Below are positions 1 through 64,000 of a DNA stretch of 64,000 nucleotides, in pieces. Source of the DNA: Chitinophagales bacterium (lineage in GTDB: Bacteria > Bacteroidota > Bacteroidia > Chitinophagales > Chitinophagaceae); NCBI GenBank assembly GCA_017303395.1, contig JAFLBN010000001.1, positions 372,001 through 436,000 on the forward strand, in the 5' to 3' direction. The position numbers were made by a program, and so were the translations under genes. The notes under the pieces were generated by a model that was given only the letters and a program-made list of their open reading frames with translations, was not told the origin of the DNA and ran no database searches. How positions within the stretch are numbered: position 1 is the stretch's first letter; each line of letters starts with the position of its first letter.

Positions 1-59
1 TTTATCAGCATTACTCCACTCAACACCCTAAGTTCGCCAAAAACCAAGATCAAACAAAA

Positions 60-83
60 AAGGCTTACGTTTCCGTAAGCCTT
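60..83 (-). terminator. Original tRNA-Asn terminator, left flank
   Basis: A perfect 10-bp stem (AAGGCTTACG/CGTAAGCCTT) with a TTTC loop is followed on the minus strand by a T-rich run (the A run at 55-61). It lies just beyond the left att repeat, where the terminator of the uninterrupted minus-strand tRNA-Asn gene would lie. I infer it belonged to the tRNA before the element inserted. Bases 1-54 show nothing recognisable. Confidence 0.7.
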
Positions 84-93
84 CTGTTCTTTC

Positions 94-141
94 GCTCCCC
101 CTTCAGGACTTGAACCTGAGACCCCCTGATTAACAGTCAGG
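94..141 (-). repeat. attL: 48-bp copy of tRNA-Asn 3' end
   Basis: These 48 bases are identical to 31858-31905, the 3' part of the intact tRNA-Asn gene (anticodon loop, variable loop, T arm and acceptor 3' strand). The copy has no 5' half, so it is a tRNA fragment and not a gene. A direct repeat of a tRNA 3' end beside an integrase gene is the classic left attachment site of a tyrosine-recombinase element. Confidence 0.93.
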
Positions 142-241
142 GGTTTTTGGTTTGAAACAGTAAGCATCATTTTTTAAATGCCTGCCAGTAAAGGATTATG
201 GGCTATGTTGACTTTACATGAATCAACTTGAAACCATATAT

Positions 242-264
242 TTCGTGCAAATGTCGTGCAAATT
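242..264 (+). repeat. Tandem TCGTGCAAAT motifs, likely integrase arm sites (left)
   Basis: Two copies of TCGTGCAAAT lie in tandem with 11-bp spacing, directly upstream of the integrase start at 282. The same 23-base arrangement, with three mismatches, occurs near the other end at 31791-31813. Direct repeats shared by both ends next to an integrase gene are what arm-type binding sites look like. This is inference from position and symmetry only. Their place in the integrase promoter would also allow autoregulation. Confidence 0.6.
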
Positions 265-281
265 TTCTGTACCTTTAAAAC

Positions 282-1523
282 ATGAATATCAATGTTGCTT
301 TAGCTATTGCAAGCTATGTGAGAAAGGACGGAACTGCCGCAATTGTTATTCGGGTAAGCAAAGGAAAGCAGACCCGTGACCTACCCACCCGGTATACAAT
401 TCCTGTCAATCAGTGGAACGACAAAAAGCGTCAGGTTAAAGGCACCTATACTGGTGTTAGCTCGGTGACGCAACTTAACAATCAACTTAAAGTAGATTTG
501 AAGGTTGTGAATGATAATCTGCTGGCCCTGGAACAGGCAGGTATGGTAGAGGCAATCCCCTTCCCGGAACTTGTGAAGCGGCTTTCTAGTTTGGAAAAGG
601 AGTATTGCTTCTTTGCCTTTGCTGATGCTGTGATTATTGCGTTAAAAGAAGCAAAAAGAATTGGTACCATGAACGCATATTCTGACGCGGTAAAAGCGGT
701 TGAAAATTTTCACGGGTCAAGGTATCTACCATTGCAACAACTAAATTTTGATTTCCTCCAAAAAATGGAAACGGCACATTTAGCGAAGGGGAACGGCCTG
801 AATGGATTGGCAGCATATATGCGCTCGATCCGCGCAATATATAACCTTGCCATCAAATCGGGGAAAATAGAAGACAAATTCTATCCCTTCAAGAAATATA
901 CTATTAGGACTGAAAGGACACAGAAACGTGCAATTAGCTACGAACTATTGCAAGCAATCATGTCTGTTAAGCTCGAGCCAGGTCATATTTGCTTTGATGC
1001 ACGAAACAAATTCCTGATTAGCTATATGCTCTACGGGATGAATTTCTATGATATGGCGTTGCTTGAAAGAAAGAATCTGATTGATGGCCGCGTGCAGTAC
1101 CAACGCAATAAAACAAGCGCGCCATTCAACGTAAAAATTACGCCTGCATTGCAGGCGTTGCTTGATTTGTATATTAAGCCTGGTCAGAAGTCGATTTTTA
1201 ATGTGGTTAAGCGTAGCGATCCTATTTTACAAGATAAGGACATCAAAAATGCAAGGCGGCTTTTCAACGACCGTCTGAAAGACTTAGCGGAACTATGCGA
1301 GATTCAAACTAACTTGACAAGCTATGTAAGCAGGCACTCATTTGCTACTCACGCGAAACTGCATAAAATCCCCATCGAGGCAATCAGCGAAATGCTCGGA
1401 CATACAAGCATAAAGACAACGCAAATTTACCTTGACTCCTTACCGAGTGCAACCCTCGATGGCTACAACGACCTAATACTGAATTCCGGTTCAGATGTTG
1501 CAAAAGCTTCATCGGCATACTGA
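282..1523 (+). CDS. int: Tyrosine recombinase/integrase (Bacteroidota arm-binding type)
   Basis: This 413-residue site-specific recombinase should catalyse integration and excision of the element at tRNA-Asn. The N-terminal ~90 residues resemble the arm-DNA-binding domain of Bacteroidota integrases, followed by a SAM-like core-binding domain (about 105-205) and the catalytic domain (about 215-400). Visible catalytic motifs are the K region RNKTSAPF, the box-II motif SRHSFATH, and GHTSIKTTQIYLDSL with the tyrosine nucleophile. The first catalytic arginine, expected before the GMNF motif, is not obvious: the sequence reads LYGMNF. Many relatives vary here, so this may not mean loss of activity. 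The gene lies 140 bp from attL and converges on the ubiquitin-like operon. Confidence 0.9.
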   Translation: MNINVALAIASYVRKDGTAAIVIRVSKGKQTRDLPTRYTIPVNQWNDKKRQVKGTYTGVSSVTQLNNQLKVDLKVVNDNLLALEQAGMVEAIPFPELVKRLSSLEKEYCFFAFADAVIIALKEAKRIGTMNAYSDAVKAVENFHGSRYLPLQQLNFDFLQKMETAHLAKGNGLNGLAAYMRSIRAIYNLAIKSGKIEDKFYPFKKYTIRTERTQKRAISYELLQAIMSVKLEPGHICFDARNKFLISYMLYGMNFYDMALLERKNLIDGRVQYQRNKTSAPFNVKITPALQALLDLYIKPGQKSIFNVVKRSDPILQDKDIKNARRLFNDRLKDLAELCEIQTNLTSYVSRHSFATHAKLHKIPIEAISEMLGHTSIKTTQIYLDSLPSATLDGYNDLILNSGSDVAKASSAY

Positions 1524-1537
1524 TATAAATATAGCTA

Positions 1538-1969
1538 TCATGCACTAGTATAATAGAACCACTTTTGCTCAATCCATTTTAAGAATCTTCTCCAGAAAGG
1601 CTTTTTCACACCTCTGTTTTTGCTCGAATAATATTCCTTGAGTTTCTTTTGTTCTCTCGCTCTTCCGTGCTTTATCTCTTTATCTGTCCAAGAGTATGAC
1701 CATTCAATTTTACCGTCCCTAATCCAGTAGTGCGTTCTACATGGCAGTTGCCAGTTGCCAACTGAAGGGTAAAGGCTAGGTTTTCCAGCTTTCACCGATA
1801 ATGACCATTCGTGTGGGCCTAAAGGAGTAATGATTTTCGTTAGGCATCCACATGGGCAAAGATGGGCTGCCACTTTGAAGCGTTCAGAAACATACAGGAT
1901 ACCCTCATCAATACTTTTAGGGATTGATTCTACTTTTTCCAGGTTAACTTTAGAGGTCATTGTCGCCAA
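1538..1969 (-). CDS. DUF6527 protein, putative zinc-binding Ubl-system component
   Basis: A 143-residue protein with the signature of DUF6527: CPCGC at 38-42 (C38, C40, C42), then GNWQLPC and RTHYWI (C77, H80). These residues likely form a zinc site. The C-terminus (about 97-143) is highly basic and aromatic. The start codon overlaps the end of the E1 gene by 20 bases, so the two are probably translationally coupled. DUF6527 genes are recurrently found beside ThiF/E1 and multiubiquitin-type genes; their biochemical role is, to my knowledge, unassigned. No recognisable E2 exists here, so this protein is the best candidate for a conjugation, transfer or deconjugation role, but that is inference. 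Confidence 0.82.
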   Translation of the reverse strand: MATMTSKVNLEKVESIPKSIDEGILYVSERFKVAAHLCPCGCLTKIITPLGPHEWSLSVKAGKPSLYPSVGNWQLPCRTHYWIRDGKIEWSYSWTDKEIKHGRAREQKKLKEYYSSKNRGVKKPFWRRFLKWIEQKWFYYTSA

Positions 1970-3143
1970 TATTTTTGCTATCGCTTATGTCGAATAGCAT
2001 ATTAAAATAATTGCCTTTATCCGAATAAAACCCTCGTGTTTGCTTGTATCTAAGTACCGCTAAACTAGCATTGATAGCATTAAGTTCAGCAATTTGAATA
2101 TTTGTCCTGTAGACATCGTCTGGATAGTCTGCCATCGGTGCAAGTTTCTTTTCAGCAATTTCAGCGGCGTGCTCGGTGGGATAATATGTTGTTCTAATCA
2201 TTCCTCCGATCATACCATTGTCCCGCTGAAGTCCCATGCCAACGTCAATAAAAGGAATCCCCCTTTCAATTAGTAGTTTGATTATTCCTGCTCTAGATGA
2301 ACCTTTGTCAACGCAGACAAAAGCAAAGGATACGCCCTGTAAATCATCTATACATGTCTCATCAATAAACTTTGGCGTTAGAATTACATTGTACCGGAAA
2401 TTGTCATAGCGACTTTGATATACTTCAGCCTTTTGTTTTCCGAAGTCAGCTTCCGATAGTGCTCCGGGTGATCTAAAGGCATTATGTACATGATATTGAT
2501 CATGGTCAAAGCCTCTTATTTCCTTCACTGGTGACTTTACGAGGAAATCCAGAACAAAGGAGCCAGTGCCACCTAAACCTATTATTGCGATCACGTCTTC
2601 ATTCAGCTTAGCAGATAGGTCGCCAATCTCTGCTCTGCTCGTTAGGGTATCATATATTTTAAAAACGGAATTCCCTGCGCATTCATATTCTCGAAAAGTG
2701 TATGGTGTGCTTTCAGGAAATTTCGTCATCGCTGGTCCCGAAAACAACGCAACGTAGTTCTCAATTTTATCAAAATGATCTGCATACGCGCCAGTAGCTG
2801 TAGGTTTATTTGAAAATGATCGCTCAACGGTTAGGTCCGAAGAGGCTAATGTAATAGTCATTTCACCGCCACCAAGATTGGCAATCCTTTGTCCATTCAT
2901 TTCATGCGGATGCGAACCACAGAAAAATATTTGGTGGTCTACTTGACTGACGCGGTGCCTATCAATTCGGTTTAGTTTGGAGACAATGGCACCTGTTTTG
3001 AGATTCCCCTCACTATCTAAGTAGGGGATATCTCTTACTACCAGGTGCTCACTATCTATTGCAATAGCATAGCCTTTTTCTAACAGACGCTTGAGGTCAT
3101 CATTATGATTGACCAGTTGGTGTAACTGTGAATTCCATTCCAT
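1950..3143 (-). CDS. ThiF/E1-like ubiquitin-activating enzyme
   Basis: A 397-residue protein. Residues ~183-345 form a ThiF/E1 adenylation domain: ATP loop GLGGTG at 189-194, FDHD at 212-215, HNAFR at 220-224 (Asn221, Arg224), FGKQKA at 234-239 and CVD at 277-279. This should adenylate the C-terminus of the ubiquitin-like protein encoded just upstream. Residues 1-180 are a separate N-terminal region I cannot assign firmly (possibly the DUF6791 type often fused to ThiF) and contain C75 and C155 and an HPH motif. There is no cysteine after C277, so the usual E1 thioester cysteine downstream of the adenylation site is missing. The start at 3143 overlaps the modifier gene by 41 bases, indicating coupled translation. 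Confidence 0.88.
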   Translation of the reverse strand: MEWNSQLHQLVNHNDDLKRLLEKGYAIAIDSEHLVVRDIPYLDSEGNLKTGAIVSKLNRIDRHRVSQVDHQIFFCGSHPHEMNGQRIANLGGGEMTITLASSDLTVERSFSNKPTATGAYADHFDKIENYVALFSGPAMTKFPESTPYTFREYECAGNSVFKIYDTLTSRAEIGDLSAKLNEDVIAIIGLGGTGSFVLDFLVKSPVKEIRGFDHDQYHVHNAFRSPGALSEADFGKQKAEVYQSRYDNFRYNVILTPKFIDETCIDDLQGVSFAFVCVDKGSSRAGIIKLLIERGIPFIDVGMGLQRDNGMIGGMIRTTYYPTEHAAEIAEKKLAPMADYPDDVYRTNIQIAELNAINASLAVLRYKQTRGFYSDKGNYFNMLFDISDSKNIGDNDL

Positions 3144-3393
3144 CTTTTACTTTTACTTTTCCTCCGGGTGATAAAATTCCTTCAGGCTTGTTCCCTTGAC
3201 CTCGCACATACTTCACCGAATAGTTGCGTTCCGGGTGCTGCGGAAAATCAGGGAATGCCAGTGTAACAACTTCTTCGTAGGATATTTCATCCTTTTCTAC
3301 TTGTTCAGCAGAACTGTTGACGTAGATAGTTACTTTTTTCTTTTCTCGATCTTTACCTTGACTATTGTCATTAGGTTTTTGTGTTTGACTCAT
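3103..3393 (-). CDS. Single-domain multiubiquitin-family ubiquitin-like protein
   Basis: A 96-residue protein matching one repeat of the bacterial multiubiquitin family. A charged flexible N-terminus (1-19) precedes a beta-grasp-like domain (about 20-96) with a VTIYVN strand, ISYEEVVTLAF, ERNYSVKYVRG and a final strand EFTVTPTGQS. Most relatives carry tandem copies; here there is only one. The protein ends in TGQS and not in a di-glycine, so either the last residues are trimmed, the tail is activated as it stands, or it is not conjugated. It lies between DUF2188 (10 bases upstream) and the E1 (overlapping), which makes it the presumed substrate of that E1. Confidence 0.85.
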   Translation of the reverse strand: MSQTQKPNDNSQGKDREKKKVTIYVNSSAEQVEKDEISYEEVVTLAFPDFPQHPERNYSVKYVRGQGNKPEGILSPGGKVKVKDGMEFTVTPTGQS

Positions 3394-3403
3394 ATATTTG
3401 GTT

Positions 3404-3646
3404 TTAATGTTTGCTGTCTTTAGGCGGGTTTGGGTCGTTGCCAGGCTTTACGGTATCACTATCTCTGATTTTTCCATTAAGTCCATGTATCCTGACCTCG
3501 CCTCCGCCTGAATTCGCCGAAAATTGCTTTGCCATCTTTTCAGCGTCCTTTTGTGTGTCAGCGTGACCACTGGATTTGCTACCTCCCTCTTTTGTTACGC
3601 GCCAGTTCCCCTTTTCTTTATCTTTTGAAACATGATAGTTTGCCAT
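3404..3646 (-). CDS. DUF2188 family small protein
   Basis: An 80-residue protein with the DUF2188 pattern: a conserved NWRVTKEG strand, a SSGHADTQKDAEKMAKQ helix and a GGGEVRIHGLNGKIRDSDT C-terminal motif. Its function is unknown. It is the first gene of the four-gene minus-strand operon, ten bases upstream of the ubiquitin-like gene, and is headed by a TATATTTG promoter box. It may be a substrate, regulator or accessory of the Ubl system, or an unrelated passenger; the sequence does not decide. Confidence 0.8.
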   Translation of the reverse strand: MANYHVSKDKEKGNWRVTKEGGSKSSGHADTQKDAEKMAKQFSANSGGGEVRIHGLNGKIRDSDTVKPGNDPNPPKDSKH

Positions 3647-3676
3647 TACGTATGTGTTTAATTGTTAATAATATTG

Positions 3677-3782
3677 CAAATATAGCACTGCTTAATTTAT
3701 CAAGCAAATATTTAGCAAACTTTTTTTTAACAAGCATAAAACAAGCAATACTTGCTTATTTTAGCGTTGTGAACTACCTTTG
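3677..3782. promoter_or_regulatory. Divergent promoters with shared CAAGCA operator cluster
   Basis: The 150-base gap between the DUF2188 and XRE genes carries promoters facing both ways. On plus, TACCTTTG (3775-3782) lies 14 bases before the XRE ATG, with a TTG at 3752-3754 as the -33 element. On minus, TATATTTG (3684-3677) heads the Ubl operon, with a TTG at 3707-3705 as its -33. CAAGCA occurs at 3701, 3731 and 3742, and the last copy belongs to a perfect palindrome, AAGCAATACTTGCTT (3743-3757). Both -33 elements fall inside copies of the motif, so one repressor, most likely the adjacent XRE protein, could silence both directions. Confidence 0.65.
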
Positions 3783-3796
3783 TATAAACAAATCGT

Positions 3797-4150
3797 ATGT
3801 CATTAGGTAAAAAATTGAAGGATGCCCGAGAGCATTTGCTAATGACTTTGAGGCAAGTTGAAGACGCTACGGGCATATCAAACGCGTATTTAAGTCAGCT
3901 CGAGAATGATAAGATTCAAAAGCCATCTGCAAACATTCTTTATAAGCTAGCGACTATTTACAAGGTAAATCTGAATGCTTTGTTGGCTGCCGCTGGTATC
4001 ATTCAAGATGCTACAAATTCTGTCGGTGTGTCGGAGGAAGATAAGATATTAAGTAATATTGCATTTTATGCTGAAAACTTAAGTAACGAAGAAAAGAATG
4101 AAGTACTTGAGTATATAAAGTTCCTACGTCACAAAAAGAAGAATGCTTGA
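3797..4150 (+). CDS. XRE-family transcriptional regulator (ImmR-like)
   Basis: A 117-residue protein with an N-terminal helix-turn-helix of the XRE/Cro-CI type (about 4-62; LRQVEDATGISNAYLSQLE is the recognition region). The short C-terminal tail may mediate dimerisation. Its stop overlaps the start of the ImmA-type protease gene by 8 bases. In ICEBs1 and many phages an ImmR-like repressor is inactivated by its ImmA partner after DNA damage; the same arrangement here is inferred from gene order. The likely targets are its own promoter and that of the divergent Ubl operon, given the CAAGCA palindrome over the -33 boxes. Confidence 0.9.
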   Translation: MSLGKKLKDAREHLLMTLRQVEDATGISNAYLSQLENDKIQKPSANILYKLATIYKVNLNALLAAAGIIQDATNSVGVSEEDKILSNIAFYAENLSNEEKNEVLEYIKFLRHKKKNA

Positions 4151-5045
4151 CACCTACACTAGGCTACAAATAGAAAAAGTTGCTTTTGAACTGCTGAAAT
4201 CTAGCAAGGCGCTGGACAGATATCCAACGCCTGTAGATGATATTGTTGCTCATGCTGAATTGCTTGTTGAAATGGGGGTAGACCTTTCGAAGATTGAAAC
4301 TTCATTCTTCAAAAAACTGTCTATTGATTTTACAAAGATAATGACCAAGGTTCGAGGCATTCTTGATCGTAAGGAAAAAACAATTTATTTAGACCTTAGT
4401 CAGCCGCACAGCAGAAGAAATTTCGTCAAACTACATGAAGCTGGTCATCACCTTCTACCCTGGCAAAAAGCAATATTCGATTGTGTAGATACAGACCAAA
4501 CTTTATCTCATGAAGTTAATGAGCAGTTCGAAGAAGAGGCAAACTATTTTGCATCAACGGTACTATTCCAGCATGATCGATTCCAAGACCAAGTAGCTAA
4601 GTTGGATTTAAGTATTGGAGCTACTCTTACATTAGCCAAAACATTTGGAGCATCAAATCATGCGACAATGAGGAAGTTTGTCGAAACTTCCAACAAGCGC
4701 TGTGCATTGTTAGTGCTTGAGAAGCATGAATTAGCAGGTAGGACTCCGCTTTATAAAGCTCGTGATTATTTTCAGTCAGATAAGTTTTCAGCTTCATTTG
4801 GGAATGTGGCTTGGCCTGAACAATTTGGATATAACTGGGAGTTTGTGAAAGATTACTATCATGGTAGACGAATGAAGGTTGATGGTAGCATTACATTAAC
4901 TACTGATTCTGGGGAAGAAGTTTTTGAGTACCATTTCTTCAATACAACATATAACGGCTTTGTCCTTATTTTCCCATTAAAGGAAAATAAAAAATCAAAA
5001 AAAATAACCTACGTAACCGGGGTTGCAAAGAAAACAAAGTTGTAA
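4143..5045 (+). CDS. ImmA/IrrE family metallopeptidase
   Basis: A 300-residue zinc peptidase with the HExxH motif in LHEAGHHLLPW (about residues 98-108) and the downstream acidic helix FEEEANYFASTVLF that supplies the third metal ligand. The family (ImmA, IrrE, PprI) cleaves XRE-type or DdrO-type repressors on damage or stress. The C-terminal half (about 170-300) is an additional domain of unknown role. The gene overlaps the regulator gene, so the two form a regulator-antirepressor pair. It converges on dnaE2 with no intergenic space (5045/5046), joining the regulatory module to the mutagenesis block. Confidence 0.9.
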   Translation: MLDTYTRLQIEKVAFELLKSSKALDRYPTPVDDIVAHAELLVEMGVDLSKIETSFFKKLSIDFTKIMTKVRGILDRKEKTIYLDLSQPHSRRNFVKLHEAGHHLLPWQKAIFDCVDTDQTLSHEVNEQFEEEANYFASTVLFQHDRFQDQVAKLDLSIGATLTLAKTFGASNHATMRKFVETSNKRCALLVLEKHELAGRTPLYKARDYFQSDKFSASFGNVAWPEQFGYNWEFVKDYYHGRRMKVDGSITLTTDSGEEVFEYHFFNTTYNGFVLIFPLKENKKSKKITYVTGVAKKTKL

Positions 5046-8000
5046 CTATTTAAAATTACGGCCTTGCGGGAATATCTCACCCTGATAGGTTGGTTTTGCC
5101 TGCTGTGGCTTCCGTTCATCAACAAATGTCCCATCGTTGTTATCCGCACCGGATAACGTCTGTAATTGCCGGTAATTGTTTTCTGCTTCGCCAAGCTGTT
5201 TCAGCATTTTCGACATATCGTGGCATTTGCTCACGATCACGTGCGTGACTTCCCCTTCTCTTTGCAATTTCCCTTCGACCATTAAGAAGGTTGCACGTAA
5301 TATCTCCTTGCGGTAGGTTTCAAAGAGGCTTGCCCAAACCACGAGGTTTGCAAATCCCGTTTCATCTTCGATGGTAATAAAACACACACCTGCTGCTGTG
5401 CCTGGGCGCTGGCGTACAAGTACTAGCCCTGATACCTTTACCCATGTACCATCTTTGCAATCAGCCAACCCAGCGGTGGTCAAAATATTAAGCTGTGTCA
5501 TTTTCTCACGGACGAACGCGACAGGGTGCTTTTTGAGCGATAGCGACATACTGCCGTAGTCATGCACTACATGCTCGGAAAGCGTCATGGCTGGAAGTGT
5601 AACACCCGTTTCTGCCACGCTTTCGGAGCTTTGCCCGGTATAGATGCCATTGGGTCTATCAGCCAGGGCAGACACTTCCCAAATTGCCTGCCTGCGGTCA
5701 AGCCCGATAGACCGGAAGGCATCGGCATCAGCCAGCCTTTCAATGGCTGCTATTGAGACACCAACGTCCATTAATTCTGTAATTCTGGTGAAGGGTTTAT
5801 GCCTGCCAGCGACAAGAACCGTCATATCATCTTCGCGCAGACCTTTCACCTGTCTGAAGCCGAGCCGCATGGATTTGTATTTGCCGACTTGTTCTTCAAG
5901 GGTGTTATCCCAAAAGGAATGATTGATGTCCACGGGGCGAAGTTCGACACCGTGTTTGCGTGCGTCACTCACAAGTTGGGCAGGTTGATAAAAGCCCATT
6001 GGTTGACTATTGAGAAGCCCCGCACAAAAGATGTCTGGATAATAGCATTTGATCCAACAGGACACATACACAAGCAAAGCAAAGCTGGCAGCATGGCTTT
6101 CAGGAAAACCATATGCACCAAAGCCTTCAAGCTGGCGCATGATGCGGGTTGCAAAGTCATGTGTATAGCCTCGTTCAAGCATACCTTCAATCAAACGCCT
6201 TTCAAACTGGTTCACTGTGCCTTTCATTTTGAAAGTTGCCATACTGCGGCGCAACTCGTCTGCCTCAGCGGGTGTAAAGCCTGCTGCAACAATCGCAATC
6301 TTCATCACCTGTTCCTGAAACAACGGCACACCTAAAGTCCGTCCTAAAATTTCTTCAAGGTCTTTAGATGGATAGGTTACTGGTTCTTCGCCATTGCGCC
6401 TGCGCAAATAGGGATGCACCATGTCACCCTGAATAGGGCCAGGACGCACAATAGCAACCTCGATTACGAGGTCATAGAAGTTCTTGGGTTTCAGGCGTGG
6501 CAGCATGGATTGCTGTGCCCTGCTCTCAATCTGAAACACGCCAATAGTATCGGCATGTCCTACCATTTCATAAACGGCGGGATCATCCTGCGGGATGTTC
6601 GCTAAGGTTAATGCTAATCCATAATGTTGTTTAGCCAGGTCGAAACATTTACGTATGCAGGTCAACATACCTAAAGCCAGCACGTCAATCTTAAGAAAGC
6701 CGAGCGCATCTATATCGTCTTTGTTCCATTCAATATTCGTGCGCTTTTCCATCCTTGCATTCAGGATGGGGCATAAATCCGTGATCTTGTCCTGCGTAAT
6801 GACAAAGCCACCTGTATGTTGTCCGAGCTGACGCGGAAAACCCATGAACTGCCTTGTCAATTCCAATACTTTGATAAGATGCTTGTCTTCGGGATTAAAC
6901 CCCTGATCGCTGATGCGATTACCTTCAAACCATTCGTCTGTAAATTCCCAGATAGATTTTGATAGTCGGTTAACGGCATCAACGGACATTCCCATTGCTT
7001 TAGCAACGTCTCGTATAGCTCCCTTCTGCCGTTGCATAGTAACGGTCGCTACAATCCCGGCGCGGTCACGTCCATACTTCTCATAGATATATTGAATAAC
7101 TTCTTCACGGCGTTCATGCTCAAAGTCCACGTCAATATCTGGCGGCTCGTTACGTGCTGATGATATAAAGCGTTCAAACAGCAAATCGAATTTAGTTGGG
7201 TCAACGGATGTGATGCCTAACACAAAGCAGATCGTTGAATTGGCAGCCGACCCCCTGCCTTGACAAAGGATGTCTTTCTCACGCGCGAAACGCACAATAT
7301 CATACACCGTTAGAAAGTACGGTGCGTAATCCATCTGCTTAATAAAGGCTAATTCATGATTGATGTTTGTAATTACCTTTTCAGGTAATGGTTCACCATA
7401 GTAATCTTTAGCGCCTTGCCAAGCCAGGTCAACAAGTTCATCATAGGGTGGCCTGCCGTTGGTGATTTCTTCGGGGTACACGTATTTGAGTTCACTCAAA
7501 GAAAATTGACAAGCTGAAGCAATCTCGGCTGTGCGTTCAATTGCATCAGGATATTGCATGAACAGCCTTTGCATCTCTTTTTCATTTTTGAGATACCGCT
7601 CGGCGTTTTGATGCAATCTGTAACCAGCATTATATATCGTGCATTTCTCACGCACACAAGTCACGATGTCCTGAAGCTCTCGGCGTTCAGGGATATGATA
7701 ATGCACATCATTGGTTGCAATGAGCGGAATGTCGAATTCATCTGATAAGTGCGAAAGGATGGATAAACGCTTTGCATCATTCGCCTGATACGTGCGCGAT
7801 GCACCTAAATAAACATGACTACCAAAATTCTGTTTGTACTCTCTAACAGCATTGATAAAATCACTTTCAAATTCAAACTCACTGTTAATGGTTACAGGCG
7901 GAACAATAATAAATTTCATCCCTGTTGCTGCTGCATATATATCAGCTTTATAGAGATCACACTTACCTTTTTCAGTGCGCAAGTTTCCTGTTGATAGCAA

Positions 8001-8270
8001 GCCTGAAAGCCTGGCATATGCGTCTTTATTGGTGGGGTAAGCAAGCAGACTAAACCCGTCAAGCAGGTCAAGGCGGCAACCTACTATCAGACGGATGCCT
8101 GCTTTCTTTGCAGCACTATGCGCACGAACAATACCAGCAAGCGTGTTGCGGTCTGTGATTGCGATATGAGTATAGCCTAGTTCTGCGGCATAACTCACCA
8201 GTTCTTCAGGATGCGATGCCCCGCGCAAAAAACTGAAATTTGATGTGACTTGTAATTCTGTGTAATGCAT
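5046..8270 (-). CDS. dnaE2: Error-prone DNA polymerase DnaE2
   Basis: A 1074-residue alpha subunit of the C-family DNA polymerase III, of the DnaE2/ImuC type that performs damage-tolerant synthesis with ImuA and ImuB. It shows an N-terminal PHP domain (SNFSFLRGASHPEELV), the palm motif with catalytic aspartates in PDIDVDFEHERREE (about 390-405), a helix-hairpin-helix and a C-terminal OB-fold region. The start was set at 8270 because conserved sequence begins at MHYTELQVTSNFSF and the stop of imuB is 11 bases upstream. It is the last gene of imuA-imuB-dnaE2. Carriage on a mobile element is notable. Confidence 0.95.
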   Translation of the reverse strand: MHYTELQVTSNFSFLRGASHPEELVSYAAELGYTHIAITDRNTLAGIVRAHSAAKKAGIRLIVGCRLDLLDGFSLLAYPTNKDAYARLSGLLSTGNLRTEKGKCDLYKADIYAAATGMKFIIVPPVTINSEFEFESDFINAVREYKQNFGSHVYLGASRTYQANDAKRLSILSHLSDEFDIPLIATNDVHYHIPERRELQDIVTCVREKCTIYNAGYRLHQNAERYLKNEKEMQRLFMQYPDAIERTAEIASACQFSLSELKYVYPEEITNGRPPYDELVDLAWQGAKDYYGEPLPEKVITNINHELAFIKQMDYAPYFLTVYDIVRFAREKDILCQGRGSAANSTICFVLGITSVDPTKFDLLFERFISSARNEPPDIDVDFEHERREEVIQYIYEKYGRDRAGIVATVTMQRQKGAIRDVAKAMGMSVDAVNRLSKSIWEFTDEWFEGNRISDQGFNPEDKHLIKVLELTRQFMGFPRQLGQHTGGFVITQDKITDLCPILNARMEKRTNIEWNKDDIDALGFLKIDVLALGMLTCIRKCFDLAKQHYGLALTLANIPQDDPAVYEMVGHADTIGVFQIESRAQQSMLPRLKPKNFYDLVIEVAIVRPGPIQGDMVHPYLRRRNGEEPVTYPSKDLEEILGRTLGVPLFQEQVMKIAIVAAGFTPAEADELRRSMATFKMKGTVNQFERRLIEGMLERGYTHDFATRIMRQLEGFGAYGFPESHAASFALLVYVSCWIKCYYPDIFCAGLLNSQPMGFYQPAQLVSDARKHGVELRPVDINHSFWDNTLEEQVGKYKSMRLGFRQVKGLREDDMTVLVAGRHKPFTRITELMDVGVSIAAIERLADADAFRSIGLDRRQAIWEVSALADRPNGIYTGQSSESVAETGVTLPAMTLSEHVVHDYGSMSLSLKKHPVAFVREKMTQLNILTTAGLADCKDGTWVKVSGLVLVRQRPGTAAGVCFITIEDETGFANLVVWASLFETYRKEILRATFLMVEGKLQREGEVTHVIVSKCHDMSKMLKQLGEAENNYRQLQTLSGADNNDGTFVDERKPQQAKPTYQGEIFPQGRNFK

Positions 8271-8281
8271 CTTATTTCGTT

Positions 8282-9778
8282 TTAGGCAAAGAAGCCGTGA
8301 ATAAACCATTTGGGTTCATGACTGCGATAGTGTCCTAAACGAAACACCCAATAACGTGCGCCTTTTTCATCTTCGACACAGTAATAGTCACGATATAAAC
8401 CTTGCTCAATCCACCATTCCTGTTCAATGCGTTCAGGACCATCGGCTTTTTTTATACGATGTAAATTGCCTTTGTGTTTAAACAGGATGGGCGGATAATC
8501 GGGCATGGCAACTGTCACATCAATTAATTCAGGATCACGCAGCAAATGCACCGGGCGAGGCAATTCACTCTGCCAAGTTGTTGTGGCTTCTTCTTCAAGT
8601 GATTTCGCTTCTTTATATGAACGCTCTGGCCAGTGATGTTCATCAGGCAGGTAGCGGTGTATCGTGTGCATACCGACTTTTACTGCGATGCGGTCAAGTA
8701 GTTCCGCAAGCTCCTTTTGGCGATTGTAACTGAAATTCCAGATTGCCTCCTGATTGCTGGATAATGGCTCAACAACTGGTGCCTCTAGCACAAAGAGTTC
8801 AATCCCCAGGGCGGGCATGATTTGCCCGATTTTGATTTCAAAGAGTTTGAAAAGATGCGCGGCATTGCGTGATGCTCTTGCAGTGCCAATATCAATGCTC
8901 TGAATAATGTTGTCTATCCGATAGCATTTAAAAACTGCTTTACGCAATCCCTTTTCTTCGGCTGTAAGGCGCTTGCAGAGTTTGTCCAATAGTTCACGCA
9001 AGGCATATTCGATTGCTGTTGCGGTTCTTACAGGTTCAAGGCTTGGCAGTCGTTCCAAAAATGCTTCTATTGGTTTTACGGGAGTAAGCATTTCAATCTC
9101 CTGGCCTAAGGCTTTATCCAATTGTGATAGCAAGGTCTGACCGAAGCGTCTGCGCAAGGCTGACCGAGGCATTGTCATAAACTTACCTATCTCGGTCAGT
9201 CCTAGCTTTTCCAGCCGGTCAGTCGTTGCGGTATCCAGTCTAAGGGCGGCAGGTGGTAGCAGCTTTAGCGCTTCGACCTGACCGCCTGGCTCTATAACGG
9301 GGTTTAGATGCCCATAGCGAGCGATTGCCCAAGCGCAGCCTACGGTATCAGCCATACCTGGCCGGACCGTATAGCCGAAGGCTTTTAAGCGTCCTAACAG
9401 GTCTTTGAGATAAGGCACCTCACCTTCCCAAAGGTGGGTGCAGCCGCTAGCGTCTAAAATCAGCCCATCAGGCGGGTCTATTGCGGCTATGGGTGTATAA
9501 CGAATGCACCATTCGGCAAGGGCAGTTAGCAGGGTAATATCTTTCCCATGCTGGTCGTCAAAGACCTGCAAACTGGGCAGGATGGCTCTGCCATCGGCAA
9601 CCACCATTCCTGTAGAAATGCCGCTGGCTGCAGCAATGGGGTTAACAGCTTTTACGACCATTCGCCCCCTTTCGGGTGCGGCAAATACGAATGGCACGTC
9701 TTTGAGTTCCGGTCTACGGCGGGTTAGCCAGTCCGTAGTCAAATGACGGAACCATATTGAGACAAAACGCTTGGACAT
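8282..9778 (-). CDS. imuB: Y-family polymerase-like protein ImuB
   Basis: A 498-residue DinB/UmuC-fold protein. The palm/finger region spans about 1-240 and the little-finger and long C-terminal tail follow. The acidic catalytic residues of active Y-family polymerases are absent: the first motif reads IWFRHLTTDW, and the second region reads DPPDGLILDASG where DinB has an SxDE motif. ImuB is known as an inactive polymerase acting as the hub that links ImuA, DnaE2 and the beta clamp. It lies 2 bases after imuA and 11 before dnaE2, so the three are one transcript. Confidence 0.93.
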   Translation of the reverse strand: MSKRFVSIWFRHLTTDWLTRRRPELKDVPFVFAAPERGRMVVKAVNPIAAASGISTGMVVADGRAILPSLQVFDDQHGKDITLLTALAEWCIRYTPIAAIDPPDGLILDASGCTHLWEGEVPYLKDLLGRLKAFGYTVRPGMADTVGCAWAIARYGHLNPVIEPGGQVEALKLLPPAALRLDTATTDRLEKLGLTEIGKFMTMPRSALRRRFGQTLLSQLDKALGQEIEMLTPVKPIEAFLERLPSLEPVRTATAIEYALRELLDKLCKRLTAEEKGLRKAVFKCYRIDNIIQSIDIGTARASRNAAHLFKLFEIKIGQIMPALGIELFVLEAPVVEPLSSNQEAIWNFSYNRQKELAELLDRIAVKVGMHTIHRYLPDEHHWPERSYKEAKSLEEEATTTWQSELPRPVHLLRDPELIDVTVAMPDYPPILFKHKGNLHRIKKADGPERIEQEWWIEQGLYRDYYCVEDEKGARYWVFRLGHYRSHEPKWFIHGFFA

Positions 9779-9780
9779 GA

Positions 9781-10539
9781 TTAAGCTGTTTTGCGTGTTT
9801 GAATTTCGGTAGCGACTTCTTGTGGGCTAAGATGCTGAAAGCCTTGTTTCGACCATTCTATGTCCCAGGCGCTGGGTCTGCCATTACGGACTTTAGATAA
9901 TTCAACATGCCATCTGGAAAATCCGACACCTGGCAAGGTGGGATGGTCGCTTGCAAGCGAGGCAATTTTCCAACGCGCTGCACATGCAAGCGTGTTTTCG
10001 CTGCGAGGGTTATAGCGATGCAATAAGCCAGTGACATTGCTTTGCTCAACAGCAAGTTGCAAGCGGCGGGAATCGTTAAAACTGATTTCGCTAAGTTCTC
10101 CGATAACCAATGTTAAAGACTGACATTTCAATGCTTCTTCTACTGCCCATAGCACGTCCTTTTGTTTTGCAAGGTCGATACATATCACACGCGCAGCATC
10201 TATGCCATATTGCTTTAATGATGGGGGGTAAAGTGTGCGTCTTGTACTGATCCAAAGGCATGAGCCGTGCTGCTGCATAAGACGCCCAGCCAGGGCAATC
10301 ATAAAGCCTGACGTTGCAGCGGCATTGGGTGTTTGATAACTGATAAACTCATGAACGGCACCTGTAGGAAAGGTGCTTTCAGGGAAAGCTTTAGCAATCG
10401 GACCAAGCCCCAAATCAGATACTTCTGATTTAGGTTTTCTGAATCGTTGCAAGGCGAAAACTTCTTCTTGCAGTTGCTGTATAAGCCCAGATTTGTTGGA
10501 CGGGCTGCCGATAGTTGCGATTGCTTTTGCACGTTCCAT
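9781..10539 (-). CDS. imuA: ImuA, RecA-like mutasome protein
   Basis: A 252-residue ImuA-family protein with a RecA-like core (about 60-215): GAVHEFISYQTPNAAATSGF takes the place of the P-loop, and a clear Walker A GK(T/S) is missing, as is common in ImuA. The start at 10539 (MERAKAIATIG) is preferred over 10578 because a TAATTTTG promoter box lies between them (10571-10564), about 25 bases upstream of the chosen ATG. It is the first gene of the mutagenesis operon and is presumably induced by DNA damage. Confidence 0.9.
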   Translation of the reverse strand: MERAKAIATIGSPSNKSGLIQQLQEEVFALQRFRKPKSEVSDLGLGPIAKAFPESTFPTGAVHEFISYQTPNAAATSGFMIALAGRLMQQHGSCLWISTRRTLYPPSLKQYGIDAARVICIDLAKQKDVLWAVEEALKCQSLTLVIGELSEISFNDSRRLQLAVEQSNVTGLLHRYNPRSENTLACAARWKIASLASDHPTLPGVGFSRWHVELSKVRNGRPSAWDIEWSKQGFQHLSPQEVATEIQTRKTA

Positions 10540-10558
10540 AGGTTTATGATTTGAACAC

Positions 10559-10606
10559 TTGTACAAAATTAAAGTCATTTTTTAGATATTTTTGTACATT
10601 TGTATC
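10559..10606 (-). promoter_or_regulatory. imuA promoter with GTAC-type operator candidates
   Basis: On the minus strand a TAATTTTG box (10571-10564) fits the Bacteroidota -7 element for imuA. The palindrome TTGTACAA overlaps it (10559-10566), and a related TTTGTAC-A-TTTGTATC tandem lies at 10591-10606, where the -33 element would be. Two related motifs covering both promoter elements suggest repression, probably a damage-responsive one, but no known box sequence was matched. Confidence 0.45.
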
Positions 10607-10673
10607 AATTATTGGTTAGTAGACATCAAAATGCCCGCCGGACGGGAACAATATTTTTAAAGTAAATTGAAGT

Positions 10674-10916
10674 ATGGAAGAGTTTGTAGGGTATATAAAC
10701 TATGACGGGAAAAATTATGCAGTCAATATTCTGCCTTTGTACAATGAAATCCTGGGCGAAACGAATTATGAGGTTTCCTATCCGGGTTTTGATCCATTCA
10801 TCATGGTATGGGAACACAATCTAAATCCCGGTTTCAAAATTCAGGGTGTTGCGCCTTATGCAGCGCATGAAATGAAAGAAGCTATTTCTATCGTGATTGA
10901 GCAACATTACAATTAA
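10674..10916 (+). CDS. Hypothetical 80-residue protein
   Basis: A small soluble acidic protein (MEEFVGYINYDGK...) that I do not recognise. It lies five bases before the DUF3800-like gene on the same strand, so they are likely co-expressed, and it is divergent from imuA. The sequence is rich in aromatic residues (Tyr, Phe, Trp) and has no membrane segment or metal motif. An antidote-like or accessory role beside the larger gene is possible but unsupported. Confidence 0.6.
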   Translation: MEEFVGYINYDGKNYAVNILPLYNEILGETNYEVSYPGFDPFIMVWEHNLNPGFKIQGVAPYAAHEMKEAISIVIEQHYN

Positions 10917-10921
10917 ACAAC

Positions 10922-12091
10922 ATGGAAATTTTTGCGTACGCAGACGAAACGATATTTGAAATAAACAAAAAGGAAAATATACAGGCTGTAGGTTACGGAG
11001 TGTTTATAAGTAAAGTTCCTATTAATCAGAATGTAATCACGGAAGCGTTAGACAATCTGGCAAAAGACCCAGACTTCCTGCATAAGTTTGATACCCGCAC
11101 CTTAAGCAATGGCTACTTCCATGCTTCTGACGATAGTGGGAACGCACATTCACACCTTTGCAATTCAATAAACAATAATGTCAAAGGAGAATTTAGTTTT
11201 AGTTACCGTACTTATTCAAGCAACCAACCAATTCAAAAAAGCAGACAAGAACGATATTTAGACAGTTGCCTTAATGGTTCCAGTATAGAATTTTTTAATT
11301 CTCTTGATAAAGTAAACTTAATAATTGAGGGAAGAAGCCAAATAAGTCAACACAGTGTAAATCAATGGAGAGACAAAGTTTATACACTTTTTGAAGGTAT
11401 ATCACACGACCTACCTTCAATGAAAACCTTTTTTCCTAAAATTGATATTACAATAGAAAACAAAAATAATCCAGGACTTCAAGTTGTAGATTTTCTATCC
11501 TGGGCGACTGCCCGAACATTACGCCAACCACACTCTGAAAAATTTGAGGATTGGTTCAAACGTATAAAATTTTGGGCCTCAACAAAGGATACGACAGAGA
11601 ATGTTTCGCAAAAAAATATTACAGGCATATTAAACCAAATGCCTTCAATGCATTCAACATCCTATCCGCTTCCTTTTGTAAAATCACAAACATCGGAAGA
11701 TGTTATCCAATCATACATAGTTATTGAACGCTTTATCCGATGCCTAGAAGAAAGTGATTTCAATCCATCCAATATTCATTTATGGAATGATTTGCTCAAG
11801 GCTAAAAAGATTTGCAACGGACTAGATTTTTTTAAGGGTGACCAGTTGCAGCTTATAGGCAAAGTATTTATTCGATTGTTTGATAGCTTACCAATTTATT
11901 CAAACATAGATAATGCTGACCAAGAAAGCTGGAAGGCACTTTTTTATGCCAAGCATATAGCAACACTACTAGTTAGAAACGATCAAATCCACATGAATAG
12001 GACACAAGGACACATTCAAAGGTGGCGCCATCATATGTTGAGCTATGAAATGGAGCATTATATAGAGTTAGTACAACCACAAAAGGTCTAA
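10922..12091 (+). CDS. DUF3800-like protein, possible RNase H-fold nuclease
   Basis: A 389-residue protein. The N-terminal part shows the DUF3800 pattern: an acidic YADET strand at 6-10, HASDDSGNAH at about 74-83, and NNPGLQVVDFLSWA at about 180-195, which resembles the conserved GLQ-AD motif. DUF3800 proteins are thought to have an RNase H-like fold and often occur in mobile or defence islands. Residues ~240-389 form an extra helical region I cannot assign. The gene overlaps the convergent SRAP gene by 4 bases. Function is unknown. Confidence 0.6.
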   Translation: MEIFAYADETIFEINKKENIQAVGYGVFISKVPINQNVITEALDNLAKDPDFLHKFDTRTLSNGYFHASDDSGNAHSHLCNSINNNVKGEFSFSYRTYSSNQPIQKSRQERYLDSCLNGSSIEFFNSLDKVNLIIEGRSQISQHSVNQWRDKVYTLFEGISHDLPSMKTFFPKIDITIENKNNPGLQVVDFLSWATARTLRQPHSEKFEDWFKRIKFWASTKDTTENVSQKNITGILNQMPSMHSTSYPLPFVKSQTSEDVIQSYIVIERFIRCLEESDFNPSNIHLWNDLLKAKKICNGLDFFKGDQLQLIGKVFIRLFDSLPIYSNIDNADQESWKALFYAKHIATLLVRNDQIHMNRTQGHIQRWRHHMLSYEMEHYIELVQPQKV

Positions 12092-12846
12092 TTTTGTAAA
12101 GCTGGAAGCTCCATGTATTCAAATGGCTCAGTTGGGTCGTCCATTATTCTGAAATCTTTGTTGATTGGGTACGCAGCCATTTCTGTTGAGGGAAACTGAT
12201 ACGTTGCAATCTGTGTGATGCGTTCATCGGACAAACCAGGTTGCAGCCATTCAATCGCTAAATCTTCGGGCAGGATTGTCGGCATCCTCATTTTAGTATT
12301 GTGTACCTGCGCCATCAGGCTATTTGCTGCGGTTGTTACTACTGCAAAGGTGTCAATTAATTCTCCAGTTGCTTCAATCCCCTGATCTATCCACGGATTC
12401 CAGATACCAGCCATGAAAAAATATTCACGGTTAGGTAATGATATATAGTGCGGATATTTGAGTGGTTTCTTTGCACCCTCTGGCTTGAACTCACGCCATT
12501 CATAAAACCCAGACGATAACACAAGACACCTGCGTTTGCGGGTTGCATCTGCATACATTCGGCTTTTAAATAGGTCTTCCCCTTTGGCATTCATCGTAAT
12601 GTATTTCTTACGGAACTCGCCCAGATCTTCAGCTTTCTTTACGAACTCCGGCAGGAACTCCCAATGCGCCAATTTGATTTCAAAATCATGTGCCCCGTTT
12701 AGTGGCTTTATGATGGGATAATCACCGTAATTGAAGCCATTTACAAGCGTCATATCGGACTGAATAAATTGCCTGATGTCCTTTTCCATGCGCATCAGTT
12801 CGATGTATTCCAGTTTGTTGACTTTGATCCCGTTATAGTAGCACAT
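12088..12846 (-). CDS. SOS response-associated peptidase (SRAP/HMCES/YedK)
   Basis: A 252-residue SRAP protein, which shields abasic sites in single-stranded DNA by a covalent link through its N-terminal cysteine. Cys2 directly follows Met1 (MCYYNG), as required for the thiazolidine crosslink. The conserved GFYEW (catalytic Glu) and VHNTKMRMP (His) motifs are present. Its start is two bases from the stop of the 96-residue gene upstream, forming an operon. SRAP genes commonly cluster with ImuAB/DnaE2, and together they form the element's damage-tolerance set. Confidence 0.93.
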   Translation of the reverse strand: MCYYNGIKVNKLEYIELMRMEKDIRQFIQSDMTLVNGFNYGDYPIIKPLNGAHDFEIKLAHWEFLPEFVKKAEDLGEFRKKYITMNAKGEDLFKSRMYADATRKRRCLVLSSGFYEWREFKPEGAKKPLKYPHYISLPNREYFFMAGIWNPWIDQGIEATGELIDTFAVVTTAANSLMAQVHNTKMRMPTILPEDLAIEWLQPGLSDERITQIATYQFPSTEMAAYPINKDFRIMDDPTEPFEYMELPALQN

Positions 12847-12848
12847 AT

Positions 12849-13139
12849 TTAGAACAGCGTTTTTTGTTTGGTCGTCATTTTATCATCAATGAGCTTGCCG
12901 ATTGCTTCGGCCAGCTTCTGGTTGCCCTGTGGCATGGAAGTCCAAAACTCCGTGCCGTTTGGCTTAAATGTTTTCGTGACGATAAGCTGCATCTGTGGCA
13001 GACCTACTGCAAACAAAACCCTGTTTTGAAAGGTGTACGGTTGGACATTAACGTCCTGTCCGTTATAGGTTATTGAGAATGTTTCTCCATATTTCTCCAC
13101 AAAGACAAAGATACCAAACAATGCCTTTGTCGAAACCAA
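12849..13139 (-). CDS. Hypothetical 96-residue protein upstream of SRAP
   Basis: A small protein with alternating beta-type segments (ITYNGQDVNVQPYTFQNRVLFAV, MQLIVTKTF) and a lysine-rich C-terminus. I do not recognise a family. Two bases separate it from the SRAP gene, so the two are co-transcribed. It could be a small accessory of the SRAP/mutasome set; nothing in the sequence shows a catalytic site. Confidence 0.65.
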   Translation of the reverse strand: MVSTKALFGIFVFVEKYGETFSITYNGQDVNVQPYTFQNRVLFAVGLPQMQLIVTKTFKPNGTEFWTSMPQGNQKLAEAIGKLIDDKMTTKQKTLF

Positions 13140-13197
13140 TTATTGCAGGTTAAAAATATTTGTCTCTAAATATGAGATTATTAATAGTCGCAAAGAA

Positions 13198-13461
13198 TTA
13201 ATCACCCAAAGACTTTAAAGTATCTATGATCTTTTGCAAAAGTTCATGATTGATCTGTTTATCACTTATACTATTGGTACTCTCAAGCACTCGATAGTTT
13301 TGTTCTTCATCACGTTCAATTATTAATACCGCTTGATCTACCTCGATGTGCATTTGATATGTGTAACCGTAACGCACTAATTTCATCGCAAACTCATAGT
13401 CTATGCCATAAAACCTGACGGGCAACTTCAAAATTTCATCCACAAAGTCAAATGTCGGCAA
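13198..13461 (-). CDS. Hypothetical 87-residue protein
   Basis: A small acidic protein beginning MPTFDFVDEILKLPV with several predicted strands followed by a C-terminal helix (NHELLQKIIDTLKSL). No family is recognised. It follows the UvrD-like helicase gene by 21 bases on the same strand, so it is probably in that operon. Confidence 0.6.
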   Translation of the reverse strand: MPTFDFVDEILKLPVRFYGIDYEFAMKLVRYGYTYQMHIEVDQAVLIIERDEEQNYRVLESTNSISDKQINHELLQKIIDTLKSLGD

Positions 13462-13482
13462 TTCTATGGATATACAGTAATG

Positions 13483-15045
13483 CTATGCTTCCTGAACCTC
13501 CGATACTAAATACAAATGTTGTTTTGTACGCGTTATTGCTACATACTTCAGATTGTTTTCCTGAGTAAACTGCCAGTCCTTTTGTTTCTTCCACTTTAAA
13601 GGCATCTTTTCGTAATGCAGAATGAAAACTCTGTCTTCTTCCAGTCCTTTTGTTTTGTGAATTGTACTTAGAGTGATAACTGTACTTTCATCACTAAAAA
13701 GGTTATCTAACTCTGCTCTAAACTCTGGTGCACTTTTGCAATTATACGAGACGAAACAAGCGGCAATACTTTCAACCTGATCGATAAAATCTTCAACCTG
13801 TTGCTCATTATCGGGCTTTTGATTTAGCTTATTTATTCGTTCGATCTTGATTTTTTCAAGAAAGTCAAGAAACTGTGTAAAATCAAATCCGTCTTCAGCC
13901 TCAACATCTTTTACAATTTTGATCAATGCTTTACCAATGTCCTTACCTTTAATTCTCGCCTGCTTTTTGTTAGAGAGTAACTTAAAGCAAAGTTTCACAA
14001 GAGGTGCAGTACTCCTGCAAAGTATTAGATCACCATCTTTTACATGGCTTAAAATTGCGTCTTCTTTTATTTCTGTTATTTCGCCATCAATACAACCTGG
14101 GCGTGGCTCAATCTGCTCAACAATCGTTTTTGCAAGACCGACTATTTTTGCTGGACATCTATAGCATATTGAAAGTGGAAACTCTTGTGCATTAGTTTTG
14201 ACCTTGATATTAGAGAATGCATTACTATCTGCACCAGAAAAACCATATATCGCTTGCTTTGGATCACCCACAAATAAAAGCCGAGTGTTTTCACCGACCA
14301 TTTTATTAACTAAATGCAGTTGAGAGGCATTCAAATCTTGAGCTTCGTCAATTAAAACCCAATGGAATTTCGGCGGTTTCAAATTCCATTTGAATGTCAG
14401 CCAAAGCATGTCAGTAAAATCAATAGTGTTACTTTCTAATGCATCAGACTCGCCCATGTCAAGAATATGCTTAACGTAGTCTTTTATTTTGGGTAAAGGC
14501 ACAGGACAATCTATTGAAAAGTGCTCTGCCAGGTTCTCCAACTCTTCAAGAGATTCAGGATCAGCAAGAGTTGTTCTGCAAAAATCTGTAAGTGTCTGAA
14601 GTTGATTCCTTATTTCCTCAACTAAAGGGGGAGCATCTGGCAGATCAACATCACTATTAAAATCAAATGCTTTGAGTTTATTATCATAGATCGTTTCAAG
14701 CTGCTCATGTATTGATTTAGCGATTGTGCGACAATAGGCTCGATATTTATTTGAGATTGGCTTTATCGTGGTCAGTCCTAAATGCTTAAGAAGACATTCT
14801 CGACCTATAGAATGCATCGTTCGACAAATCGTCTTTTTAGGAAGCCTTGAGCGCAATGTTCCAACTATATGTGTATTAAATGCAGCAAACAATACATTAT
14901 CGGAGTCTATTAGCTTGCTAGCTTCGACTAACGTTGTTGTTTTCCCTGATCCTGCAACAGCATTAATTATTGCATTGCCAGTGCCATTAGAAACCCAGTC
15001 AAAAATCGCACTTTGATATACCGATGGTTGAAATTCCGAACTCAT
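13483..15045 (-). CDS. UvrD/Rep-like superfamily 1 DNA helicase
   Basis: A 520-residue ATP-dependent helicase. The Walker A motif is AVAGSGKTTT (about 30-39), motif II is LIDEAQDLNASQ (about 233-244), GDPKQAIYGFSGA is motif III, and the C-terminal motifs include TIHKTKGLE and YVAITRTKQHLYLV. It is shorter than UvrD (about 700 residues), lacking some accessory subdomains, as in many element-borne helicases. Possible roles are replication fork repair or defence. It stands beside SRAP and the mutasome, which favours a DNA-damage role. Confidence 0.9.
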   Translation of the reverse strand: MSSEFQPSVYQSAIFDWVSNGTGNAIINAVAGSGKTTTLVEASKLIDSDNVLFAAFNTHIVGTLRSRLPKKTICRTMHSIGRECLLKHLGLTTIKPISNKYRAYCRTIAKSIHEQLETIYDNKLKAFDFNSDVDLPDAPPLVEEIRNQLQTLTDFCRTTLADPESLEELENLAEHFSIDCPVPLPKIKDYVKHILDMGESDALESNTIDFTDMLWLTFKWNLKPPKFHWVLIDEAQDLNASQLHLVNKMVGENTRLLFVGDPKQAIYGFSGADSNAFSNIKVKTNAQEFPLSICYRCPAKIVGLAKTIVEQIEPRPGCIDGEITEIKEDAILSHVKDGDLILCRSTAPLVKLCFKLLSNKKQARIKGKDIGKALIKIVKDVEAEDGFDFTQFLDFLEKIKIERINKLNQKPDNEQQVEDFIDQVESIAACFVSYNCKSAPEFRAELDNLFSDESTVITLSTIHKTKGLEEDRVFILHYEKMPLKWKKQKDWQFTQENNLKYVAITRTKQHLYLVSEVQEA

Positions 15046-15363
15046 TTTGCGTCATTGGTGATATCAACAAATTAAAAACAACCAATGGGGTTACAAAGAA
15101 TCGAGGTGAAATTTTTGTAATTTTACTTTGAAACAAATTTTTGAGCATGATTTAATATAGGTGTGACAACATAAACATATAAAGCGTTTACAGCTTTTTT
15201 CCATCCCGAAACTTGCGAACTTCAAAAACTGGAAAAAATGCGTAAGACGCGCCGCTACGGCGTGGACTTATTCATTTCCAGTGAGGCATCGCAAGTGCCT
15301 GGGATGGGATGTTTAGGATTCACGCCTAATTTTTTCCTGCCAGTCACACTTAAAAAAGATGCA
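15046..15363. other. 318-base intergenic region
   Basis: This lies between the divergent helicase gene and the secreted-protein gene. It must contain both promoters, but I see no convincing -7/-33 pair. An open reading frame extends upstream of the chosen start of the next gene (to 15238), but its first 42 residues lack any secretion or conserved signature, so I treat it as leader sequence. There is no repeat, hairpin or RNA gene that I can support. Confidence 0.4.
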
Positions 15364-15903
15364 ATGAAAAAACTACTGGTGAAAGGCTTAACCATGATAA
15401 GCCTATTGTTTGCGCCTGTTTGCTTGTTGGCACAACACCCATGCAAATACGTCAAGCCGCAAAAGGATCAATTCACAAATGAAACCTACAACATGGCCAA
15501 AATGGCTATTGGTGCACCGATGGCAATGCGGGAATTAATCATCTATGAAACAAACGGCAAATTCAATGTTGGGTTACGAATGACCTTCAACACTGACTTC
15601 CCTGAAGTGGCGTTCAAAAAGGGTGATAAAGTAAGTATTAAACTAGCGAACGGTGAAGTCTTAGCGATTACTTCAGAAAAAGACCTGCCACCTACAACTA
15701 TTCGCGTGTTAGATGTGCCGCTTCGCCAATGGTATATCAATCAGCAAGTATCAAGAGCGGTATTTGAAAAGCTGTCTGCCTCGACCATTACCGCCGTTCG
15801 AGTGAGGTTGAACGAAGCCGATCATGACCTGCAAGGTGTCAAGGAAAAGCAAGCAGAGAAAATCATGGAAACAGTAAAATGCCTATTGGAAAACACTAAA
15901 TAA
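15364..15903 (+). CDS. Secreted hypothetical protein
   Basis: A 179-residue protein with a clear Sec signal peptide: MKKLLVKG, a hydrophobic core, and a cleavage region ending VCLLAQ at about residue 21. The mature part is a soluble alpha/beta domain (about 25-160) followed by a helical C-terminus. The start at 15364 was chosen because the signal peptide begins there. No family is recognised. The small lipoprotein gene follows 6 bases later, so the two are co-transcribed envelope cargo of the element. Confidence 0.75.
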   Translation: MKKLLVKGLTMISLLFAPVCLLAQHPCKYVKPQKDQFTNETYNMAKMAIGAPMAMRELIIYETNGKFNVGLRMTFNTDFPEVAFKKGDKVSIKLANGEVLAITSEKDLPPTTIRVLDVPLRQWYINQQVSRAVFEKLSASTITAVRVRLNEADHDLQGVKEKQAEKIMETVKCLLENTK

Positions 15904-15909
15904 CAACCT

Positions 15910-16455
15910 ATGAAATACGCGATCACATTTATTTGCTTGTTTATTATTGCAAGCTGCACCAAGCCGGAAAACTCCAAACCAACGCCAACGACTCCAGTGT
16001 ATGACGATACAGTGTTGACGGCTGAAAAACTGATTGGAAAATGGGAAGCTATCTATGGGTCACTTGGCGAATATGATTCTGCCTATAACGACATAACAAC
16101 TGATCGATGGGAAAAAGGCTTTGGATATTTCAAGGATAATCAAGGGCCATTCGGTCATTTTTGGGATTCTGCAAGAGATGTCAGTTATCTAATATTCACA
16201 GACGATGGTAGATATTCTCACACAACACCTGATGGCCAACTTGGAAGCTACGTGCTTTCAAGCCTAATTCCCAAAACAGGAAAATGGAAATTTACTGGGA
16301 CGCAACTTGGACTCTCGATGTACAGCGACACCGTTGATGTATTCTTTAAGTACGCGTTCAGAAATTCATCTTTGAATATAGGTCTTGTAGAAACTGACAC
16401 TGCCAGGAACACAACACGCTACTATGAAACAATTATCAAACTTGAAAAGAGATAG
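15910..16455 (+). CDS. Lipocalin-like lipoprotein, hypothetical
   Basis: A 181-residue protein with a lipoprotein signal peptide (lipobox IIASC, modified Cys at about residue 16), a proline/threonine linker and a ~150-residue domain with LIGKWEAIYGS, SYLIFTDDGRYS and TGKWKFTGTQLGLS. The repeated GKW plus beta-strand pattern resembles the lipocalin-like folds common in Bacteroidota lipoproteins. It is probably anchored in the outer membrane or periplasm. Function is unknown; it is co-transcribed with the secreted protein upstream. Confidence 0.75.
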   Translation: MKYAITFICLFIIASCTKPENSKPTPTTPVYDDTVLTAEKLIGKWEAIYGSLGEYDSAYNDITTDRWEKGFGYFKDNQGPFGHFWDSARDVSYLIFTDDGRYSHTTPDGQLGSYVLSSLIPKTGKWKFTGTQLGLSMYSDTVDVFFKYAFRNSSLNIGLVETDTARNTTRYYETIIKLEKR

Positions 16456-16732
16456 TGAAAATTAAGTAGCCATTATATTTGCGCAGTAAAGAATTTTCAT
16501 GGTGATAGGGTTTATAGGGGCTGGCCTTTTCTAGGGCTGGCTTTTAATTTTTTATCCTGTTTGACTTTCTGGCAAACGAAAGAAACCCAGCTTTGCTGGT
16601 ACAATGAGGTTAGACTGAAGTCAAACGGGATAGTCGCGTGCTGCTTTGATGCGCGGCAAATCATCAAGTCAAGAAGGGTAAGGCGCCAGCCTTTTGCTTC
16701 TTACTACACTCATTGCGATGAATTGGAATGTT

Positions 16733-17776
16733 CTATATTCCGTTGGTAAAACGACTATTTTTCAAACGTCCTGCTGGGGATTCAAATATCTTTCCACCAA
16801 AAATTCCTTCTTTATAGAATTCACTTAACACACGAATGATGTTTTCCGCATCATTTTCATTTGCGGCAATTATATTATCGTGTCCATCAAACGCGAATTT
16901 TATATTCAACTTTTTACCAGCTCTGCTAAACTCTCTCTTGATGTTCTTATCTGTCAAGAAATCAATATTCCCAATCGATTTAGCTTTAATAAGTTTGTTT
17001 CTATATGCAGGCTTGTTAAGAATCGTTTGTGAAAGAAAGTTCAAACCTTGGATAAAATTCAGTTTTTCAATTTCTCCTACAATTTCATTTGCTAATATTT
17101 CAAACTCTTCGGTTAAACTCGTTAACTCTTCAAAGGCTTTCTTTTGGAATATGTATATTGTTTCATTATAGTAAACCATGTCTATGCTGGGATCCAAATT
17201 GATAGAAAAGCCGTTCAAAGGCTTTAGAGTTTTAGTTTTTGTATCAAAGAAAGACTGGATGCCATACTTTGCTGCTTGAAGAACATTCTCACTAGTTTTT
17301 ACTTCAACAGCTATCTTTCTTGGGGATAGTTTTTTTATACAATAAAGCCACTCTTTCTTTTTACCATCATAATAGCCATAGCATAGAGCCCAGGCCTTTT
17401 CGATTTGTTCAAGTTCTTCAAAAGAGGTTAGTGTTTTTATCTCTTTTCCCAAATTTTTTAGGAACTCATTGAAACCAGTAATTTTTCCAAGATCATTATA
17501 AGTATATAGTTTATCCAGCGTATCATCAATAGGCTCGTAATCAAGAATCTGTACATCTTCTTTGACCTTCCGTTCAATCACTTTTTCAAGCATTGATGAT
17601 ACCAAAGGTACAAGGTCTGCACTAAGATTGACCTGCATCGGTATATATTCAAACTTTTCAGAAGGGCGACCATTCTTCTTTGCACCTTCTTTTTGTCTTC
17701 TCTCAATAATGTACATGTGTACTGTATCAGCCTTCGTGAATTCTTTTAAGTTTTCTAGTAATTCTTTTGGAGTCAT
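16733..17776 (-). CDS. kwaB: Kiwa anti-phage protein KwaB (DUF4868)
   Basis: A 347-residue DUF4868-family protein. The partner gene directly upstream encodes a four-helix membrane protein of KwaA size, which together matches the two-gene Kiwa system. Conserved-looking segments include the IKKLSPRKIAVEV region (about 140-160) and the DFLTDKNIKREF and AENIIRVLSEFYKEGIF stretches in the C-terminal half. In known Kiwa, KwaA sits in the inner membrane and senses infection while KwaB binds DNA and blocks phage late replication or transcription. The gap to kwaA is 16 bases. Assignment rests on family resemblance plus pairing. Confidence 0.82.
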   Translation of the reverse strand: MTPKELLENLKEFTKADTVHMYIIERRQKEGAKKNGRPSEKFEYIPMQVNLSADLVPLVSSMLEKVIERKVKEDVQILDYEPIDDTLDKLYTYNDLGKITGFNEFLKNLGKEIKTLTSFEELEQIEKAWALCYGYYDGKKKEWLYCIKKLSPRKIAVEVKTSENVLQAAKYGIQSFFDTKTKTLKPLNGFSINLDPSIDMVYYNETIYIFQKKAFEELTSLTEEFEILANEIVGEIEKLNFIQGLNFLSQTILNKPAYRNKLIKAKSIGNIDFLTDKNIKREFSRAGKKLNIKFAFDGHDNIIAANENDAENIIRVLSEFYKEGIFGGKIFESPAGRLKNSRFTNGI

Positions 17777-17792
17777 ATAATGAAAATTATCT

Positions 17793-18401
17793 TTAAAATG
17801 CGAAATACAAACGATGGCTTAATCTTATTAATTTGATTTCATCATCTTCGTTGATCCATTTGTGCTCTGAAATAACCATCGCACTTTTTACCACTGTCGA
17901 ACCAACTTTGACATACTCTATTTCGTACAACCCATATCTAATATTCAAAATAGGGTTTATTAATATTAGGCTTGATGTCGAATACAGCTTATAATAAATA
18001 CCGAACAATACAGTAAATGTTATATATTCAAATAGCCCTATATTGCCTTGAACAAGCAAAGGCAGAACGTAAGTAGCAAGATAAGAAAGCGCTTCCTCAT
18101 TCTTTGGCTTGATGCTATTTACCTTTGCGGGGAAACCATTACCTCTATTGCTTTTGATGTTATTAAGTGTTAGTAAAGTTCCTATTATCGCATAAACAGC
18201 TAGAACTCCAAGTACTGAAACAAATCCGAACTGCTTGATGAATATCAAAGCTGTTTCAGTCTTAATGCCGCCATAGTTTAAATAGTCTCGTTTCTCAAGC
18301 AGCACTTTTATTATTAGCAACACCAACAGTGGTAGATAGGACAAACAGAACATCGCAAACAGCGATGCACGTTTTATTAGGTGTGGGTTGCCAGAAGACA
18401 T
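17793..18401 (-). CDS. kwaA: Kiwa anti-phage membrane protein KwaA
   Basis: A 202-residue protein with four predicted transmembrane segments: about 12-33, 58-78, 103-123 and 128-150. The C-terminal soluble tail (about 155-202) contains GLYEIEYVKVG and HKWINEDDEIKLIRLS. Size, topology and position just before a DUF4868 gene fit KwaA. The intergenic region upstream (18402-18568) is AT-rich and should hold the promoter, but I see no clear boxes. The pair is flanked by a terminator on the far side, so it forms its own transcription unit. Confidence 0.8.
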   Translation of the reverse strand: MSSGNPHLIKRASLFAMFCLSYLPLLVLLIIKVLLEKRDYLNYGGIKTETALIFIKQFGFVSVLGVLAVYAIIGTLLTLNNIKSNRGNGFPAKVNSIKPKNEEALSYLATYVLPLLVQGNIGLFEYITFTVLFGIYYKLYSTSSLILINPILNIRYGLYEIEYVKVGSTVVKSAMVISEHKWINEDDEIKLIRLSHRLYFAF

Positions 18402-18568
18402 GATATGTCTGATGCTTTTAGATACTTCCTAAATAGATATTGGTGTAATGTATATCAGTACATAAAGGTAAAGATATATTTCAATTGTATATACGGGGAA
18501 AAACACCCATTTTTCGAGAGAAAAACACTTTTGCAAGTAATTGTGATACCGATATTCATTACATCAGC

Positions 18569-18597
18569 AAAAAAATAGGGAGCGAATTGCTCCCTAT
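18569..18597 (-). terminator. Rho-independent terminator of mobilization operon
   Basis: The stem ATAGGGAGC/GCTCCCTAT (18575-18583/18589-18597) with a GAATT loop is followed on the minus strand by a T run (18575-18569). It lies 18 bases after the stop of the last minus-strand mobilization-region gene and insulates it from kwaA. Confidence 0.85.
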
Positions 18598-18615
18598 CAA
18601 ACGAAGGCTGTTTGA

Positions 18616-19005
18616 TTACTGTAGCTTAAAGGCTAGTATTTCATCGTCAAGTGCTGATACCTTATCGGCAAGGATAGTGACAAAGTAATCTTTCAGCAGA
18701 TTAATTAGGTTGGAATTATTCGTCTGAAATTTGTGCCCTTGACTATCGGCAATTGTTAATACGCAATTATCATCGCTTGAAAACGAGAATGTGCGGATTT
18801 GATTGTGTGTTTCGATAGTACGCTGGCGTTTGGCTGTAAGACCACGTAGCTCTTCGGCTTTCTGGATAATTGTTTCCAGCGTTGGTTGCTTAGTGGTTTC
18901 GGATGGTTTTGCAGCAGGTGCAATTGGCGTTGGTGCCTGTTGGGGTGCTGGCACTCTTGTGTCTGTGCCGTTCTTAGATCCGTTCTTAACTAAAGTCTTA
19001 TTCAT
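18616..19005 (-). CDS. Hypothetical protein, end of mobilization operon
   Basis: A 129-residue protein starting MNKTLVKNGSKNG, with a proline/alanine-rich linker (about 20-45) followed by a coiled-coil-like helix (TLETIIQKAEELRGLTAKR) and an alpha/beta C-terminal part ending in DDEILAFKLQ. The reading frame extends to 19170, but the upstream part overlaps repeat-rich DNA and looks non-coding, so the start at 19005 is chosen. Similar small proteins follow mob genes in Bacteroidota elements. Function unknown. Confidence 0.65.
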   Translation of the reverse strand: MNKTLVKNGSKNGTDTRVPAPQQAPTPIAPAAKPSETTKQPTLETIIQKAEELRGLTAKRQRTIETHNQIRTFSFSSDDNCVLTIADSQGHKFQTNNSNLINLLKDYFVTILADKVSALDDEILAFKLQ

Positions 19006-19315
19006 AACTTTTTTTGTTAGTGCCTGCAAGTTTTCGCTGGCCGAGCTACGACCTGCAGGCGGGTTAAATAATAATTCAAGGAATAAGCTCAATTCCAGGC
19101 AAGGAATCAGCCGTAGAGAAACGCCGCAAGCAAGTAGGAACTCGATAGAGGCAAATGCTTGCTTGTTCATTTTACGGCGTTTTCAAGGCGACCTTAGCCG
19201 TCAGAATTGAGAGTTCTTATTCCATTGAATATTATCCGCCTGTCGTTAGCTGCCAGTTTCTTGCCGCCGTCACAAAGAATGAATATTGCTTAAGAGGACA
19301 AAGAGGAATGCACAG
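19006..19315. other. 310-base intergenic region with inverted repeats
   Basis: This lies between two minus-strand genes of the mobilization region. An inverted repeat GCCTGCA/TGCAGGC (19022-19028/19054-19060) spans a GC-richer loop, and a GGAAT...ATTCC pair follows near 19080-19100. No reading frame looks convincing. It may hold a promoter, a processing site or a second structured transfer element. Confidence 0.4.
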
Positions 19316-19546
19316 TTAGCGGTGCCTGGGCTTTGACTGTTGTGACATCTGACGCGCCTTCTGTAAATTCTCAAGATACAAGGACTGTTGATGCTGTAAG
19401 CCCCCATCTTTGATGCCGGTTAAGTAGGGGTCATCAGTTGCCGGACTCTGTTGCAGATGCTTAAACAGGGTTGGTTCAAAACGGCTCAATATGTACCCAC
19501 TGTTATACCCGGCTGTATATTGTTTTTCATATTCTTTATCATCCAT
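19316..19546 (-). CDS. Hypothetical 76-residue protein
   Basis: A small hydrophilic protein (MDDKEYEKQYTAGYNSGYIL...), with a glutamine-rich, basic C-terminus. The N-terminal segment YNSGYILSRFEPTLFKHL resembles short mobilization-region proteins of Bacteroidota elements, but I cannot name a family. Six bases separate it from the helix-turn-helix gene upstream, so it is in the same transcript. Confidence 0.6.
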   Translation of the reverse strand: MDDKEYEKQYTAGYNSGYILSRFEPTLFKHLQQSPATDDPYLTGIKDGGLQHQQSLYLENLQKARQMSQQSKPRHR

Positions 19547-19552
19547 AGTCTG

Positions 19553-19816
19553 TTATCTTTTGGCATGCTTTTCTAAATACTGATAAATAGATTCAACATC
19601 GTAAAGGATCACTCGCTTATCAGGTTGCGAGAAACGAATTCGTCCCTCGTCTCTAAGCTTTTGCAGTGTGGTTTTACTGGTGATACGAAGCTTCTTCATC
19701 GCCTCTTCACCAGAAATCCATTTATCTTCCTTTATCTGCTGTTGTTCCTTTATGCGTTTAACGACATCATCAATCAGTGCATAAAAGGCGGTATCTTCCA
19801 TACATATTACTTGCAT
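19553..19816 (-). CDS. Helix-turn-helix (excisionase/MerR-type) DNA-binding protein
   Basis: An 87-residue protein with a winged helix-turn-helix of the type found in Bacteroidota elements: WISGEEAMKKLRITSKTTLQKLRDEGRIRFSQP followed by a YDVESIYQYLEKHA C-terminus. Such proteins act as excisionase or transfer regulators (for example Xis2c/Exc-region proteins). The start at 19816 (MQVICMED) is preferred, as upstream codons overlap the next gene. It could control excision with the left-end integrase. Confidence 0.78.
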   Translation of the reverse strand: MQVICMEDTAFYALIDDVVKRIKEQQQIKEDKWISGEEAMKKLRITSKTTLQKLRDEGRIRFSQPDKRVILYDVESIYQYLEKHAKR

Positions 19817-19829
19817 AGCTGAAATTTTT

Positions 19830-20264
19830 TTATCTGCGCGGACGTGCCTGTTGCCGTGCTGATTGTTTACGAATTGATTTTGCATTTGCCAGGAAGGCCT
19901 CTCTGCTCATTTTTAAATCCAAAGTCAGCTGGTCTTGATCTTCTTCGTCATCATCCTTTGGTTCTTTCTCTTTCTGATTTTCCCTTTCTATTTCTTCCGA
20001 ACGGTTAAGGACAATCTCCGCTGCTGCTTCTGAATATTTATGCCGCATGGGTGCTAAGGCTTGATCGGCTGTTAACACCTTCTTTTCGCCCATTAGCTTA
20101 TTCCAGTCTCTTAAAAACTGTTGTTTGGACACAAATATGGTTTGCAGAAATATTGCGCGTTCTTCAGAATAGTGGCGGGCAAGATTTTCTAATTGTTTCT
20201 TGCCCTCCACATCTGTGTCCTGATAATATGCTTGCATAAAATCAGGGATGATATACCTCTCCAT
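19830..20264 (-). CDS. Hypothetical mobilization-region protein
   Basis: A 144-residue mostly helical protein with a highly acidic segment around residues 100-112 (KEKEPKDDDEEDQDQ) followed by a basic Arg/Gln-rich tail. The charge pattern suggests a DNA- or protein-contacting accessory. It lies 3 bases after the 134-residue gene, in the operon of the relaxase. Family unknown. Confidence 0.65.
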   Translation of the reverse strand: MERYIIPDFMQAYYQDTDVEGKKQLENLARHYSEERAIFLQTIFVSKQQFLRDWNKLMGEKKVLTADQALAPMRHKYSEAAAEIVLNRSEEIERENQKEKEPKDDDEEDQDQLTLDLKMSREAFLANAKSIRKQSARQQARPRR

Positions 20265-20267
20265 ACA

Positions 20268-20672
20268 TTATCGAAGTTTTGGCCCTTGTTTCTGTACTTG
20301 ACGTGCTTCCTTTAATTCATCCTTGAAGTCCTGACGCTTCTGATCTCTTTGTCCATGAGCCTGTGTCTCCGGATTGGTCTGCAAATGTTGTTTATTCATT
20401 TGCTCTATTTCTTCCTCTGTAGGTCTTCTAGACTGTTCAAATTGATGTGTAACGAACTCCTTATTGCGCCAGCCATACGCTCCCCATTCCTCCGCAAAAT
20501 CTTTACGGCGTTTAACGAGTTCATCCCTTAAATCAGGACTGAATGTGCCATCATCGAGCTTGTGCTTGTTGAATATTACTGCCTCGTCTTTCTTTTTAAG
20601 ATTATATGCGTTCACGTAGTCATTGATGTGAGCAGCAAGTTCTTTTGTTTGCTTTTTAATTGTTGAATTCAT
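20268..20672 (-). CDS. Hypothetical mobilization-region protein
   Basis: A 134-residue highly charged helical protein (MNSTIKKQTKELAAHINDYV...) with long coiled-coil-like stretches and a Gln/Lys-rich C-terminus. It follows the relaxase gene by 20 bases in the same operon. Such helical proteins are common behind mobB-type genes in Bacteroidota, but their role is not known. Confidence 0.65.
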   Translation of the reverse strand: MNSTIKKQTKELAAHINDYVNAYNLKKKDEAVIFNKHKLDDGTFSPDLRDELVKRRKDFAEEWGAYGWRNKEFVTHQFEQSRRPTEEEIEQMNKQHLQTNPETQAHGQRDQKRQDFKDELKEARQVQKQGPKLR

Positions 20673-20692
20673 ATGAATTGTTTTTAATGTTA

Positions 20693-21556
20693 TTATTTCA
20701 TTTTTAGTTTTTGTGTTTGTTGCTTTCTTGTGTTCTTTAATGTTTCGAGAAATGCTTGTTTTTCCTCATTGATGGAATGATGCGGTTGTTGCTGTGTTAG
20801 AGATAGCTGATTACTGACAAAGGCAATAGCTTCACGTTCATTCATCAACACAGTTCCCTTAAACCTTTCGCGCACTTCTTTCGTTTTGATCTTATCAAGG
20901 TGACGGACCAGGTTAAAAGACTGCCCTGTTTCATCGACCACCAGAAACGGTTTCTCGTAGCCTTTGGCGATCAGGTACCCCTGCTGCTTAATTTGCTTTA
21001 TAAAAGTTGCTGCACTTGTTGTTTCGTTCCATACCTTAGTTAAAGCCTCTTTCATTGCACCACGGTTGGGGTTGCGTTGCGGCAGGGGTTGCAGTCCATA
21101 AATCTGTGCCAGTCTATGTCCTATTTTCAGGTGTTTGGCATAGTTGTGTGAAATCGGAATGGCCTTATGAGTTTCAAGGTTTGTTCTTTCGATAGCCAGG
21201 TGCAGATGCCGCCTGCCTTTTTTCTGGTGCAACACTGAAGCCATACGTTGACCTCCAAAGCCTAATCCTTCCATCGCTATTTCAGCCGCTTTTAACCATT
21301 GTGCTTTTGTCATTGACCGCGCTATTTCCTCCGGGGGATTAATGGTGCAGTGATATATGCCAGCACGTGACCTTGTAATTTTCTCTGTTAAGGAAAAGTC
21401 GCCTAAAAGATCTATGAATTGATGCTTGTCAAATTGAGCTTGTCCATCCACAGATAGGATTTCAATATGCTCATTCTCACCCTGTGTTAAAAGATATGAA
21501 GCAAGCTGCCGCCCTCCTGATCTTGCGCGTCCTTTAACTATTACACCTTTTTTCAT
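20693..21556 (-). CDS. MobB-type relaxase/mobilization nuclease
   Basis: A 287-residue relaxase that should nick the element at oriT and pilot the strand into the recipient. The N-terminal domain (about 1-165) carries KGRARSGGRQLASYLLT, the IYHCTINPPEE region, and RRHLHLAIERTN, which matches the metal-binding histidine motif of the MobP/MobV-type relaxase family. Residues 165-287 are a helical C-terminal region with VWNETTSAATFIKQIKQQGYLIAKGYEKPFLVVD. It is shorter than many relaxases but looks complete. It lies 3 bases after mobC and downstream of the structured oriT candidate. Confidence 0.88.
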   Translation of the reverse strand: MKKGVIVKGRARSGGRQLASYLLTQGENEHIEILSVDGQAQFDKHQFIDLLGDFSLTEKITRSRAGIYHCTINPPEEIARSMTKAQWLKAAEIAMEGLGFGGQRMASVLHQKKGRRHLHLAIERTNLETHKAIPISHNYAKHLKIGHRLAQIYGLQPLPQRNPNRGAMKEALTKVWNETTSAATFIKQIKQQGYLIAKGYEKPFLVVDETGQSFNLVRHLDKIKTKEVRERFKGTVLMNEREAIAFVSNQLSLTQQQPHHSINEEKQAFLETLKNTRKQQTQKLKMK

Positions 21557-21559
21557 TGT

Positions 21560-21928
21560 TTATCTCTTTTGCAGTTCCTCCCTTAGTTCTGCTGACAAGT
21601 TTTTAAACTCATCTACTAGCATATGGATTTCACCGATGGGTATTTCATACTCATCACTATATTGTTTACGGTTCATCTGACGGACTGCCTGATTCAAAAG
21701 GGAGCATATTCGTCCGTACATTGCCAGGTAGCGTAATAGGATTTCACGGTCAGGATTTGGCTTGCGATGCAGTGGTTCTAGACCCAACGCTTTGTACCTA
21801 ATCCAGTCTGAAATATTTAATCCCCCTTCCATGCATGCCTCCATCAGCTTAGCTTTCTCTGCCACTGTGACACGCAATTCTATCCTTGCCCGGCGATACC
21901 TATCGCCAGCATTATTAATCTGATCCAT
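21560..21928 (-). CDS. MobC-like relaxosome protein
   Basis: A 122-residue mobilization accessory protein with a ribbon-helix-helix-type N-terminus (RRARIELRVTVAEKAKLMEACMEGGLNISDWIRYKALG). The family binds oriT and recruits the relaxase. The start at 21928 (MDQINNAGD) is preferred; a frame extends to 22027 but would cross the inverted-repeat oriT region. It overlaps functionally with the relaxase gene 3 bases downstream. Confidence 0.85.
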   Translation of the reverse strand: MDQINNAGDRYRRARIELRVTVAEKAKLMEACMEGGLNISDWIRYKALGLEPLHRKPNPDREILLRYLAMYGRICSLLNQAVRQMNRKQYSDEYEIPIGEIHMLVDEFKNLSAELREELQKR

Positions 21929-21987
21929 AATTTTTCTCCGATTATTTTTAAGAGAGTCCAGAGAGAAAAGCTCACGCGTTCTCTTTG

Positions 21988-22052
21988 GCAAGTCGCGTCT
22001 TCCGTACAAACAGTACGGAAGGCGCATGACTTGCGTAGGATTATAATCCTAC
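21988..22052. other. Candidate oriT: nested inverted repeats
   Basis: Upstream of mobC and downstream of traG lies a compact set of inverted repeats. An outer arm GCAAGTC/GACTTGC (21988-21994/22028-22034) encloses an inner arm CTTCCGTAC/GTACGGAAG (21999-22007/22013-22021) with an AAACA loop. Directly adjacent is a perfect 18-base palindrome, GTAGGATTATAATCCTAC (22035-22052). A further imperfect arm, AGAGAGAA...TTCTCT, lies at about 21960-21986. Position beside mobC-relaxase and nested palindromy are what an origin of transfer looks like; the nick site cannot be named from sequence. Confidence 0.65.
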
Positions 22053-22073
22053 TGACTGCTTTTGTCAAGTCTA

Positions 22074-23876
22074 TCAGAAACTATTCTCTATGTATGGATT
22101 TGGTGAATAGATCGGTACTCCACCTGGAGCCAATTCAGCCATTTCATAATATCCAGGTTTCGGCATCCCTACGACCACACTTTCGCCTGCAAAGAAAATC
22201 ATCTGATCTTTTGTCATACTCTTAACTTCTTCCGGTGTCCTCAATGGTCTAGCAATATGCTCTGGATTAGAGATATTTCCGAACCAATTTTTTGAATATA
22301 CAGTTCTGGTTGAAGTTCCCATTGCATCGGAAATGTATTTGGCTGATGTGTTATCTCTGACCGATAAGAACTGGCGGATAGCCGCATTAGCGTATAGATT
22401 TTCCCACTTTTTAGGGAACACCGCCTGAAACTGTGGCAAATCTTGGTATATGAGCCAGGTAGAAATATTGAACCCTGCATACACAGAAAATGCTACTTCT
22501 AGTTCCGTAATATATCCAAGCGAGGACGCCGCTTCGTCAATCAAAAACGTCACCTTTTTGTTAGGCTTGCGAACCACGGCACGCATCAAAGTAATAACAA
22601 CTAACCTCATCCATGTTGATTGTGACATTAAGCGGTCGGCAGGACATATAATAAATACAGTCTTATTGCCATCGGCTAACGTGTAGGGGTCGAAGTCTGA
22701 TTCCATCGAAGTTCTTAACGCATCCGATTTAATAAAGTCTGTTACCTGCAATACATTACTAAGTATGGAAGAGAATGTTTCAGGTGACTCCTGTTGTCGT
22801 GCGATTGCTTGCGCAGCCATTGATACCGCTGGTCCGTGAACCGGATGGTTGTTTGAAAACATTGACGCAAGAAATTGATCCCAGGAATCACCAAAGAGTC
22901 GAACAGCCTCCCATAACATTTGTAAATGCGGTGTACCTTCACAGGTTGTCGCTATGTGTAGTAGAACTCCTGATATGAGATTCCTTGCACTATCCACAAA
23001 AAACTTGTTGGGGTTGTCTTCATCTAAGGGACAAATAAGTTCAGAAATTATTGATATATCATCGATCAGGTTAGGACTATTTACGTCCCTTAAAATTTCT
23101 AATGGGTTGTATGATCGTTTACCGTGAATATGATTTGGCAACAAATCCCAAGGATTTAAAACGATGGTTTCACCCCCCATTTTTTCAAGAGCTTTTTGGC
23201 ATACAGCCGTAGACTCTCCCTTGATATCCAGCACGACCATAGAATTATGTTCGGGATCGCAAATACGTAGTACATTGGGAATTATCAACCCCTTCCCCTT
23301 ACCTGATCTGGTAGCCCCAAATGTGAGTATGTGACCTTTATCATTAAAGCCATAACCTCCGCCTACAAAAAGTCCTTTATTCCCGACAATTTCTTCCAGT
23401 TCCTCGCGTGATGATAATGTCGCAGACCCAAATTTATCTTCATCAACCATGAGGTTATGGACGCTTACCATCCACCTGCGAAAAAACGCATACACTACAC
23501 CGCAGGTAAGTAAGTTTCCTCCTAGATATGCCAGCATAAACGCCCCTTCATAATCAAACAGGGGTAGCATCGCAGTTGCTAACAAGACCAACAAAATGAC
23601 AACAAGCCATGCCAGGATCGCGAATATTATCATTGCCACTTTCTGAATTGGCAATAGAGGATAAAAACGAGGGGGTATCCCAAATGGCTCAACAAATTTT
23701 GTCCATGATTTCTTGAATCCCCATAGCGTACCCAAAATTGTAATTGGGCCTAAGAATGCGGCAACTACCAATAGAATGAACTTGGTTTTGGCCTCCGGCG
23801 TTACTCGCGTTTCAAATAATTGTTTTATTTCAGCTTGGGTTACATTTGAGTAACCCGACATTTTTGAATTGTTCAT
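22074..23876 (-). CDS. VirD4/TraG-type coupling protein
   Basis: A 600-residue type IV coupling ATPase. Two transmembrane regions occur in the N-terminal part (about 30-55 and 75-130), followed by a cytoplasmic motor domain with Walker A GATRSGKGKG (about 210) and Walker B-like segments VVLDIKGES and VTFLIDEAA. It would deliver the relaxase-DNA complex to a secretion channel. Carrying its own coupling protein but no VirB channel genes fits a mobilizable element. The start at 23876 is preferred over an upstream extension to 23966 that crosses an inverted repeat. Confidence 0.92.
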   Translation of the reverse strand: MNNSKMSGYSNVTQAEIKQLFETRVTPEAKTKFILLVVAAFLGPITILGTLWGFKKSWTKFVEPFGIPPRFYPLLPIQKVAMIIFAILAWLVVILLVLLATAMLPLFDYEGAFMLAYLGGNLLTCGVVYAFFRRWMVSVHNLMVDEDKFGSATLSSREELEEIVGNKGLFVGGGYGFNDKGHILTFGATRSGKGKGLIIPNVLRICDPEHNSMVVLDIKGESTAVCQKALEKMGGETIVLNPWDLLPNHIHGKRSYNPLEILRDVNSPNLIDDISIISELICPLDEDNPNKFFVDSARNLISGVLLHIATTCEGTPHLQMLWEAVRLFGDSWDQFLASMFSNNHPVHGPAVSMAAQAIARQQESPETFSSILSNVLQVTDFIKSDALRTSMESDFDPYTLADGNKTVFIICPADRLMSQSTWMRLVVITLMRAVVRKPNKKVTFLIDEAASSLGYITELEVAFSVYAGFNISTWLIYQDLPQFQAVFPKKWENLYANAAIRQFLSVRDNTSAKYISDAMGTSTRTVYSKNWFGNISNPEHIARPLRTPEEVKSMTKDQMIFFAGESVVVGMPKPGYYEMAELAPGGVPIYSPNPYIENSF

Positions 23877-23924
23877 TATTGAAATGTTTTTAAAAGGTTC
23901 ATTTAAACTTTGTTTCTCTGGCAA

Positions 23925-23970
23925 CAGGTTGAAAGAGAGGCCGCCGCCGGCTGGCAAGCCTCCCAACCTG
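23925..23970. repeat. Inverted repeat upstream of traG
   Basis: CAGGTTG and GAGGC (23925-23931, 23937-23941) are mirrored by GCCTC and CAACCTG (23958-23962, 23964-23970), giving a long GC-rich hairpin just before the coupling-protein gene. It might be a leader hairpin that controls traG translation, or a second structured transfer site. Confidence 0.55.
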
Positions 23971-24008
23971 TATCGCCCATCGCAAGTGTGAACTAATACC
24001 AGGTTGTA

Positions 24009-24248
24009 CTACCTGTTACTTTTGCGCCGTTCATCATCAGCACGGTTTCGTTCGACAGCACGTTCATGATCTCTGCGATTTCTTTCCATCGCACGTTCAT
24101 GGTCTGCTTGCCTTCTTTCTTCGGCACGTTGACTGGCACGTAATTCTTCCTGTTCCCGCTCGTACCGGCGGCGCATTTCGCGCATTTGTTCTTCTACTGA
24201 TTTCATTTCTGTAATTTTAAATTGTAATTTGTATAGAACTGTTTTCAT
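24009..24248 (-). CDS. Arg/Glu-rich coiled-coil small protein
   Basis: A 79-residue (or 65 if started at 24206) protein, almost entirely Arg, Glu and Asp, with repeats of the form RRDHERA(M/V)ERNR. It is predicted to be one long coiled coil. It lies upstream of traG on the same strand. No family is recognised, and its extreme composition means any database similarity would be low complexity. Confidence 0.5.
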   Translation of the reverse strand: MKTVLYKLQFKITEMKSVEEQMREMRRRYEREQEELRASQRAEERRQADHERAMERNRRDHERAVERNRADDERRKSNR

Positions 24249-24368
24249 TGCTTACCAAGTTGAATACAAAAGTGAAGAATATTCTTAGTGTGAGATTCGA
24301 TACACAAAGTCACAATTGTGACTTTGTGTATTAAGAATAATTTTGTAAGCGCTATGTAATTTTGTAAG

Positions 24369-25424
24369 ATGAAAAAACATAGGGTTAATCCTTTTCTTTT
24401 CCTGCTTTGCAAAGAAATAATTAAATATGAAGCGGAAATTCTCTTCCCTTTTGCTGGGGATTCTCGTATATCTGAATTATTTTATGCTACTTTCAAACCC
24501 ACTGAAGGGAAATTTAAGGATAGCCGCCATAGTTCACCAATTAGCAAAAGAAGTCTAAGGGTTTACAATGAGGTACGTGGCTTTAGAAAAAATGTTTGGC
24601 TAGTTGAAGATGACTTCTATTTCTCAGAAAGTCATTTAGATAAATTGGTGAGATGCATTACAATTTACCAAAAATATAAGGACTGGAAGAGCTTTGTGTT
24701 TGCCCATTGCCACAATACTGCAGCACAGATTTGCTACAAGCACTATGTGAATAAAGCGTTTTCTAAATACTCTGACAATGAGAAATTACTTGTAAAATCC
24801 TGGGTTGTTAATTCTTTTAATTCAATAGTTAGGGAGTTGCATTTAAAAGGTCAATCTACCCTTACATTATCAATGACAGAAGCCACCAAGCTACGTTCAT
24901 TTTGTTTTAAAGACATTGAGCATCAAAAAAATAATGAATCTCCAATTTTACCCCAAAAAACTAAGCAAGTCCTATTGCAAGTGAATGATTGGGTTGGATA
25001 TATAAAAGTGGATAAATATGAAATTGCCGACTCTTACCTTTGGCTACTACCGGTTAAAAGTAAATTTGTAGAGAGAATTCATATGGGATTTCTAGACCCA
25101 ATTTCTGCAAAGGATATTTATAAGAAAGTTGAGATTAAAGCGTGCAGAGATTTTTTGATCCCTCAAATAATTTGTAGGCAATTAGAACAAGTCGATGTTT
25201 TTTTCTACGATATTATTTTCGCAATTAATTATCCATCCCGAGGTGTAGAAGATATTAACTTCTATATTATTGGGGGGTTGTCTAGTGAAATGGACACGCT
25301 TATTTCTAAAGCGAATTTTGTTTTTCTAAGAGAAGTTTTAACGGTTGGGAATACCTTGCTTCCAATGTATGTAGCAAAACATACTCAATTATCAATGAAT
25401 CACTTATATATGATGGAATTTTGA
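24369..25424 (+). CDS. Hypothetical 351-residue protein
   Basis: A basic, aromatic-rich cytoplasmic protein (MKKHRVNPFLFLLCKEII...) that I cannot assign. No membrane segments or nucleotide motifs are seen. The central part has several helices with Lys/Tyr, and the C-terminal half is beta-rich (VDVFFYDIIFAIN, DINFYIIGGLSSEMD). Fifty-one bases separate it from the DUF2958-like gene, which it probably heads. The base composition is more AT-rich than the surrounding mob genes, suggesting separate acquisition. Confidence 0.65.
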   Translation: MKKHRVNPFLFLLCKEIIKYEAEILFPFAGDSRISELFYATFKPTEGKFKDSRHSSPISKRSLRVYNEVRGFRKNVWLVEDDFYFSESHLDKLVRCITIYQKYKDWKSFVFAHCHNTAAQICYKHYVNKAFSKYSDNEKLLVKSWVVNSFNSIVRELHLKGQSTLTLSMTEATKLRSFCFKDIEHQKNNESPILPQKTKQVLLQVNDWVGYIKVDKYEIADSYLWLLPVKSKFVERIHMGFLDPISAKDIYKKVEIKACRDFLIPQIICRQLEQVDVFFYDIIFAINYPSRGVEDINFYIIGGLSSEMDTLISKANFVFLREVLTVGNTLLPMYVAKHTQLSMNHLYMMEF

Positions 25425-25475
25425 TTGACTCCCCTCTTACATTATGCTAATATTGGCTGATAATAGGAGAGAAAA

Positions 25476-25913
25476 TTGCATTTTTTTACAGCTAACCAGA
25501 AAGAAATGTTATTGAAAAATGGCGGTTTAAATCCCGGCAGTCAGGATAATATTCCATATGCAAAGTTAAATTTAATTGGAACTGATTCTATTTGGTTGTT
25601 ATCAGAACTATACTATGAGAAACCAAACATTGCGTTCGGCTTATCATTTCATGAATCCGTGTTAAGGATTGGAGAGATTAACCTAGACGACATGTGTGTT
25701 TTACGTGGACCAGATAGTAGCAAAAATTATATTGGATCTCTTTTTACCGATAATGAATTAAAATCTCCTAGTGTGACATTTGACCCTGAATTTATTGGGA
25801 AATACCCTATGTCGATATATTATCAAGTCGCTAAGGAAATTGGTTATATTTCAACAGATGATAAATATAATTCTCAAGTATGGGCTAAGCACTTAAGAGC
25901 AATGGGTCTCTAA
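25476..25913 (+). CDS. DUF2958-like protein, TTG start
   Basis: A 145-residue protein with the DUF2958 pattern: an N-terminal FTANQKEMLLKNG, IPYAKLNLIGTDSIWLLSELY, and NIAFGL...RIGEINLDDM. DUF2958 proteins are small, common on plasmids and conjugative elements, and of unknown function. The start codon is TTG (25476), preceded by AGGAGAG at 25465-25471, which is the likely ribosome binding site. The residues between about 90 and 145 are less typical. Confidence 0.68.
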   Translation: MHFFTANQKEMLLKNGGLNPGSQDNIPYAKLNLIGTDSIWLLSELYYEKPNIAFGLSFHESVLRIGEINLDDMCVLRGPDSSKNYIGSLFTDNELKSPSVTFDPEFIGKYPMSIYYQVAKEIGYISTDDKYNSQVWAKHLRAMGL

Positions 25914-26007
25914 GTTAAGTTTTTAGTTTTGAGGTTAAGGAGTTTGTAAGAACAATTTATTCAGTATTATGCGACCAGACGTAAACCCAGTTCACTCGTT
26001 TTCGATA

Positions 26008-26040
26008 TTAGGTTTAGGCTATACGCTAGCCTAAACCTAA
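26008..26040 (-). terminator. Hairpin after ArdC gene
   Basis: A perfect 14-bp stem, TTAGGTTTAGGCTA/TAGCCTAAACCTAA, with a TACGC loop lies 8 bases beyond the stop of the minus-strand ArdC gene. It has no T run on either strand. It may still end transcription for both the ArdC gene and the convergent DUF2958 unit. Confidence 0.65.
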
Positions 26041-26048
26041 CTCAATAA

Positions 26049-26957
26049 TTATTGGTTTGATAGGCTCTTCAAATAATCCACTGCCTTTGAAGCAGATCGC
26101 GCTGCGCCAACAATCGCATATTTATTCTGTTTCAATACTTGAAGCCAGGTCGCAATATAGTTCGCATGATCTTTCTTCGGCGCATTGGTAATATTTAGGG
26201 CAGCCGAAAGAAAGGCCGCACCGATTTCTGCTATTAATTCTTCCTCTGCATACGGATTGCTGCCGAACTTAGTACTTAGCTTTCTGTCAAGGCGTTTGGG
26301 GTGTCCAGTCCAATGCGTCAATTCATGCATTAGGGTTGAATAATATCCTTCTGTGGCTGTCATTTCATCGGTATTAATGAAACTATTTTTTGATGGCATA
26401 TGAATAACATCCTGATCTGGAATATAGCAGGCATCATATCCCTGATGCTTTACATCAGCCTTCGTATTTGCAACAAACTTTTCTACACGTTCAAGCCTTT
26501 CAACGAGCAATGGTAATTCAGGTTCGGCAGGCGTAGGCGTATAGCTTTCAAGCTGGCTTCTGTTAAAGACTTTGCTATACTTCAGGAACGGAATTTTTTC
26601 TACTTCTCCTTCAATTTCTTTTTCCATCATATCGAAGTAGACAATCATGCTCGACTTTTCGTTTTTACGAATCTTTTCCTTCTTCTCGTTCCATTGTTTT
26701 AGAGTAGCCCACTCATTTGTTGTGAACTGGTTTTTACTAGCCGCACTCCAAAGCAAAAGAATGTTGATACCTTTGTAATATCTATTTGTACTGAAATTAA
26801 TCGGGAGACTAAATGGAGTGCTGTTACCGCCTACCCATTTCTTATGCCAGGGTGCAGTTCCCTCCTCTAGGTGTGAAATAATAGTATTGGTAATGGTTTG
26901 ATATAGATCGAATGCGGGTTTCTTTGGTTCGGTAACTTGTTTGTTAGTGTTGTTCAT
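26049..26957 (-). CDS. ArdC-like antirestriction protein
   Basis: A 302-residue protein with the ArdC architecture. An N-terminal single-stranded-DNA-binding domain (about 10-130; APWHKKW, GINILLLW, RKNEKSSMIVYFD) is followed by a zincin-like metallopeptidase domain with the HExxH-type motif MHELTHWTG (about 213-221) and the downstream EELIAEIGAAFL glutamate. ArdC proteins protect incoming plasmid DNA from host restriction during transfer. It stands downstream of a TOPRIM-like gene, as in other mobile elements. Confidence 0.9.
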   Translation of the reverse strand: MNNTNKQVTEPKKPAFDLYQTITNTIISHLEEGTAPWHKKWVGGNSTPFSLPINFSTNRYYKGINILLLWSAASKNQFTTNEWATLKQWNEKKEKIRKNEKSSMIVYFDMMEKEIEGEVEKIPFLKYSKVFNRSQLESYTPTPAEPELPLLVERLERVEKFVANTKADVKHQGYDACYIPDQDVIHMPSKNSFINTDEMTATEGYYSTLMHELTHWTGHPKRLDRKLSTKFGSNPYAEEELIAEIGAAFLSAALNITNAPKKDHANYIATWLQVLKQNKYAIVGAARSASKAVDYLKSLSNQ

Positions 26958-27021
26958 GGAAGGCTCCTTATAATGTTGTGGTTACTGGTGATTGCTATGC
27001 CGTGGGCAATAGCGACACAGT

Positions 27022-27070
27022 CAATAAAAATTTTGGTGGGCGGGGAATGCGAAGCAGGCGAAAATTTTTG
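27022..27070. repeat. AAAAATTTT inverted repeat upstream of ArdC gene
   Basis: AAAAATTTT (27026-27034) and AAAATTTTT (27061-27069) flank a GC-rich 26-base segment. Each half is itself nearly palindromic, so the whole can fold into a hairpin. It lies 70-110 bases upstream of the ArdC start and may be part of its promoter or leader. No function can be assigned. Confidence 0.4.
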
Positions 27071-27158
27071 TTTACAAGGAGTGGGCTACGGCAAATGAAC
27101 GACCATGACCACAACTTGTAAGAGAATTTTTCAACAATACTTCACGTTATCGGAACAA

Positions 27159-27812
27159 TCAGTCGCCACTCACATTAGAGTTTTGTAAAGGCCATATGTT
27201 GCATGCATCCTTATCATGCACCCAGTAACTGCTAATTCCTTTGTAATTCCGGTATATGTAGTTTTGCGAACCGAAAAGCATATCCTTAGCTTCTATTCGT
27301 CCATAAAGAAATTGGCGAGACCATTCCCCCTCTGGAATATTAGGCAGATATTCAAAAACGGATTTCAGTTCTGAATTTTGCTCAAGATGATTTATAGCCG
27401 GAAGCAAATTTGAGAAGCAGTTAAGAATGTAGCAATTAAACTTCGGAACTGCTTCCCTGTTCATCGTGAGCCAGGTTAGGAAATCCCAATGATTGGCGAA
27501 CACTTCGACTCTGTCATTTTCAACACCATGAACAAAGCTAAATGTGTTCACCCCTGTGATCGTTGACAAGGCCATATGATTTCTTGGGTTTAGCATTTCC
27601 AATACATGACCGTCACTAACATTTGCAAATGCAAATCCAACAGTCTTTTTATCGGTTTCCCTATCCAGTATAAATGCCTGTCTTAGGTAATGGCTGGCAG
27701 TTTCCAAATTGATTTTTCGGTAGGCAATTTCTTCAAGTAGAGTTTCAGAGGTGATTCGTGGGTAAAACTTCAAAATCTTGTAACGGGAAAAGCACTTGTT
27801 TTCCTTTTGCAT
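27159..27812 (-). CDS. Degenerate TOPRIM/primase-like protein
   Basis: A 217-residue protein starting MQKENKCFSRYKI. The central part (about 65-150) resembles the C-terminal TOPRIM half of Bacteroidota element primases: GFAFANVSDGHVLEM, TITGVNTFSFVHG, and VEVFANHWDFLTWL where relatives have VEVFEG-WDFLS. The expected catalytic glutamate position reads Ala. The N-terminal zinc-finger part of such primases is missing, so it may be a remnant or a repurposed, inactive protein. It may share a transcript with the ArdC gene (201-base gap). Confidence 0.5.
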   Translation of the reverse strand: MQKENKCFSRYKILKFYPRITSETLLEEIAYRKINLETASHYLRQAFILDRETDKKTVGFAFANVSDGHVLEMLNPRNHMALSTITGVNTFSFVHGVENDRVEVFANHWDFLTWLTMNREAVPKFNCYILNCFSNLLPAINHLEQNSELKSVFEYLPNIPEGEWSRQFLYGRIEAKDMLFGSQNYIYRNYKGISSYWVHDKDACNIWPLQNSNVSGD

Positions 27813-28093
27813 TCTTGTATTCCTTATTCGAGTGATGATTATGAGGTGCCAGGCACCGCCCATACATACAGGAATATGTTCCTAATACTTTGGACAAAAC
27901 GAGGTGACCATATTGGGGACTTCCAGAAAATGCAACCTTTGGTTGATTAAAACACATAGGAATATATACGTAGGCTATATTCATAAATTGAATACGAGAT
28001 TGACACGTGATTTCACTTTGAAAAAAAGTGATTGTGTTCCTATTACGGATTTGCTATTATAAAACCACGTGTTAGCAACAGTTGACACAAGGT
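27813..28093. other. Intergenic region upstream of attP-like site
   Basis: About 280 bases without a convincing gene. A small palindrome, GGTGCC-A-GGCACC (about 27844-27856), and a CACTTT...AAAGTG hairpin (about 28013-28030) are visible, as well as two CACGTG hexamers. The short frames here look like shadow frames. Confidence 0.4.
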
Positions 28094-28392
28094 GGGGGCT
28101 AAATTGGGAGCTACTTATCAATAGCGAAAAACGAAGTCCCTGAAATTTAACACCTATTGTAGCCGTTCCCAATCCCCTTGGGGACGCCAATTATAGAAAA
28201 TGGACTACATAATCCATCGAAATTTTAGGAATACATACCTACATACACCGAAAAGTGCTTGTAGAATATTGACATTTTAAAATTCTCGATCTAGGAATGC
28301 AATCCTATTTCTAAAGCGCCTATTTTCTCAAACCCTCCCTACTGGGGGCTGAATTGGGGGCTACAATAGAATTACCATAAGGCTTAGCCCCC
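28094..28392. other. attP-like region of P4-type integrase
   Basis: A pair of 21-base repeats with two mismatches (28094-28114 and 28344-28364), each holding two GGGRGCT units, flank a core AATCCCCTTGGGGACGCCA at 28171-28189. The core reads like the 3' end of a bacterial tRNA-Glu including CCA. A further inverted TGGGGGCTAA copy sits at 28383-28392, against the integrase start at 28393. Repeats on both sides of a tRNA-3'-like core directly upstream of an integrase gene look like a complete attP (arm, core, arm), not a split attL/attR. The tRNA-Glu match is from memory and should be tested. Confidence 0.5.
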
Positions 28393-29730
28393 ATGTTGAC
28401 AGATTTAGCTTGTAAATCAACCATTTCATCCGCCCGCGAATCAAAAAAGACTATCAAGAAATTCGACCGCCAAGGTCTCTATCTTGAAGCCAGACCAAAC
28501 GGCAAAGCGTACTGGAACTATAAGTACCGGATCAGAGGCAAAGAACTAAAAATCTCATTCGGGCCTTACCCCCTCATCTCACTTGCTGAAGCAAGAGAGA
28601 AACACTTTGCCGCGTACAAGCAGGTGAAGGAAGGAATTGACCCCTCGCAGAAACGCCAGCAAGAGGCTGTTCAGGCAAAATTTGATACCGCAAATACTTT
28701 CAAGCATTGGGCTGTAGCATGGCTCGACCATAATATTAATCAGTGGAGTGATAATCACTACCAGACGATCAAGCGGCGATTAGAAAAGGACTTGTTGCCA
28801 GGAGTAGGACATTTACCTATTAAGGATATTACTCGCAAACGCCTTCTAGAGGAATTGAAAAAAATTGAGGCGCGCGGCTCATTAGAAATCGCCCATCGTT
28901 CTTTAGGATATGCGCACAACATCTTTCAGTATGCAATCAACGAAGAGTATTTAACTAAGAATGTTGCCGACAACTTATCAGGCTCATTGCAGCCTAAGCG
29001 AGTTGGGTATTTCCCTTCCATGCCGCTAGAAGAGTTGCCGAATTTCTTAAGAAAACTTGAACGCAATGAAGCCCAGCTTTCCTTGGACACACGAGAAGCG
29101 ATGGAAGCATTAATGCATACACTTGTACGTACCAAAGAACTAATTGGTATAAAGTACTCCGAGGTATTTCTTGATCAAGCGCGTTTAATTATTCCAGGCA
29201 CAAGAATGAAGCGAAAAAAGGGTTGTCCAATTCCACAGGATCATGTTGTTCCTTTATCAAGGCAAATGGTCAAACTGTTTGCAGAAAGAAAACGCCGCAA
29301 TGAAACGCTAGAACCACACTTGCAAAGTCAGTATGTGTTTCCAAGCGAAAAAGGGCCACATAAACACATGAGCAATGGCACAATTGGCAAGGCGCTTTTT
29401 AGAATGGGATATAGAGGGATCCACACTGGACATGGCTTCCGTGCATTGGGAATGGGAATAGCAAAGGAAAAATTAGGCTACTACCATGATATTATAGACC
29501 GCCAACTTGGTCACGTGTCCAATGATGAACTTAAGCGCAGCTATGATCGTGCTTTGTACCTGTCTCAACGCATAGAAATGATGCAACGGGTTTCTGATTA
29601 TATAGATAGTCAAAAACCAAATGCTCGTTCAACAGTCAGAATGCAAAACGCAATTAGCTATTCTTACGAAACCCACCCTCAATATCATGTGTTTTACGGT
29701 AAGAAGGATGAATATGTGATCCACTGCTAA
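28393..29730 (+). CDS. P4-type tyrosine integrase
   Basis: A 445-residue integrase of the P4/CP4-57 family, with an N-terminal DUF4102-type arm-binding domain (FDRQGLYLEARPNGKAYW, ISFGPYPLISLAEAR), a core-binding domain (about 105-200) and the catalytic domain. Catalytic residues appear intact: Arg in TLVRTKEL, Lys in MKRKK, HVVPLS, HGFRALG, and GHVSNDELKRSYDRA. The family is typical of proteobacterial islands, so its presence beside a Bacteroidota-type integrase suggests a composite element. It overlaps the convergent ATPase gene at their stops (29727-29730). Confidence 0.9.
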   Translation: MLTDLACKSTISSARESKKTIKKFDRQGLYLEARPNGKAYWNYKYRIRGKELKISFGPYPLISLAEAREKHFAAYKQVKEGIDPSQKRQQEAVQAKFDTANTFKHWAVAWLDHNINQWSDNHYQTIKRRLEKDLLPGVGHLPIKDITRKRLLEELKKIEARGSLEIAHRSLGYAHNIFQYAINEEYLTKNVADNLSGSLQPKRVGYFPSMPLEELPNFLRKLERNEAQLSLDTREAMEALMHTLVRTKELIGIKYSEVFLDQARLIIPGTRMKRKKGCPIPQDHVVPLSRQMVKLFAERKRRNETLEPHLQSQYVFPSEKGPHKHMSNGTIGKALFRMGYRGIHTGHGFRALGMGIAKEKLGYYHDIIDRQLGHVSNDELKRSYDRALYLSQRIEMMQRVSDYIDSQKPNARSTVRMQNAISYSYETHPQYHVFYGKKDEYVIHC

Positions 29731-31643
29731 AACAGTTCCTGCTGTGCTTTATCTAGCATGTATTGTTTCATGCGGGTATCTTCGAGAAAAGGCGCGGTCT
29801 TAATTTTGTTATACAAATTTAATAACCGGCTTTTAGCACGCCTAATTACTGTATCGTAGTCCAACGGCAATATTTTAACTGCACCATTCTTGTGTGTCGT
29901 GTAGCCATCATCGTTCGGATTTATCGCCGAACCCAAGACAAAGCAATTTACGACTGAATATGGTTTTAGCAGACCTTTATCATACAATTCTGAAACATAT
30001 TTCCATGCTTGTGACTTCTGCTCATCTGCAATGGGTATACCTGGCTTCTTTAGCTCTACGATAGTCAGCCTGTCGGTTCCTATCTCACCGCCATCATCAT
30101 CGTATTTAGGCAAAGAATAAAGTCCTACAGTACTATCAGGCAATATCGCAAAGTCTGGTCGATTTCCAGATGCCTTTTCTTTGGAACCGTATAACTTCTG
30201 CACCACGGCAGTCATACCCTGATTGGAGGTATATTCTATAGTTTCATATTCTGGACCAAATATCCAAAGACCACGGTGAAACAAGGGCTGCAAGTCAAGC
30301 ACTTCATCACTAAGGTGAGATAGGACACGTGCCTGTAGCTTTTCAAGTAATGTCGTGCGATATTCTATCTCATCCAGAACAATCTTTGCTAAGTCAATGT
30401 CCCATTTTGCTAGTAACTCTCCAAGATTTTCCAGTTCTTCCGGGGTGGCATTTGCTAGGGTATGAATTAAACTGTATTTAGATTCAGTGGCCTCAAGGTT
30501 CGCAAGTAATGTCCCTACCTTTTGCAAGTCGTCTGCGGTGATTGATGGACATTCCTCCTGAACCTCCTTGATAAATTTTTCCCACTTCTCACGCTTGACA
30601 ATACCAATATTTTTTAGAACTGGTCTATTTGCCTGTTCAACATCATTGAATGCTTCCGCCCTTTGTTCTTGTGAAAGCTCAAGGATATGATCCTTAATTT
30701 TTTCAAAAACAGCTTTGGAAGTTACCTTCCACTTGTTATCGGTCGGATAAAAAGTGGTCCAGTCTGGGGCCACAACATCCTCTAAGAAGTCGGCTTCAAC
30801 TATAAAGATGTACCGCTTAGCAGCGGTTTTACGACCGTCAATCAGGTGTTCGCTTCCACTACCTTTCCAAGTGCATTCGCCAACAAGCCTACGTTTAACA
30901 TGCCAAGCGATACCGTGCTGTTGAGTACTTTTATCGGTAGTCTGAACGTCAATAACGGTAATTGTTGCGGTGCCTATGCCGTCAATTTCAACAGGTATTT
31001 TTGAAATACATTCTTCAGGAATATCATCAAAAGTAATTTCAACATTGTTGAGTTTGACTTTGAAGTGTGGATCAGTTAAAAACCTCATTCCAATTTCTCT
31101 ACGTCCGTCCTCGCTACTTAAATTTGTTTTGAGTGCATGCTCAACATAAATTTCAGTTCCGCTTCCGGGCATCTCAACCTGATTTCCCACCTTCTGAAAG
31201 GCCAATTGATTATGTGTTGGATGCTGGAAGACTTTGAAAATATTTTGAAAACCTTCGCGCGTCGTTTTAACAAAAAATTCATCACCGAAAGCGAATGCTG
31301 CAAGTCTGCCTTTACCGTTCCGGCCAAAAGTTGGACGTTTACCAATTTTGTCCTGATGCGGTTGTGGGATTTCTGCGTATTGACCCTGCTCGCGGGACCG
31401 GTTATAGGCGAGCTTCTGAAACCTTTTGCGGAACTGGCTGTCCGTCATTCCATGACCGTTATCTTTCACTAAAAATAATTCGTCATCATTTTCCGGCCAG
31501 CTTATAGTCACTTCAGTTGCACCAGCATCCCAGGCATTGGCAATTAATTCAATAATGGCCACCTTCGGGTCACGAAATATCGATGATCCAACAAATGACT
31601 CCAAAAATCTATCTTCAAAGAGAGCGTACTCTGTTGCTGCCAT
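29727..31643 (-). CDS. GHKL ATPase with PD-(D/E)XK-like C-terminus
   Basis: A 638-residue protein. The N-terminal Hsp90/MutL/MORC-type ATPase domain shows IIELIANAWDAG (E32, N36, D39), VKDNGHGM (D61, G63, G65) and FGRNGKGRLAAFAFG (about 107-120). A long middle region (about 200-470) is helical. The C-terminal part reads RPDFAILP followed by TIVELKKPG, matching a PD-(D/E)XK nuclease-like motif. The arrangement resembles the MORC-like ATPases linked to restriction and phage defence. A TAATTTTG box at 31693-31686 may be its promoter. Substrate and partner are unknown. Confidence 0.78.
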   Translation of the reverse strand: MAATEYALFEDRFLESFVGSSIFRDPKVAIIELIANAWDAGATEVTISWPENDDELFLVKDNGHGMTDSQFRKRFQKLAYNRSREQGQYAEIPQPHQDKIGKRPTFGRNGKGRLAAFAFGDEFFVKTTREGFQNIFKVFQHPTHNQLAFQKVGNQVEMPGSGTEIYVEHALKTNLSSEDGRREIGMRFLTDPHFKVKLNNVEITFDDIPEECISKIPVEIDGIGTATITVIDVQTTDKSTQQHGIAWHVKRRLVGECTWKGSGSEHLIDGRKTAAKRYIFIVEADFLEDVVAPDWTTFYPTDNKWKVTSKAVFEKIKDHILELSQEQRAEAFNDVEQANRPVLKNIGIVKREKWEKFIKEVQEECPSITADDLQKVGTLLANLEATESKYSLIHTLANATPEELENLGELLAKWDIDLAKIVLDEIEYRTTLLEKLQARVLSHLSDEVLDLQPLFHRGLWIFGPEYETIEYTSNQGMTAVVQKLYGSKEKASGNRPDFAILPDSTVGLYSLPKYDDDGGEIGTDRLTIVELKKPGIPIADEQKSQAWKYVSELYDKGLLKPYSVVNCFVLGSAINPNDDGYTTHKNGAVKILPLDYDTVIRRAKSRLLNLYNKIKTAPFLEDTRMKQYMLDKAQQELF

Positions 31644-31790
31644 GAGATTACCTAGGTGTGGTTTATATTATCTAACTGTATAGCACAAAATTATGGATGG
31701 AAATAACAAATATTATATCCTTACAAAGTTTTATTTACATGCGTCAAATTAATTCTTCCACGAAGGGCCAAGTTGAAATAATGGACAAAA

Positions 31791-31813
31791 GTCGTGGAAA
31801 TATCGTGCAAATT
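31791..31813 (+). repeat. Tandem TCGTG(C/G)AAAT motifs, likely integrase arm sites (right)
   Basis: Two tandem TCGTGSAAAT motifs with 11-base spacing match 242-264 at 20 of 23 positions. They are 45 bases inside the right att repeat. An inverted CCACGAA lies nearby at about 31758. Together with the left copy they are the best candidate arm sites for the integrase at 282-1523. Confidence 0.55.
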
Positions 31814-31816
31814 AAA

Positions 31817-31849
31817 AAAGGGTTTCAGATTTGTTGTCTGAAACCCTTT
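31817..31849 (-). terminator. Element-supplied tRNA-Asn terminator
   Basis: A 13-bp stem AAAGGGTTTCAGA/TCTGAAACCCTTT with a TTTGTTG loop and a T run on the minus strand lies 9 bases beyond the tRNA-Asn 3' end. It sits inside the element, so the element provides a replacement terminator for the tRNA, analogous to the displaced one at 60-83. Confidence 0.85.
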
Positions 31850-31858
31850 ACTGGTTTG

Positions 31859-31932
31859 CTCCCCCTTCAGGACTTGAACCTGAGACCCCCTGATTAACAG
31901 TCAGGTGCTCTAACCAACTGAGCTAAGGAGGA
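31859..31932 (-). tRNA. tRNA-Asn (GTT), with attR
   Basis: On the minus strand the sequence folds as a 74-nt tRNA: acceptor stem TCCTCCT/AGGGGGA with discriminator G, D arm GCTC-AGTTGGTT-AGAGC, anticodon arm CCTGA-CTGTTAA-TCAGG with anticodon GTT, and T arm TCAGG-TTCAAGT-CCTGA. CCA is not encoded. The last 48 bases (31858-31905 on plus) duplicate the left att site, so this is attR and the 3' part is element-derived but identical. The tRNA should stay functional. Confidence 0.97.
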
Positions 31933-31972
31933 GTGTAATTCCCCGATTGGGATTGCAAAAATAAACGTTTTC

Positions 31973-33937
31973 TTATTTCTGCAAAATCTTTTTTGAATTT
32001 ATTCCCAGATATTTAAAATTCTTAAGTATCAGTGTCAAATCTGCGCCTGCCGTGTATTGCTGTGCATAGATGCTATCCAGTTGGCGGGCAACAGTTTCAG
32101 ACGGTTCGTAGTCTGCGGCAATAAAATATGGCGGCAATATACCTGCACGTATAGCAGGCAGTTGGCTGTTGTTTGTTGTGTAGCCTACCCATGTGTTTCT
32201 GCCCGTCAGCACCAATATGCAGTTTAGCCAGAATTGCAGTCCGTTTTTTACAAACAGCAGCAGCAATGGCCACATTATGAGGAAGATGACAGACAGCCCC
32301 GCATCCAGTATGCGCTTATTGCGTTGTTGCGAGAATTTAGAGAGGTTGTAGCGTTTGTCGAGCGTATACAGGTCGCCCGCAGTGTGGCTGCTGTTACTGC
32401 CCACAAAACTCTCGCTGCCCTGCAGGTGTATCTTGTATTCGTACGCACCACCGCAATACTGCATCTGTTGCAATATCTGCGCATAGCTGAGGCCGTTTAC
32501 ACAAAATATTACTTCGTTGATGCCTGCGGTAAAGAGGTAAGGCTTCAGCTCGTTGATGCCTGCCAGTGCAGTACCCTTGTTATTTTCTGTGGCTATACGC
32601 CCGTTCAGGTCTGGTGCGTAGTGTACACGGCGCAATGTATTGGCAGTATCGGCATAGTTTTTTTCGTCGGCTACTATCACGGCTTTGCGTGGCAGCTTAT
32701 CGTACGGGATGAACTTGAAGATACCCAGGCGGAAAAACAGCTCGTGCAGTGCCAGCATAATAACGGTACCCGATATACCGCTGAATATGATAATAGCGCG
32801 AGAGTATCGCAACCCCGGCTGCAGCAAACCATAGTAGGCCAGTATCATAATAGTACCTATCACCATAGCGCGTATCACACGCAGGCCTCGGTACGACTGG
32901 TCGTACACTCCATTGATGTACAGACTAACCACCCACAGCGCAATATATACAGGGAAGGTAGCTAGTACAGAATTGAGCGGTATAGGCTCTATATTCTTTA
33001 CATGCACCACCCAGAATTCTTTCATAAACCACAGCGTGCCCAGCATTATCAGTGCATCAAACATTGGCATGCGCAGCACTTTCAGCACCTGCTTTACCAC
33101 ACCCAGTATGGCGCGCAGTACAATACCTATGTTGATAAAGATGGTAAACAACTGTGCATTGCCCTTGCTATAGTGCTTGCGCACAAAAGTAGAAAGCGCC
33201 TCGTTGAATATGCGCACATAAGACAGTGTAGCCTTGCGCGTGCTTTCTCCTTTATAATGTATCAGTGTAGCCTCGGGGAAATAGATATTCTGATAGCCTG
33301 CCTTTTGTATGCGGTAAGAAAGGTCAACGTCTTCGCAATACATGAAATAATCTTCATCGAACGCGCCGCCTATTTTGGGCAGCACAGCAGTACGCACCAG
33401 CATGCAACAGCCAGAAAGCACATCTACCGCAGCCGTCTCATCTTCACCAATGTGTACGGCGTAGTATTTATTGAAGTACGGCGATTTGCTGAATACCTTA
33501 TTAATACCCGTTGTCTTGAAGATGGCTACCGATAGAGATGGGAAAGACTTCTTGCCATCGGGTGCAAACTGTCCTTTACCATCCAGCAGCTTGGGGCCAA
33601 TGCTACCCGCTTCGGGGTGGGCGTCCATAAAGCCGATGGTTTTGGTAAAGAAATCTTCGGGCATTACCGTGTCGGGGTTCAGGAAGAGGATATACTCCCC
33701 TTTGGCTATTGCCACACCCTGGTTATTGGCCCTGCCAAAGCCCGCATTATCTTTATTTTCTATACGGATGACGGTTGGGAATTTCTCTGCCACCATCTGC
33801 ATACTGCCATCGGTACTGTTATTATCTACGACAATTACCTCTGCTGCAAAGCCATTGGTAGCACGCAGCACACTGTGTAGGCATACCTCCAAAAAGTACT
33901 TCACATTATAATTAACAATGATAACCGATATCTTCAT
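31973..33937 (-). CDS. Family 2 glycosyltransferase fused to membrane region
   Basis: A 654-residue membrane protein. Residues 1-~240 form a GT-A glycosyltransferase 2 domain of the rhamnosyltransferase type (VIIVNYN, VVDNNSTDGS, NAGFGRANNQG, FLNPDTVMP, DEDYFMYCEDVDLSYR). Multiple transmembrane segments follow (about 265-400), then a Rossmann-like region, then another membrane segment. The C-terminus (RNKRILDAGLSVIFLIMWPLLL... LTGRNTWVGY) resembles the start of polyprenyl glycosylphosphotransferases but lacks their catalytic half. It probably acts in cell-surface polysaccharide synthesis at the inner membrane. First chromosomal gene after the element. Confidence 0.85.
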   Translation of the reverse strand: MKISVIIVNYNVKYFLEVCLHSVLRATNGFAAEVIVVDNNSTDGSMQMVAEKFPTVIRIENKDNAGFGRANNQGVAIAKGEYILFLNPDTVMPEDFFTKTIGFMDAHPEAGSIGPKLLDGKGQFAPDGKKSFPSLSVAIFKTTGINKVFSKSPYFNKYYAVHIGEDETAAVDVLSGCCMLVRTAVLPKIGGAFDEDYFMYCEDVDLSYRIQKAGYQNIYFPEATLIHYKGESTRKATLSYVRIFNEALSTFVRKHYSKGNAQLFTIFINIGIVLRAILGVVKQVLKVLRMPMFDALIMLGTLWFMKEFWVVHVKNIEPIPLNSVLATFPVYIALWVVSLYINGVYDQSYRGLRVIRAMVIGTIMILAYYGLLQPGLRYSRAIIIFSGISGTVIMLALHELFFRLGIFKFIPYDKLPRKAVIVADEKNYADTANTLRRVHYAPDLNGRIATENNKGTALAGINELKPYLFTAGINEVIFCVNGLSYAQILQQMQYCGGAYEYKIHLQGSESFVGSNSSHTAGDLYTLDKRYNLSKFSQQRNKRILDAGLSVIFLIMWPLLLLFVKNGLQFWLNCILVLTGRNTWVGYTTNNSQLPAIRAGILPPYFIAADYEPSETVARQLDSIYAQQYTAGADLTLILKNFKYLGINSKKILQK

Positions 33938-34013
33938 CAGGCAGTATAAGCGTCTGCGAATATAAGCGCAGCAATCCTAATAACGAAAAAACCTAACGGA
34001 GATTGCATTGCGG

Positions 34014-34214
34014 TCAGTCTCCTTTTTCAAGCAAAAACAAATCTTCTACCCGCTTGCGCAGGTGGGTGGCTATCTTCAGCACTACAATGGCGCTGGGTAT
34101 ATACTTGCCAGTTTCTATGGCAAATATCGTTTGCCGCGATACCCCGATGGCATCTGCCAGCTCCTGCTGTGTCTGGTTTTGCCGCAGGCGTTCTTCCCGT
34201 ACATTATTCTTCAT
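34014..34214 (-). CDS. Small XRE-type transcriptional regulator
   Basis: A 66-residue helix-turn-helix protein (RLRQNQTQQELADAIGVSRQTIFAIETGKYIPSA) of the short YozG-like XRE type, almost entirely the DNA-binding domain. It overlaps the upstream membrane-protein gene by 11 bases. Such pairs of a minimal XRE regulator and a DUF2178-like membrane protein are common; the regulator is thought to be controlled by the partner. Confidence 0.88.
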   Translation of the reverse strand: MKNNVREERLRQNQTQQELADAIGVSRQTIFAIETGKYIPSAIVVLKIATHLRKRVEDLFLLEKGD

Positions 34215-34650
34215 GCATGGCTCCTTTTAGGCGATACATGGTATAGTTGAAGTGGACGATGTAACATATCCAGAAAAGAAATAAGGTAAGGAGCAGAAAA
34301 AGTTCAAGCCCTGCATCACCCGCAGGTTCGCTACCCGATACAAACATATATACGAAAGCAAGTATCAGAAATACCAGTTGGCTGAAGGCTGCTGTCTGGA
34401 AAGATTTCAGCCGCAGGTTGTTGATATATTCGTCCTCATTGCGCTCTCTGGCAAATACCAGAAAGTAAAGCCCGAACAGGAATGAGAAGAAACTAAGCAC
34501 CAGTAAAGCAACAAGCTGCCAGCTACCACCTACGGGCAATACGCTATCCAAAGCGCCCTGTTGTATAGCTACCCATACAACAAACCCGAGTGGTGCCATC
34601 CATGCACCTGCTTTTTTGTAGCGGTGCGGTAATAAGAGTTTTTGTATCAT
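34204..34650 (-). CDS. DUF2178-like membrane protein
   Basis: A 148-residue protein with four predicted transmembrane helices (about 14-34, 42-66, 88-108, 118-138). It is encoded directly before the small XRE regulator, with the ends overlapping. The pairing suggests it modulates or is regulated by that protein. No enzymatic motif is seen. Confidence 0.7.
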   Translation of the reverse strand: MIQKLLLPHRYKKAGAWMAPLGFVVWVAIQQGALDSVLPVGGSWQLVALLVLSFFSFLFGLYFLVFARERNEDEYINNLRLKSFQTAAFSQLVFLILAFVYMFVSGSEPAGDAGLELFLLLTLFLFWICYIVHFNYTMYRLKGAMHEE

Positions 34651-34748
34651 AGTAAAGTGATTTTGTTATGATAACGCAAAAATAAGATGTAAAGTATGCT
34701 TTACATTGAAAAAGCGCAAATAATTATCCTTTTCACTATCTTCATGCT

Positions 34749-34997
34749 ATGGCAAGAACAAATGATGAAGATTTCGACATGTCCGATATGGGCACGCTGA
34801 ACAAGTATAAGGCAGAAGTAGTGAACGGTGTGGTAAAGGGCATACAGCTAACCGATAAAAAAGTAGACGGTATCAGTGTAGAGGGTAAAACTATAGATGG
34901 TGTTTATACCATAAAGACCATCTACCTCGTGGCATATAGCGAGGAGGAAGCACACAGGATACTGAACGAAGTAAAACAAAAGTATAAACTGCAATAG
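34749..34997 (+). CDS. Hypothetical 82-residue protein
   Basis: A small soluble protein (MARTNDEDFDMSDMG...) with an acidic N-terminus, repeated VxGI/V strands (VNGVVKGIQL, VDGISVEGKTIDGVYTI) and a C-terminal helix. No family is known to me. It is followed by a clear terminator at 34998-35022, which supports it as a real transcription unit. Confidence 0.65.
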   Translation: MARTNDEDFDMSDMGTLNKYKAEVVNGVVKGIQLTDKKVDGISVEGKTIDGVYTIKTIYLVAYSEEEAHRILNEVKQKYKLQ

Positions 34998-35022
34998 AGC
35001 CACCGTAAAAAGTGGCTTTTTT
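34998..35022 (+). terminator. Rho-independent terminator
   Basis: AGCCAC/GTGGCT stem (34998-35003/35012-35017) with a CGTAAAAA loop followed by six Ts, right after the stop of the 82-residue gene. Confidence 0.85.
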
Positions 35023-35052
35023 ATATTTTTATAACAGTGAAGCTTTATAACC

Positions 35053-35274
35053 ATGGCCTTTATTGATAGTAGCGGTAAGGAGTTAGCTCCGTGTGTTGTA
35101 TCAAAAGCCAAATATGCTTTAGGGTTACCTAATTACTATAAGGGCAATATCAAACAATTCTCAAAAGCATACTGGGAGCATGTTTGTACGGAAGTTGGAA
35201 ATCGACATGGTGTAAATTCATCAACGATTCAAAATGCCATCAATCGCTACACTCATTATTTACTTGCTATTTAA
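35053..35274 (+). CDS. Hypothetical 73-residue protein
   Basis: A small basic protein starting MAFIDSSGKELAP, with helical segments and no recognised family. It lies between a terminator and pfkA. Codon use is ordinary, but support is limited to an open frame with a plausible start, so it may be spurious or a remnant. Confidence 0.4.
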   Translation: MAFIDSSGKELAPCVVSKAKYALGLPNYYKGNIKQFSKAYWEHVCTEVGNRHGVNSSTIQNAINRYTHYLLAI

Positions 35275-35390
35275 CACCAATATACATATAGCGTCTTTGC
35301 ATTTCACACAACTCTTCATTTGTTAATTCTCCGTAACCAACTGATAAGCTTGGTTCAATTTCCTACTTTCACAATACAAGAACAGGTACT

Positions 35391-36371
35391 ATGGCAGCAA
35401 TCAGCAAAATAGGTATTATGACATCGGGCGGCGATAGCCCGGGGATGAACGCTGCGGTGCGTGCAGCAGTGCGTACAGCCGTGTACCATGGCATAGAAGT
35501 GTATGGTATTCGCCGTGGTTACCAGGGTATGATAGAGGGCGATATCTATCGTATGGAAGCTACCGATGTATCGAACATCATACAGCGTGGTGGCACTATA
35601 CTGAAGACTGCTCGCAGCAAAGAATTCATGACCGAAGAAGGCATGCAGAAAGCCTACAACCAGTTGCAGCTACATGGCATCAACGGACTGGTACTGATAG
35701 GTGGCGACGGTACTTTTCGCGGTGCGGTAGAGTTCTTTAAACGATATACTATACCCGCCGTTGGCCTGCCCGGCACAATAGATAAAGACCTTGCGGGTAC
35801 AGACTATACCATTGGTTTTGATACGGCTGTGAATACGGCTGTAGAGGCGATAGATAAGATACGCGATACGGCAGAGGCACACAACCGCCTGTTTATTGTA
35901 GAGGTAATGGGGCGCGATGCGGGCTATATAGCATTGCACAGCGGCATAGCATGTGGTGCGGAAGATATACTGATACCCGAAACAGAAACCGACATCAATG
36001 CCGTGCTGAACCGTATTGATATGGACGAGCGCCGCAAAAAGAATGTGCACATCATTGTAGTAGCAGAGGGCGATGATTTTGGCGGAGCCAAAGAACTGCA
36101 TGCTGCTGTGCAACGCAGGTTTCCACTGCTGGATGTACGCAGTACCGTACTGGGCCATATACAACGAGGTGGCAGCCCTACCTGTGCAGACAGGGTATTG
36201 GCAAGCCGCTTAGGACATGCCGCCGTAGAGGCACTACGCACCGGCAAAACGCAAGTAATGGCAGGCATTGTAAACGGAGAGATTCTCTACACACCGTTTG
36301 AAAGCTGTGTGAAACAAAACGCCATCATCAGCAAAGACATGATAGAGATGATACATGTACTGGCGGTATAA
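35391..36371 (+). CDS. pfkA: ATP-dependent 6-phosphofructokinase
   Basis: A 326-residue phosphofructokinase that phosphorylates fructose 6-phosphate to the 1,6-bisphosphate in glycolysis. Motifs seen are MTSGGDSPGMNAAVR (phosphate loop), IGGDGTFRGA (ATP site; the GGDGT glycine fits ATP and not pyrophosphate use), PGTIDKDLAGTDYTIGFDTA with the catalytic aspartate in TIDKD, EVMGRDAGYIA, and GHIQRGGSPTCADR. Full length for the bacterial enzyme. It stands alone, with a TATTA-rich upstream region. Confidence 0.97.
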   Translation: MAAISKIGIMTSGGDSPGMNAAVRAAVRTAVYHGIEVYGIRRGYQGMIEGDIYRMEATDVSNIIQRGGTILKTARSKEFMTEEGMQKAYNQLQLHGINGLVLIGGDGTFRGAVEFFKRYTIPAVGLPGTIDKDLAGTDYTIGFDTAVNTAVEAIDKIRDTAEAHNRLFIVEVMGRDAGYIALHSGIACGAEDILIPETETDINAVLNRIDMDERRKKNVHIIVVAEGDDFGGAKELHAAVQRRFPLLDVRSTVLGHIQRGGSPTCADRVLASRLGHAAVEALRTGKTQVMAGIVNGEILYTPFESCVKQNAIISKDMIEMIHVLAV

Positions 36372-36418
36372 ATACTAATATCGAAATGCTAATTTCTAAC
36401 AGTGTGGCGAAAAATAAG

Positions 36419-36506
36419 TGTCATTCTGAACGCAGCGTAGCGAAGTGAAGAATCTGCATCATCGAAGTACTAATGCCTAACAGATTCCTCCTACGTCGGA
36501 ATGACA
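36419..36506. repeat. Interspersed inverted repeat (TGTCATTCxGA family)
   Basis: TGTCATTCTGA at 36419-36429 is mirrored by TCGGAATGACA at 36496-36506 (one mismatch), with GCGTAGCGAAGTGAAGAATCT and AGATTCCTCCTACG inside. This layout is that of a short palindromic genome repeat I know from many Bacteroidota and other genomes, lying between two genes. Presumably one copy of many. Confidence 0.65.
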
Positions 36507-36536
36507 GCAATGGTGGGGCAATAAACCAATCAACAA

Positions 36537-37523
36537 TTGAACAAACTCATTCTAACATTCATAATTTTTCTTTTTGCTTTCACGGCAAACGCGCAGGTAT
36601 ACCCTGTTGTATTCTACAATCTTGAAAACCTCTTTGACCCTGCTGATGACCCGCTGACGGATGATGAGGAGTTTACGCCCAATGGCAGCTATCGGTATAC
36701 AGATAAGATATACGGGCAAAAACTGCGCAACATGGCTTATGCACTGCAACGTGCAGGCACAGACAAGAGCCCTAACGGTGCTGCATTGATAGGCATTGCA
36801 GAGGTAGAGAATAATAAAGTACTGAACGACCTTGTGAATACCAATGAACTGAAAGCACGCAACTATAAATATGTATGGTATAACAGTACAGACCCGCGCG
36901 GTATAGACGTGGCGCTGCTCTATAACCCTGCGGTGTTTAAAGTACTGGCATCAAAACAACTGCCTGTGCGCAAAGGTGCACGCGAGCCATTGTATGTAAA
37001 AGGCATACTGGCGGGCGATACAGTGCATGTATTGGTAAACCACTGGCCATCGCGCAGAGAAGGTGCAGACGAAACAGAATATAAACGCAGAGAGATGGCT
37101 GCTGCCAACAGGAAGATTATTGATGAGATTCGTCGCGCTAACCGCAATGCCCGCATACTGATGATGGGCGACCTGAATGATAACCCTACAGATGCCAGCC
37201 TTACGCAAGAACTGGGTAGCATTGCAGATGCCAATGCGGTGGGCAATAACACCATGTACAATCCCTTTGCAAGCATCTATACAAGTGGACGTGGCACAGC
37301 AGTGTTTCAGCGCAAGTGGGATTTGTTTGATCAGGTGATACTATCTGCGGGCTTTGTAAAAAGCAAGGGCATACAGTATGCAGGCGCAGAGATATACGAC
37401 CGTCCTTTCTTGCGACAAGAAGGTGGTAAATTCCGCAACTACCCATTCCGTAGTTTTCGCGGCACGTATTGGAACAATGGCTATAGCGACCATTTTCCCG
37501 TTGTTGTTTACCTGAAGAAGTAA
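36537..37523 (+). CDS. Secreted endonuclease/exonuclease/phosphatase family protein
   Basis: A 328-residue protein with a Sec signal peptide (hydrophobic core to FTANAQ at about residue 20). The EEP domain shows YNLENLFDPADD, IGIAEVENNKVL, DPRGIDVALLY, VNHWPSRREG, MGDLNDNPTD and SDHFPVVVY, matching metal and catalytic residues (Asn, Glu, Asp, His). It likely hydrolyses phosphodiesters in nucleic acids or lipids outside the cytoplasm. The start is TTG (36537), chosen because it begins the signal peptide. Confidence 0.9.
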   Translation: MNKLILTFIIFLFAFTANAQVYPVVFYNLENLFDPADDPLTDDEEFTPNGSYRYTDKIYGQKLRNMAYALQRAGTDKSPNGAALIGIAEVENNKVLNDLVNTNELKARNYKYVWYNSTDPRGIDVALLYNPAVFKVLASKQLPVRKGAREPLYVKGILAGDTVHVLVNHWPSRREGADETEYKRREMAAANRKIIDEIRRANRNARILMMGDLNDNPTDASLTQELGSIADANAVGNNTMYNPFASIYTSGRGTAVFQRKWDLFDQVILSAGFVKSKGIQYAGAEIYDRPFLRQEGGKFRNYPFRSFRGTYWNNGYSDHFPVVVYLKK

Positions 37524-37534
37524 ATAGATAACAA

Positions 37535-38053
37535 ATGACTGCCAACGAAAAGAAATTCAATGATTGTGTGGGAACAATGATGCGTTATGCAGCAATCATT
37601 GGTATGGATAAAAAATATCTACCTGCGTTAGAATCTACAGGAGAGGGTGCTTATCTCGATATAGATTTATCAGGAAGACTATACTACGTAATTAAAGAAC
37701 GCGGACAAGAACTAAAAAACGAATCTGGCAGAGATATGGACGAGATACTGTTTCAGGTATTTAAGGATGCAACATTTACAATGGCATGTAACTACGAAAA
37801 ACAAAACAGAATTGCAGGTGAAGATACCAGAAGACAAATGTTTGCCAAATGGACAGAATTGTTACAGACACTGAATAAAAAATGGGGAGATAGGGTTGAA
37901 GCAGATATCAAGAACACACTCTGGCATTATCCGTACGACGATAACGCAAGCTTACGTGCCAGTCATATTATAAATCTTGTAAAGAATGGAGTATCAAGTA
38001 TCGATGCAAAAAAAGAAGCTAATCAGAAATACCCATTACCTAAAAGAGACTGA
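37535..38053 (+). CDS. Imm63-like immunity family protein
   Basis: A 172-residue soluble protein resembling the Imm63 family: YYVIKERGQELKNES, DMDEILFQVFKDATFTMACNYEKQNRIAGEDTRRQMFAKWTELL. Imm63 proteins are predicted immunity partners of polymorphic toxins. No toxin gene is adjacent, so it is an orphan. It starts 11 bases after the EEP gene, so they may share a transcript. Confidence 0.65.
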   Translation: MTANEKKFNDCVGTMMRYAAIIGMDKKYLPALESTGEGAYLDIDLSGRLYYVIKERGQELKNESGRDMDEILFQVFKDATFTMACNYEKQNRIAGEDTRRQMFAKWTELLQTLNKKWGDRVEADIKNTLWHYPYDDNASLRASHIINLVKNGVSSIDAKKEANQKYPLPKRD

Positions 38054-38083
38054 TAGCTGATACCGATTGCATAACTTTACTGT

Positions 38084-38524
38084 ATGAAGAAGCTACTCTT
38101 GTTATCTGCTGTATTATACCTGTCTGCATGCAGCGGTGATGCGGGCAATTCTACCGATGGGGAAGACCTTGCAACCATAGCGGCTACACAATCGCCGACA
38201 CTGGGGCAGGTGGCAGAGGCTGTTGCAGATGCATCGGCCATACCGCAAATGATACAGGGCAGCTGGGTGAGTGTGGAAGACCCGAAGGCTACACTCATCA
38301 TCACCAAAGACAAATACATACTGGGCTACGAAGGCAGTAAGAACGATACAGTCGATTACACCATCAGTCATAAAAGCTGCACCGACAGTACCGAGAATGA
38401 AGACTATTACATCTACTTGCCCAAAGACGATATGTGCTATATAGTAGTAGATGCCAGCGAGAAAAACCTGTCATTCATCTACACAGCACGCGGCAATACG
38501 CTTACCTATACCAGGGTGAAATAA
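38084..38524 (+). CDS. Hypothetical lipoprotein
   Basis: A 146-residue protein with a lipoprotein signal (LSACSG, Cys at about 16). The mature domain has a lipocalin-like start (MIQGSWVSVEDPKATLIITKDKYI) and beta-strands to the end. Likely located in the periplasm or outer membrane. Function is unknown. A terminator directly follows. Confidence 0.75.
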   Translation: MKKLLLLSAVLYLSACSGDAGNSTDGEDLATIAATQSPTLGQVAEAVADASAIPQMIQGSWVSVEDPKATLIITKDKYILGYEGSKNDTVDYTISHKSCTDSTENEDYYIYLPKDDMCYIVVDASEKNLSFIYTARGNTLTYTRVK

Positions 38525-38548
38525 AAAAGGGAGTGAAAACTCCCTTTT
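38525..38548 (+). terminator. Rho-independent terminator
   Basis: AAAAGGGAGT/ACTCCCTTTT stem (38525-38534/38539-38548) with a GAAA tetraloop, directly after the lipoprotein stop. Confidence 0.88.
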
Positions 38549-38655
38549 ACTCTATACTACACACCAAGTTTTCGAAAAAACTATTTAATCAACCTTTTAG
38601 TGTTTTTATCTCTTGTTCCCTGATACAAAATAACAACAGACAAATGGCGGGGAAT

Positions 38656-38691
38656 ATGACCTAGGTCAATCAGTGTAATGACATGCGTCAC
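38656..38691. promoter_or_regulatory. Tandem Crp/Fnr-like sites upstream of esterase
   Basis: ATGACCTAGGTCAA (38656-38669) and ATGACATGCGTCAC (38678-38691) are close to the TTGAC-N4-GTCAA form seen near the Crp/Fnr gene at 51889 and 52782. Their centres are 22 bases apart, about two helical turns, and 80-115 bases before the esterase start. Likely operator sites for a Crp/Fnr-family regulator, by inference. Confidence 0.45.
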
Positions 38692-38770
38692 AGATATTAC
38701 CCCACCGCGGGGGATGATTGCAGGCAGTGGTTTTGATAGCTTTGCCACAGCATTATAAGACCGGCTTTTT

Positions 38771-39616
38771 ATGAAAAAACTATTACCGATTCTCCTGCTC
38801 GTTGCAGGTACCATCACCGCATCTGCACAAAGCACCAAGCCATTTGTACTGGGTGTAGTAGATAGCCTGTATTCCACATCACTTGCACAGCAGCGCACCA
38901 TCAACATCTACCTGCCCGAAGGTTATCATGATGATACGGCAAAGAACTTCCCCGTCATCTACCAACTGGATGGCAGCGCCAACGAAGATTTTGTACACAC
39001 AGTGGGCAATGTACAGTTCCTCACCATGATAGGCTATATGTCGCCAACCATTGTGGTGGGCATTGCCAACATAAACCGCAAACACGATTTCACTTTCCCT
39101 GCCATCAATACCAACAAAAAGAAACAGGCAGATACTTTCCTTGCCTACCTCGAAAAACAACTTGCACCCGTAGCGGGTGGTTCGCCGCAGTTCATATCAT
39201 TTATAGAAAAAGAATTGCAGCCGTATATCAACAGCCATTATAAAACAGGTGGTGCTACAACACTCATCGGTCAGTCGCTGGGTGGTTTGCTGGCAGCAGA
39301 GATACTGCTGAAGAAACCCAACCTGTTTGATAATTACATCATTGTAAGCCCCAGCCTGTGGTGGGATGGCGAATCGCTGCTGAGTGCTGCGCCTGCACTG
39401 CTCAAAACACGCTATACCAACAAAAAGCAAGTATATATTACTACAGGCACAGAGGGCCCGATTATGGAAGGCGATGCCGCTAAACTTGCCACACTGCTGA
39501 AACAATACAAGAGCAAAGAAGCCCGCATAAAACACACCAAGATGCCGCAGGAAACCCACCTTACCATTCTGCACCGTGCGGTGTATAATGCGCTGCTGTG
39601 GATGAACGGGCAGTAA
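38771..39616 (+). CDS. Secreted esterase (esterase D/Fes-like alpha/beta hydrolase)
   Basis: A 281-residue protein with a signal peptide (MKKLLPILLLVAGTITASAQ) and an alpha/beta-hydrolase domain of the putative esterase family. The nucleophile motif is IGQSLGGLLAAEIL, with YQLDGSANEDF and VVGIANINRKHDFT typical of the Fes/EsteraseD group, and ETHLTI carrying the probable catalytic histidine. It probably cleaves ester bonds of siderophores or small acyl esters in the periplasm. Confidence 0.88.
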   Translation: MKKLLPILLLVAGTITASAQSTKPFVLGVVDSLYSTSLAQQRTINIYLPEGYHDDTAKNFPVIYQLDGSANEDFVHTVGNVQFLTMIGYMSPTIVVGIANINRKHDFTFPAINTNKKKQADTFLAYLEKQLAPVAGGSPQFISFIEKELQPYINSHYKTGGATTLIGQSLGGLLAAEILLKKPNLFDNYIIVSPSLWWDGESLLSAAPALLKTRYTNKKQVYITTGTEGPIMEGDAAKLATLLKQYKSKEARIKHTKMPQETHLTILHRAVYNALLWMNGQ

Positions 39617-39679
39617 TACCGAAATCATATTTCGTGCAACAGGTTTTGTTTAGTATTTTGAGCGAAAACCAACAGGTTT

Positions 39680-41305
39680 ATGAAACAAATATGCCTGATT
39701 TTGGCTCTTATAATATTATACAACAAGGCCCTATGCCAACAATCATACACGAAATACATTGACTCACTTAAGAAAGAACTACCAAAATCGACCGCAGACA
39801 GCAATCAGGTGAAAATCCTTGACATGCTGGCCTACACCTACTCCAATATCAATCCCGATTCGGGCATAAAATATGCTTTGCAGGCACTGCAAGTAGCCCA
39901 AAATGCCAAATGGGAAAAAGGCATTGCATTAGCCAATACAGAACTGGGTATAAATTATGGAAAGAAATCGGCGTACGACACAGCCATCGGCTATCATCAG
40001 CAAGCTTTATCGATATATCAAAAACTGAATAAGCAGAAAAGTATTGCAGCCGTTTCGTGAAACATTGCACTCATCTATCAGTCTTTGGGCAACTATCCGC
40101 TGGCACTCGAATATAACTACAACGCTGCCAGGATAGCCGAAAAACTGCGTGAAGACCATATGCTTGCCATGGTGAATGAGAATATAGGCACTATATTTTT
40201 AGAACAGAAAGACCATACCAAAGCACTTGAATACTATAATAAAGCCAACAGTATTTATAAACAGAAAAACGACAGCAAGGGTATTGCCAGAAACCTGACA
40301 AACATAGGCATTGTGCTGGATGCGAATAAAAACTATAAAGCGGCATTAGACAACCAGCAAAAAGCCTATGCCATCAATAAAGAACTTGGCGACATGAATG
40401 GCATGCAGATAAACTGTGCGAATATCGGTATTGTATATACGCACATGGATATGCCTGAAAAATCTCTTGAGTACTATACAAAAGCATTGCAAATAAGCAC
40501 AGAGATGGGTGCGTTGGGCAACAATGCCATTAATATGGGCAATCTTGGCGAAGCACATTACAGCATTGCAAAAAAAATAAAACTACAACAAGGAGAAAGC
40601 CCCATATACAAAGACCATTTACAGAAAGCAATACAGTACCTGAAAGATGCTGTAACACTGTGCGAGCAAATAAACTATATGGCTCCCGCTACAGAATTTC
40701 TTCCGTTTCTGTCAGACATATACAATGATGCAGGGCTGTATAAAGATGCCTTGCTCACCTACAAGAAATACATCACTGTTAAGGATAAAGTTTTTTCAAA
40801 CGAATCTAAAACTGCCTTATCAACCATAGAGAACAAAAGAGAAATAGAGCTGACGCAAAAAGACATTGCACTGAAAGACAAACAACTAAGAATAGCTGCG
40901 CTTGAATTAAAGCAAAAGAAAAATGAAAGAGCCATGTACCTGATGGGCGTAGCATTATTAATAATGGGGTTTGTTGTTGTAGTAAATTCCATCAGGGTAT
41001 ATAAAAATAAAAACAGGATGCTTGCGCTGGAAAACAAAAGAAAAACCAATATCATCTTTGACCAGCTAAAAGCTATTACAAAACGCAATGCCATGTTGGA
41101 AGAAATAGCCACAAAATACTCTCACGATATACGCGGGCACGTGGCCACTATTTTAGGCTTGTCTCAATTGGTTGATAAAGACAATTATACCTCTCCGCAG
41201 AATGAAAAAATAGTAGAAGGCATTATTGAAACCACAGAAAAGCTGGATGGTATAATAAAGCAAGTGGTGGCAGAAGAAAACAAACTCATCCGCGATAAAG
41301 AATAA
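39680..41305 (+). pseudogene. TPR sensor-kinase-like protein interrupted by in-frame TGA
   Basis: Both halves are in the same frame. The first (39680-40060) has a signal peptide and TPR repeats and ends at TGA (40058-40060); the second continues directly (NIALIYQSLGNYPLALEY) with more TPRs, a transmembrane segment (about residues 278-300 of the second part) and a C-terminal HisKA-like helix pair with SHDIRGHVATILGLSQLV. The full product would be ~541 residues. TPR continuity across the stop shows this is one gene. The histidine-kinase ATP-binding domain is absent. Either a nonsense mutation or a base error. The second half might be reinitiated at 40085. Confidence 0.85.
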
Positions 41306-41339
41306 CACAGCCCATAACTTTCGCTTATACCCCGTTACT

Positions 41340-41391
41340 ACTATACCCGAGTATAGTGCAGGCTGTTGTACACACATGCATCGTACCTTTG
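41340..41391 (+). promoter_or_regulatory. Promoter and palindromic operator before DsbA-family gene
   Basis: A TACCTTTG box (41384-41391) lies 8 bases before the ATG at 41400. Upstream, ACTATAC-CCGA-GTATAGT (41340-41357) is a perfect 7-bp inverted repeat placed over the expected -33 zone, so it could be a repressor or activator site. Confidence 0.5.
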
Positions 41392-41399
41392 CAGGGTAA

Positions 41400-42230
41400 A
41401 TGATTTGTAAACAATACCTGCTGACGACTGCAATGGCTGTGGCTATGGCAATACCCGCCACTGCGCAAAAGGGTGTACAAAAACTACCCGCAAAGCAACA
41501 GGTACAAACAATAGGCAAAAAGATGAAAGTAGATATCTGGAGCGATGTACAATGCCCTTTCTGCTACATAGGCAAAAGAAAGTTTGAGGCTGCACTGGCA
41601 AAATTCCCCAACGGAAAAGATATAGAAATAGAGTGGCATAGTTTTCAGCTAGACCCTGATATAACACCACAACCGGGCAAAGATGTATATACCTACCTGG
41701 CAGAGCGCAAGGGTATGACGGTAGAGCAAAGCAAGCAGATGCACAAACAAGTAGTGCAGATGGCTGCGGGCGAAGGCTTGGAATACAATTTTGACAAGGC
41801 TGTAATAGCCAACAGCTTTGACGCGCACCGCATCAGCCATCTGGCAAAGAAATATGGTAAGGGCGATGCGATGGAAGAGCAACTGTTTCGCGGGTATTTT
41901 ACCGAAGGCAAAGACATAGCCAACCGCGATGTGCTGATTGCTATGGCAAAAAACATAGGCATACCCGAGCAGGAAGTAGTGGATGTGCTGAACAGCAATA
42001 AATACGCAGCCGAGGTAGAGGCCGATATAGTACGCGCATCGCAGATAGGTGTGCGTGGTGTACCCTTCTTTGTACTGGATAATAAATATGCCGTAAGCGG
42101 TGCACAACCGTCAGAAACGTTTCTGCAGGCACTGACACAAGCATGGACAGAATACGAAAAAGCTAATCCTAAACTGACAGTAGTTGGCGGCGATGCTACC
42201 GTGTGCGAGCCCGGTGGTGAATGTAAATAA
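41400..42230 (+). CDS. Secreted DsbA-family oxidoreductase (FrnE-like)
   Basis: A 276-residue protein with a signal peptide (about 1-22) and a DsbA/FrnE-type domain. The active site is VQCPFCYIGKRKFE, a CPFC motif at about 48-51. The C-terminus has RGVPFFVLDNKYAVSGAQP, with the conserved cis-proline region. FrnE-like proteins are thiol oxidoreductases linked to polyketide and stress pathways; here it is likely periplasmic. A short C-terminal CEPGGEC extension carries two extra cysteines. Confidence 0.9.
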   Translation: MICKQYLLTTAMAVAMAIPATAQKGVQKLPAKQQVQTIGKKMKVDIWSDVQCPFCYIGKRKFEAALAKFPNGKDIEIEWHSFQLDPDITPQPGKDVYTYLAERKGMTVEQSKQMHKQVVQMAAGEGLEYNFDKAVIANSFDAHRISHLAKKYGKGDAMEEQLFRGYFTEGKDIANRDVLIAMAKNIGIPEQEVVDVLNSNKYAAEVEADIVRASQIGVRGVPFFVLDNKYAVSGAQPSETFLQALTQAWTEYEKANPKLTVVGGDATVCEPGGECK

Positions 42231-42257
42231 AGGCAACAGACGCTAATGCTATAAACA

Positions 42258-42290
42258 AAGAAGCACCCGCATAACGGGTGCTTTCTTTAT
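42258..42290 (+). terminator. Terminator of DsbA-family gene
   Basis: AAGCACCCG/CGGGTGCTT stem (42261-42269/42275-42283) with a CATAA loop followed by TCTTTAT. A second weaker GCACCC/GGGTGC hairpin follows at about 42321-42340. Confidence 0.85.
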
Positions 42291-42797
42291 GATATACACT
42301 GCCAGCTTCCTCAACAGAAAAAGCACCCGGTGAGGGGTGCCTTTCCTGTTACTCTCAAACCATTTACGAACCGCGCGCTTGTGTATAAATATCAATAGCT
42401 GCTTGCAGCGTTCATGGCTTTCGCTATGATTGCTTCGTTCTCTGTAAAAATTTTCTTTACCCCCTACAGCATATTGGCCATCTATACATAGCCCACGTGT
42501 GTTTCTATTTTTGCTTGGTGTTCTTTAGTGTCTTCAATTTGTTATGATCTTATTTATTGGTCTCAAATATTATTCAACCTGCTACATAGCATACTGTGCC
42601 GCTAAAGACACATTGCCATTGCATTTTTGGTGCAATAAATTGACTATCATGCTCTTAGAGCACTACAGCCGCATACCTGTAAATAGTTGATTGAGAAGCA
42701 GCATTGGGGGATAAGCTTGCCGCTTTTAATAAATGTACAACGCGAAAACACTGAAAACAAATAAGTTGCCGAAAATATTTTTCAACGCGACGATTGC
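42291..42797. other. 507-base intergenic region, possible gene remnant
   Basis: No intact gene. On the minus strand about 42400-42490 reads as CIDGQYAVGGK in one frame and KIFTENEAIIAKAMNAASSY-stop in another, suggesting a C-terminal fragment broken by a frameshift. The remainder (42490-42797) is AT-rich and shows nothing recognisable. Confidence 0.3.
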
Positions 42798-43424
42798 CTA
42801 TCGCTTTGCATCTCTTCTGTGGCTGTAACTATCTCCCGGGAATCTTGGTTTCTGACCCAGCGCGTCTTCCATCAGTGCCGTGTATTTCTTTTCAAGTTCG
42901 CCTTCCAGTTTGTTGTTATTCACATACAGTCCGTTGGGGTACCACTTCAGGTTGATGGGCTGACTTTCGTCCAGCAGGCTGTCTGCTGCCATAGCTGTTA
43001 TTACCGCGTTCAGCTTTTCTTCTTTTTCACGGTCGCTGTTTTTACCTTTTTTGCCCTGTTCCTCTTTTTGCAGTTTATCCAGACTCAGCGAGCTTCCTGT
43101 TATAGAGAATGCACTGTGTACACTTCCCTGCTTTTTCAGAAAGGCTTCCATCTTTTCGGCATAGCGGCTGCGGTAGGGTTCGCTCAGTTGCTCTCCGTTC
43201 AGGCTGATATCTCCGTTATCATACTCGTAGGTGTATGGCATTTTTTCCTGTAGCAGTCCGTCTTTCACAGCATCTATCAACAGAAAGTTCTTATTGCCTT
43301 CATCAAACATCTTTCGGCTGATGGCATTCAGCTTTGTAGTATCTGTTTTGCTACCTGCGAAGGAAAGGAAAGGCAGTGCCACTGCCAGTAAAAGGCTTTT
43401 CAGTTTCGGATTGATTGGTATCAT
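42798..43424 (-). CDS. Secreted hypothetical protein
   Basis: A 208-residue protein with an N-terminal signal-like segment (LLLAVALPFLSFAGS). The mature part is hydrophilic, with a Lys/Glu-rich linker (EEQGKKGKNSDREKEEK) and two similar modules (NGDISLNGEQL and NGLYVNNNKLEGEL), each giving G-N-x-L strands and an LxxKY-like helix. The doubled motif suggests a duplicated small domain. No family is recognised. Confidence 0.65.
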   Translation of the reverse strand: MIPINPKLKSLLLAVALPFLSFAGSKTDTTKLNAISRKMFDEGNKNFLLIDAVKDGLLQEKMPYTYEYDNGDISLNGEQLSEPYRSRYAEKMEAFLKKQGSVHSAFSITGSSLSLDKLQKEEQGKKGKNSDREKEEKLNAVITAMAADSLLDESQPINLKWYPNGLYVNNNKLEGELEKKYTALMEDALGQKPRFPGDSYSHRRDAKR

Positions 43425-43451
43425 AGCATAAGTGTTTATACAAATTAAAGA

Positions 43452-44213
43452 CTAATTGTAATAGATGCGTCTATACAAAACGTTAATAATACGGCCGTTG
43501 GCGTAGCGTTTGCGCTTGGTAAAATTGCCGTGGGTGTCAAACACATACTCATAGGTATCGGTTGATATCAGCGTATCGTTTTGGTAGTTCACCGATTTTG
43601 TACACAGGTTGTAGAGCCCGTATTCGTATATACTGTGTGTGGTACGTTCTGTAATACCCGTCTTCCATTCTTCGGCTACACGCCCCTGCTCATCATATTT
43701 ACGGATGGTTGTGGCTATTACTTTTTGCGAAGCCATGTAGTAACGGATAGTATCGGTACGCCTGTCTGCATCTTTTACGATGTAGAAGGTAGGTTGTGTA
43801 TAGTTGTGCAGTTGTGGGCTGCCAGCCTGCTTGCGAATGTAGCTAAACCTAACAGCCTGTTTGGCACCGGGCATCCTGTTCTCCATATAGTTAATATCCC
43901 CCTCATCATTCAGCACATACAGCAGGTCTTTGAAATGGGTTTCGTAATGATATTGTGTAGCAGATATGGTATCGGCAGCCTGATAGTGATACATCACACT
44001 GTCTTGCAGTTTATATTCTTCTTCGGTCTCCTCGTTACCGGGTGGCCATACCAGCTTGCTAACCACCGATACCGAGTCTGCCGTGCCGCGTATCTTAAAA
44101 AACATTTCATCATCGAACAACTGTGCATACAGGCTGTTGGTAAACAAGAGCAGGACTCTGGTAAGGAGTGGCTTCAATACTTTGCGGTTTTGAAGAAAAG
44201 ATAAACAAAACAT
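43452..44213 (-). CDS. Hypothetical protein with RHS-like beta repeats
   Basis: A 253-residue exported protein (hydrophobic segment about 12-30). Short repeats of the form YDEQGRVAEEWKTG, YEYGLYNLCTKSVNYQNDT and YEYVFDTHGNFTKRKRYANG resemble the YD-type beta-hairpin repeats common in Bacteroidota surface lipoproteins. Function unknown; not obviously linked to its neighbours. Confidence 0.65.
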   Translation of the reverse strand: MFCLSFLQNRKVLKPLLTRVLLLFTNSLYAQLFDDEMFFKIRGTADSVSVVSKLVWPPGNEETEEEYKLQDSVMYHYQAADTISATQYHYETHFKDLLYVLNDEGDINYMENRMPGAKQAVRFSYIRKQAGSPQLHNYTQPTFYIVKDADRRTDTIRYYMASQKVIATTIRKYDEQGRVAEEWKTGITERTTHSIYEYGLYNLCTKSVNYQNDTLISTDTYEYVFDTHGNFTKRKRYANGRIINVLYRRIYYN

Positions 44214-44270
44214 ATTGCACAGTTTCGGGCAATTGGCTAATTTAACATTTGCTAAAAACTTAGAAACCTT

Positions 44271-44714
44271 ATGAAGTACATTACCCTTTTCATTTTATGC
44301 CTCTCCTCTTACACATCTTTTTCCAAAGACGGAGACTTTTCTTTACACAACACATTTGCCAAACAGACAATTTCAAAAGAAACAGCACCTTCTTTTGCAC
44401 CACTACCACCACCAGACAGATACAGACGCAACAGCGGACCGGGAGCATTGGGCATTACTGCACAGATACTGGGTGGCATAGGCGGTGGCCTGATAGGCTG
44501 GCCTGTTGGCACTTATATTGGTGGCGGAGACCCTGAGTGGACACTTGCTGCAATAGGAGGTGGCCTTGTTGCCATAGCAGTACCGTTGGCATTGATAGAT
44601 GACCACAGAAACAAGGGCGGTGGCTACAGAGCACACAATGCAGGCCCTAAAGGACAATACGACATTTGTCTGGTGAGCAATAAGAACGGCATAGGCATTG
44701 CACTGAAGCTGTAA
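44271..44714 (+). CDS. Secreted glycine-rich membrane protein, hypothetical
   Basis: A 147-residue protein with a signal peptide (MKYITLFILCLSSYTSFS) and two hydrophobic glycine-rich segments (GALGITAQILGGIGGGLIGWPVGTYIGGG and WTLAAIGGGLVAIAVPLALI), similar to small Bacteroidota proteins with glycine-zipper helices. It is probably in the envelope. Function unknown. Confidence 0.7.
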   Translation: MKYITLFILCLSSYTSFSKDGDFSLHNTFAKQTISKETAPSFAPLPPPDRYRRNSGPGALGITAQILGGIGGGLIGWPVGTYIGGGDPEWTLAAIGGGLVAIAVPLALIDDHRNKGGGYRAHNAGPKGQYDICLVSNKNGIGIALKL

Positions 44715-44840
44715 CAATCAACAAAAACAATAATAGAACAGCCCTGCCAATGCGGGGCTATATTTTTTGCGTGGAATGATTATTTTATTGTATTTTTGCA
44801 TTAATAAATAATCACTATAATACCTAAACCTATCTGCACC

Positions 44841-45855
44841 ATGAAACAGAAAGATAATCACTGGTTTGCCCACGACAAGAATGCGATGAACGACCCTAAG
44901 CTGATGTCGCTGAAAGCCGTATACGGCATGAAGGGCTACGGTATATGGTGGGCACTGATGGAAGTGCTGCGTGGCAGCGAAGGCTACCGCTACAACCTGA
45001 CCGAAGAATTTGCCTACACTCACCTTTCGCGCCTGCTGGAAGAAATGACACCCGATGAGGTACGCAAGTTTATAGATGATTGCATCAACCGCTTCAAACT
45101 ACTGAAACTGAAAAAACGGCTGCATCTACCACGAAGAAATGACTGAACAACTACGTGCACTTGACAGAAAAAGAAAGGAGTTGAGCAACAAAGGTAAACG
45201 TGCTGCAAATATCAGGTATTCGAAACCATTGACAGACAATAAATTATCTACCACTGGCATACCAGATGCATGCCCTATGCATACCAAGGAAAGGACAATA
45301 GAGGATAGAACAGAATATAACAGTATAGCACACAACAGCACAGCAGAGGATGGTGGGGTTGCTACTGTTGTTGGTGGTAAAACGGCTATAAGCCTTATAC
45401 CTGATAATAATAAACACATAACACCCAACGATACACACTATACACTGGAACAACTGCTGGAACGTAGTATGGCTGATGATAACTTCAACCTGCTAACTAC
45501 TGAATTAAAAAAGATAACTCCCGAACAACTACGCAACTGGCTTACTGCTTTCAACAAATGGCTGCGCTACACTGCCGAGACCGAAAAGACAGATACCGAC
45601 TACCGCAAGCACTTCCGCAACTGGCTGGGGCATCACGATGTAAAAACAGAAAACCCGCTTACCTACAACCCTGCTGCCGATGCACAAAAGCCCAAAGGAA
45701 AATATGCACTACCACCCGCGCCCGAAGGCATTAGTGCCAAAGAAGCCCTACGCAGACACAAAGAAGAAATGGAACGCAGCCGCAAGATAGATGAAGACCT
45801 TGCCATAGCACGCGGCAAAATAAAACCCGAGGACTTAGTAAAGAAAACCGGATAG
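44841..45855 (+). pseudogene. DUF4373-like replication protein split by frameshift
   Basis: Bases 44841-45146 encode the DUF4373/Lin1244-type N-terminal domain (HWFAHDKNAMNDPKLMSLKAVYGMKGYGIWWALMEVL). Bases 45139-45855 in another frame encode the rest, including MTEQLRALDRKRKELSNKGKRA. The natural join reads LKNGCIYHEEMTEQLR across about 45112, where A6 replaces A5. Restoring one base gives a ~337-residue protein. So one gene is split by a one-base insertion in an A run. DUF4373 proteins are phage/plasmid replication-initiator-like, and this copy is a likely phage remnant. Confidence 0.8.
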
Positions 45856-45861
45856 CTTTTA

Positions 45862-46773
45862 CTACAGCTTGAATGTAAAGCGTGGAATGACGATGGCATT
45901 ACGTGTCAGCCCGTCTGGCCTGTTTTCTCTGGCATATACGGGTGCGGCAATCGTGAAATCGAATACCCATTTTTCTGTGCTGTAATAGTACCCGAGGTTT
46001 ACATTGACTGTAAATCCCGCACTGTTTTGCAATTCAATCTTATCGCCGTTGGCCAGTATACTCTTATCATTTGCCAGATGACACAATACCAAAGGTCCAC
46101 CGTGTATGCCGCTGTGCTTCCAGTCTTTCTTTGCCTCTACACGCAGCAGTGCATCACCCGCACGTTGCAGATAGCGCGATGAAAAATAGACCGTCTCTAT
46201 ACTATCTCTGTCGGCGGTGGTATGATACCCGTTTCTGTTGTACTGCAACACGGGCTGCTGTATGCCTGCTGCCAATGTGATGTATTTACCAATATTGGTA
46301 CTAAGCCCCAATATTACGTCTGTGGTACCAAGACTTGTCTGGTATGCCATAGGCAGTGGCTTTGCATTGAGGGCATCGTCTCCGTTACCCAATCCGAAAC
46401 GCATACCAATTGTATAATACAGTTGTTTGTCTGTCTTCTTTGTGCTGACGCGATGTGTATAGGTTGCAATCAAATCGCCCACACCAAGATTGGTACCCAG
46501 ATTGCCCGTCACAATCTGAAACGGCAGCTTTACTTCCAGATAGCTTCGCTGGTCAATGAATGTTTTTATCTCTAGTTGCGGGCTGATGACCCACGACAAT
46601 TTTTCTCCGCTGGCTACTGCCGCAGAAAAGCCTATTGTGTTATGAAGCGTATCTGTTTTTTGCTTGCCGTGCTGCATGGCACCCACACTACAAAAACCCG
46701 CATCTGCACAGCCCTGCGCCATAGCATTACCACCCATCATTACAAAAGCAAACAGTATTGGCAAGCATTTCAT
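45862..46773 (-). CDS. Outer-membrane beta-barrel-like protein, hypothetical
   Basis: A 303-residue protein with a signal peptide (MKCLPILFAFVMMGGNAMAQ) and alternating amphipathic strands ending in phenylalanine (IVIPRFTFKL), typical of outer-membrane barrels. The pattern of short strands (WVISPQLEIKTFI, LYYTIGMRFGLG, WVFDFTIAAPVYA) suits a 10-14-strand barrel. Early cysteines (C-ADAGFC) are unusual. Function unknown; possibly a metal or toluene-type porin. Confidence 0.7.
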   Translation of the reverse strand: MKCLPILFAFVMMGGNAMAQGCADAGFCSVGAMQHGKQKTDTLHNTIGFSAAVASGEKLSWVISPQLEIKTFIDQRSYLEVKLPFQIVTGNLGTNLGVGDLIATYTHRVSTKKTDKQLYYTIGMRFGLGNGDDALNAKPLPMAYQTSLGTTDVILGLSTNIGKYITLAAGIQQPVLQYNRNGYHTTADRDSIETVYFSSRYLQRAGDALLRVEAKKDWKHSGIHGGPLVLCHLANDKSILANGDKIELQNSAGFTVNVNLGYYYSTEKWVFDFTIAAPVYARENRPDGLTRNAIVIPRFTFKL

Positions 46774-46907
46774 ATTCCTGCATTTAATCTTTGTAAATTA
46801 ATGATATAGCAACGAATACACAGCTCCCCCATTATAATTTTCACACAAAATGACAATGCTGTGATGTGATACAGGTATTTGGAGATTGACTATCTTAGAA
46901 CCTTGCA

Positions 46908-47393
46908 ATGAAACCGCTCGTTGATAAAAAATACAAGCTTGAAAAATACCCGGGAAAGGGCGGGTGGACTTATGCAGTACTACCCGATACCATTCGCGAA
47001 AACGTGAAGAAACCTTTCGGGTGGAGGAAAGTTTGCGGCAGCATAGATGACTATGTCATCAAACAATACACCCTGATGCCCATGGGCGATGGCAGACTAT
47101 TCCTGCCTGTAAAGGCAGAGATACGCAAAGCCATTAATAAAGAAGCGGGCGATACGGTACACATCACACTGTACCCCGATGATAGTGCAGTAGAAGTACC
47201 GGGAGAACTGCAACTTTGCCTGGAAGACGAGCCGCAGGCGCTGCGCTTCTTTACCAAACTAAGCGACAGCGAAAAGAAATACTACATACAGTGGATATAC
47301 GGTGCCAAAAAGCAGGAAACAAAAATAGACCGTATGGCTAAGACCATAGAGCGCCTTGCCCGTGGATTGAAAATGCATGATAAAGAACTGTAA
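46908..47393 (+). CDS. DUF1905/YdeI-like protein
   Basis: A 161-residue protein with an N-terminal DUF1905 beta-barrel (GGWTYAVLPDTIRENVKKPFGWRKVCGSIDDY; GDTVHITLYPDDSAVEVP) and a C-terminal YdeI/OmpD-associated helix domain (FFTKLSDSEKKYYIQWIYGAKKQETKIDRMAKTIERLARG). The family is linked loosely to bacteriocin or peptide resistance; the molecular role is unknown. Cytoplasmic. Confidence 0.88.
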   Translation: MKPLVDKKYKLEKYPGKGGWTYAVLPDTIRENVKKPFGWRKVCGSIDDYVIKQYTLMPMGDGRLFLPVKAEIRKAINKEAGDTVHITLYPDDSAVEVPGELQLCLEDEPQALRFFTKLSDSEKKYYIQWIYGAKKQETKIDRMAKTIERLARGLKMHDKEL

Positions 47394-47425
47394 AACCGTA
47401 TTTTAGTATTGCACAAACACATGCT

Positions 47426-48199
47426 ATGGCAGCTATTACCAATACTACGTGGTTCTATTTTATATATCCGCTATTGCTGATAGGGTCTATATGGCTGGGA
47501 GCTGTTATTGCCAGGCGGCGATACCACAAAAAGAATATTGCATGGAAACCTGCGGGATTGGAGACATCTGTAGTAGGTATCTTTGGTTTGATACTTTCTT
47601 TCACACTCAATTCATCGAACACAGAATACCGCAACCGTACTGCCAACCTGAATGCTGAGTCGGACGTAGTAGCACAGATGCGCAGAGAGAGCTTGTTTAT
47701 GGACAATGCCATTCGCAAACAGGTAAGGCACTATCTCATAGACTTCACCGGTGTACATGCCGAAATAAACGATAATCATTGGACACACCAGCAGATGCTG
47801 GATACCATTGCCAACATCAATGGCCAGTTTGTAGATTATCTGTTGCAGCTACACAAAGACAGCACTGTCAATCAGGCAAACGTTACCACGCTGCTACGCT
47901 ACCACAACAGCCTGTGTACCCATTTTTACAAAAATGCTTTTTCTTATACAGAGCGTACGCCAAGCACCATCATGTTCCTGCTGATAGTAGGCTCGCTGTT
48001 GATAGGATTGCTGGTAGGATTCATGAATACATTTACACAGGGCTACAAATCGTACATACTACCCATACTCTATACATTCCTCACCAGCCTTGCCATACTT
48101 GCCATTTGCGATATGGACAATCCCAAAACGGGCATTATAAAACCAGACACGCGCAATATCCAATACATGCACCAACGCCTGCTGACAAGTGAGCGATAG
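47426..48199 (+). CDS. DUF4239 bestrophin-like membrane protein
   Basis: A 257-residue protein with four predicted membrane segments (about 10-30, 45-65, 180-200, 205-230) and a conserved VVGIFGLILSFTLNSSNTEYRNR region. This matches the DUF4239 family, described as bestrophin-like putative channels. It starts 32 bases after the DUF1905 gene, so they may be co-transcribed. Confidence 0.72.
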   Translation: MAAITNTTWFYFIYPLLLIGSIWLGAVIARRRYHKKNIAWKPAGLETSVVGIFGLILSFTLNSSNTEYRNRTANLNAESDVVAQMRRESLFMDNAIRKQVRHYLIDFTGVHAEINDNHWTHQQMLDTIANINGQFVDYLLQLHKDSTVNQANVTTLLRYHNSLCTHFYKNAFSYTERTPSTIMFLLIVGSLLIGLLVGFMNTFTQGYKSYILPILYTFLTSLAILAICDMDNPKTGIIKPDTRNIQYMHQRLLTSER

Positions 48200-48210
48200 T
48201 GTAGCACCCA

Positions 48211-48480
48211 CTACCCCACCGCTCTATTCTTCATCAATTGGTATACCAGATACACGGTACTGATGGCTATAAACAATAGATTGAATAGCAAGAGGTTCAT
48301 GTAATTGTTTATTATATCAGGAAAATGCCTGTCGGTATCAAGACGTATATACAGCAGTATTGCACCTACAAAATAGGTAGCACCATTCGCCATGGCAAAT
48401 GGCTTATTATACCTGTAGCCCGCTGCTATCAGCAACATACACAGCAGTGCGGTTATATGCAATAAGATATTCCCATCCAT
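48211..48480 (-). CDS. Small membrane protein, hypothetical
   Basis: A 89-residue protein (from MDGNILLH) with three predicted transmembrane helices. No family is recognised. It converges on the DUF4239 gene with 11 bases between. Confidence 0.55.
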   Translation of the reverse strand: MDGNILLHITALLCMLLIAAGYRYNKPFAMANGATYFVGAILLYIRLDTDRHFPDIINNYMNLLLFNLLFIAISTVYLVYQLMKNRAVG

Positions 48481-48631
48481 ATACAAAGGGCTTAGTACAG
48501 CTTATATAATACAACAATCGTGCCTTTAAATAATTATCCAACAGCTGTACGTACAACAATAACAATTGAGTACACATGCTAAAAATCTGACAATTGCGAA
48601 TAAAAAAATACGCTACATTTGACTTCAGGTT

Positions 48632-49030
48632 TTGAAAAAGGTATTCGGCATATTGATACTGGTTTGTTATGCGTTCTGCGCATTCAATATCAGTTTGTCT
48701 TTCCACCACTGCGGCGGAGAGCTTGCCTATGTATCTGTAAATAATGATGACGACCACGAGGTGAAATGCTGCGACAGCAAGAAACCTATGCCACCCGATT
48801 GCTGCAAAAGCAAGAAAGTAACCTTCTCTAAAACAGACGATAAAGCACAGGCATACTACACACTCGATTTGCAGAAGATGCAAACAGATGTAGCCCTGCC
48901 GGTATATCATACATACTATGTAGCAGATGTACAACCTGCTACAGGTACCAAAGCAAAGCAATTGCTGCGGCCACCACCCGAACGAACGGGTATCCCGCTT
49001 TATCAACTCCATTCCGTATATCGTATCTGA
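48632..49030 (+). CDS. HYC_CC_PP-family small secreted protein
   Basis: A 132-residue protein with a TTG start, a signal peptide (about 1-22), the FHHCGGEL and KCCDSKK...DCCKSKKV cysteine/histidine motifs and a C-terminal proline-rich RPPPERTGIPLYQL. This is the HYC_CC_PP pattern, found in Bacteroidota beside metal-transport genes. It is thought to be a periplasmic metal (copper or mercury) handling protein. The next gene encodes a metal-binding lipoprotein, which supports that. Confidence 0.8.
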   Translation: MKKVFGILILVCYAFCAFNISLSFHHCGGELAYVSVNNDDDHEVKCCDSKKPMPPDCCKSKKVTFSKTDDKAQAYYTLDLQKMQTDVALPVYHTYYVADVQPATGTKAKQLLRPPPERTGIPLYQLHSVYRI

Positions 49031-49127
49031 TACCGTATTAGTATTACACAACCTTGTATACAGGGTTGCGCATCCTTATAGCTGTCACTCTTTGCAGCAT
49101 TACTAATACTAAATACAACACAACAGC

Positions 49128-49304
49128 ATGAATTTGTTTATGCGCGTCATTGTCGCTACGCTGGTCAGCGTATTTGCACTCTCGTCTTGCGGCGAAGAGA
49201 AATTTAGCAAATACCAATGCCCCATGAAATGCGAACAGGAAAAAACATACGATAAGCCCGGCACATGCCCCGTTTGCGGTATGAAGCTGAAAGGCATTAA
49301 ATAA
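49128..49304 (+). CDS. Heavy-metal-binding-domain lipoprotein
   Basis: A 58-residue lipoprotein. The signal ends at the lipobox LSSCG (Cys about 21). The mature peptide has YQCPMKCEQEKTYDKPGTCPVCGMKL, the heavy-metal-binding domain signature (CPM...C...CPxCGM). It should bind copper or similar ions in the periplasm. It is co-oriented with the HYC_CC_PP gene and the T9SS thioredoxin-like gene, giving a small metal/redox operon. Confidence 0.88.
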   Translation: MNLFMRVIVATLVSVFALSSCGEEKFSKYQCPMKCEQEKTYDKPGTCPVCGMKLKGIK

Positions 49305-49340
49305 TCATTTGCATAACACTCACATAAAAAAACAACTACG

Positions 49341-50114
49341 ATGAAAAAACTATTTATCGCAGCATCGCTGATGCTGGCAACAAGCGCATCATTTGCACAA
49401 ACAAATGCTACAGACTGGACAGCCACAGACTGCAGCAGCACCAGCAAAAATCTGTTTACCGCACTCAATAGCGGCAAGATAGTGGTAATGGTATGGGTAA
49501 TGCCATGCGGCTCTTGCATCAACGGTGCAAAAGCTGCGTATAATGCCATGCAGAGCTTTGCTTCAAGCCATCCCGGCAAAGTAGTGTACTATATAGCAGA
49601 TGATCTGGGCGATGCATCTTGCAATGACCTGAATACATGGATAACTAGCAGCAGCATAGGTACGCTGAGCAATATGACCGTATTCAGCAACGCAGGCAAT
49701 GTGATTAAAGAAAGCGACTTTGGTGGTACAGGTATGCCACACGTAGTAGTAATGGGTGGTACAGACCACAAAATCTATTACAACAAAAAGAACAACGCTA
49801 CCAACGATCTGACAGGTATCACTGCAGCTATCAACAGTGCCCTGACGGCTACGTCTGTAGGCAACTTAGCAAACAATATCAGCTTCAGCGCATCTCCAAA
49901 TCCTGCCACCAATACCATCAGCATCAACTATGGCAAGGCTGTAAAAAGCATCAGCATCACTGCGCTGAATGGACAGGTAGTAAAAGAAATGGACATGGGT
50001 ACTGGTAAAGTAAACCCTGTTATCAATACCGCAGACCTGTCTGCAGGTATCTACACCATCCGTCTTACTGATGCTGAGGGCAAAACAGGTTTTACAAAAT
50101 TCATCAAAGAATAG
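49341..50114 (+). CDS. T9SS-sorted thioredoxin-like protein
   Basis: A 257-residue protein. The signal peptide is 1-~20, followed by a thioredoxin-fold domain with the redox motif WVMPCGSCINGAKAA (C-G-S-C) and the cis-proline region GGTGMPHVVVMGG. The C-terminal ~75 residues (SASPNPATNTISI...LSAGIYTIRLTD...FTKFIKE) form a type A type IX secretion sorting domain, so it is likely surface-anchored or released. It precedes the cytochrome c peroxidase gene by 8 bases. Confidence 0.88.
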   Translation: MKKLFIAASLMLATSASFAQTNATDWTATDCSSTSKNLFTALNSGKIVVMVWVMPCGSCINGAKAAYNAMQSFASSHPGKVVYYIADDLGDASCNDLNTWITSSSIGTLSNMTVFSNAGNVIKESDFGGTGMPHVVVMGGTDHKIYYNKKNNATNDLTGITAAINSALTATSVGNLANNISFSASPNPATNTISINYGKAVKSISITALNGQVVKEMDMGTGKVNPVINTADLSAGIYTIRLTDAEGKTGFTKFIKE

Positions 50115-50122
50115 TTTGAAGC

Positions 50123-51196
50123 ATGAAGAAGTTTACAATCATAACAATTGCCGTACTTACCACCGGTATCTATGCCTGTAATAAAGATCCGGAAACTACG
50201 CCTGCTCCCGATGTATATAATCCTACGGCAATGACCGTAACAGTGCCTGCATGGGTAAAAAACTATGTGGGAGAGATGAAACACCCGTCGGACAATCCGC
50301 TGACGGTAGAGGGTGTGTATCTGGGCAGAAAGCTCTTTTACGAAAAGATGCTGAGCAACGATATGACCATGAGCTGCGCTACCTGCCACAAGCAGGAGAA
50401 TGCCTTTGACGACCCACGCCCCTTCAGCCAGGGTACCAATGGTGTATTTGGCGACAGGAATGCGATGGCCATCATCAACCTGGGGTGGAGCAGCACTTTC
50501 TTTTGGGACGGACGCAGGCAAACGCTTGAAGGACAGGCACACGATCCTGTAACCAACCCGATAGAAATGGCTAACAAATGGCCCGATGTGGTAAAACGTT
50601 TGCAAAACAGCACGGTGTATCCTGATCTGTTTTTCAAAGCATTTGGTACCCGTACCATAGATAGCAATCTGGTAACCAAAGCCATAGCACAGTTTGAGCG
50701 TACGCTGGTGTCTTACAATTCCAGATTCGACAAGTATGTTTATGGCAATGATACCACCGTCTTCAACCAACAGGAAAAGAATGGCTATGCCATCTTTAAA
50801 GGGAAAGGCTTTTGTAACAACTGCCACCTGATGAATACCCAACTGGCAGATGAAGTGCTGCGCAACAACGGGCTGGATGCCAACCCGAAAGACGACGGGT
50901 ATATGAAGTACACAGGCAAGGCAGAAGACAGAGGTAAATTTAAAGTACCTACCCTGCGCAATATTGCACAGACAGCGCCGTATATGCACGATAGCCGCTT
51001 TAAAACACTTGAAGAAGTAATAGACTTCTACAGCAGCAAAGTGCAGCAAAGCAGCCCGAATATAGACGAGCATATGCCCGATTTCGGTTCGGGGCTAAAC
51101 CTTACCACACAAGAAAAAGCAGACCTGATAGCTTTCCTTAAAACGCTTACAGACAATGATTTTCTGACAAATCCTGCCTTCAGCGAACCTAAATAA
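50123..51196 (+). CDS. Di-haem cytochrome c peroxidase
   Basis: A 357-residue CcpA/MauG-family protein with a lipoprotein-like N-terminus (YACNKD). Two haem c motifs are present, CATCHKQ (about 90) and CNNCHLM (about 233). The second region includes KVPTLRNIAQTAPYMHDSRF, and the C-terminus reads LTTQEKADLIAFLKTL. The enzyme reduces hydrogen peroxide using cytochrome electrons in the periplasm. It is the last gene of the metal/redox cluster before a terminator. Confidence 0.93.
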   Translation: MKKFTIITIAVLTTGIYACNKDPETTPAPDVYNPTAMTVTVPAWVKNYVGEMKHPSDNPLTVEGVYLGRKLFYEKMLSNDMTMSCATCHKQENAFDDPRPFSQGTNGVFGDRNAMAIINLGWSSTFFWDGRRQTLEGQAHDPVTNPIEMANKWPDVVKRLQNSTVYPDLFFKAFGTRTIDSNLVTKAIAQFERTLVSYNSRFDKYVYGNDTTVFNQQEKNGYAIFKGKGFCNNCHLMNTQLADEVLRNNGLDANPKDDGYMKYTGKAEDRGKFKVPTLRNIAQTAPYMHDSRFKTLEEVIDFYSSKVQQSSPNIDEHMPDFGSGLNLTTQEKADLIAFLKTLTDNDFLTNPAFSEPK

Positions 51197-51220
51197 TTGC
51201 TTTTTACCTGCACTACAACA

Positions 51221-51257
51221 AGCCCTGCTAATCTGATTAGCGGGGCTTTATTTTTTT
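51221..51257 (+). terminator. Rho-independent terminator
   Basis: AGCCCTGCTAAT/ATTAGCGGGGCT (51221-51232/51236-51247) with a CTG loop and a run of Ts, after the cytochrome c peroxidase gene. Confidence 0.88.
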
Positions 51258-51329
51258 AACATTGTTGTAATATAAACATAGTTGTTTGCTTAATGTATTC
51301 TTCGTAAATTCATATAAAACCGAAAAACT

Positions 51330-51482
51330 ATGAGAGGTGCAGCAGAAGATATGGGCTGGGTAGTGCTTATACTGATAAGCATTGCAGGCATCATAATAGG
51401 CACAGAAAGAACCATTAAGTGGTACAAAGCACGCAAGCAACGTAAGCTGCACGAAGCCGATATGCAAGACTACGGCATCTGA
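51330..51482 (+). CDS. Small membrane protein, 50 residues
   Basis: A 50-residue protein beginning MRGAAEDMGWVV with one hydrophobic helix (about 10-24, IIGTER at its end) followed by a basic tail (IKWYKARKQRKLHEADMQDYGI). Topology suits a single-span inner-membrane protein. It is short, but the composition is coding-like. Confidence 0.6.
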   Translation: MRGAAEDMGWVVLILISIAGIIIGTERTIKWYKARKQRKLHEADMQDYGI

Positions 51483-52178
51483 CGCCTGTTGTTTGTACAA
51501 CAATCATTTACTTTCCCCCTGCCTATACACGAGTATCATACCGCATGTAGACTCTATAGGTGTTTTACACAAATACTGTTTGCAGAAATTGATGTTGGTC
51601 AATGGCAATGTGTAAATGTGTATGTAGCTTTACGCTGCAATCAACGAATTGCGTTTTCATCTTTCCCCTGTACAGAAACGTACAAACAACACAAACACAT
51701 TTAGCTGCAGAGCTTTTTCAGACAGCCCCACCTGCACCGTGAACAGCAAGATGTGCTGCGGCACACACTGCACTTGGCAGTCTTTTTATATAAACGAACA
51801 AACGCCTTCTACACTAACAGGCAATGCATATAGCACGTATGAACAGGTGCTGCGTGCGTTGCCTTTTTCTTTTGCAGATACCGATTAATTGACTTTAGTC
51901 AAAAAATAATACTCCTAATACAATTAGATTTGTAATCTGTTGTAAATCAATGCAACAGTATTGCAGCTTCAATCTCCCCCAATGCCTGCTGCAATGTACC
52001 GGCTTTGCTGACTGATATGTTGGTGCTGAACTATAAAAACAGCATTGACAGGGATAGTGTGCATATACACTACTCACAAAAAACGTCGGCACTTTATGAA
52101 GAAACATCTTTACAACAGTAAATATCGGCAATGCCACCAAGCATTAGCAGTACATCATCGTCTGTATGTATTTAATAC
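51483..52178. other. 696-base region with Crp/Fnr-like palindromes, no firm gene
   Basis: TTGATGTTGGTCAA (51589-51602) and the perfect palindrome TTGACTTTAGTCAA (51889-51902) match the TTGAC-N4-GTCAA pattern. Between them a 79-codon frame (51649-51888) includes MCCGTHCTW and ends FSFADTD, but I cannot support it as a gene. A minus-strand stretch near 51970-52030 reads like a small decayed peptide. Probably a regulatory region with remnants. Confidence 0.45.
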
Positions 52179-52790
52179 ATGGCAGACAAGCCCTTTCCAA
52201 ACAATACAAACATTATTGAGCCATTAAGCATGTTCAGTCCCGAGTTTACAATCAGCAAAGGCAATACCAACTTCAACGCGGTGTACGAGGCTATACTGCG
52301 CATAGGCAAGCCTATGACAGTACCCAAGGGCAAAGCCATCATCAGGCATGGCAGCTATTCCAATTTCTTCTTCTACATCCGCAGTGGTGTATTCAGAAGC
52401 TACACGGTGGTAAACGGGAAAGAATATGGCATAGGTTTCACCTTTCAGGACGATATTGATTGCTGCCCGCAGGGATTGTTCAGCGGCATACCCAACAACT
52501 ATACTATAGAGGCCGTAAAAGAAAGTGAAGTATTGGTGTGCGACTATAAAGATTTTAAAACGCCCGGCAACGAAAAGCATGAACAGATGCTGAACGATTT
52601 GCTGACACACTACCTGGGCATTGTAGAAAACAGGCTGATAGAAGCCATATCGCTGACGGCAGAAGAACGCTATCTGCGGCTGATGGAAACGCACCCCGAA
52701 AAACTGAATCTGTTACCACTATCGCACGTGGCATCGTACCTGGGTATTTCACAGGAGCGGCTCAGCAGAATCAGACGGAAATTGACATAA
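52179..52790 (+). CDS. Crp/Fnr family transcriptional regulator
   Basis: A 203-residue protein with an N-terminal cyclic-nucleotide-binding-like domain (about 30-125; VPKGKAIIRHGSYSNFFFYIRSGVFRSYTVVNGKEY) and a C-terminal helix-turn-helix (HVASYLGISQERLSRIRRKLT). It belongs to the Bacteroidota Crp/Fnr group without cysteines for an Fe-S cluster. Flanking TTGAC-N4-GTCAA sites, one at its stop codon and two upstream, suggest an autoregulated or locally acting regulator. Confidence 0.88.
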   Translation: MADKPFPNNTNIIEPLSMFSPEFTISKGNTNFNAVYEAILRIGKPMTVPKGKAIIRHGSYSNFFFYIRSGVFRSYTVVNGKEYGIGFTFQDDIDCCPQGLFSGIPNNYTIEAVKESEVLVCDYKDFKTPGNEKHEQMLNDLLTHYLGIVENRLIEAISLTAEERYLRLMETHPEKLNLLPLSHVASYLGISQERLSRIRRKLT

Positions 52791-52795
52791 GTCAA
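52782..52795. promoter_or_regulatory. Crp/Fnr-like palindrome at regulator stop codon
   Basis: TTGACATAAGTCAA is a TTGAC-N4-GTCAA palindrome that overlaps the stop of the Crp/Fnr gene and lies 70 bases before the start of the downstream lipoprotein. It is the probable operator for that gene. Confidence 0.55.
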
Positions 52796-52864
52796 ATTCT
52801 TGGACAATCATAGAAGGTAGTTTTGCCTATAGATTTTTTTTAAAAACAAATAAACGAGAGGGTT

Positions 52865-53287
52865 ATGAAAATGAACGCAAAAAACATGATGGCTATTGCA
52901 GGTGCAGCCATATTGATGACAGGCTTTGCTGCATGCAAAAAAGACAGCAACAACAACACAACCACACCTACGCCAACACCAGCGGCTTACCCAAAGACGG
53001 TAACCATTGAGTATAAGCTGACGTCAGAATCTGGTGTAGATAGCGCCAGTAGCATTGGCTATACCAACGAAACAGGTGGTACCAGCAATGCCATGAATGT
53101 AAAACTACCATTCAGCAAAAAACTGACACGCACAGTAAAAAGATATGATAACCTTGCCTATGCCTTCAATGCATACGGTGCAGGCACACTGCGCATGACA
53201 ATACTTGTAGACGGGACGGCGGTAAAAGACCAGAAACACAGTGGTACCAATGTTATATCGGGCAGCATGGCCTACATATTTGAGTAG
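52865..53287 (+). CDS. Small lipoprotein (MmpS-like), hypothetical
   Basis: A 140-residue protein with a lipobox (FAACKK, Cys about 23), an Asn/Thr/Pro linker and a beta-rich domain (KTVTIEYKLTSESGVDSASSIGYTNETGGTS...TLRMTILVDGTAVKD), similar in layout to MmpS-type small lipoproteins. Probable target of the neighbouring Crp/Fnr regulator. Function unknown. Confidence 0.7.
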   Translation: MKMNAKNMMAIAGAAILMTGFAACKKDSNNNTTTPTPTPAAYPKTVTIEYKLTSESGVDSASSIGYTNETGGTSNAMNVKLPFSKKLTRTVKRYDNLAYAFNAYGAGTLRMTILVDGTAVKDQKHSGTNVISGSMAYIFE

Positions 53288-53490
53288 TTGAATAGCAATT
53301 GGGGTGATTTAGACAAATGCTATTTGTCCTTAGCAACAAACCCTATCATCTTCATCACAAAACGGATGCTTGCCGGTACATGTGTTAGCTCTCTCTCACT
53401 TAATGTACTTTTCCCTGAGGCAGGCACCGTTTTTTTCATTTATTACACCCAAAACAGGCTTTTAAAAAAATAAATTACAAAATTTAAAAA

Positions 53491-53498
53491 TATCTTTG
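53491..53498 (+). promoter_or_regulatory. Promoter -7 box of cold-shock gene
   Basis: TATCTTTG fits the Bacteroidota -7 consensus, 33 bases before the ATG at 53532. The upstream stretch is A/T-rich with no clear -33 TTG. Confidence 0.55.
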
Positions 53499-53531
53499 TA
53501 CATTTGTTCCTTATTTTAAAAGTTAAATACA

Positions 53532-53723
53532 ATGCAAGAAGGTACAGTTAAATTCTTCAATGAAACCAAAGGTTTCGGTTTCATCACACCTTCAGCAGGT
53601 GGTCAAGACATTTTTGTTCACGTTTCAGGTCTTATCGACGAGATTCGTGAGAACAATCGTGTGTCTTACGAAGTACAAAATGGTCAGAAAGGTTTAAATG
53701 CAGTTAACGTTCGCGTTATCTAA
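53532..53723 (+). CDS. Cold-shock domain protein
   Basis: A 63-residue CspA-type protein. The RNA-binding motifs are KGFGFI (RNP1) and IFVHVSG (RNP2). It binds single-stranded RNA/DNA and acts as an RNA chaperone. The leader between promoter and start is short. A strong terminator follows at 53746. Confidence 0.96.
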   Translation: MQEGTVKFFNETKGFGFITPSAGGQDIFVHVSGLIDEIRENNRVSYEVQNGQKGLNAVNVRVI

Positions 53724-53745
53724 TTTCATATCGACATTATCATTT

Positions 53746-53773
53746 AAAGCCCCGCATATGCGGGGCTTTTTTT
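53746..53773 (+). terminator. Rho-independent terminator of cold-shock gene
   Basis: AAAGCCCCGCAT/ATGCGGGGCTTT, a 24-base palindrome followed by Ts. Confidence 0.92.
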
Positions 53774-53959
53774 ATGCTTATTCTGCAAACATCCTGTAGG
53801 CAGGCTCGCAGTGTATCAGAAAGCTACTTGTTTTAATATCAGTTGTGTTTCGTTCAGTTTACATTGGCAAAATCCTGTTTGTACCCACAATAAAACTACT
53901 CGCTACCCTACCCAAATCCCCGATAATTATTACTTTAGCGGCACAAATCCACCTTTCTG

Positions 53960-54706
53960 ATGAAATTATTAGAAAATAAGGTAGCCCTCGTTACCGGTGC
54001 AAGCCGTGGCATTGGCGAGGCTATCGCTGTCAAGTTTGCAGAGCATGGGGCGCATGTAGCGTTTACCTACCTCAGCAGCGACGAGAAAGCACAGGCACTA
54101 GAGGCAAAACTGAAAGGCTACGGTGTTAACGCCAAAGCCTATAAAAGCAACGCGGCAGACTATGCAGCGTCTGAGCAACTGGCAAATGATGTAATGAAAG
54201 ATTTTGGCGGTATAGATATATGTGTAAACAACGCAGGTATATCTAAAGACAATCTGCTGCTGCGCCTTACGCCCGAGCAGTGGGACGATGTGATACAAGC
54301 CAACCTGAAGTCTGTGTACAACCTGACACGCCAGGTGATAAAACCAATGATGAAGGCACGCGCAGGCAGCATCATCAATATGAGCAGTGTGGTAGGCGTA
54401 GAGGGCAATGGCGGGCAGAGTAGCTACGCGGCATCAAAAGCGGGCATCATAGGCTTTACAAAGAGTATAGCACAGGAACTGGGCAGCCGCAACATACGTT
54501 GCAATGCCATAGCGCCGGGCTTTATAGAAACTGATATGACACACTACCTGAAAGACGGTGGTGCCGAGAAATGGTTCGAAAAAATACCACTGGCGCGCTT
54601 TGGCAAGCCTGAAGAAATAGCAAACGTGGCACTGTTCCTGGCATCAGACATGAGCAGCTACGTTAGCGGACAGGTTATCAATGCCTGTGGCGCTATGTGT
54701 ACATAA
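53960..54706 (+). CDS. fabG: 3-oxoacyl-[acyl-carrier-protein] reductase
   Basis: A 248-residue short-chain dehydrogenase. Motifs are TGASRGIG (NADPH), NNAG, the YAASKAG active-site Tyr/Lys pair, and APGFIETDM. It reduces beta-ketoacyl-ACP in fatty-acid elongation. fabH follows about 130 bases downstream, so both belong to fatty-acid synthesis. Confidence 0.95.
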   Translation: MKLLENKVALVTGASRGIGEAIAVKFAEHGAHVAFTYLSSDEKAQALEAKLKGYGVNAKAYKSNAADYAASEQLANDVMKDFGGIDICVNNAGISKDNLLLRLTPEQWDDVIQANLKSVYNLTRQVIKPMMKARAGSIINMSSVVGVEGNGGQSSYAASKAGIIGFTKSIAQELGSRNIRCNAIAPGFIETDMTHYLKDGGAEKWFEKIPLARFGKPEEIANVALFLASDMSSYVSGQVINACGAMCT

Positions 54707-54813
54707 AATACCGGCAGGAATTTGGCGTTCAGGACAAAAATTAGAAAAAATCTAATTTAAACAGTGTTCAATACCAAATTCCTGCCTACTTCCTACCCAA
54801 TACCAAATTCCAC

Positions 54814-54821
54814 TAACTTTG
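54814..54821 (+). promoter_or_regulatory. Promoter -7 box of fabH
   Basis: TAACTTTG, 20 bases before the ATG at 54841. Confidence 0.55.
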
Positions 54822-54840
54822 CATCTCTAAAGATTTTTTA

Positions 54841-55857
54841 ATGCAGAAAACAACAGCTGCGATTACAGCCATAGGCGGGTATGTACCCGACTATATATTG
54901 ACGAATAAAGAACTGGAGACGATAGTAGATACTACCGACGAGTGGATAACCACGCGCACAGGCATTAAAGAACGCCATATACTGAAGGGCGAAGGCCTGG
55001 GCAGCAGCGATATAGCTGTAGAAGCAGTAAAAGAACTGCTGAAAAAACGCCCGGACATAACTGTAGACGATATAGACCTGCTGATATGTGCCACTACAAC
55101 GCCCGATTTTCAGTTTCCGGCAACAGCCAATGTTATTTGCGATAAAGCAGGCCTGAAGAATGCCTTCGGGTACGATATAAATGCCGCATGCAGCGGCTTT
55201 TTGTTTGCACTGAACACCGGTGCACAGTTCATTGCCAACGGTACATACAAGAAAGTAATAGTAGTAGGTGTTGACAAAATGAGCTCTATACTGAACTATG
55301 AAGACCGTGCTACCTGCATCATATTTGGTGATGGCGGCGGTGCCGTATTGCTGGAGCCTGATACTGAAGGCTACGGTGTAATAGATGCCGTACTGCGCAG
55401 CGATGGTGCAGGCCGTGCACACCTGCACCAGAAAGCGGGTGGCTCTGTAAAACCAGCTACTGTAGAAACGGTGATGAACAAAGAACACTTTGTGTATCAG
55501 GAAGGGCAGACGGTTTTCAAATTTGCAGTAAAGAACATGGCAGATGTTGCAGCACAGATAATGGAGCGCAACAATCTGGTGGCAGACGATATACAATGGC
55601 TGGTACCACACCAGGCCAACCTGCGCATCATAGCAGCTACGTACGAGCGTATGGGCCTGCCGATAGAAAAAGTAATGATAAACATAGAGCGCTATGGCAA
55701 TACTACCAACGGTACACTGCCACTGTGCCTGTGGGACTATGAGAAGCAACTGAAAAAAGGCGACAACATAGTATTGGCTGCATTTGGTGGTGGCTTTACG
55801 TGGGGTGCTACCTACATCAAATGGGCGTACGATGGTGCTAAGTATAGTCTGAAGTAG
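54841..55857 (+). CDS. fabH: 3-oxoacyl-[acyl-carrier-protein] synthase III
   Basis: A 338-residue KASIII that condenses acetyl-CoA with malonyl-ACP to start fatty-acid synthesis. The catalytic triad is visible: Cys in NAACSGF (about 120), His in VPHQAN (about 257) and Asn in GNTTNGTLP (about 287). Full length for the family. A terminator follows at 55888. Confidence 0.96.
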   Translation: MQKTTAAITAIGGYVPDYILTNKELETIVDTTDEWITTRTGIKERHILKGEGLGSSDIAVEAVKELLKKRPDITVDDIDLLICATTTPDFQFPATANVICDKAGLKNAFGYDINAACSGFLFALNTGAQFIANGTYKKVIVVGVDKMSSILNYEDRATCIIFGDGGGAVLLEPDTEGYGVIDAVLRSDGAGRAHLHQKAGGSVKPATVETVMNKEHFVYQEGQTVFKFAVKNMADVAAQIMERNNLVADDIQWLVPHQANLRIIAATYERMGLPIEKVMINIERYGNTTNGTLPLCLWDYEKQLKKGDNIVLAAFGGGFTWGATYIKWAYDGAKYSLK

Positions 55858-55887
55858 TAAAGCTTAAGTCTTAAGTAAAACATTAAG

Positions 55888-55912
55888 AGCCTGCCATTGT
55901 GCAGGCTTTTTT
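55888..55912 (+). terminator. Rho-independent terminator of fabH
   Basis: AGCCTGC/GCAGGCT stem (55888-55894/55901-55907) followed by Ts. Confidence 0.88.
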
Positions 55913-56073
55913 AGTTGTTCATGACACTTATCATGCTACATACTTTTTACCCAACCACACCCGTTTAAACATCGGTCATACTTAGCATAAGACTTTCATA
56001 GTTATGTCATTTTCAGCACGTTGTGCAAAGGCATACAATTTGAGGTTTAACTTTACGTTATACTACTACACCT

Positions 56074-56460
56074 ATGCAAAAGCCGTCCATCTTACTTCGT
56101 ATTGCTACTGTTTATTTTTTGTTGATAGGTATCTGTTTTGCCATACCAACTATCAGCTTTCAACATTTCTCTTTCCCGGAAATTGGTGTGCTGGTACTAA
56201 GTGCACTACCTGTAATCATACACAGGCAGTGGTTGTATAAAGCATTTGGCATATTGGCTACAGGTGCAGGGTTGTGGATATTCTTTGCGCTCGTCAGCGA
56301 TTTTATAGACTATATCAGCGGCAAGGTTATCAGCAACCCATGGGCGTATTTCGGTATAGGTTTTCTGTTGGCATTATCCATGCTCTTCTTCAGTGGGGCA
56401 ATGCTATATTTCGGTTTCAAGGCAGATGAAAGAACAGAAGCCTCGGAACCCGTATCTTAG
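56074..56460 (+). CDS. Small membrane protein, hypothetical
   Basis: A 128-residue protein with four predicted transmembrane helices. No family is recognised. It ends 4 bases before the DUF1801 gene, with which it likely shares a transcript. Confidence 0.7.
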   Translation: MQKPSILLRIATVYFLLIGICFAIPTISFQHFSFPEIGVLVLSALPVIIHRQWLYKAFGILATGAGLWIFFALVSDFIDYISGKVISNPWAYFGIGFLLALSMLFFSGAMLYFGFKADERTEASEPVS

Positions 56461-56464
56461 TAAT

Positions 56465-56815
56465 ATGCTGCGCCCGATAGACAGTTATTTTCTCAGCCTG
56501 GATGAGCCTGTAAAAAGCACCATGCTTTTTCTCAGAGATTTTATTCCCACGCTCGATGGTGGCATTACCGAAGAATGGAAATACAAACTCCCCTTCTTTT
56601 ACTACAACGGTAAAATGTTTTGCTACCTGTGGGTGCACAAAAAATACAAACAACCCTATATAGGTATAGTGGCAGGCGATAAGCTAAACCACCCCGACCT
56701 GCTGCAGGAAAAACGGGCTAAGATGAAAATACTGCTGATAGACCCCGAGCAGGATATTGATACAGATAAGATAACGACAATACTGCAAGAAGCACTACGA
56801 TACCACCGGACATAA
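56465..56815 (+). CDS. DUF1801 family protein
   Basis: A 116-residue protein, from MLRPIDSYFLSLDEP. The DUF1801/YdhG-like fold is seen in TMLFLRDFIP...ITEEWKYKLPFFYYNGKMFCYLWVHKKYKQPYIGI. The family shares a fold with frataxin-like/YdeI proteins and has no established function. The start at 56465 follows the stop of the preceding gene by four bases. Confidence 0.85.
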   Translation: MLRPIDSYFLSLDEPVKSTMLFLRDFIPTLDGGITEEWKYKLPFFYYNGKMFCYLWVHKKYKQPYIGIVAGDKLNHPDLLQEKRAKMKILLIDPEQDIDTDKITTILQEALRYHRT

Positions 56816-56859
56816 TAATGGCTGTAATGAAAACATTACAGCCATTGCTTAGAAAAATA

Positions 56860-57066
56860 TTAGTTCAGGATAGCACAAGTTTTACCTGAATTGACATTTG
56901 ATTTAGCAATACAAGAAACCTGAGCAGCATCTTTATTTGCACCACCGATTTTCTCTACAGTCATTGCACCATTAGAGTCAGTGCAAGTACAATCGTACTT
57001 TTTGCTGCAAGAGGTACCGAAAACAAGCAAGCCTGCGAATGCAGTAAGGGTAAGAATTTTCTTCAT
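56860..57066 (-). CDS. Small cysteine-containing lipoprotein
   Basis: A 68-residue protein with a lipoprotein signal (GTSCSKK, Cys about 20) and a mature part with CTCTDSNGAMTV and a C-terminal SGKTCAIL cysteine. The frame extends upstream without a signal peptide, so the start at 57066 is chosen. Function unknown. Confidence 0.7.
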   Translation of the reverse strand: MKKILTLTAFAGLLVFGTSCSKKYDCTCTDSNGAMTVEKIGGANKDAAQVSCIAKSNVNSGKTCAILN

Positions 57067-57149
57067 ACAATGTTTTTTATAAATAAATAGAATTGTATTA
57101 AAGATATAGATTTTCAGCAATTTATACAACCAAACAATTAGAAATAGTC

Positions 57150-57494
57150 CTACTCTACCCTGTATTTGTCTGCCAGCTTTTTGGGTGCAACAGTACAGTA
57201 GGCAACAGTTAGCACGTCTTGCAGCATCTCTTTGCGTACGGTACGCAGGTTCACATGCGTCCATCCTTGTTTGCCCCATGCATTAGGCACAGGGTATATC
57301 ACCGTTGCATCGAAGGTGCAGAAAACGTTCTGGTCAAGCAGAGACAGCTTTACCGTCATTCGCTTTTCAGCCTCATTCATGGTGGCAAAGACTTTCTTCT
57401 TCACTTTGAATGCCGTGTTTTCAAAATGCGGTTCTTCTGTTACCTCGTCAAATGCTGTTGCAATTTTCCTTGCTATCGTTGGTGTCATTTTCAA
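57150..57494 (-). CDS. MmcQ/YjbR family protein
   Basis: A 114-residue protein of the MmcQ/YjbR (CyaY-like fold) family: PHFENTAFKVKKKVFATMN, MTVKLS and WTHVNLRTVRKEMLQDVLTVAY. The family is thought to bind DNA but is not well defined. It overlaps the 105-residue gene upstream by 47 bases, so the two are translationally coupled. Confidence 0.88.
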   Translation of the reverse strand: MKMTPTIARKIATAFDEVTEEPHFENTAFKVKKKVFATMNEAEKRMTVKLSLLDQNVFCTFDATVIYPVPNAWGKQGWTHVNLRTVRKEMLQDVLTVAYCTVAPKKLADKYRVE

Positions 57495-57765
57495 TGTTTT
57501 CAGTTTTCTTATCGCTTAGGCATTCGGCAAAAGCATCCCTCAATTCAGTGGTGCTATCATACATATCTGCCCATGTAGTAGAATGCATTATAATGCTATC
57601 TGCTTCTTTTAGATTAAGACCAAGTGCTTGCATTAGCAGGCGCACACTTTCTACCTGATTTGCCCCCGCGTTTCTCAAAGCACGCAGCCCACTCTCAATA
57701 TCATTTGAATAGTCCCCTTCTTTAAATGCTCTTGCCAGCTTGCGGGCAGTTGATGCTGTAAGCAT
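57448..57765 (-). CDS. Ribosomal L7/L12-like C-terminal helix protein, hypothetical
   Basis: A 105-residue helical protein. The segment SVRLLMQALGLNLKEADSIIMHS resembles the L7/L12 C-terminal domain-type helix found in other small proteins. The C-terminus is Asn/Glu/Asp-rich. It overlaps the MmcQ gene. The N-terminal motif TARKLARAFKEGD echoes that neighbour's start (TIARKIATAFDE). Confidence 0.6.
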   Translation of the reverse strand: MLTASTARKLARAFKEGDYSNDIESGLRALRNAGANQVESVRLLMQALGLNLKEADSIIMHSTTWADMYDSTTELRDAFAECLSDKKTENIENDTNDSKENCNSI

Positions 57766-57845
57766 GTTTGTGTTTTAACAATAGTTTACACTATTTGTAA
57801 AAATATACTATTCACGAAACAGTTATACTTGCAAGAGATAAATAG

Positions 57846-58565
57846 ATGCGCAGCGTACTACTATTCTTACTTATAATAGCCCGTATCGATACCATAAATG
57901 CCCAACCTGTAAAGCTGCTGGCGCATATTGGTGCCGGTACATCATACAATTCCAAACAGCGTAGCGACAATTATTATATGCAGGCAACAAGGTTTAAGCC
58001 TGCCATGTATTACAAAGCAGCTTTAGCCTTGCAGGTACCTATTGTTAACCATGTAGCATTTGAAACAGGTATTGGCTATGAAAGGCGCAATATACGTTCA
58101 GTACAAGACTACAACACTACGAATGGTCTATCCCAAACTAATAATGTGAAGATTAACTACCATTACATTGCATTACCTATGCAACTGTCTATGTGTTTGT
58201 ACCAATCAAAACAAAAACAATTTTGGATAACTGCGGGCTTTAATTATGGCTTCCTGATAAAAGCAAAAACTTGTGTTTCAACTGAGTTGTTTATCAAAGG
58301 AAAATCCATAAACAACCCTTTAGATCAGTGCTTTAACCCACGTATTATTTTATCAAGAGCCCCAAGCGTATTTAGCACCGAACACCCATACGGATCAATG
58401 TATGCATTTGATGTTGCAATGTCACTTGGGCTATCATATACAATAACACCACGTATAGCAATACGCGCTCATTACAATTATAGCTTGTATAATACAGAGA
58501 TAACCACTGACGGTAATATCCATCAGCACAATACAGGGTTGTCTTTCCTGTTCAGGCTTATATAA
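57846..58565 (+). CDS. Outer-membrane beta-barrel protein
   Basis: A 239-residue porin-family protein with a signal peptide (about 1-19) and alternating strands ending LSFLFRLI, whose final residue pattern fits an outer-membrane barrel (PF13568-like). Probably an eight-stranded barrel. Function unknown. It ends one base before the rlmN stop on the other strand. Confidence 0.78.
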   Translation: MRSVLLFLLIIARIDTINAQPVKLLAHIGAGTSYNSKQRSDNYYMQATRFKPAMYYKAALALQVPIVNHVAFETGIGYERRNIRSVQDYNTTNGLSQTNNVKINYHYIALPMQLSMCLYQSKQKQFWITAGFNYGFLIKAKTCVSTELFIKGKSINNPLDQCFNPRIILSRAPSVFSTEHPYGSMYAFDVAMSLGLSYTITPRIAIRAHYNYSLYNTEITTDGNIHQHNTGLSFLFRLI

Positions 58566-59615
58566 CTACCCTTCCGCCTTATCTACATTTGCCAGCTGGC
58601 CACAGGCTGCATCTATGTCTTTACCACGGCTGCGGCGCAGGCGGGCATTTACACGTTTGCTATCCAGATATGCCATAAAGTTGTCTGTAGTATCCTCATC
58701 GGGCTTGCTGAAGTCTGCCTTCTCTATCGGGTTGTATTCTATAATATTTACCAGATCTACCGGCACACGGCGATATAGTTTCACCAATTCATCAGCATCG
58801 GTCTGGCTGTCGTTAAACTTGTTGAAGAGGATGTATTCAAACGTTATCTCGTTCTTCGTTTTTTGGTAGAAGTAGTTGAGTGAATCTACCAGTTCATCCA
58901 GATTGCTGGTTTCGTTGATAGGCATAATCTCATCACGTTTCCTGTCGTTTGCCGCGTGTAGCGACAGTGCCAGTTTAAAGCGCACCTCGTCATCGCCCAG
59001 CTTGCGTATCATCTTGCTGATGCCTGCGGTAGATACTGTAATACGGCGCGGGCTCATACCCAAGCCATCGGGCGCAGGTGCTGTTATCTTATTAATAGCC
59101 TTCAGCACATTGTTATAGTTCAGCAATGGCTCGCCCATACCCATAAATACAATATTGGTAATACCCTTGCCGTAGTGCTCCAACGCTTGATGATTGGCAA
59201 GTGTTACTTCGTCTACAATCTCGTCAAAGTCCATATTGCGCTTGCGCGGCAGGAAGCCTGTAGCACAGAACTTGCATGCAAGCGAGCAGCCCACCTGGCT
59301 GGATACACATACGGTCAGCCTTTTTTCTGTAGGTATCAGTACGCTTTCTACAAAATGGCCGTCGTGCAGTTGCAGGCGGTTTTTTATGGTACCATCGCTG
59401 CTAAACTGGCTGTGGTGGATTTTTACCTTCGGAATATGAAAATCGGCATTCAGCTTTTCGCGCAGGCTTTTGGGCAGGTTGGTCATTTCATCAATGCTAC
59501 CTGCATGTTTTTGCCATATCCACTCATATACCTGCCTGGCCCTGAATTTAGGTTCGCCCCACTCAACAAGCAGGGTTTCAAGGTCTTGCAGGCTGCTGTT
59601 CCGTATATTTTTCAT
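58566..59615 (-). CDS. rlmN: 23S rRNA (adenine2503-C2)-methyltransferase RlmN
   Basis: A 349-residue radical SAM methyltransferase that methylates A2503 of 23S rRNA and A37 of some tRNAs. The CxxxCxxC cluster motif is CSLACKFCATGF (about 111-122), with GMGEPLLNY, RRITVSTAGI and the C-terminal cysteine in DIDAACGQL. Complete. Confidence 0.96.
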   Translation of the reverse strand: MKNIRNSSLQDLETLLVEWGEPKFRARQVYEWIWQKHAGSIDEMTNLPKSLREKLNADFHIPKVKIHHSQFSSDGTIKNRLQLHDGHFVESVLIPTEKRLTVCVSSQVGCSLACKFCATGFLPRKRNMDFDEIVDEVTLANHQALEHYGKGITNIVFMGMGEPLLNYNNVLKAINKITAPAPDGLGMSPRRITVSTAGISKMIRKLGDDEVRFKLALSLHAANDRKRDEIMPINETSNLDELVDSLNYFYQKTKNEITFEYILFNKFNDSQTDADELVKLYRRVPVDLVNIIEYNPIEKADFSKPDEDTTDNFMAYLDSKRVNARLRRSRGKDIDAACGQLANVDKAEG

Positions 59616-59750
59616 GATGCAAAGGTACGTTACACATTATAAATGGAATTTATAATCATTACCAGCAAATTAAACTTTAATAAAAATGACATACGGGAAG
59701 AATAGTTAAACAAAACTTTTTATTAGCTTTCGGCAAAATCAAATCGCATT

Positions 59751-60752
59751 ATGAAAAAAGTACTCAAATTCTTGGGGATACTCATCCTGATTTTAGTGGT
59801 GGGTTACCTGGTATTATGTATTGCTTCTCCGGCTGAGGGAAAGGTAGAGGCAAGCGCTATTATTGACGCACCGAAATCTGTAGTATGGAAACAGGTATCT
59901 GACTTCAACAACTGGGGCAACTGGAGCCCATGGAAAGAAATGGATACTACCATTGTGGCAGATGCAAGCGGTCCTGCAGGTCAGGAAGGTGCAAAATATC
60001 ACTACATAGGTAAAGATGCAGGCGAAGGTGTATGCACCAACATGGGTGTAAACGGCATGGAAATGAAATACCACATGGATTTCATAAAACCATGGGAAGG
60101 CACGGCTGACGGCATTTATAAAGTAAGCGAAGAAGGCGGTAAGACAAAAGTAACCATGACCTACAATCAGGAAACATCTTTCATGATGCGCGGTATGTGG
60201 GCACTGATGGGCAAAAGCATGCTGACAAAAATGTTCAATCGTGGTTTCGAATTACTGAAAGTATATAGCGAAGCACACAGAGATGACACTGCTATTGTTA
60301 GTCCCTTCAGGATAGAAGATACACAGTTTGACGCGCACATATATGCAGGTGTTCGCAAAATGATTAAGTGGGCAGACATGATGAAATTCTACAGCGATAC
60401 TTATGCTGCTATGGGGCAGGCATTAGGTAGCCGCATTGTAGGCCCTGCATCAGATATCGTTTATCAGTGGGACGAGGCTAACCAACAGGCTGATATGCAC
60501 GTAGGCTTTCCTGTTGCAGACAATGCGCCTGTAGCTGGTGGCACTATTGTAGAAGTACCTGCTTCTGCAGCATACAAAATTGTTTACACAGGTGGCTACT
60601 CGGGCAGTGCAGCAGCACACGAGGCACTTGGTGCACACATGGCTGCCAATGGCAAAACAATGGGGCTGGTTATTGAAGAATACATCAAAGGACCGGGCGA
60701 AACTACAGACAGCAACCAGTATATCACTAACATATACTATCTGCACAACTAA
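59751..60752 (+). CDS. SRPBCC/GyrI-like two-domain protein
   Basis: A 333-residue protein. An N-terminal membrane segment (about 5-25) is followed by a polyketide-cyclase-like SRPBCC domain (about 30-165; APKSVVWKQVSDFNNWGNWSPWKEMD) and a GyrI/AraC-effector-binding domain (about 190-333; YKIVYTGGYSGSAAAHEALGAHMAANG). It may bind small hydrophobic ligands near the membrane. Confidence 0.85.
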   Translation: MKKVLKFLGILILILVVGYLVLCIASPAEGKVEASAIIDAPKSVVWKQVSDFNNWGNWSPWKEMDTTIVADASGPAGQEGAKYHYIGKDAGEGVCTNMGVNGMEMKYHMDFIKPWEGTADGIYKVSEEGGKTKVTMTYNQETSFMMRGMWALMGKSMLTKMFNRGFELLKVYSEAHRDDTAIVSPFRIEDTQFDAHIYAGVRKMIKWADMMKFYSDTYAAMGQALGSRIVGPASDIVYQWDEANQQADMHVGFPVADNAPVAGGTIVEVPASAAYKIVYTGGYSGSAAAHEALGAHMAANGKTMGLVIEEYIKGPGETTDSNQYITNIYYLHN

Positions 60753-60776
60753 ACTATACACAGGTATTTTTATAGA

Positions 60777-60805
60777 AGCCTGCACAGTTATGTGCAGGCT
60801 TTTTC
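60777..60805 (+). terminator. Rho-independent terminator
   Basis: AGCCTGCACA/TGTGCAGGCT (60777-60786/60791-60800) followed by Ts, after the SRPBCC gene. Confidence 0.9.
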
Positions 60806-60817
60806 ATGCCCACAAAA

Positions 60818-60844
60818 AAGCCATTACTGAAAAGTAACGGCTTT
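60818..60844 (-). terminator. Terminator after carbonic anhydrase operon
   Basis: AAAGCC-A-TTACT/AGTAA-C-GGCTTT with one mismatch, followed on the minus strand by a T-rich run. Faces the plus-strand terminator at 60777. Confidence 0.75.
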
Positions 60845-60890
60845 GCTTACTGCCCCCTTAGCAGCAAGCAGGTATTGCAAATAGTTCTGA

Positions 60891-61571
60891 TTATGCTATG
60901 TTGGCTGCTTCGTCCTCATTAACAGCAGCCGGCACCAAATGGTTGTCAAAGAATGAAACTTTACCAGTGCTTACGTTGTACATAGCACCTACTATGCCCA
61001 CTTTGCCTTCTTCTACCAGTTGCTTGATGATGCTGCTCTGCTCCATTATTTTATTGATAGAGTTTTCTACATTCAGTTTTGCTACTGCATCTACAAAAGC
61101 ACCGTTGCTGCTTGTTCTGTTTTCTGTAATGGTATTCTCGTTGCGTACCGATGATTGTATTTTATCAAGCACGGTTGTGATGTTGCCCATCTGCACATTA
61201 TCGCATGCGCCTTTAATAGCACCGCAACCCGTGTGGCCTAGCACCACTATCAGGCGGCTTCCTACTACAGCCGTTGCATATTCAAGGCTGCCAAGTATGC
61301 CTTCGCTCACTACATTGCCTGCTATACGTATGCTGAAGATATCACCCAACCCCAAATCGAATATCAGTTCTGCAGATGTGCGGGAATCCATACAACTGAG
61401 GATAGCTGCAAAAGGCCATTGGCCGTCTTTGGTATCATTCACCTGCTCCAGCAAATCACGATTCACTTTCAGGTTGTTTACGAAACGGAAATTTCCCTTC
61501 TTCAATATCTGTACAGCTTGTGCAGGGTTAATATCTTGCGGTATCGGTTGTGTATTATGTATTGTTGCCAT
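60891..61571 (-). CDS. can: Beta-class carbonic anhydrase
   Basis: A 226-residue enzyme that interconverts CO2 and bicarbonate. Zinc ligands and the catalytic dyad are seen in CMDSRTSAELIF (Cys, Asp, Arg) and GHTGCGAIKGA (His, Cys). Preceded by the SulP transporter gene on the same strand, suggesting joint bicarbonate uptake and conversion. Confidence 0.95.
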   Translation of the reverse strand: MATIHNTQPIPQDINPAQAVQILKKGNFRFVNNLKVNRDLLEQVNDTKDGQWPFAAILSCMDSRTSAELIFDLGLGDIFSIRIAGNVVSEGILGSLEYATAVVGSRLIVVLGHTGCGAIKGACDNVQMGNITTVLDKIQSSVRNENTITENRTSSNGAFVDAVAKLNVENSINKIMEQSSIIKQLVEEGKVGIVGAMYNVSTGKVSFFDNHLVPAAVNEDEAANIA

Positions 61572-61614
61572 TGTAATTCGTTTTTGAAATTTTTTAGTTG
61601 ATTAATTCTTCTGT

Positions 61615-63273
61615 TTAGTCTGTTCCAGTCAGTTGTTTTATGAGTTTTTTATACCCCCCTGCACTACGTTTGGGTACTTCGTTGCCATCTGCCAGTTCAG
61701 ACACCACATCCCATTCAGATACCGCAGTCGGCACTTTGTAAGAGTTCTTAAATCCTATCAGCGACATTTTGATGTTTTTGTCCTGTGCTTTGGTATCGTT
61801 GAAGTCTCTTATTAAATCCAGCACATCAAAATCTATATACTCAGTCTGGCTGGCATCTATTATCACATTGGTATTTTCAGGCAGGTGTTCCAGTGTTTCT
61901 TTGATGCTGGCTTTGTTCAGGAAAGAAACTTCCTGCGCCAGTGTCAGTTTCACCAGTTCGCCATTGCTGAAGCTGCTGCGCTGATAGTAATACGGAATAC
62001 GCATATTGTTGCGCAGTATGTAGAAGATGCTGATGACCATACCTATACCTACACCCTTCAGCAAATCGAGCGATACCACACATATAGCCGTAGCTGCAAA
62101 CGGTATAAACTGCTGCACACCACCATGCTTCCACATGTGTATGAATACGGCAGGCTTGCACAAACGATAACCTGTGTATATCAATATAGCTGCCAGCGAT
62201 GCTTTCGGTATCAGGTTCAGCACCATGGGTATAGATGCCACACATATCAGCAACAATGCACCGTGTATTATGGCAGACATTTTGGTACGCGCACCTGCGT
62301 TGATGTTGGCAGAAGAACGCACAATAACCGATGTAACAGGCAAACCGCCTATCAAACCACTCAGCATATTGCCTATACCCTGCGCACGCAGCTCTCTGTT
62401 AGTAGGGCTGTAACGTTTGTAGGGGTCCAGCTTGTCTGTAGCTTCCAGGCACAGCAATGTTTCTATGGATGCTACAATGGCTATTACCACACCTGTCTTC
62501 CAAACAGCAGGGTTTGCAAACCCACTGACATCTGGCATGGTGAAGTTGCTGATGAAGCTACTGAAGCTATCTGCCACGGGCAGGCTTACCAGATGTGTGG
62601 CATCCAGATACAGGTTGCCACCCTTAAAAACAGCGTTCAGCACTACACCCGTAACTACTACAACCAGCCCCGCAGGTATCATCTTCAACCTGCTGAATGC
62701 TTTTGTTTGCCACAATATCAGTATCACAATACCTACCAGAGCTATGATCGCCGCACCCGGTTCTATATGCTCCAATGCGTCTTCTATAATATTTGCGTTA
62801 AACCCGTCTTCCGCATCCACCATGCTGTCATGGTTTTGCTTGGTATAGCCTACGGCATCGGGTATTTGTTTTATGATGATAGTAAGGCCTATACCCGCAA
62901 GCATACCTTCTATCACACTATTCGGAAAGTAATTGGCAATGGTGCCTGCCTTCAGTACACCCAGTAAAAACTGCACTGCACCCGCCACTATCACACTGCA
63001 CAGAAAAATATCGAAAGCGCCCAGCTCACCGATGGCTACCAGTACTATGGCAGTAAGGCCCGCTGCAGGACCCGTAACGCTCAACTGCGAACCGCTGAGC
63101 GCACCTATTACGATACCACCTATTATACCTGCAACAATACCTGCGAAAAGCGGAGCGCCCGATGCCAGTGCAATACCGAGGCACAAAGGCAAGGCTATCA
63201 GGAATACAATGAGGCCTGATACAAAATCACTCTTAATGTGGGCAAACATGTTGCCACTGTTCTTATTTGTCAT
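61615..63273 (-). CDS. SulP family anion (bicarbonate/sulfate) transporter
   Basis: A 552-residue inner-membrane transporter with 12-14 membrane segments (about 10-410; conserved IALPLCLGIALASGAPLFAG, GLIGGLPVTSVIVRSSANINAG) and a C-terminal STAS domain (about 430-540; NVIIDASQTEYIDFDVLDLI). Carbonic anhydrase follows 43 bases downstream, so bicarbonate is the likely substrate. The start at 63273 (MTNKNSGNMF) is preferred. Confidence 0.93.
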   Translation of the reverse strand: MTNKNSGNMFAHIKSDFVSGLIVFLIALPLCLGIALASGAPLFAGIVAGIIGGIVIGALSGSQLSVTGPAAGLTAIVLVAIGELGAFDIFLCSVIVAGAVQFLLGVLKAGTIANYFPNSVIEGMLAGIGLTIIIKQIPDAVGYTKQNHDSMVDAEDGFNANIIEDALEHIEPGAAIIALVGIVILILWQTKAFSRLKMIPAGLVVVVTGVVLNAVFKGGNLYLDATHLVSLPVADSFSSFISNFTMPDVSGFANPAVWKTGVVIAIVASIETLLCLEATDKLDPYKRYSPTNRELRAQGIGNMLSGLIGGLPVTSVIVRSSANINAGARTKMSAIIHGALLLICVASIPMVLNLIPKASLAAILIYTGYRLCKPAVFIHMWKHGGVQQFIPFAATAICVVSLDLLKGVGIGMVISIFYILRNNMRIPYYYQRSSFSNGELVKLTLAQEVSFLNKASIKETLEHLPENTNVIIDASQTEYIDFDVLDLIRDFNDTKAQDKNIKMSLIGFKNSYKVPTAVSEWDVVSELADGNEVPKRSAGGYKKLIKQLTGTD

Positions 63274-63380
63274 TATTAAATGGGGAGAATATTTCTGTAA
63301 TATCTGCAATACCATATAGTGCAGGCAAAGGCAGTACTTACCTATGCAGCATTATAACCAACCTTTAGTCGGGTTTGCAA

Positions 63381-63698
63381 TTAACAATTGGGAGGAGGCG
63401 TAAAAATATCGGTAACGTGCGATATCGGTACCTGTTCGGCTAAGTGTATGGCTACATTCACAGCCTCATCTGTATGATGAATATACACCTCAGACGTAGG
63501 TGCTATTGCATAAAACTCTTTGATGGGGTCTGAACCCAATTTAACAGAGTGGTCGTCAGGACAATCTTCCACTTCATGTGTTTCATGTATTTCCTCGGTC
63601 ATCATACCCTTATATAATATCCTGCCCAACTGCTTTACCGGAAGCACCTGAAAACTGAATATTATTAAAAAAAAGTATGCGAGAAACCTTTTCACCAC
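63381..63698 (-). CDS. Small HYC_CC_PP-like secreted protein
   Basis: A 105-residue protein with a signal-like N-terminus (MVKRFLAYFFLIIFSFQVLPVKQLGRIL), an acidic/histidine-rich middle (EEIHETHEVEDCPDDHSVK) and a C-terminal TPPPNC. The layout suits a small metal-related secreted protein of the Bacteroidota type; it lies upstream of the SulP gene but is probably separate. Confidence 0.6.
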   Translation of the reverse strand: MVKRFLAYFFLIIFSFQVLPVKQLGRILYKGMMTEEIHETHEVEDCPDDHSVKLGSDPIKEFYAIAPTSEVYIHHTDEAVNVAIHLAEQVPISHVTDIFTPPPNC

Positions 63699-63838
63699 TA
63701 CAAATTAACACTAAAAACGTGGCAAGATTAGCATTATAGGAATAATAAAATGTTAAACAAGCGCAATTAATACATATTCAATATTATTTTTTATTACTTC
63801 AACCCTTTTTTCAGAGTACTTTTGCGCAGATTTTACAC

Positions 63839-64000
63839 ATGCTGAAACACCTCATAACTATATTATCCATATGTGCGCTACCCCTTGTTGCATCAGCTCA
63901 GGACAGCTGGCCATCGCCCGAGGTAGAGCAGATGTATAATAATGCCCGTGCACAAATGATGCAGGGCGACCTGAAGCAAGCTATTATTACCTACAAACAG
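63839..64000 (+). CDS. Secreted TPR protein, partial (window edge)
   Basis: The first 54 residues of a protein: a signal peptide (MLKHLITILSICALPLVASAQ) and the start of a TPR repeat (EVEQMYNNARAQMMQGDLKQAIITYKQ). The gene runs off the window. Likely a periplasmic TPR protein. Confidence 0.75.
   Translation, partial: MLKHLITILSICALPLVASAQDSWPSPEVEQMYNNARAQMMQGDLKQAIITYKQ

Follow-up and report, generated by a model that had tools for sequence, protein, structure and literature searches.

Four genes on the minus strand of the window, the whole stretch of 64,000 nucleotides of Chitinophagales DNA that was analysed, form one tight unit in the ORF map. The first gene (3404..3646) encodes a DUF2188 protein of 80 aa (PF09954, 1.4e-19; PADLOC candidate PDC-S16, 1.2e-20), an optional partner upstream of the ubiquitin-like (Ubl) gene. 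The Ubl (3103..3393) is a beta-grasp protein of 96 aa with a single Multi_ubiq domain (PF14452, 1.1e-13; PDB 9CD2, 1.5e-7) and the tail ...TPTGQS, the codon of the last Ser lying at 3106-3108. It is followed by an E1-like enzyme of 397 aa (1950..3143), in which a DUF6791 domain (PF20590, 3.5e-42) precedes a ThiF domain (PF00899, 5e-13), and by a DUF6527 protein of 143 aa (1538..1969; PF20137, 7e-24) with CxCxC and CxxH motifs and an invariant Ser69. A gap of 10 bases separates DUF2188 from Ubl, the Ubl gene shares 41 bases with E1, and the overlap of E1 with DUF6527 is 20 bases if DUF6527 starts at TTG 1969 and 11 if it starts at the alternative ATG 1960. Coordinates and Pfam matches, all four beyond chance, agree with an earlier sequence-only reading of four overlapping or abutting minus-strand genes of these families.

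That reading also noticed no E2 or JAB gene in the operon. Indeed, Pfam gave no E2 or JAB match in the four proteins, and Prok-E2_E and Prok-JAB had zero matches across the whole source genome (3.76 Mb, 44 contigs). As a control, the Prok-E2_E model matched 0 of 14 control genomes and 8 of 395 other genomes. The N-terminal region of E1 is a named Pfam family, DUF6791, and covers residues 15-166 (2646..3101, minus strand).

Divergent from the operon and upstream of its first gene lies a pair at 3797-5045 on the plus strand, a CapH-like HTH regulator (3797..4150; PADLOC capH, 3.1e-11) and a CapP-like ImmA/IrrE (M78) metalloprotease (4143..5045; PADLOC capP, 7.6e-22; PF06114, 5.9e-11). Between the divergent units, a 22-nt imperfect inverted repeat (3727..3773; arms 77% complementary, 3 nt apart) is a candidate operator. 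At its other end the operon adjoins a tyrosine recombinase (282..1523, plus strand; PF13102, 3.7e-13; PF00589, 1.2e-11). The window also holds Kiwa genes at 16.7-18.4 kb (KwaB 1.2e-63, KwaA 1.8e-55), and the stretch at 20.7-27 kb encodes ArdC (PF08401, 2.7e-31) together with a relaxase and the coupling protein of a T4SS. A tRNA-Asn lies at 31858-31932, and tyrosine recombinases number two in the window as a whole. The mobile element with Kiwa and ArdC that had been proposed from the letters alone is thus found in the window, and this setting, with the regulators, is real. Genomic context makes a defence use of the operon putative. The same genome carries the three-gene core (Ubl, DUF6791-E1 and DUF6527) once more, on contig C42 (L001).

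The operon type is widespread and conserved, not unique. A genome scan returned at least 471 E1 relatives; the best 80 of these at least 471 loci were retained, and they span many bacterial phyla and include a bin that bears the label Nitrosopumilus. In a plasmid search, 117 records held E1 relatives and 108 of them cover at least 80% of E1. Carriage by phages has little support: zero E1 relatives were found in the phage collection, and four viral contigs had one, in one case a 24-residue match at the contig end. Our set of 96 loci (window, L001 and L003-L096; L002 is the window itself and was excluded) was selected by E1 likeness and includes some near-copies; in these E1-selected loci the core is complete in 93 of 96, with a Ubl match upstream of E1 in 94 and DUF6527 downstream in 94. 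One locus lacks Ubl, its match starting 13 bases from the contig end (L093), another lacks DUF6527 (L071), and a third, also at a contig end, has neither (L096). E1 frames are broken at L027, L051 and L063. Hence the conserved DUF6527-E1-Ubl neighbourhood, which the sequence-only reading had suggested searching for, exists across genomes, and its view of an unusual minimal operon gives way to that of a widespread conserved type, very probably noted already in 2006 as the JAB-less subset of type 6e (PMC1779556).

Among the matches listed, the nearest named relative is the E1 of Chitinophaga oryziterrae, 69% identical to that of the window; in L003, from a genome of the same genus, the identity is 74%, and both DUF2188 and the HTH gene are present too. 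Genes lying up to 4.5 kb from the core were clustered by BLAST for 94 loci (all but L093 and L096). A CapP-like protease cluster occurs at 51 of the 94 loci; HTH genes form three clusters, at 13, 11 and 10 loci, and patatins one, at 3. DUF2188 homologues occur at 16 loci including the window; at the 15 others their distance from the core is at most 4.5 kb, with a median of 17 bases, which excludes that the four genes never co-occur elsewhere. Where at least 1.5 kb of upstream sequence was available (90 loci), 49 have the CapP-like cluster, two WYL-type clusters together account for 7 and 34 have neither. By eye, none of the neighbour clusters common to at least 3 of the 94 loci is E2-like or JAB-like.

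The window E1 is homologous to BubD, and the fold of its predicted structure (pLDDT 91.7) most resembles that of Citrobacter BubCD, whose chains take ranks 1-7 in a Foldseek search of the PDB (best E 3e-13); PaaA, MccB, UBA5 and ThiF follow, with E values larger by up to roughly two orders of magnitude. Profiles of the ThiF domains of DUF6791-type and JAB-type E1s align with an E of 2.6e-21 (hhalign). The same domain profile gave 1.3e-10 to 1.9e-14 against four single JAB-type E1s and 9.2e-6 to 5.4e-8 against three other ThiF proteins. A tree with 58 rows (38 DUF6791, 17 JAB and 3 others) puts the DUF6791 E1s in one group with support 100/99; its branches are long, and it does not resolve the order in which this group joins JAB-type and other ThiF proteins. 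A viral fold search with E1 gave ThiF-type proteins on top and weak, unrelated ones below.

Multi_ubiq operons come in two kinds. Of the Bacteroidota genomes scanned, 395 in number, 22 have Multi_ubiq, 14 have DUF6791 and 8 have Prok-E2_E. All 14 DUF6791 genomes and 7 of the 8 Prok-E2_E genomes (exception G018) belong to the 22, and DUF6791 and Prok-E2_E occur together in 0 of 395. DUF6791 and the Bub E2 family thereby account for 21 of the 22 Multi_ubiq genomes, and the one with neither (G241) has a gene that by eye is E2-like (L128), beyond the reach of the Pfam model. Prok-E2_E is absent from the window proteins, the source genome, 91 Ubls and all 14 DUF6791 genomes. JAB-type loci contain Ubl, an E2 with its own gene or fused to Ubl, JAB-ThiF and mostly DUF6527. 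In these loci Pfam matched Prok-E2_E at L130, L133, L134, L141 and L143, Prok-JAB at L143 (3.3e-9) and, under the cut-off, at L133 (1.5e-4), and DUF6527 at L134 and L143; DUF6527 is also annotated at 7 of 10 plasmid loci. The E1 of L133 matches BubCD along its length (1.8e-80) and the E2 of L130 matches BubB (7e-22), and therefore the JAB-type loci are Bub.

Gene order is common to both types: Ubl, E2 or DUF6791, E1, DUF6527. In Rhizobium phaseoli (L143), HTH, ImmA, DUF2188, Ubl, E2, JAB-E1 and DUF6527 all lie on one strand, which is the gene set of the window with E2 and JAB replacing DUF6791, the regulators being on the same strand, unlike in the window. At two loci (L135 and L136), DUF6791 (155 and 151 aa) and ThiF (251 and 245 aa) are separate ORFs; both are nested in the DUF6791 clade, and thus the split is derived.

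The two types also differ at the C-terminus of Ubl. In DUF6791-type loci, Ser is the last residue in 107 of 109 Ubls (92 of 94 matches and 15 of 15 further distinct loci); the exceptions are an Ala (L068) and a broken frame (L051). Multi_ubiq was confirmed in 91 of 91 aligned Ubls, and all 91 have Thr fourth from the end, which is not so in L099 and L120. JAB-type Ubls, judged by eye at L127-L134, L137 and L139-L146 (the Ubl of L138 was not located), have Gly at the equivalent site in 16 of 17, the exception being L128, and 11 of these 16 extend beyond Gly into an E2 or a tail. This Gly/Ser pattern would fit JAB as the processing protease of Bub, dispensable in the DUF6791 type. Terminal Ser as a mere by-product of the Ubl/E1 overlap was rejected, since Ser is likewise the last residue at all 7 loci that have no overlap, one of which (L063) has a broken E1. 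Yet the Ser codons are TCN in 92 of 92 and never AGY, so a constraint at the nucleotide level or common ancestry may play a part.

We suggest that the operon is a protein-conjugation system and makes up a branch of its own alongside the Bub pathways. In this model, the ThiF domain would adenylate the C-terminal Ser of a Ubl that is produced already mature, and DUF6791, fused ahead of E1, would replace BubB (Prok-E2_E) and offer Ubl, once activated, to a target or acceptor. With nothing to trim from Ubl, the JAB protease could be lost. Transfer would probably proceed without an E1 cysteine thioester, and DUF6527, common to JAB-type Bub, may serve a later step that both types share, the simplest option being that it recognises the target or acceptor. 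The CapH-like repressor would block transcription until the CapP-like protease cleaves it upon DNA damage, as reported for CapH and CapP (PMC13373217). We give this combination of steps about an even chance of being right. The branch appears to do without two components of Bub, a pathway only recently studied, namely E2 and JAB protease. The difference between Gly and Ser and the strict exclusion offer direct and cheap tests of the role of each part; they also bear on how Ubl conjugation can proceed in the absence of a standard E2 and perhaps of thioesters.

The earlier reading had left the missing steps to either the E1 N-terminal region or DUF6527. The first half of that proposal holds up better: DUF6791 is the best candidate for the place of E2, on the basis of operon position, exclusion with the E2 family and its own ORF at two loci. 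An E2 fold for this domain is a hypothesis to which profile comparison lent no sequence support. The order of helices and strands of DUF6791 in the E1 model looks compatible with a UBC fold. Against a Prok-E2_E profile of 17 sequences, hhalign gave DUF6791 a prob of 1.2 and an E of 0.045, the best local match of the trimmed profiles was out of register, and the score was equalled by 4, 15 and 25 of 120 shuffles with blocks of 1, 8 and 20 columns. In the decoy test, a neighbour cluster that by eye is WYL-type (cluster 10) gave P values of 0.058 and 0.038, versus 0.045 and 0.017 for the E2; the high score of the ThiF decoy arises because both alignments share residues at the domain border. A motif likeness between DUF6791 and E2 seen by eye (xSxKP versus WSRH, DGxPI) was discarded, the profile tests being not significant.

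DUF6791 could instead replace JAB, as a hydrolase that removes Ubl in a system without any E2. It sits N-terminal to E1, where JAB sits in JAB-type E1s, and its invariant polar residues H70, S111, Y130 and D165 (91 of 91) would suit such an enzyme. However, Ubls that end at their final residue require no trimming, gene order and exclusion fit the place of E2 equally, and among 32 DUF6791 domains Pfam gave no match to a protease family, nor to an E2 family. We regard the hydrolase role as rather unlikely.

No cysteine is invariant over 91 E1s, and a cysteine as catalyst was rejected, the best column, C277, being cysteine in 78 of 91 and elsewhere Ala or Ser. Invariant in 91 of 91, besides the four DUF6791 residues above, are D199, D213, H220, R224, K238, Y246 and D279. 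The title of PDB 9EAV shows that D104 and Y370 of BubCD were changed by the depositors, Y370 being the Tyr of 'RGY' (chain numbering, offset 2). Tyr345 of the window E1 (codon 2109..2111, minus strand), Tyr in 90 of 91 E1s, may by alignment be its counterpart: hhalign pairs the two, whereas MAFFT pairs Tyr345 with another column. The operon thus departs from the canonical scheme of a Gly-Gly Ubl tail and catalytic E1/E2 cysteines.

Extending the proposed replacement of E2 further, tagging may be cysteine-free, E2-free and one-way, with one DUF6791-E1 handing a Ser-ending Ubl to targets without a thioester relay, and with loss of JAB and the change from Gly to Ser linked, removal and trimming being needless; we hold this version tentatively and think it doubtful as a whole. 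The same lack of an invariant E1 cysteine, the Ser in place of Gly, and PaaA, MccB, UBA5 and ThiF as the next fold matches after BubCD would also suit small-molecule or peptide chemistry like that of MccB, ThiF or PaaA, with the C-terminus of Ubl as the site to be activated and modified. Yet BubCD is first in that ranking, and Multi_ubiq and DUF6527 also occur in operons with E2 and JAB, so that chemistry in place of conjugation is quite improbable.

In DUF6527, C38, C40, C42 and Ser69 are invariant in 89 of 89 proteins, and C77 and H80 in 88 of 89, with one gap. C40 is often missing from JAB-type DUF6527s, and that of L143 has lost both cysteine pairs and kept the Pro-Ser pair. The model (pLDDT 91.2) had zero PDB matches at E <= 0.001 (best E 0.61); matches to a USP deubiquitinase fold were scattered and weak and were taken as noise. 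Bub-type operons that have both E2 and JAB carry DUF6527 as well, which makes it unlikely that this protein specially replaces either of them and speaks against this half of the earlier proposal. That its cysteines, the invariant ones of the operon, take Ubl from E1 in a new kind of E2 or E3 is a decidedly improbable idea, which the lack of a PDB fold match would suit, but DUF6527 is present alongside an E2, L143 does without the cysteines, and C-x3-C with C-x2-H resembles a metal site, the role suggested in 2006 for a signature much like it (PMC1779556).

With DUF6791 as putative stand-in for E2, the operon is a real and conserved variant beside Bub, noted earlier and apparently uncharacterised. 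Bub operons consist of Ubl, E1, E2 and protease (review PMC12687455). The E1 of Citrobacter Bub (BubA, BubB, BubCD; PDB 9EA4, 9EA5, 9EA8, 9EAE, 9EAV) is homologous to that of the window, and further likenesses are Multi_ubiq and DUF6527 in the JAB-type relatives of BubCD, CapH/CapP-type neighbours and gene order. In contrast to Bub, the window operon lacks Prok-E2_E and JAB, has DUF6791 fused to E1 and ends its Ubl in Ser, not Gly. CapW or CapH with CapP occurs in 219 of 544 Bub operons, frequent and not strictly defining, and protection against phage by Bub has not been demonstrated to date (PMC13373217, 2026). Earlier, 70% of PF14452 proteins were found to adjoin HTH/DUF955 pairs, then read as toxin-antitoxin loci (2016, PMC4963859). 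Bil and type II CBASS Cap2/Cap3 likewise have E1-type activation near defence genes, whereas the window operon is without E2 or JAB, and its resemblance to the PADLOC E1-E2 models is weak and confined to ThiF (best 2.3e-7).

Type 6e of Iyer et al. (2006, PMC1779556) includes a subset in which an uncharacterised E1 N-terminal domain, its role guessed to be JAB-like, replaces JAB, and the likeness extends to one to three Ubl domains and a putative zinc-finger protein. A protein similar to DUF6527 was proposed there as zinc finger and target adaptor, with the signature C-x3-C-x(35-38)-H-x2-C versus C-x3-C-x34-C-x2-H in the window. Very probably the window operon belongs to this JAB-less subset, its domain being taken as DUF6791. 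The treatment of type 6e in that paper makes no mention of a Ser C-terminus. Newly noted here are the exclusion between DUF6791 and the Bub E2, the Ser-ending Ubl and the lack of an invariant E1 cysteine. In the literature searched we found no earlier report of the first two; Ye et al. (2026) and Gong et al. (2025), the main accounts of Bub, lie outside it and may have any of the three. A Ser-ending chain is also present in the PDB: the multi-ubiquitin domain protein ZDHYS365 (9CD2) ends in ...TQTDKS, its last residue being Ser as in the window Ubl, and has 222 aa versus 96 aa and one Multi_ubiq domain in the latter.

The three-gene core of ubiquitin-like protein (Ubl), E1 and DUF6527 is present a second time in the same genome (L001, contig C42), where the Ubl is longer than that of the window and has two Multi_ubiq matches, and E2 and JAB are likewise absent from this core copy. 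The core operon also occurs at L083, in a bin assigned by its label to the archaeon Candidatus Nitrosopumilus, and its presence there may result from either transfer or mis-binning.

At the JAB-type locus L131, the Ubl (3187-3744) carries an N-terminal DUF1508 region, of YegP type, fused to Multi_ubiq (5.2e-37). DUF2188, which adjoins the Ubl at other loci, may be the stand-alone counterpart of this region. In the DUF6527 protein of L143, also a JAB-type locus (4455-4823), both cysteine pairs are lost and the Pro-Ser motif is kept. A patatin-type phospholipase gene adjoins the end of the DUF6527 gene at three loci, whose copies form one cluster: L054 (7474-8559; Pfam, 3.8e-31) and two others. 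This phospholipase is possibly an added effector.

In the window, boxes resembling TAnnTTTG, the Bacteroidota promoter box, were seen by eye on each of the two strands at 3650-3790, in the neighbourhood of the inverted repeat that precedes the operon. Three ORFs at 5046-10578, directly behind the CapP-like gene, are putatively a large polymerase-like ORF and an ImuB-like ORF with a third beside them; they form an apparent DnaE2 mutagenesis cassette, and a DNA-damage theme in common with the CapP-like gene is possible. Further along, the region 28393-31932 contains an integrase with Arm-DNA-bind_3, an HATPase protein (PADLOC REase_II match, 1.4e-10) and tRNA-Asn, and is perhaps the edge of the island.
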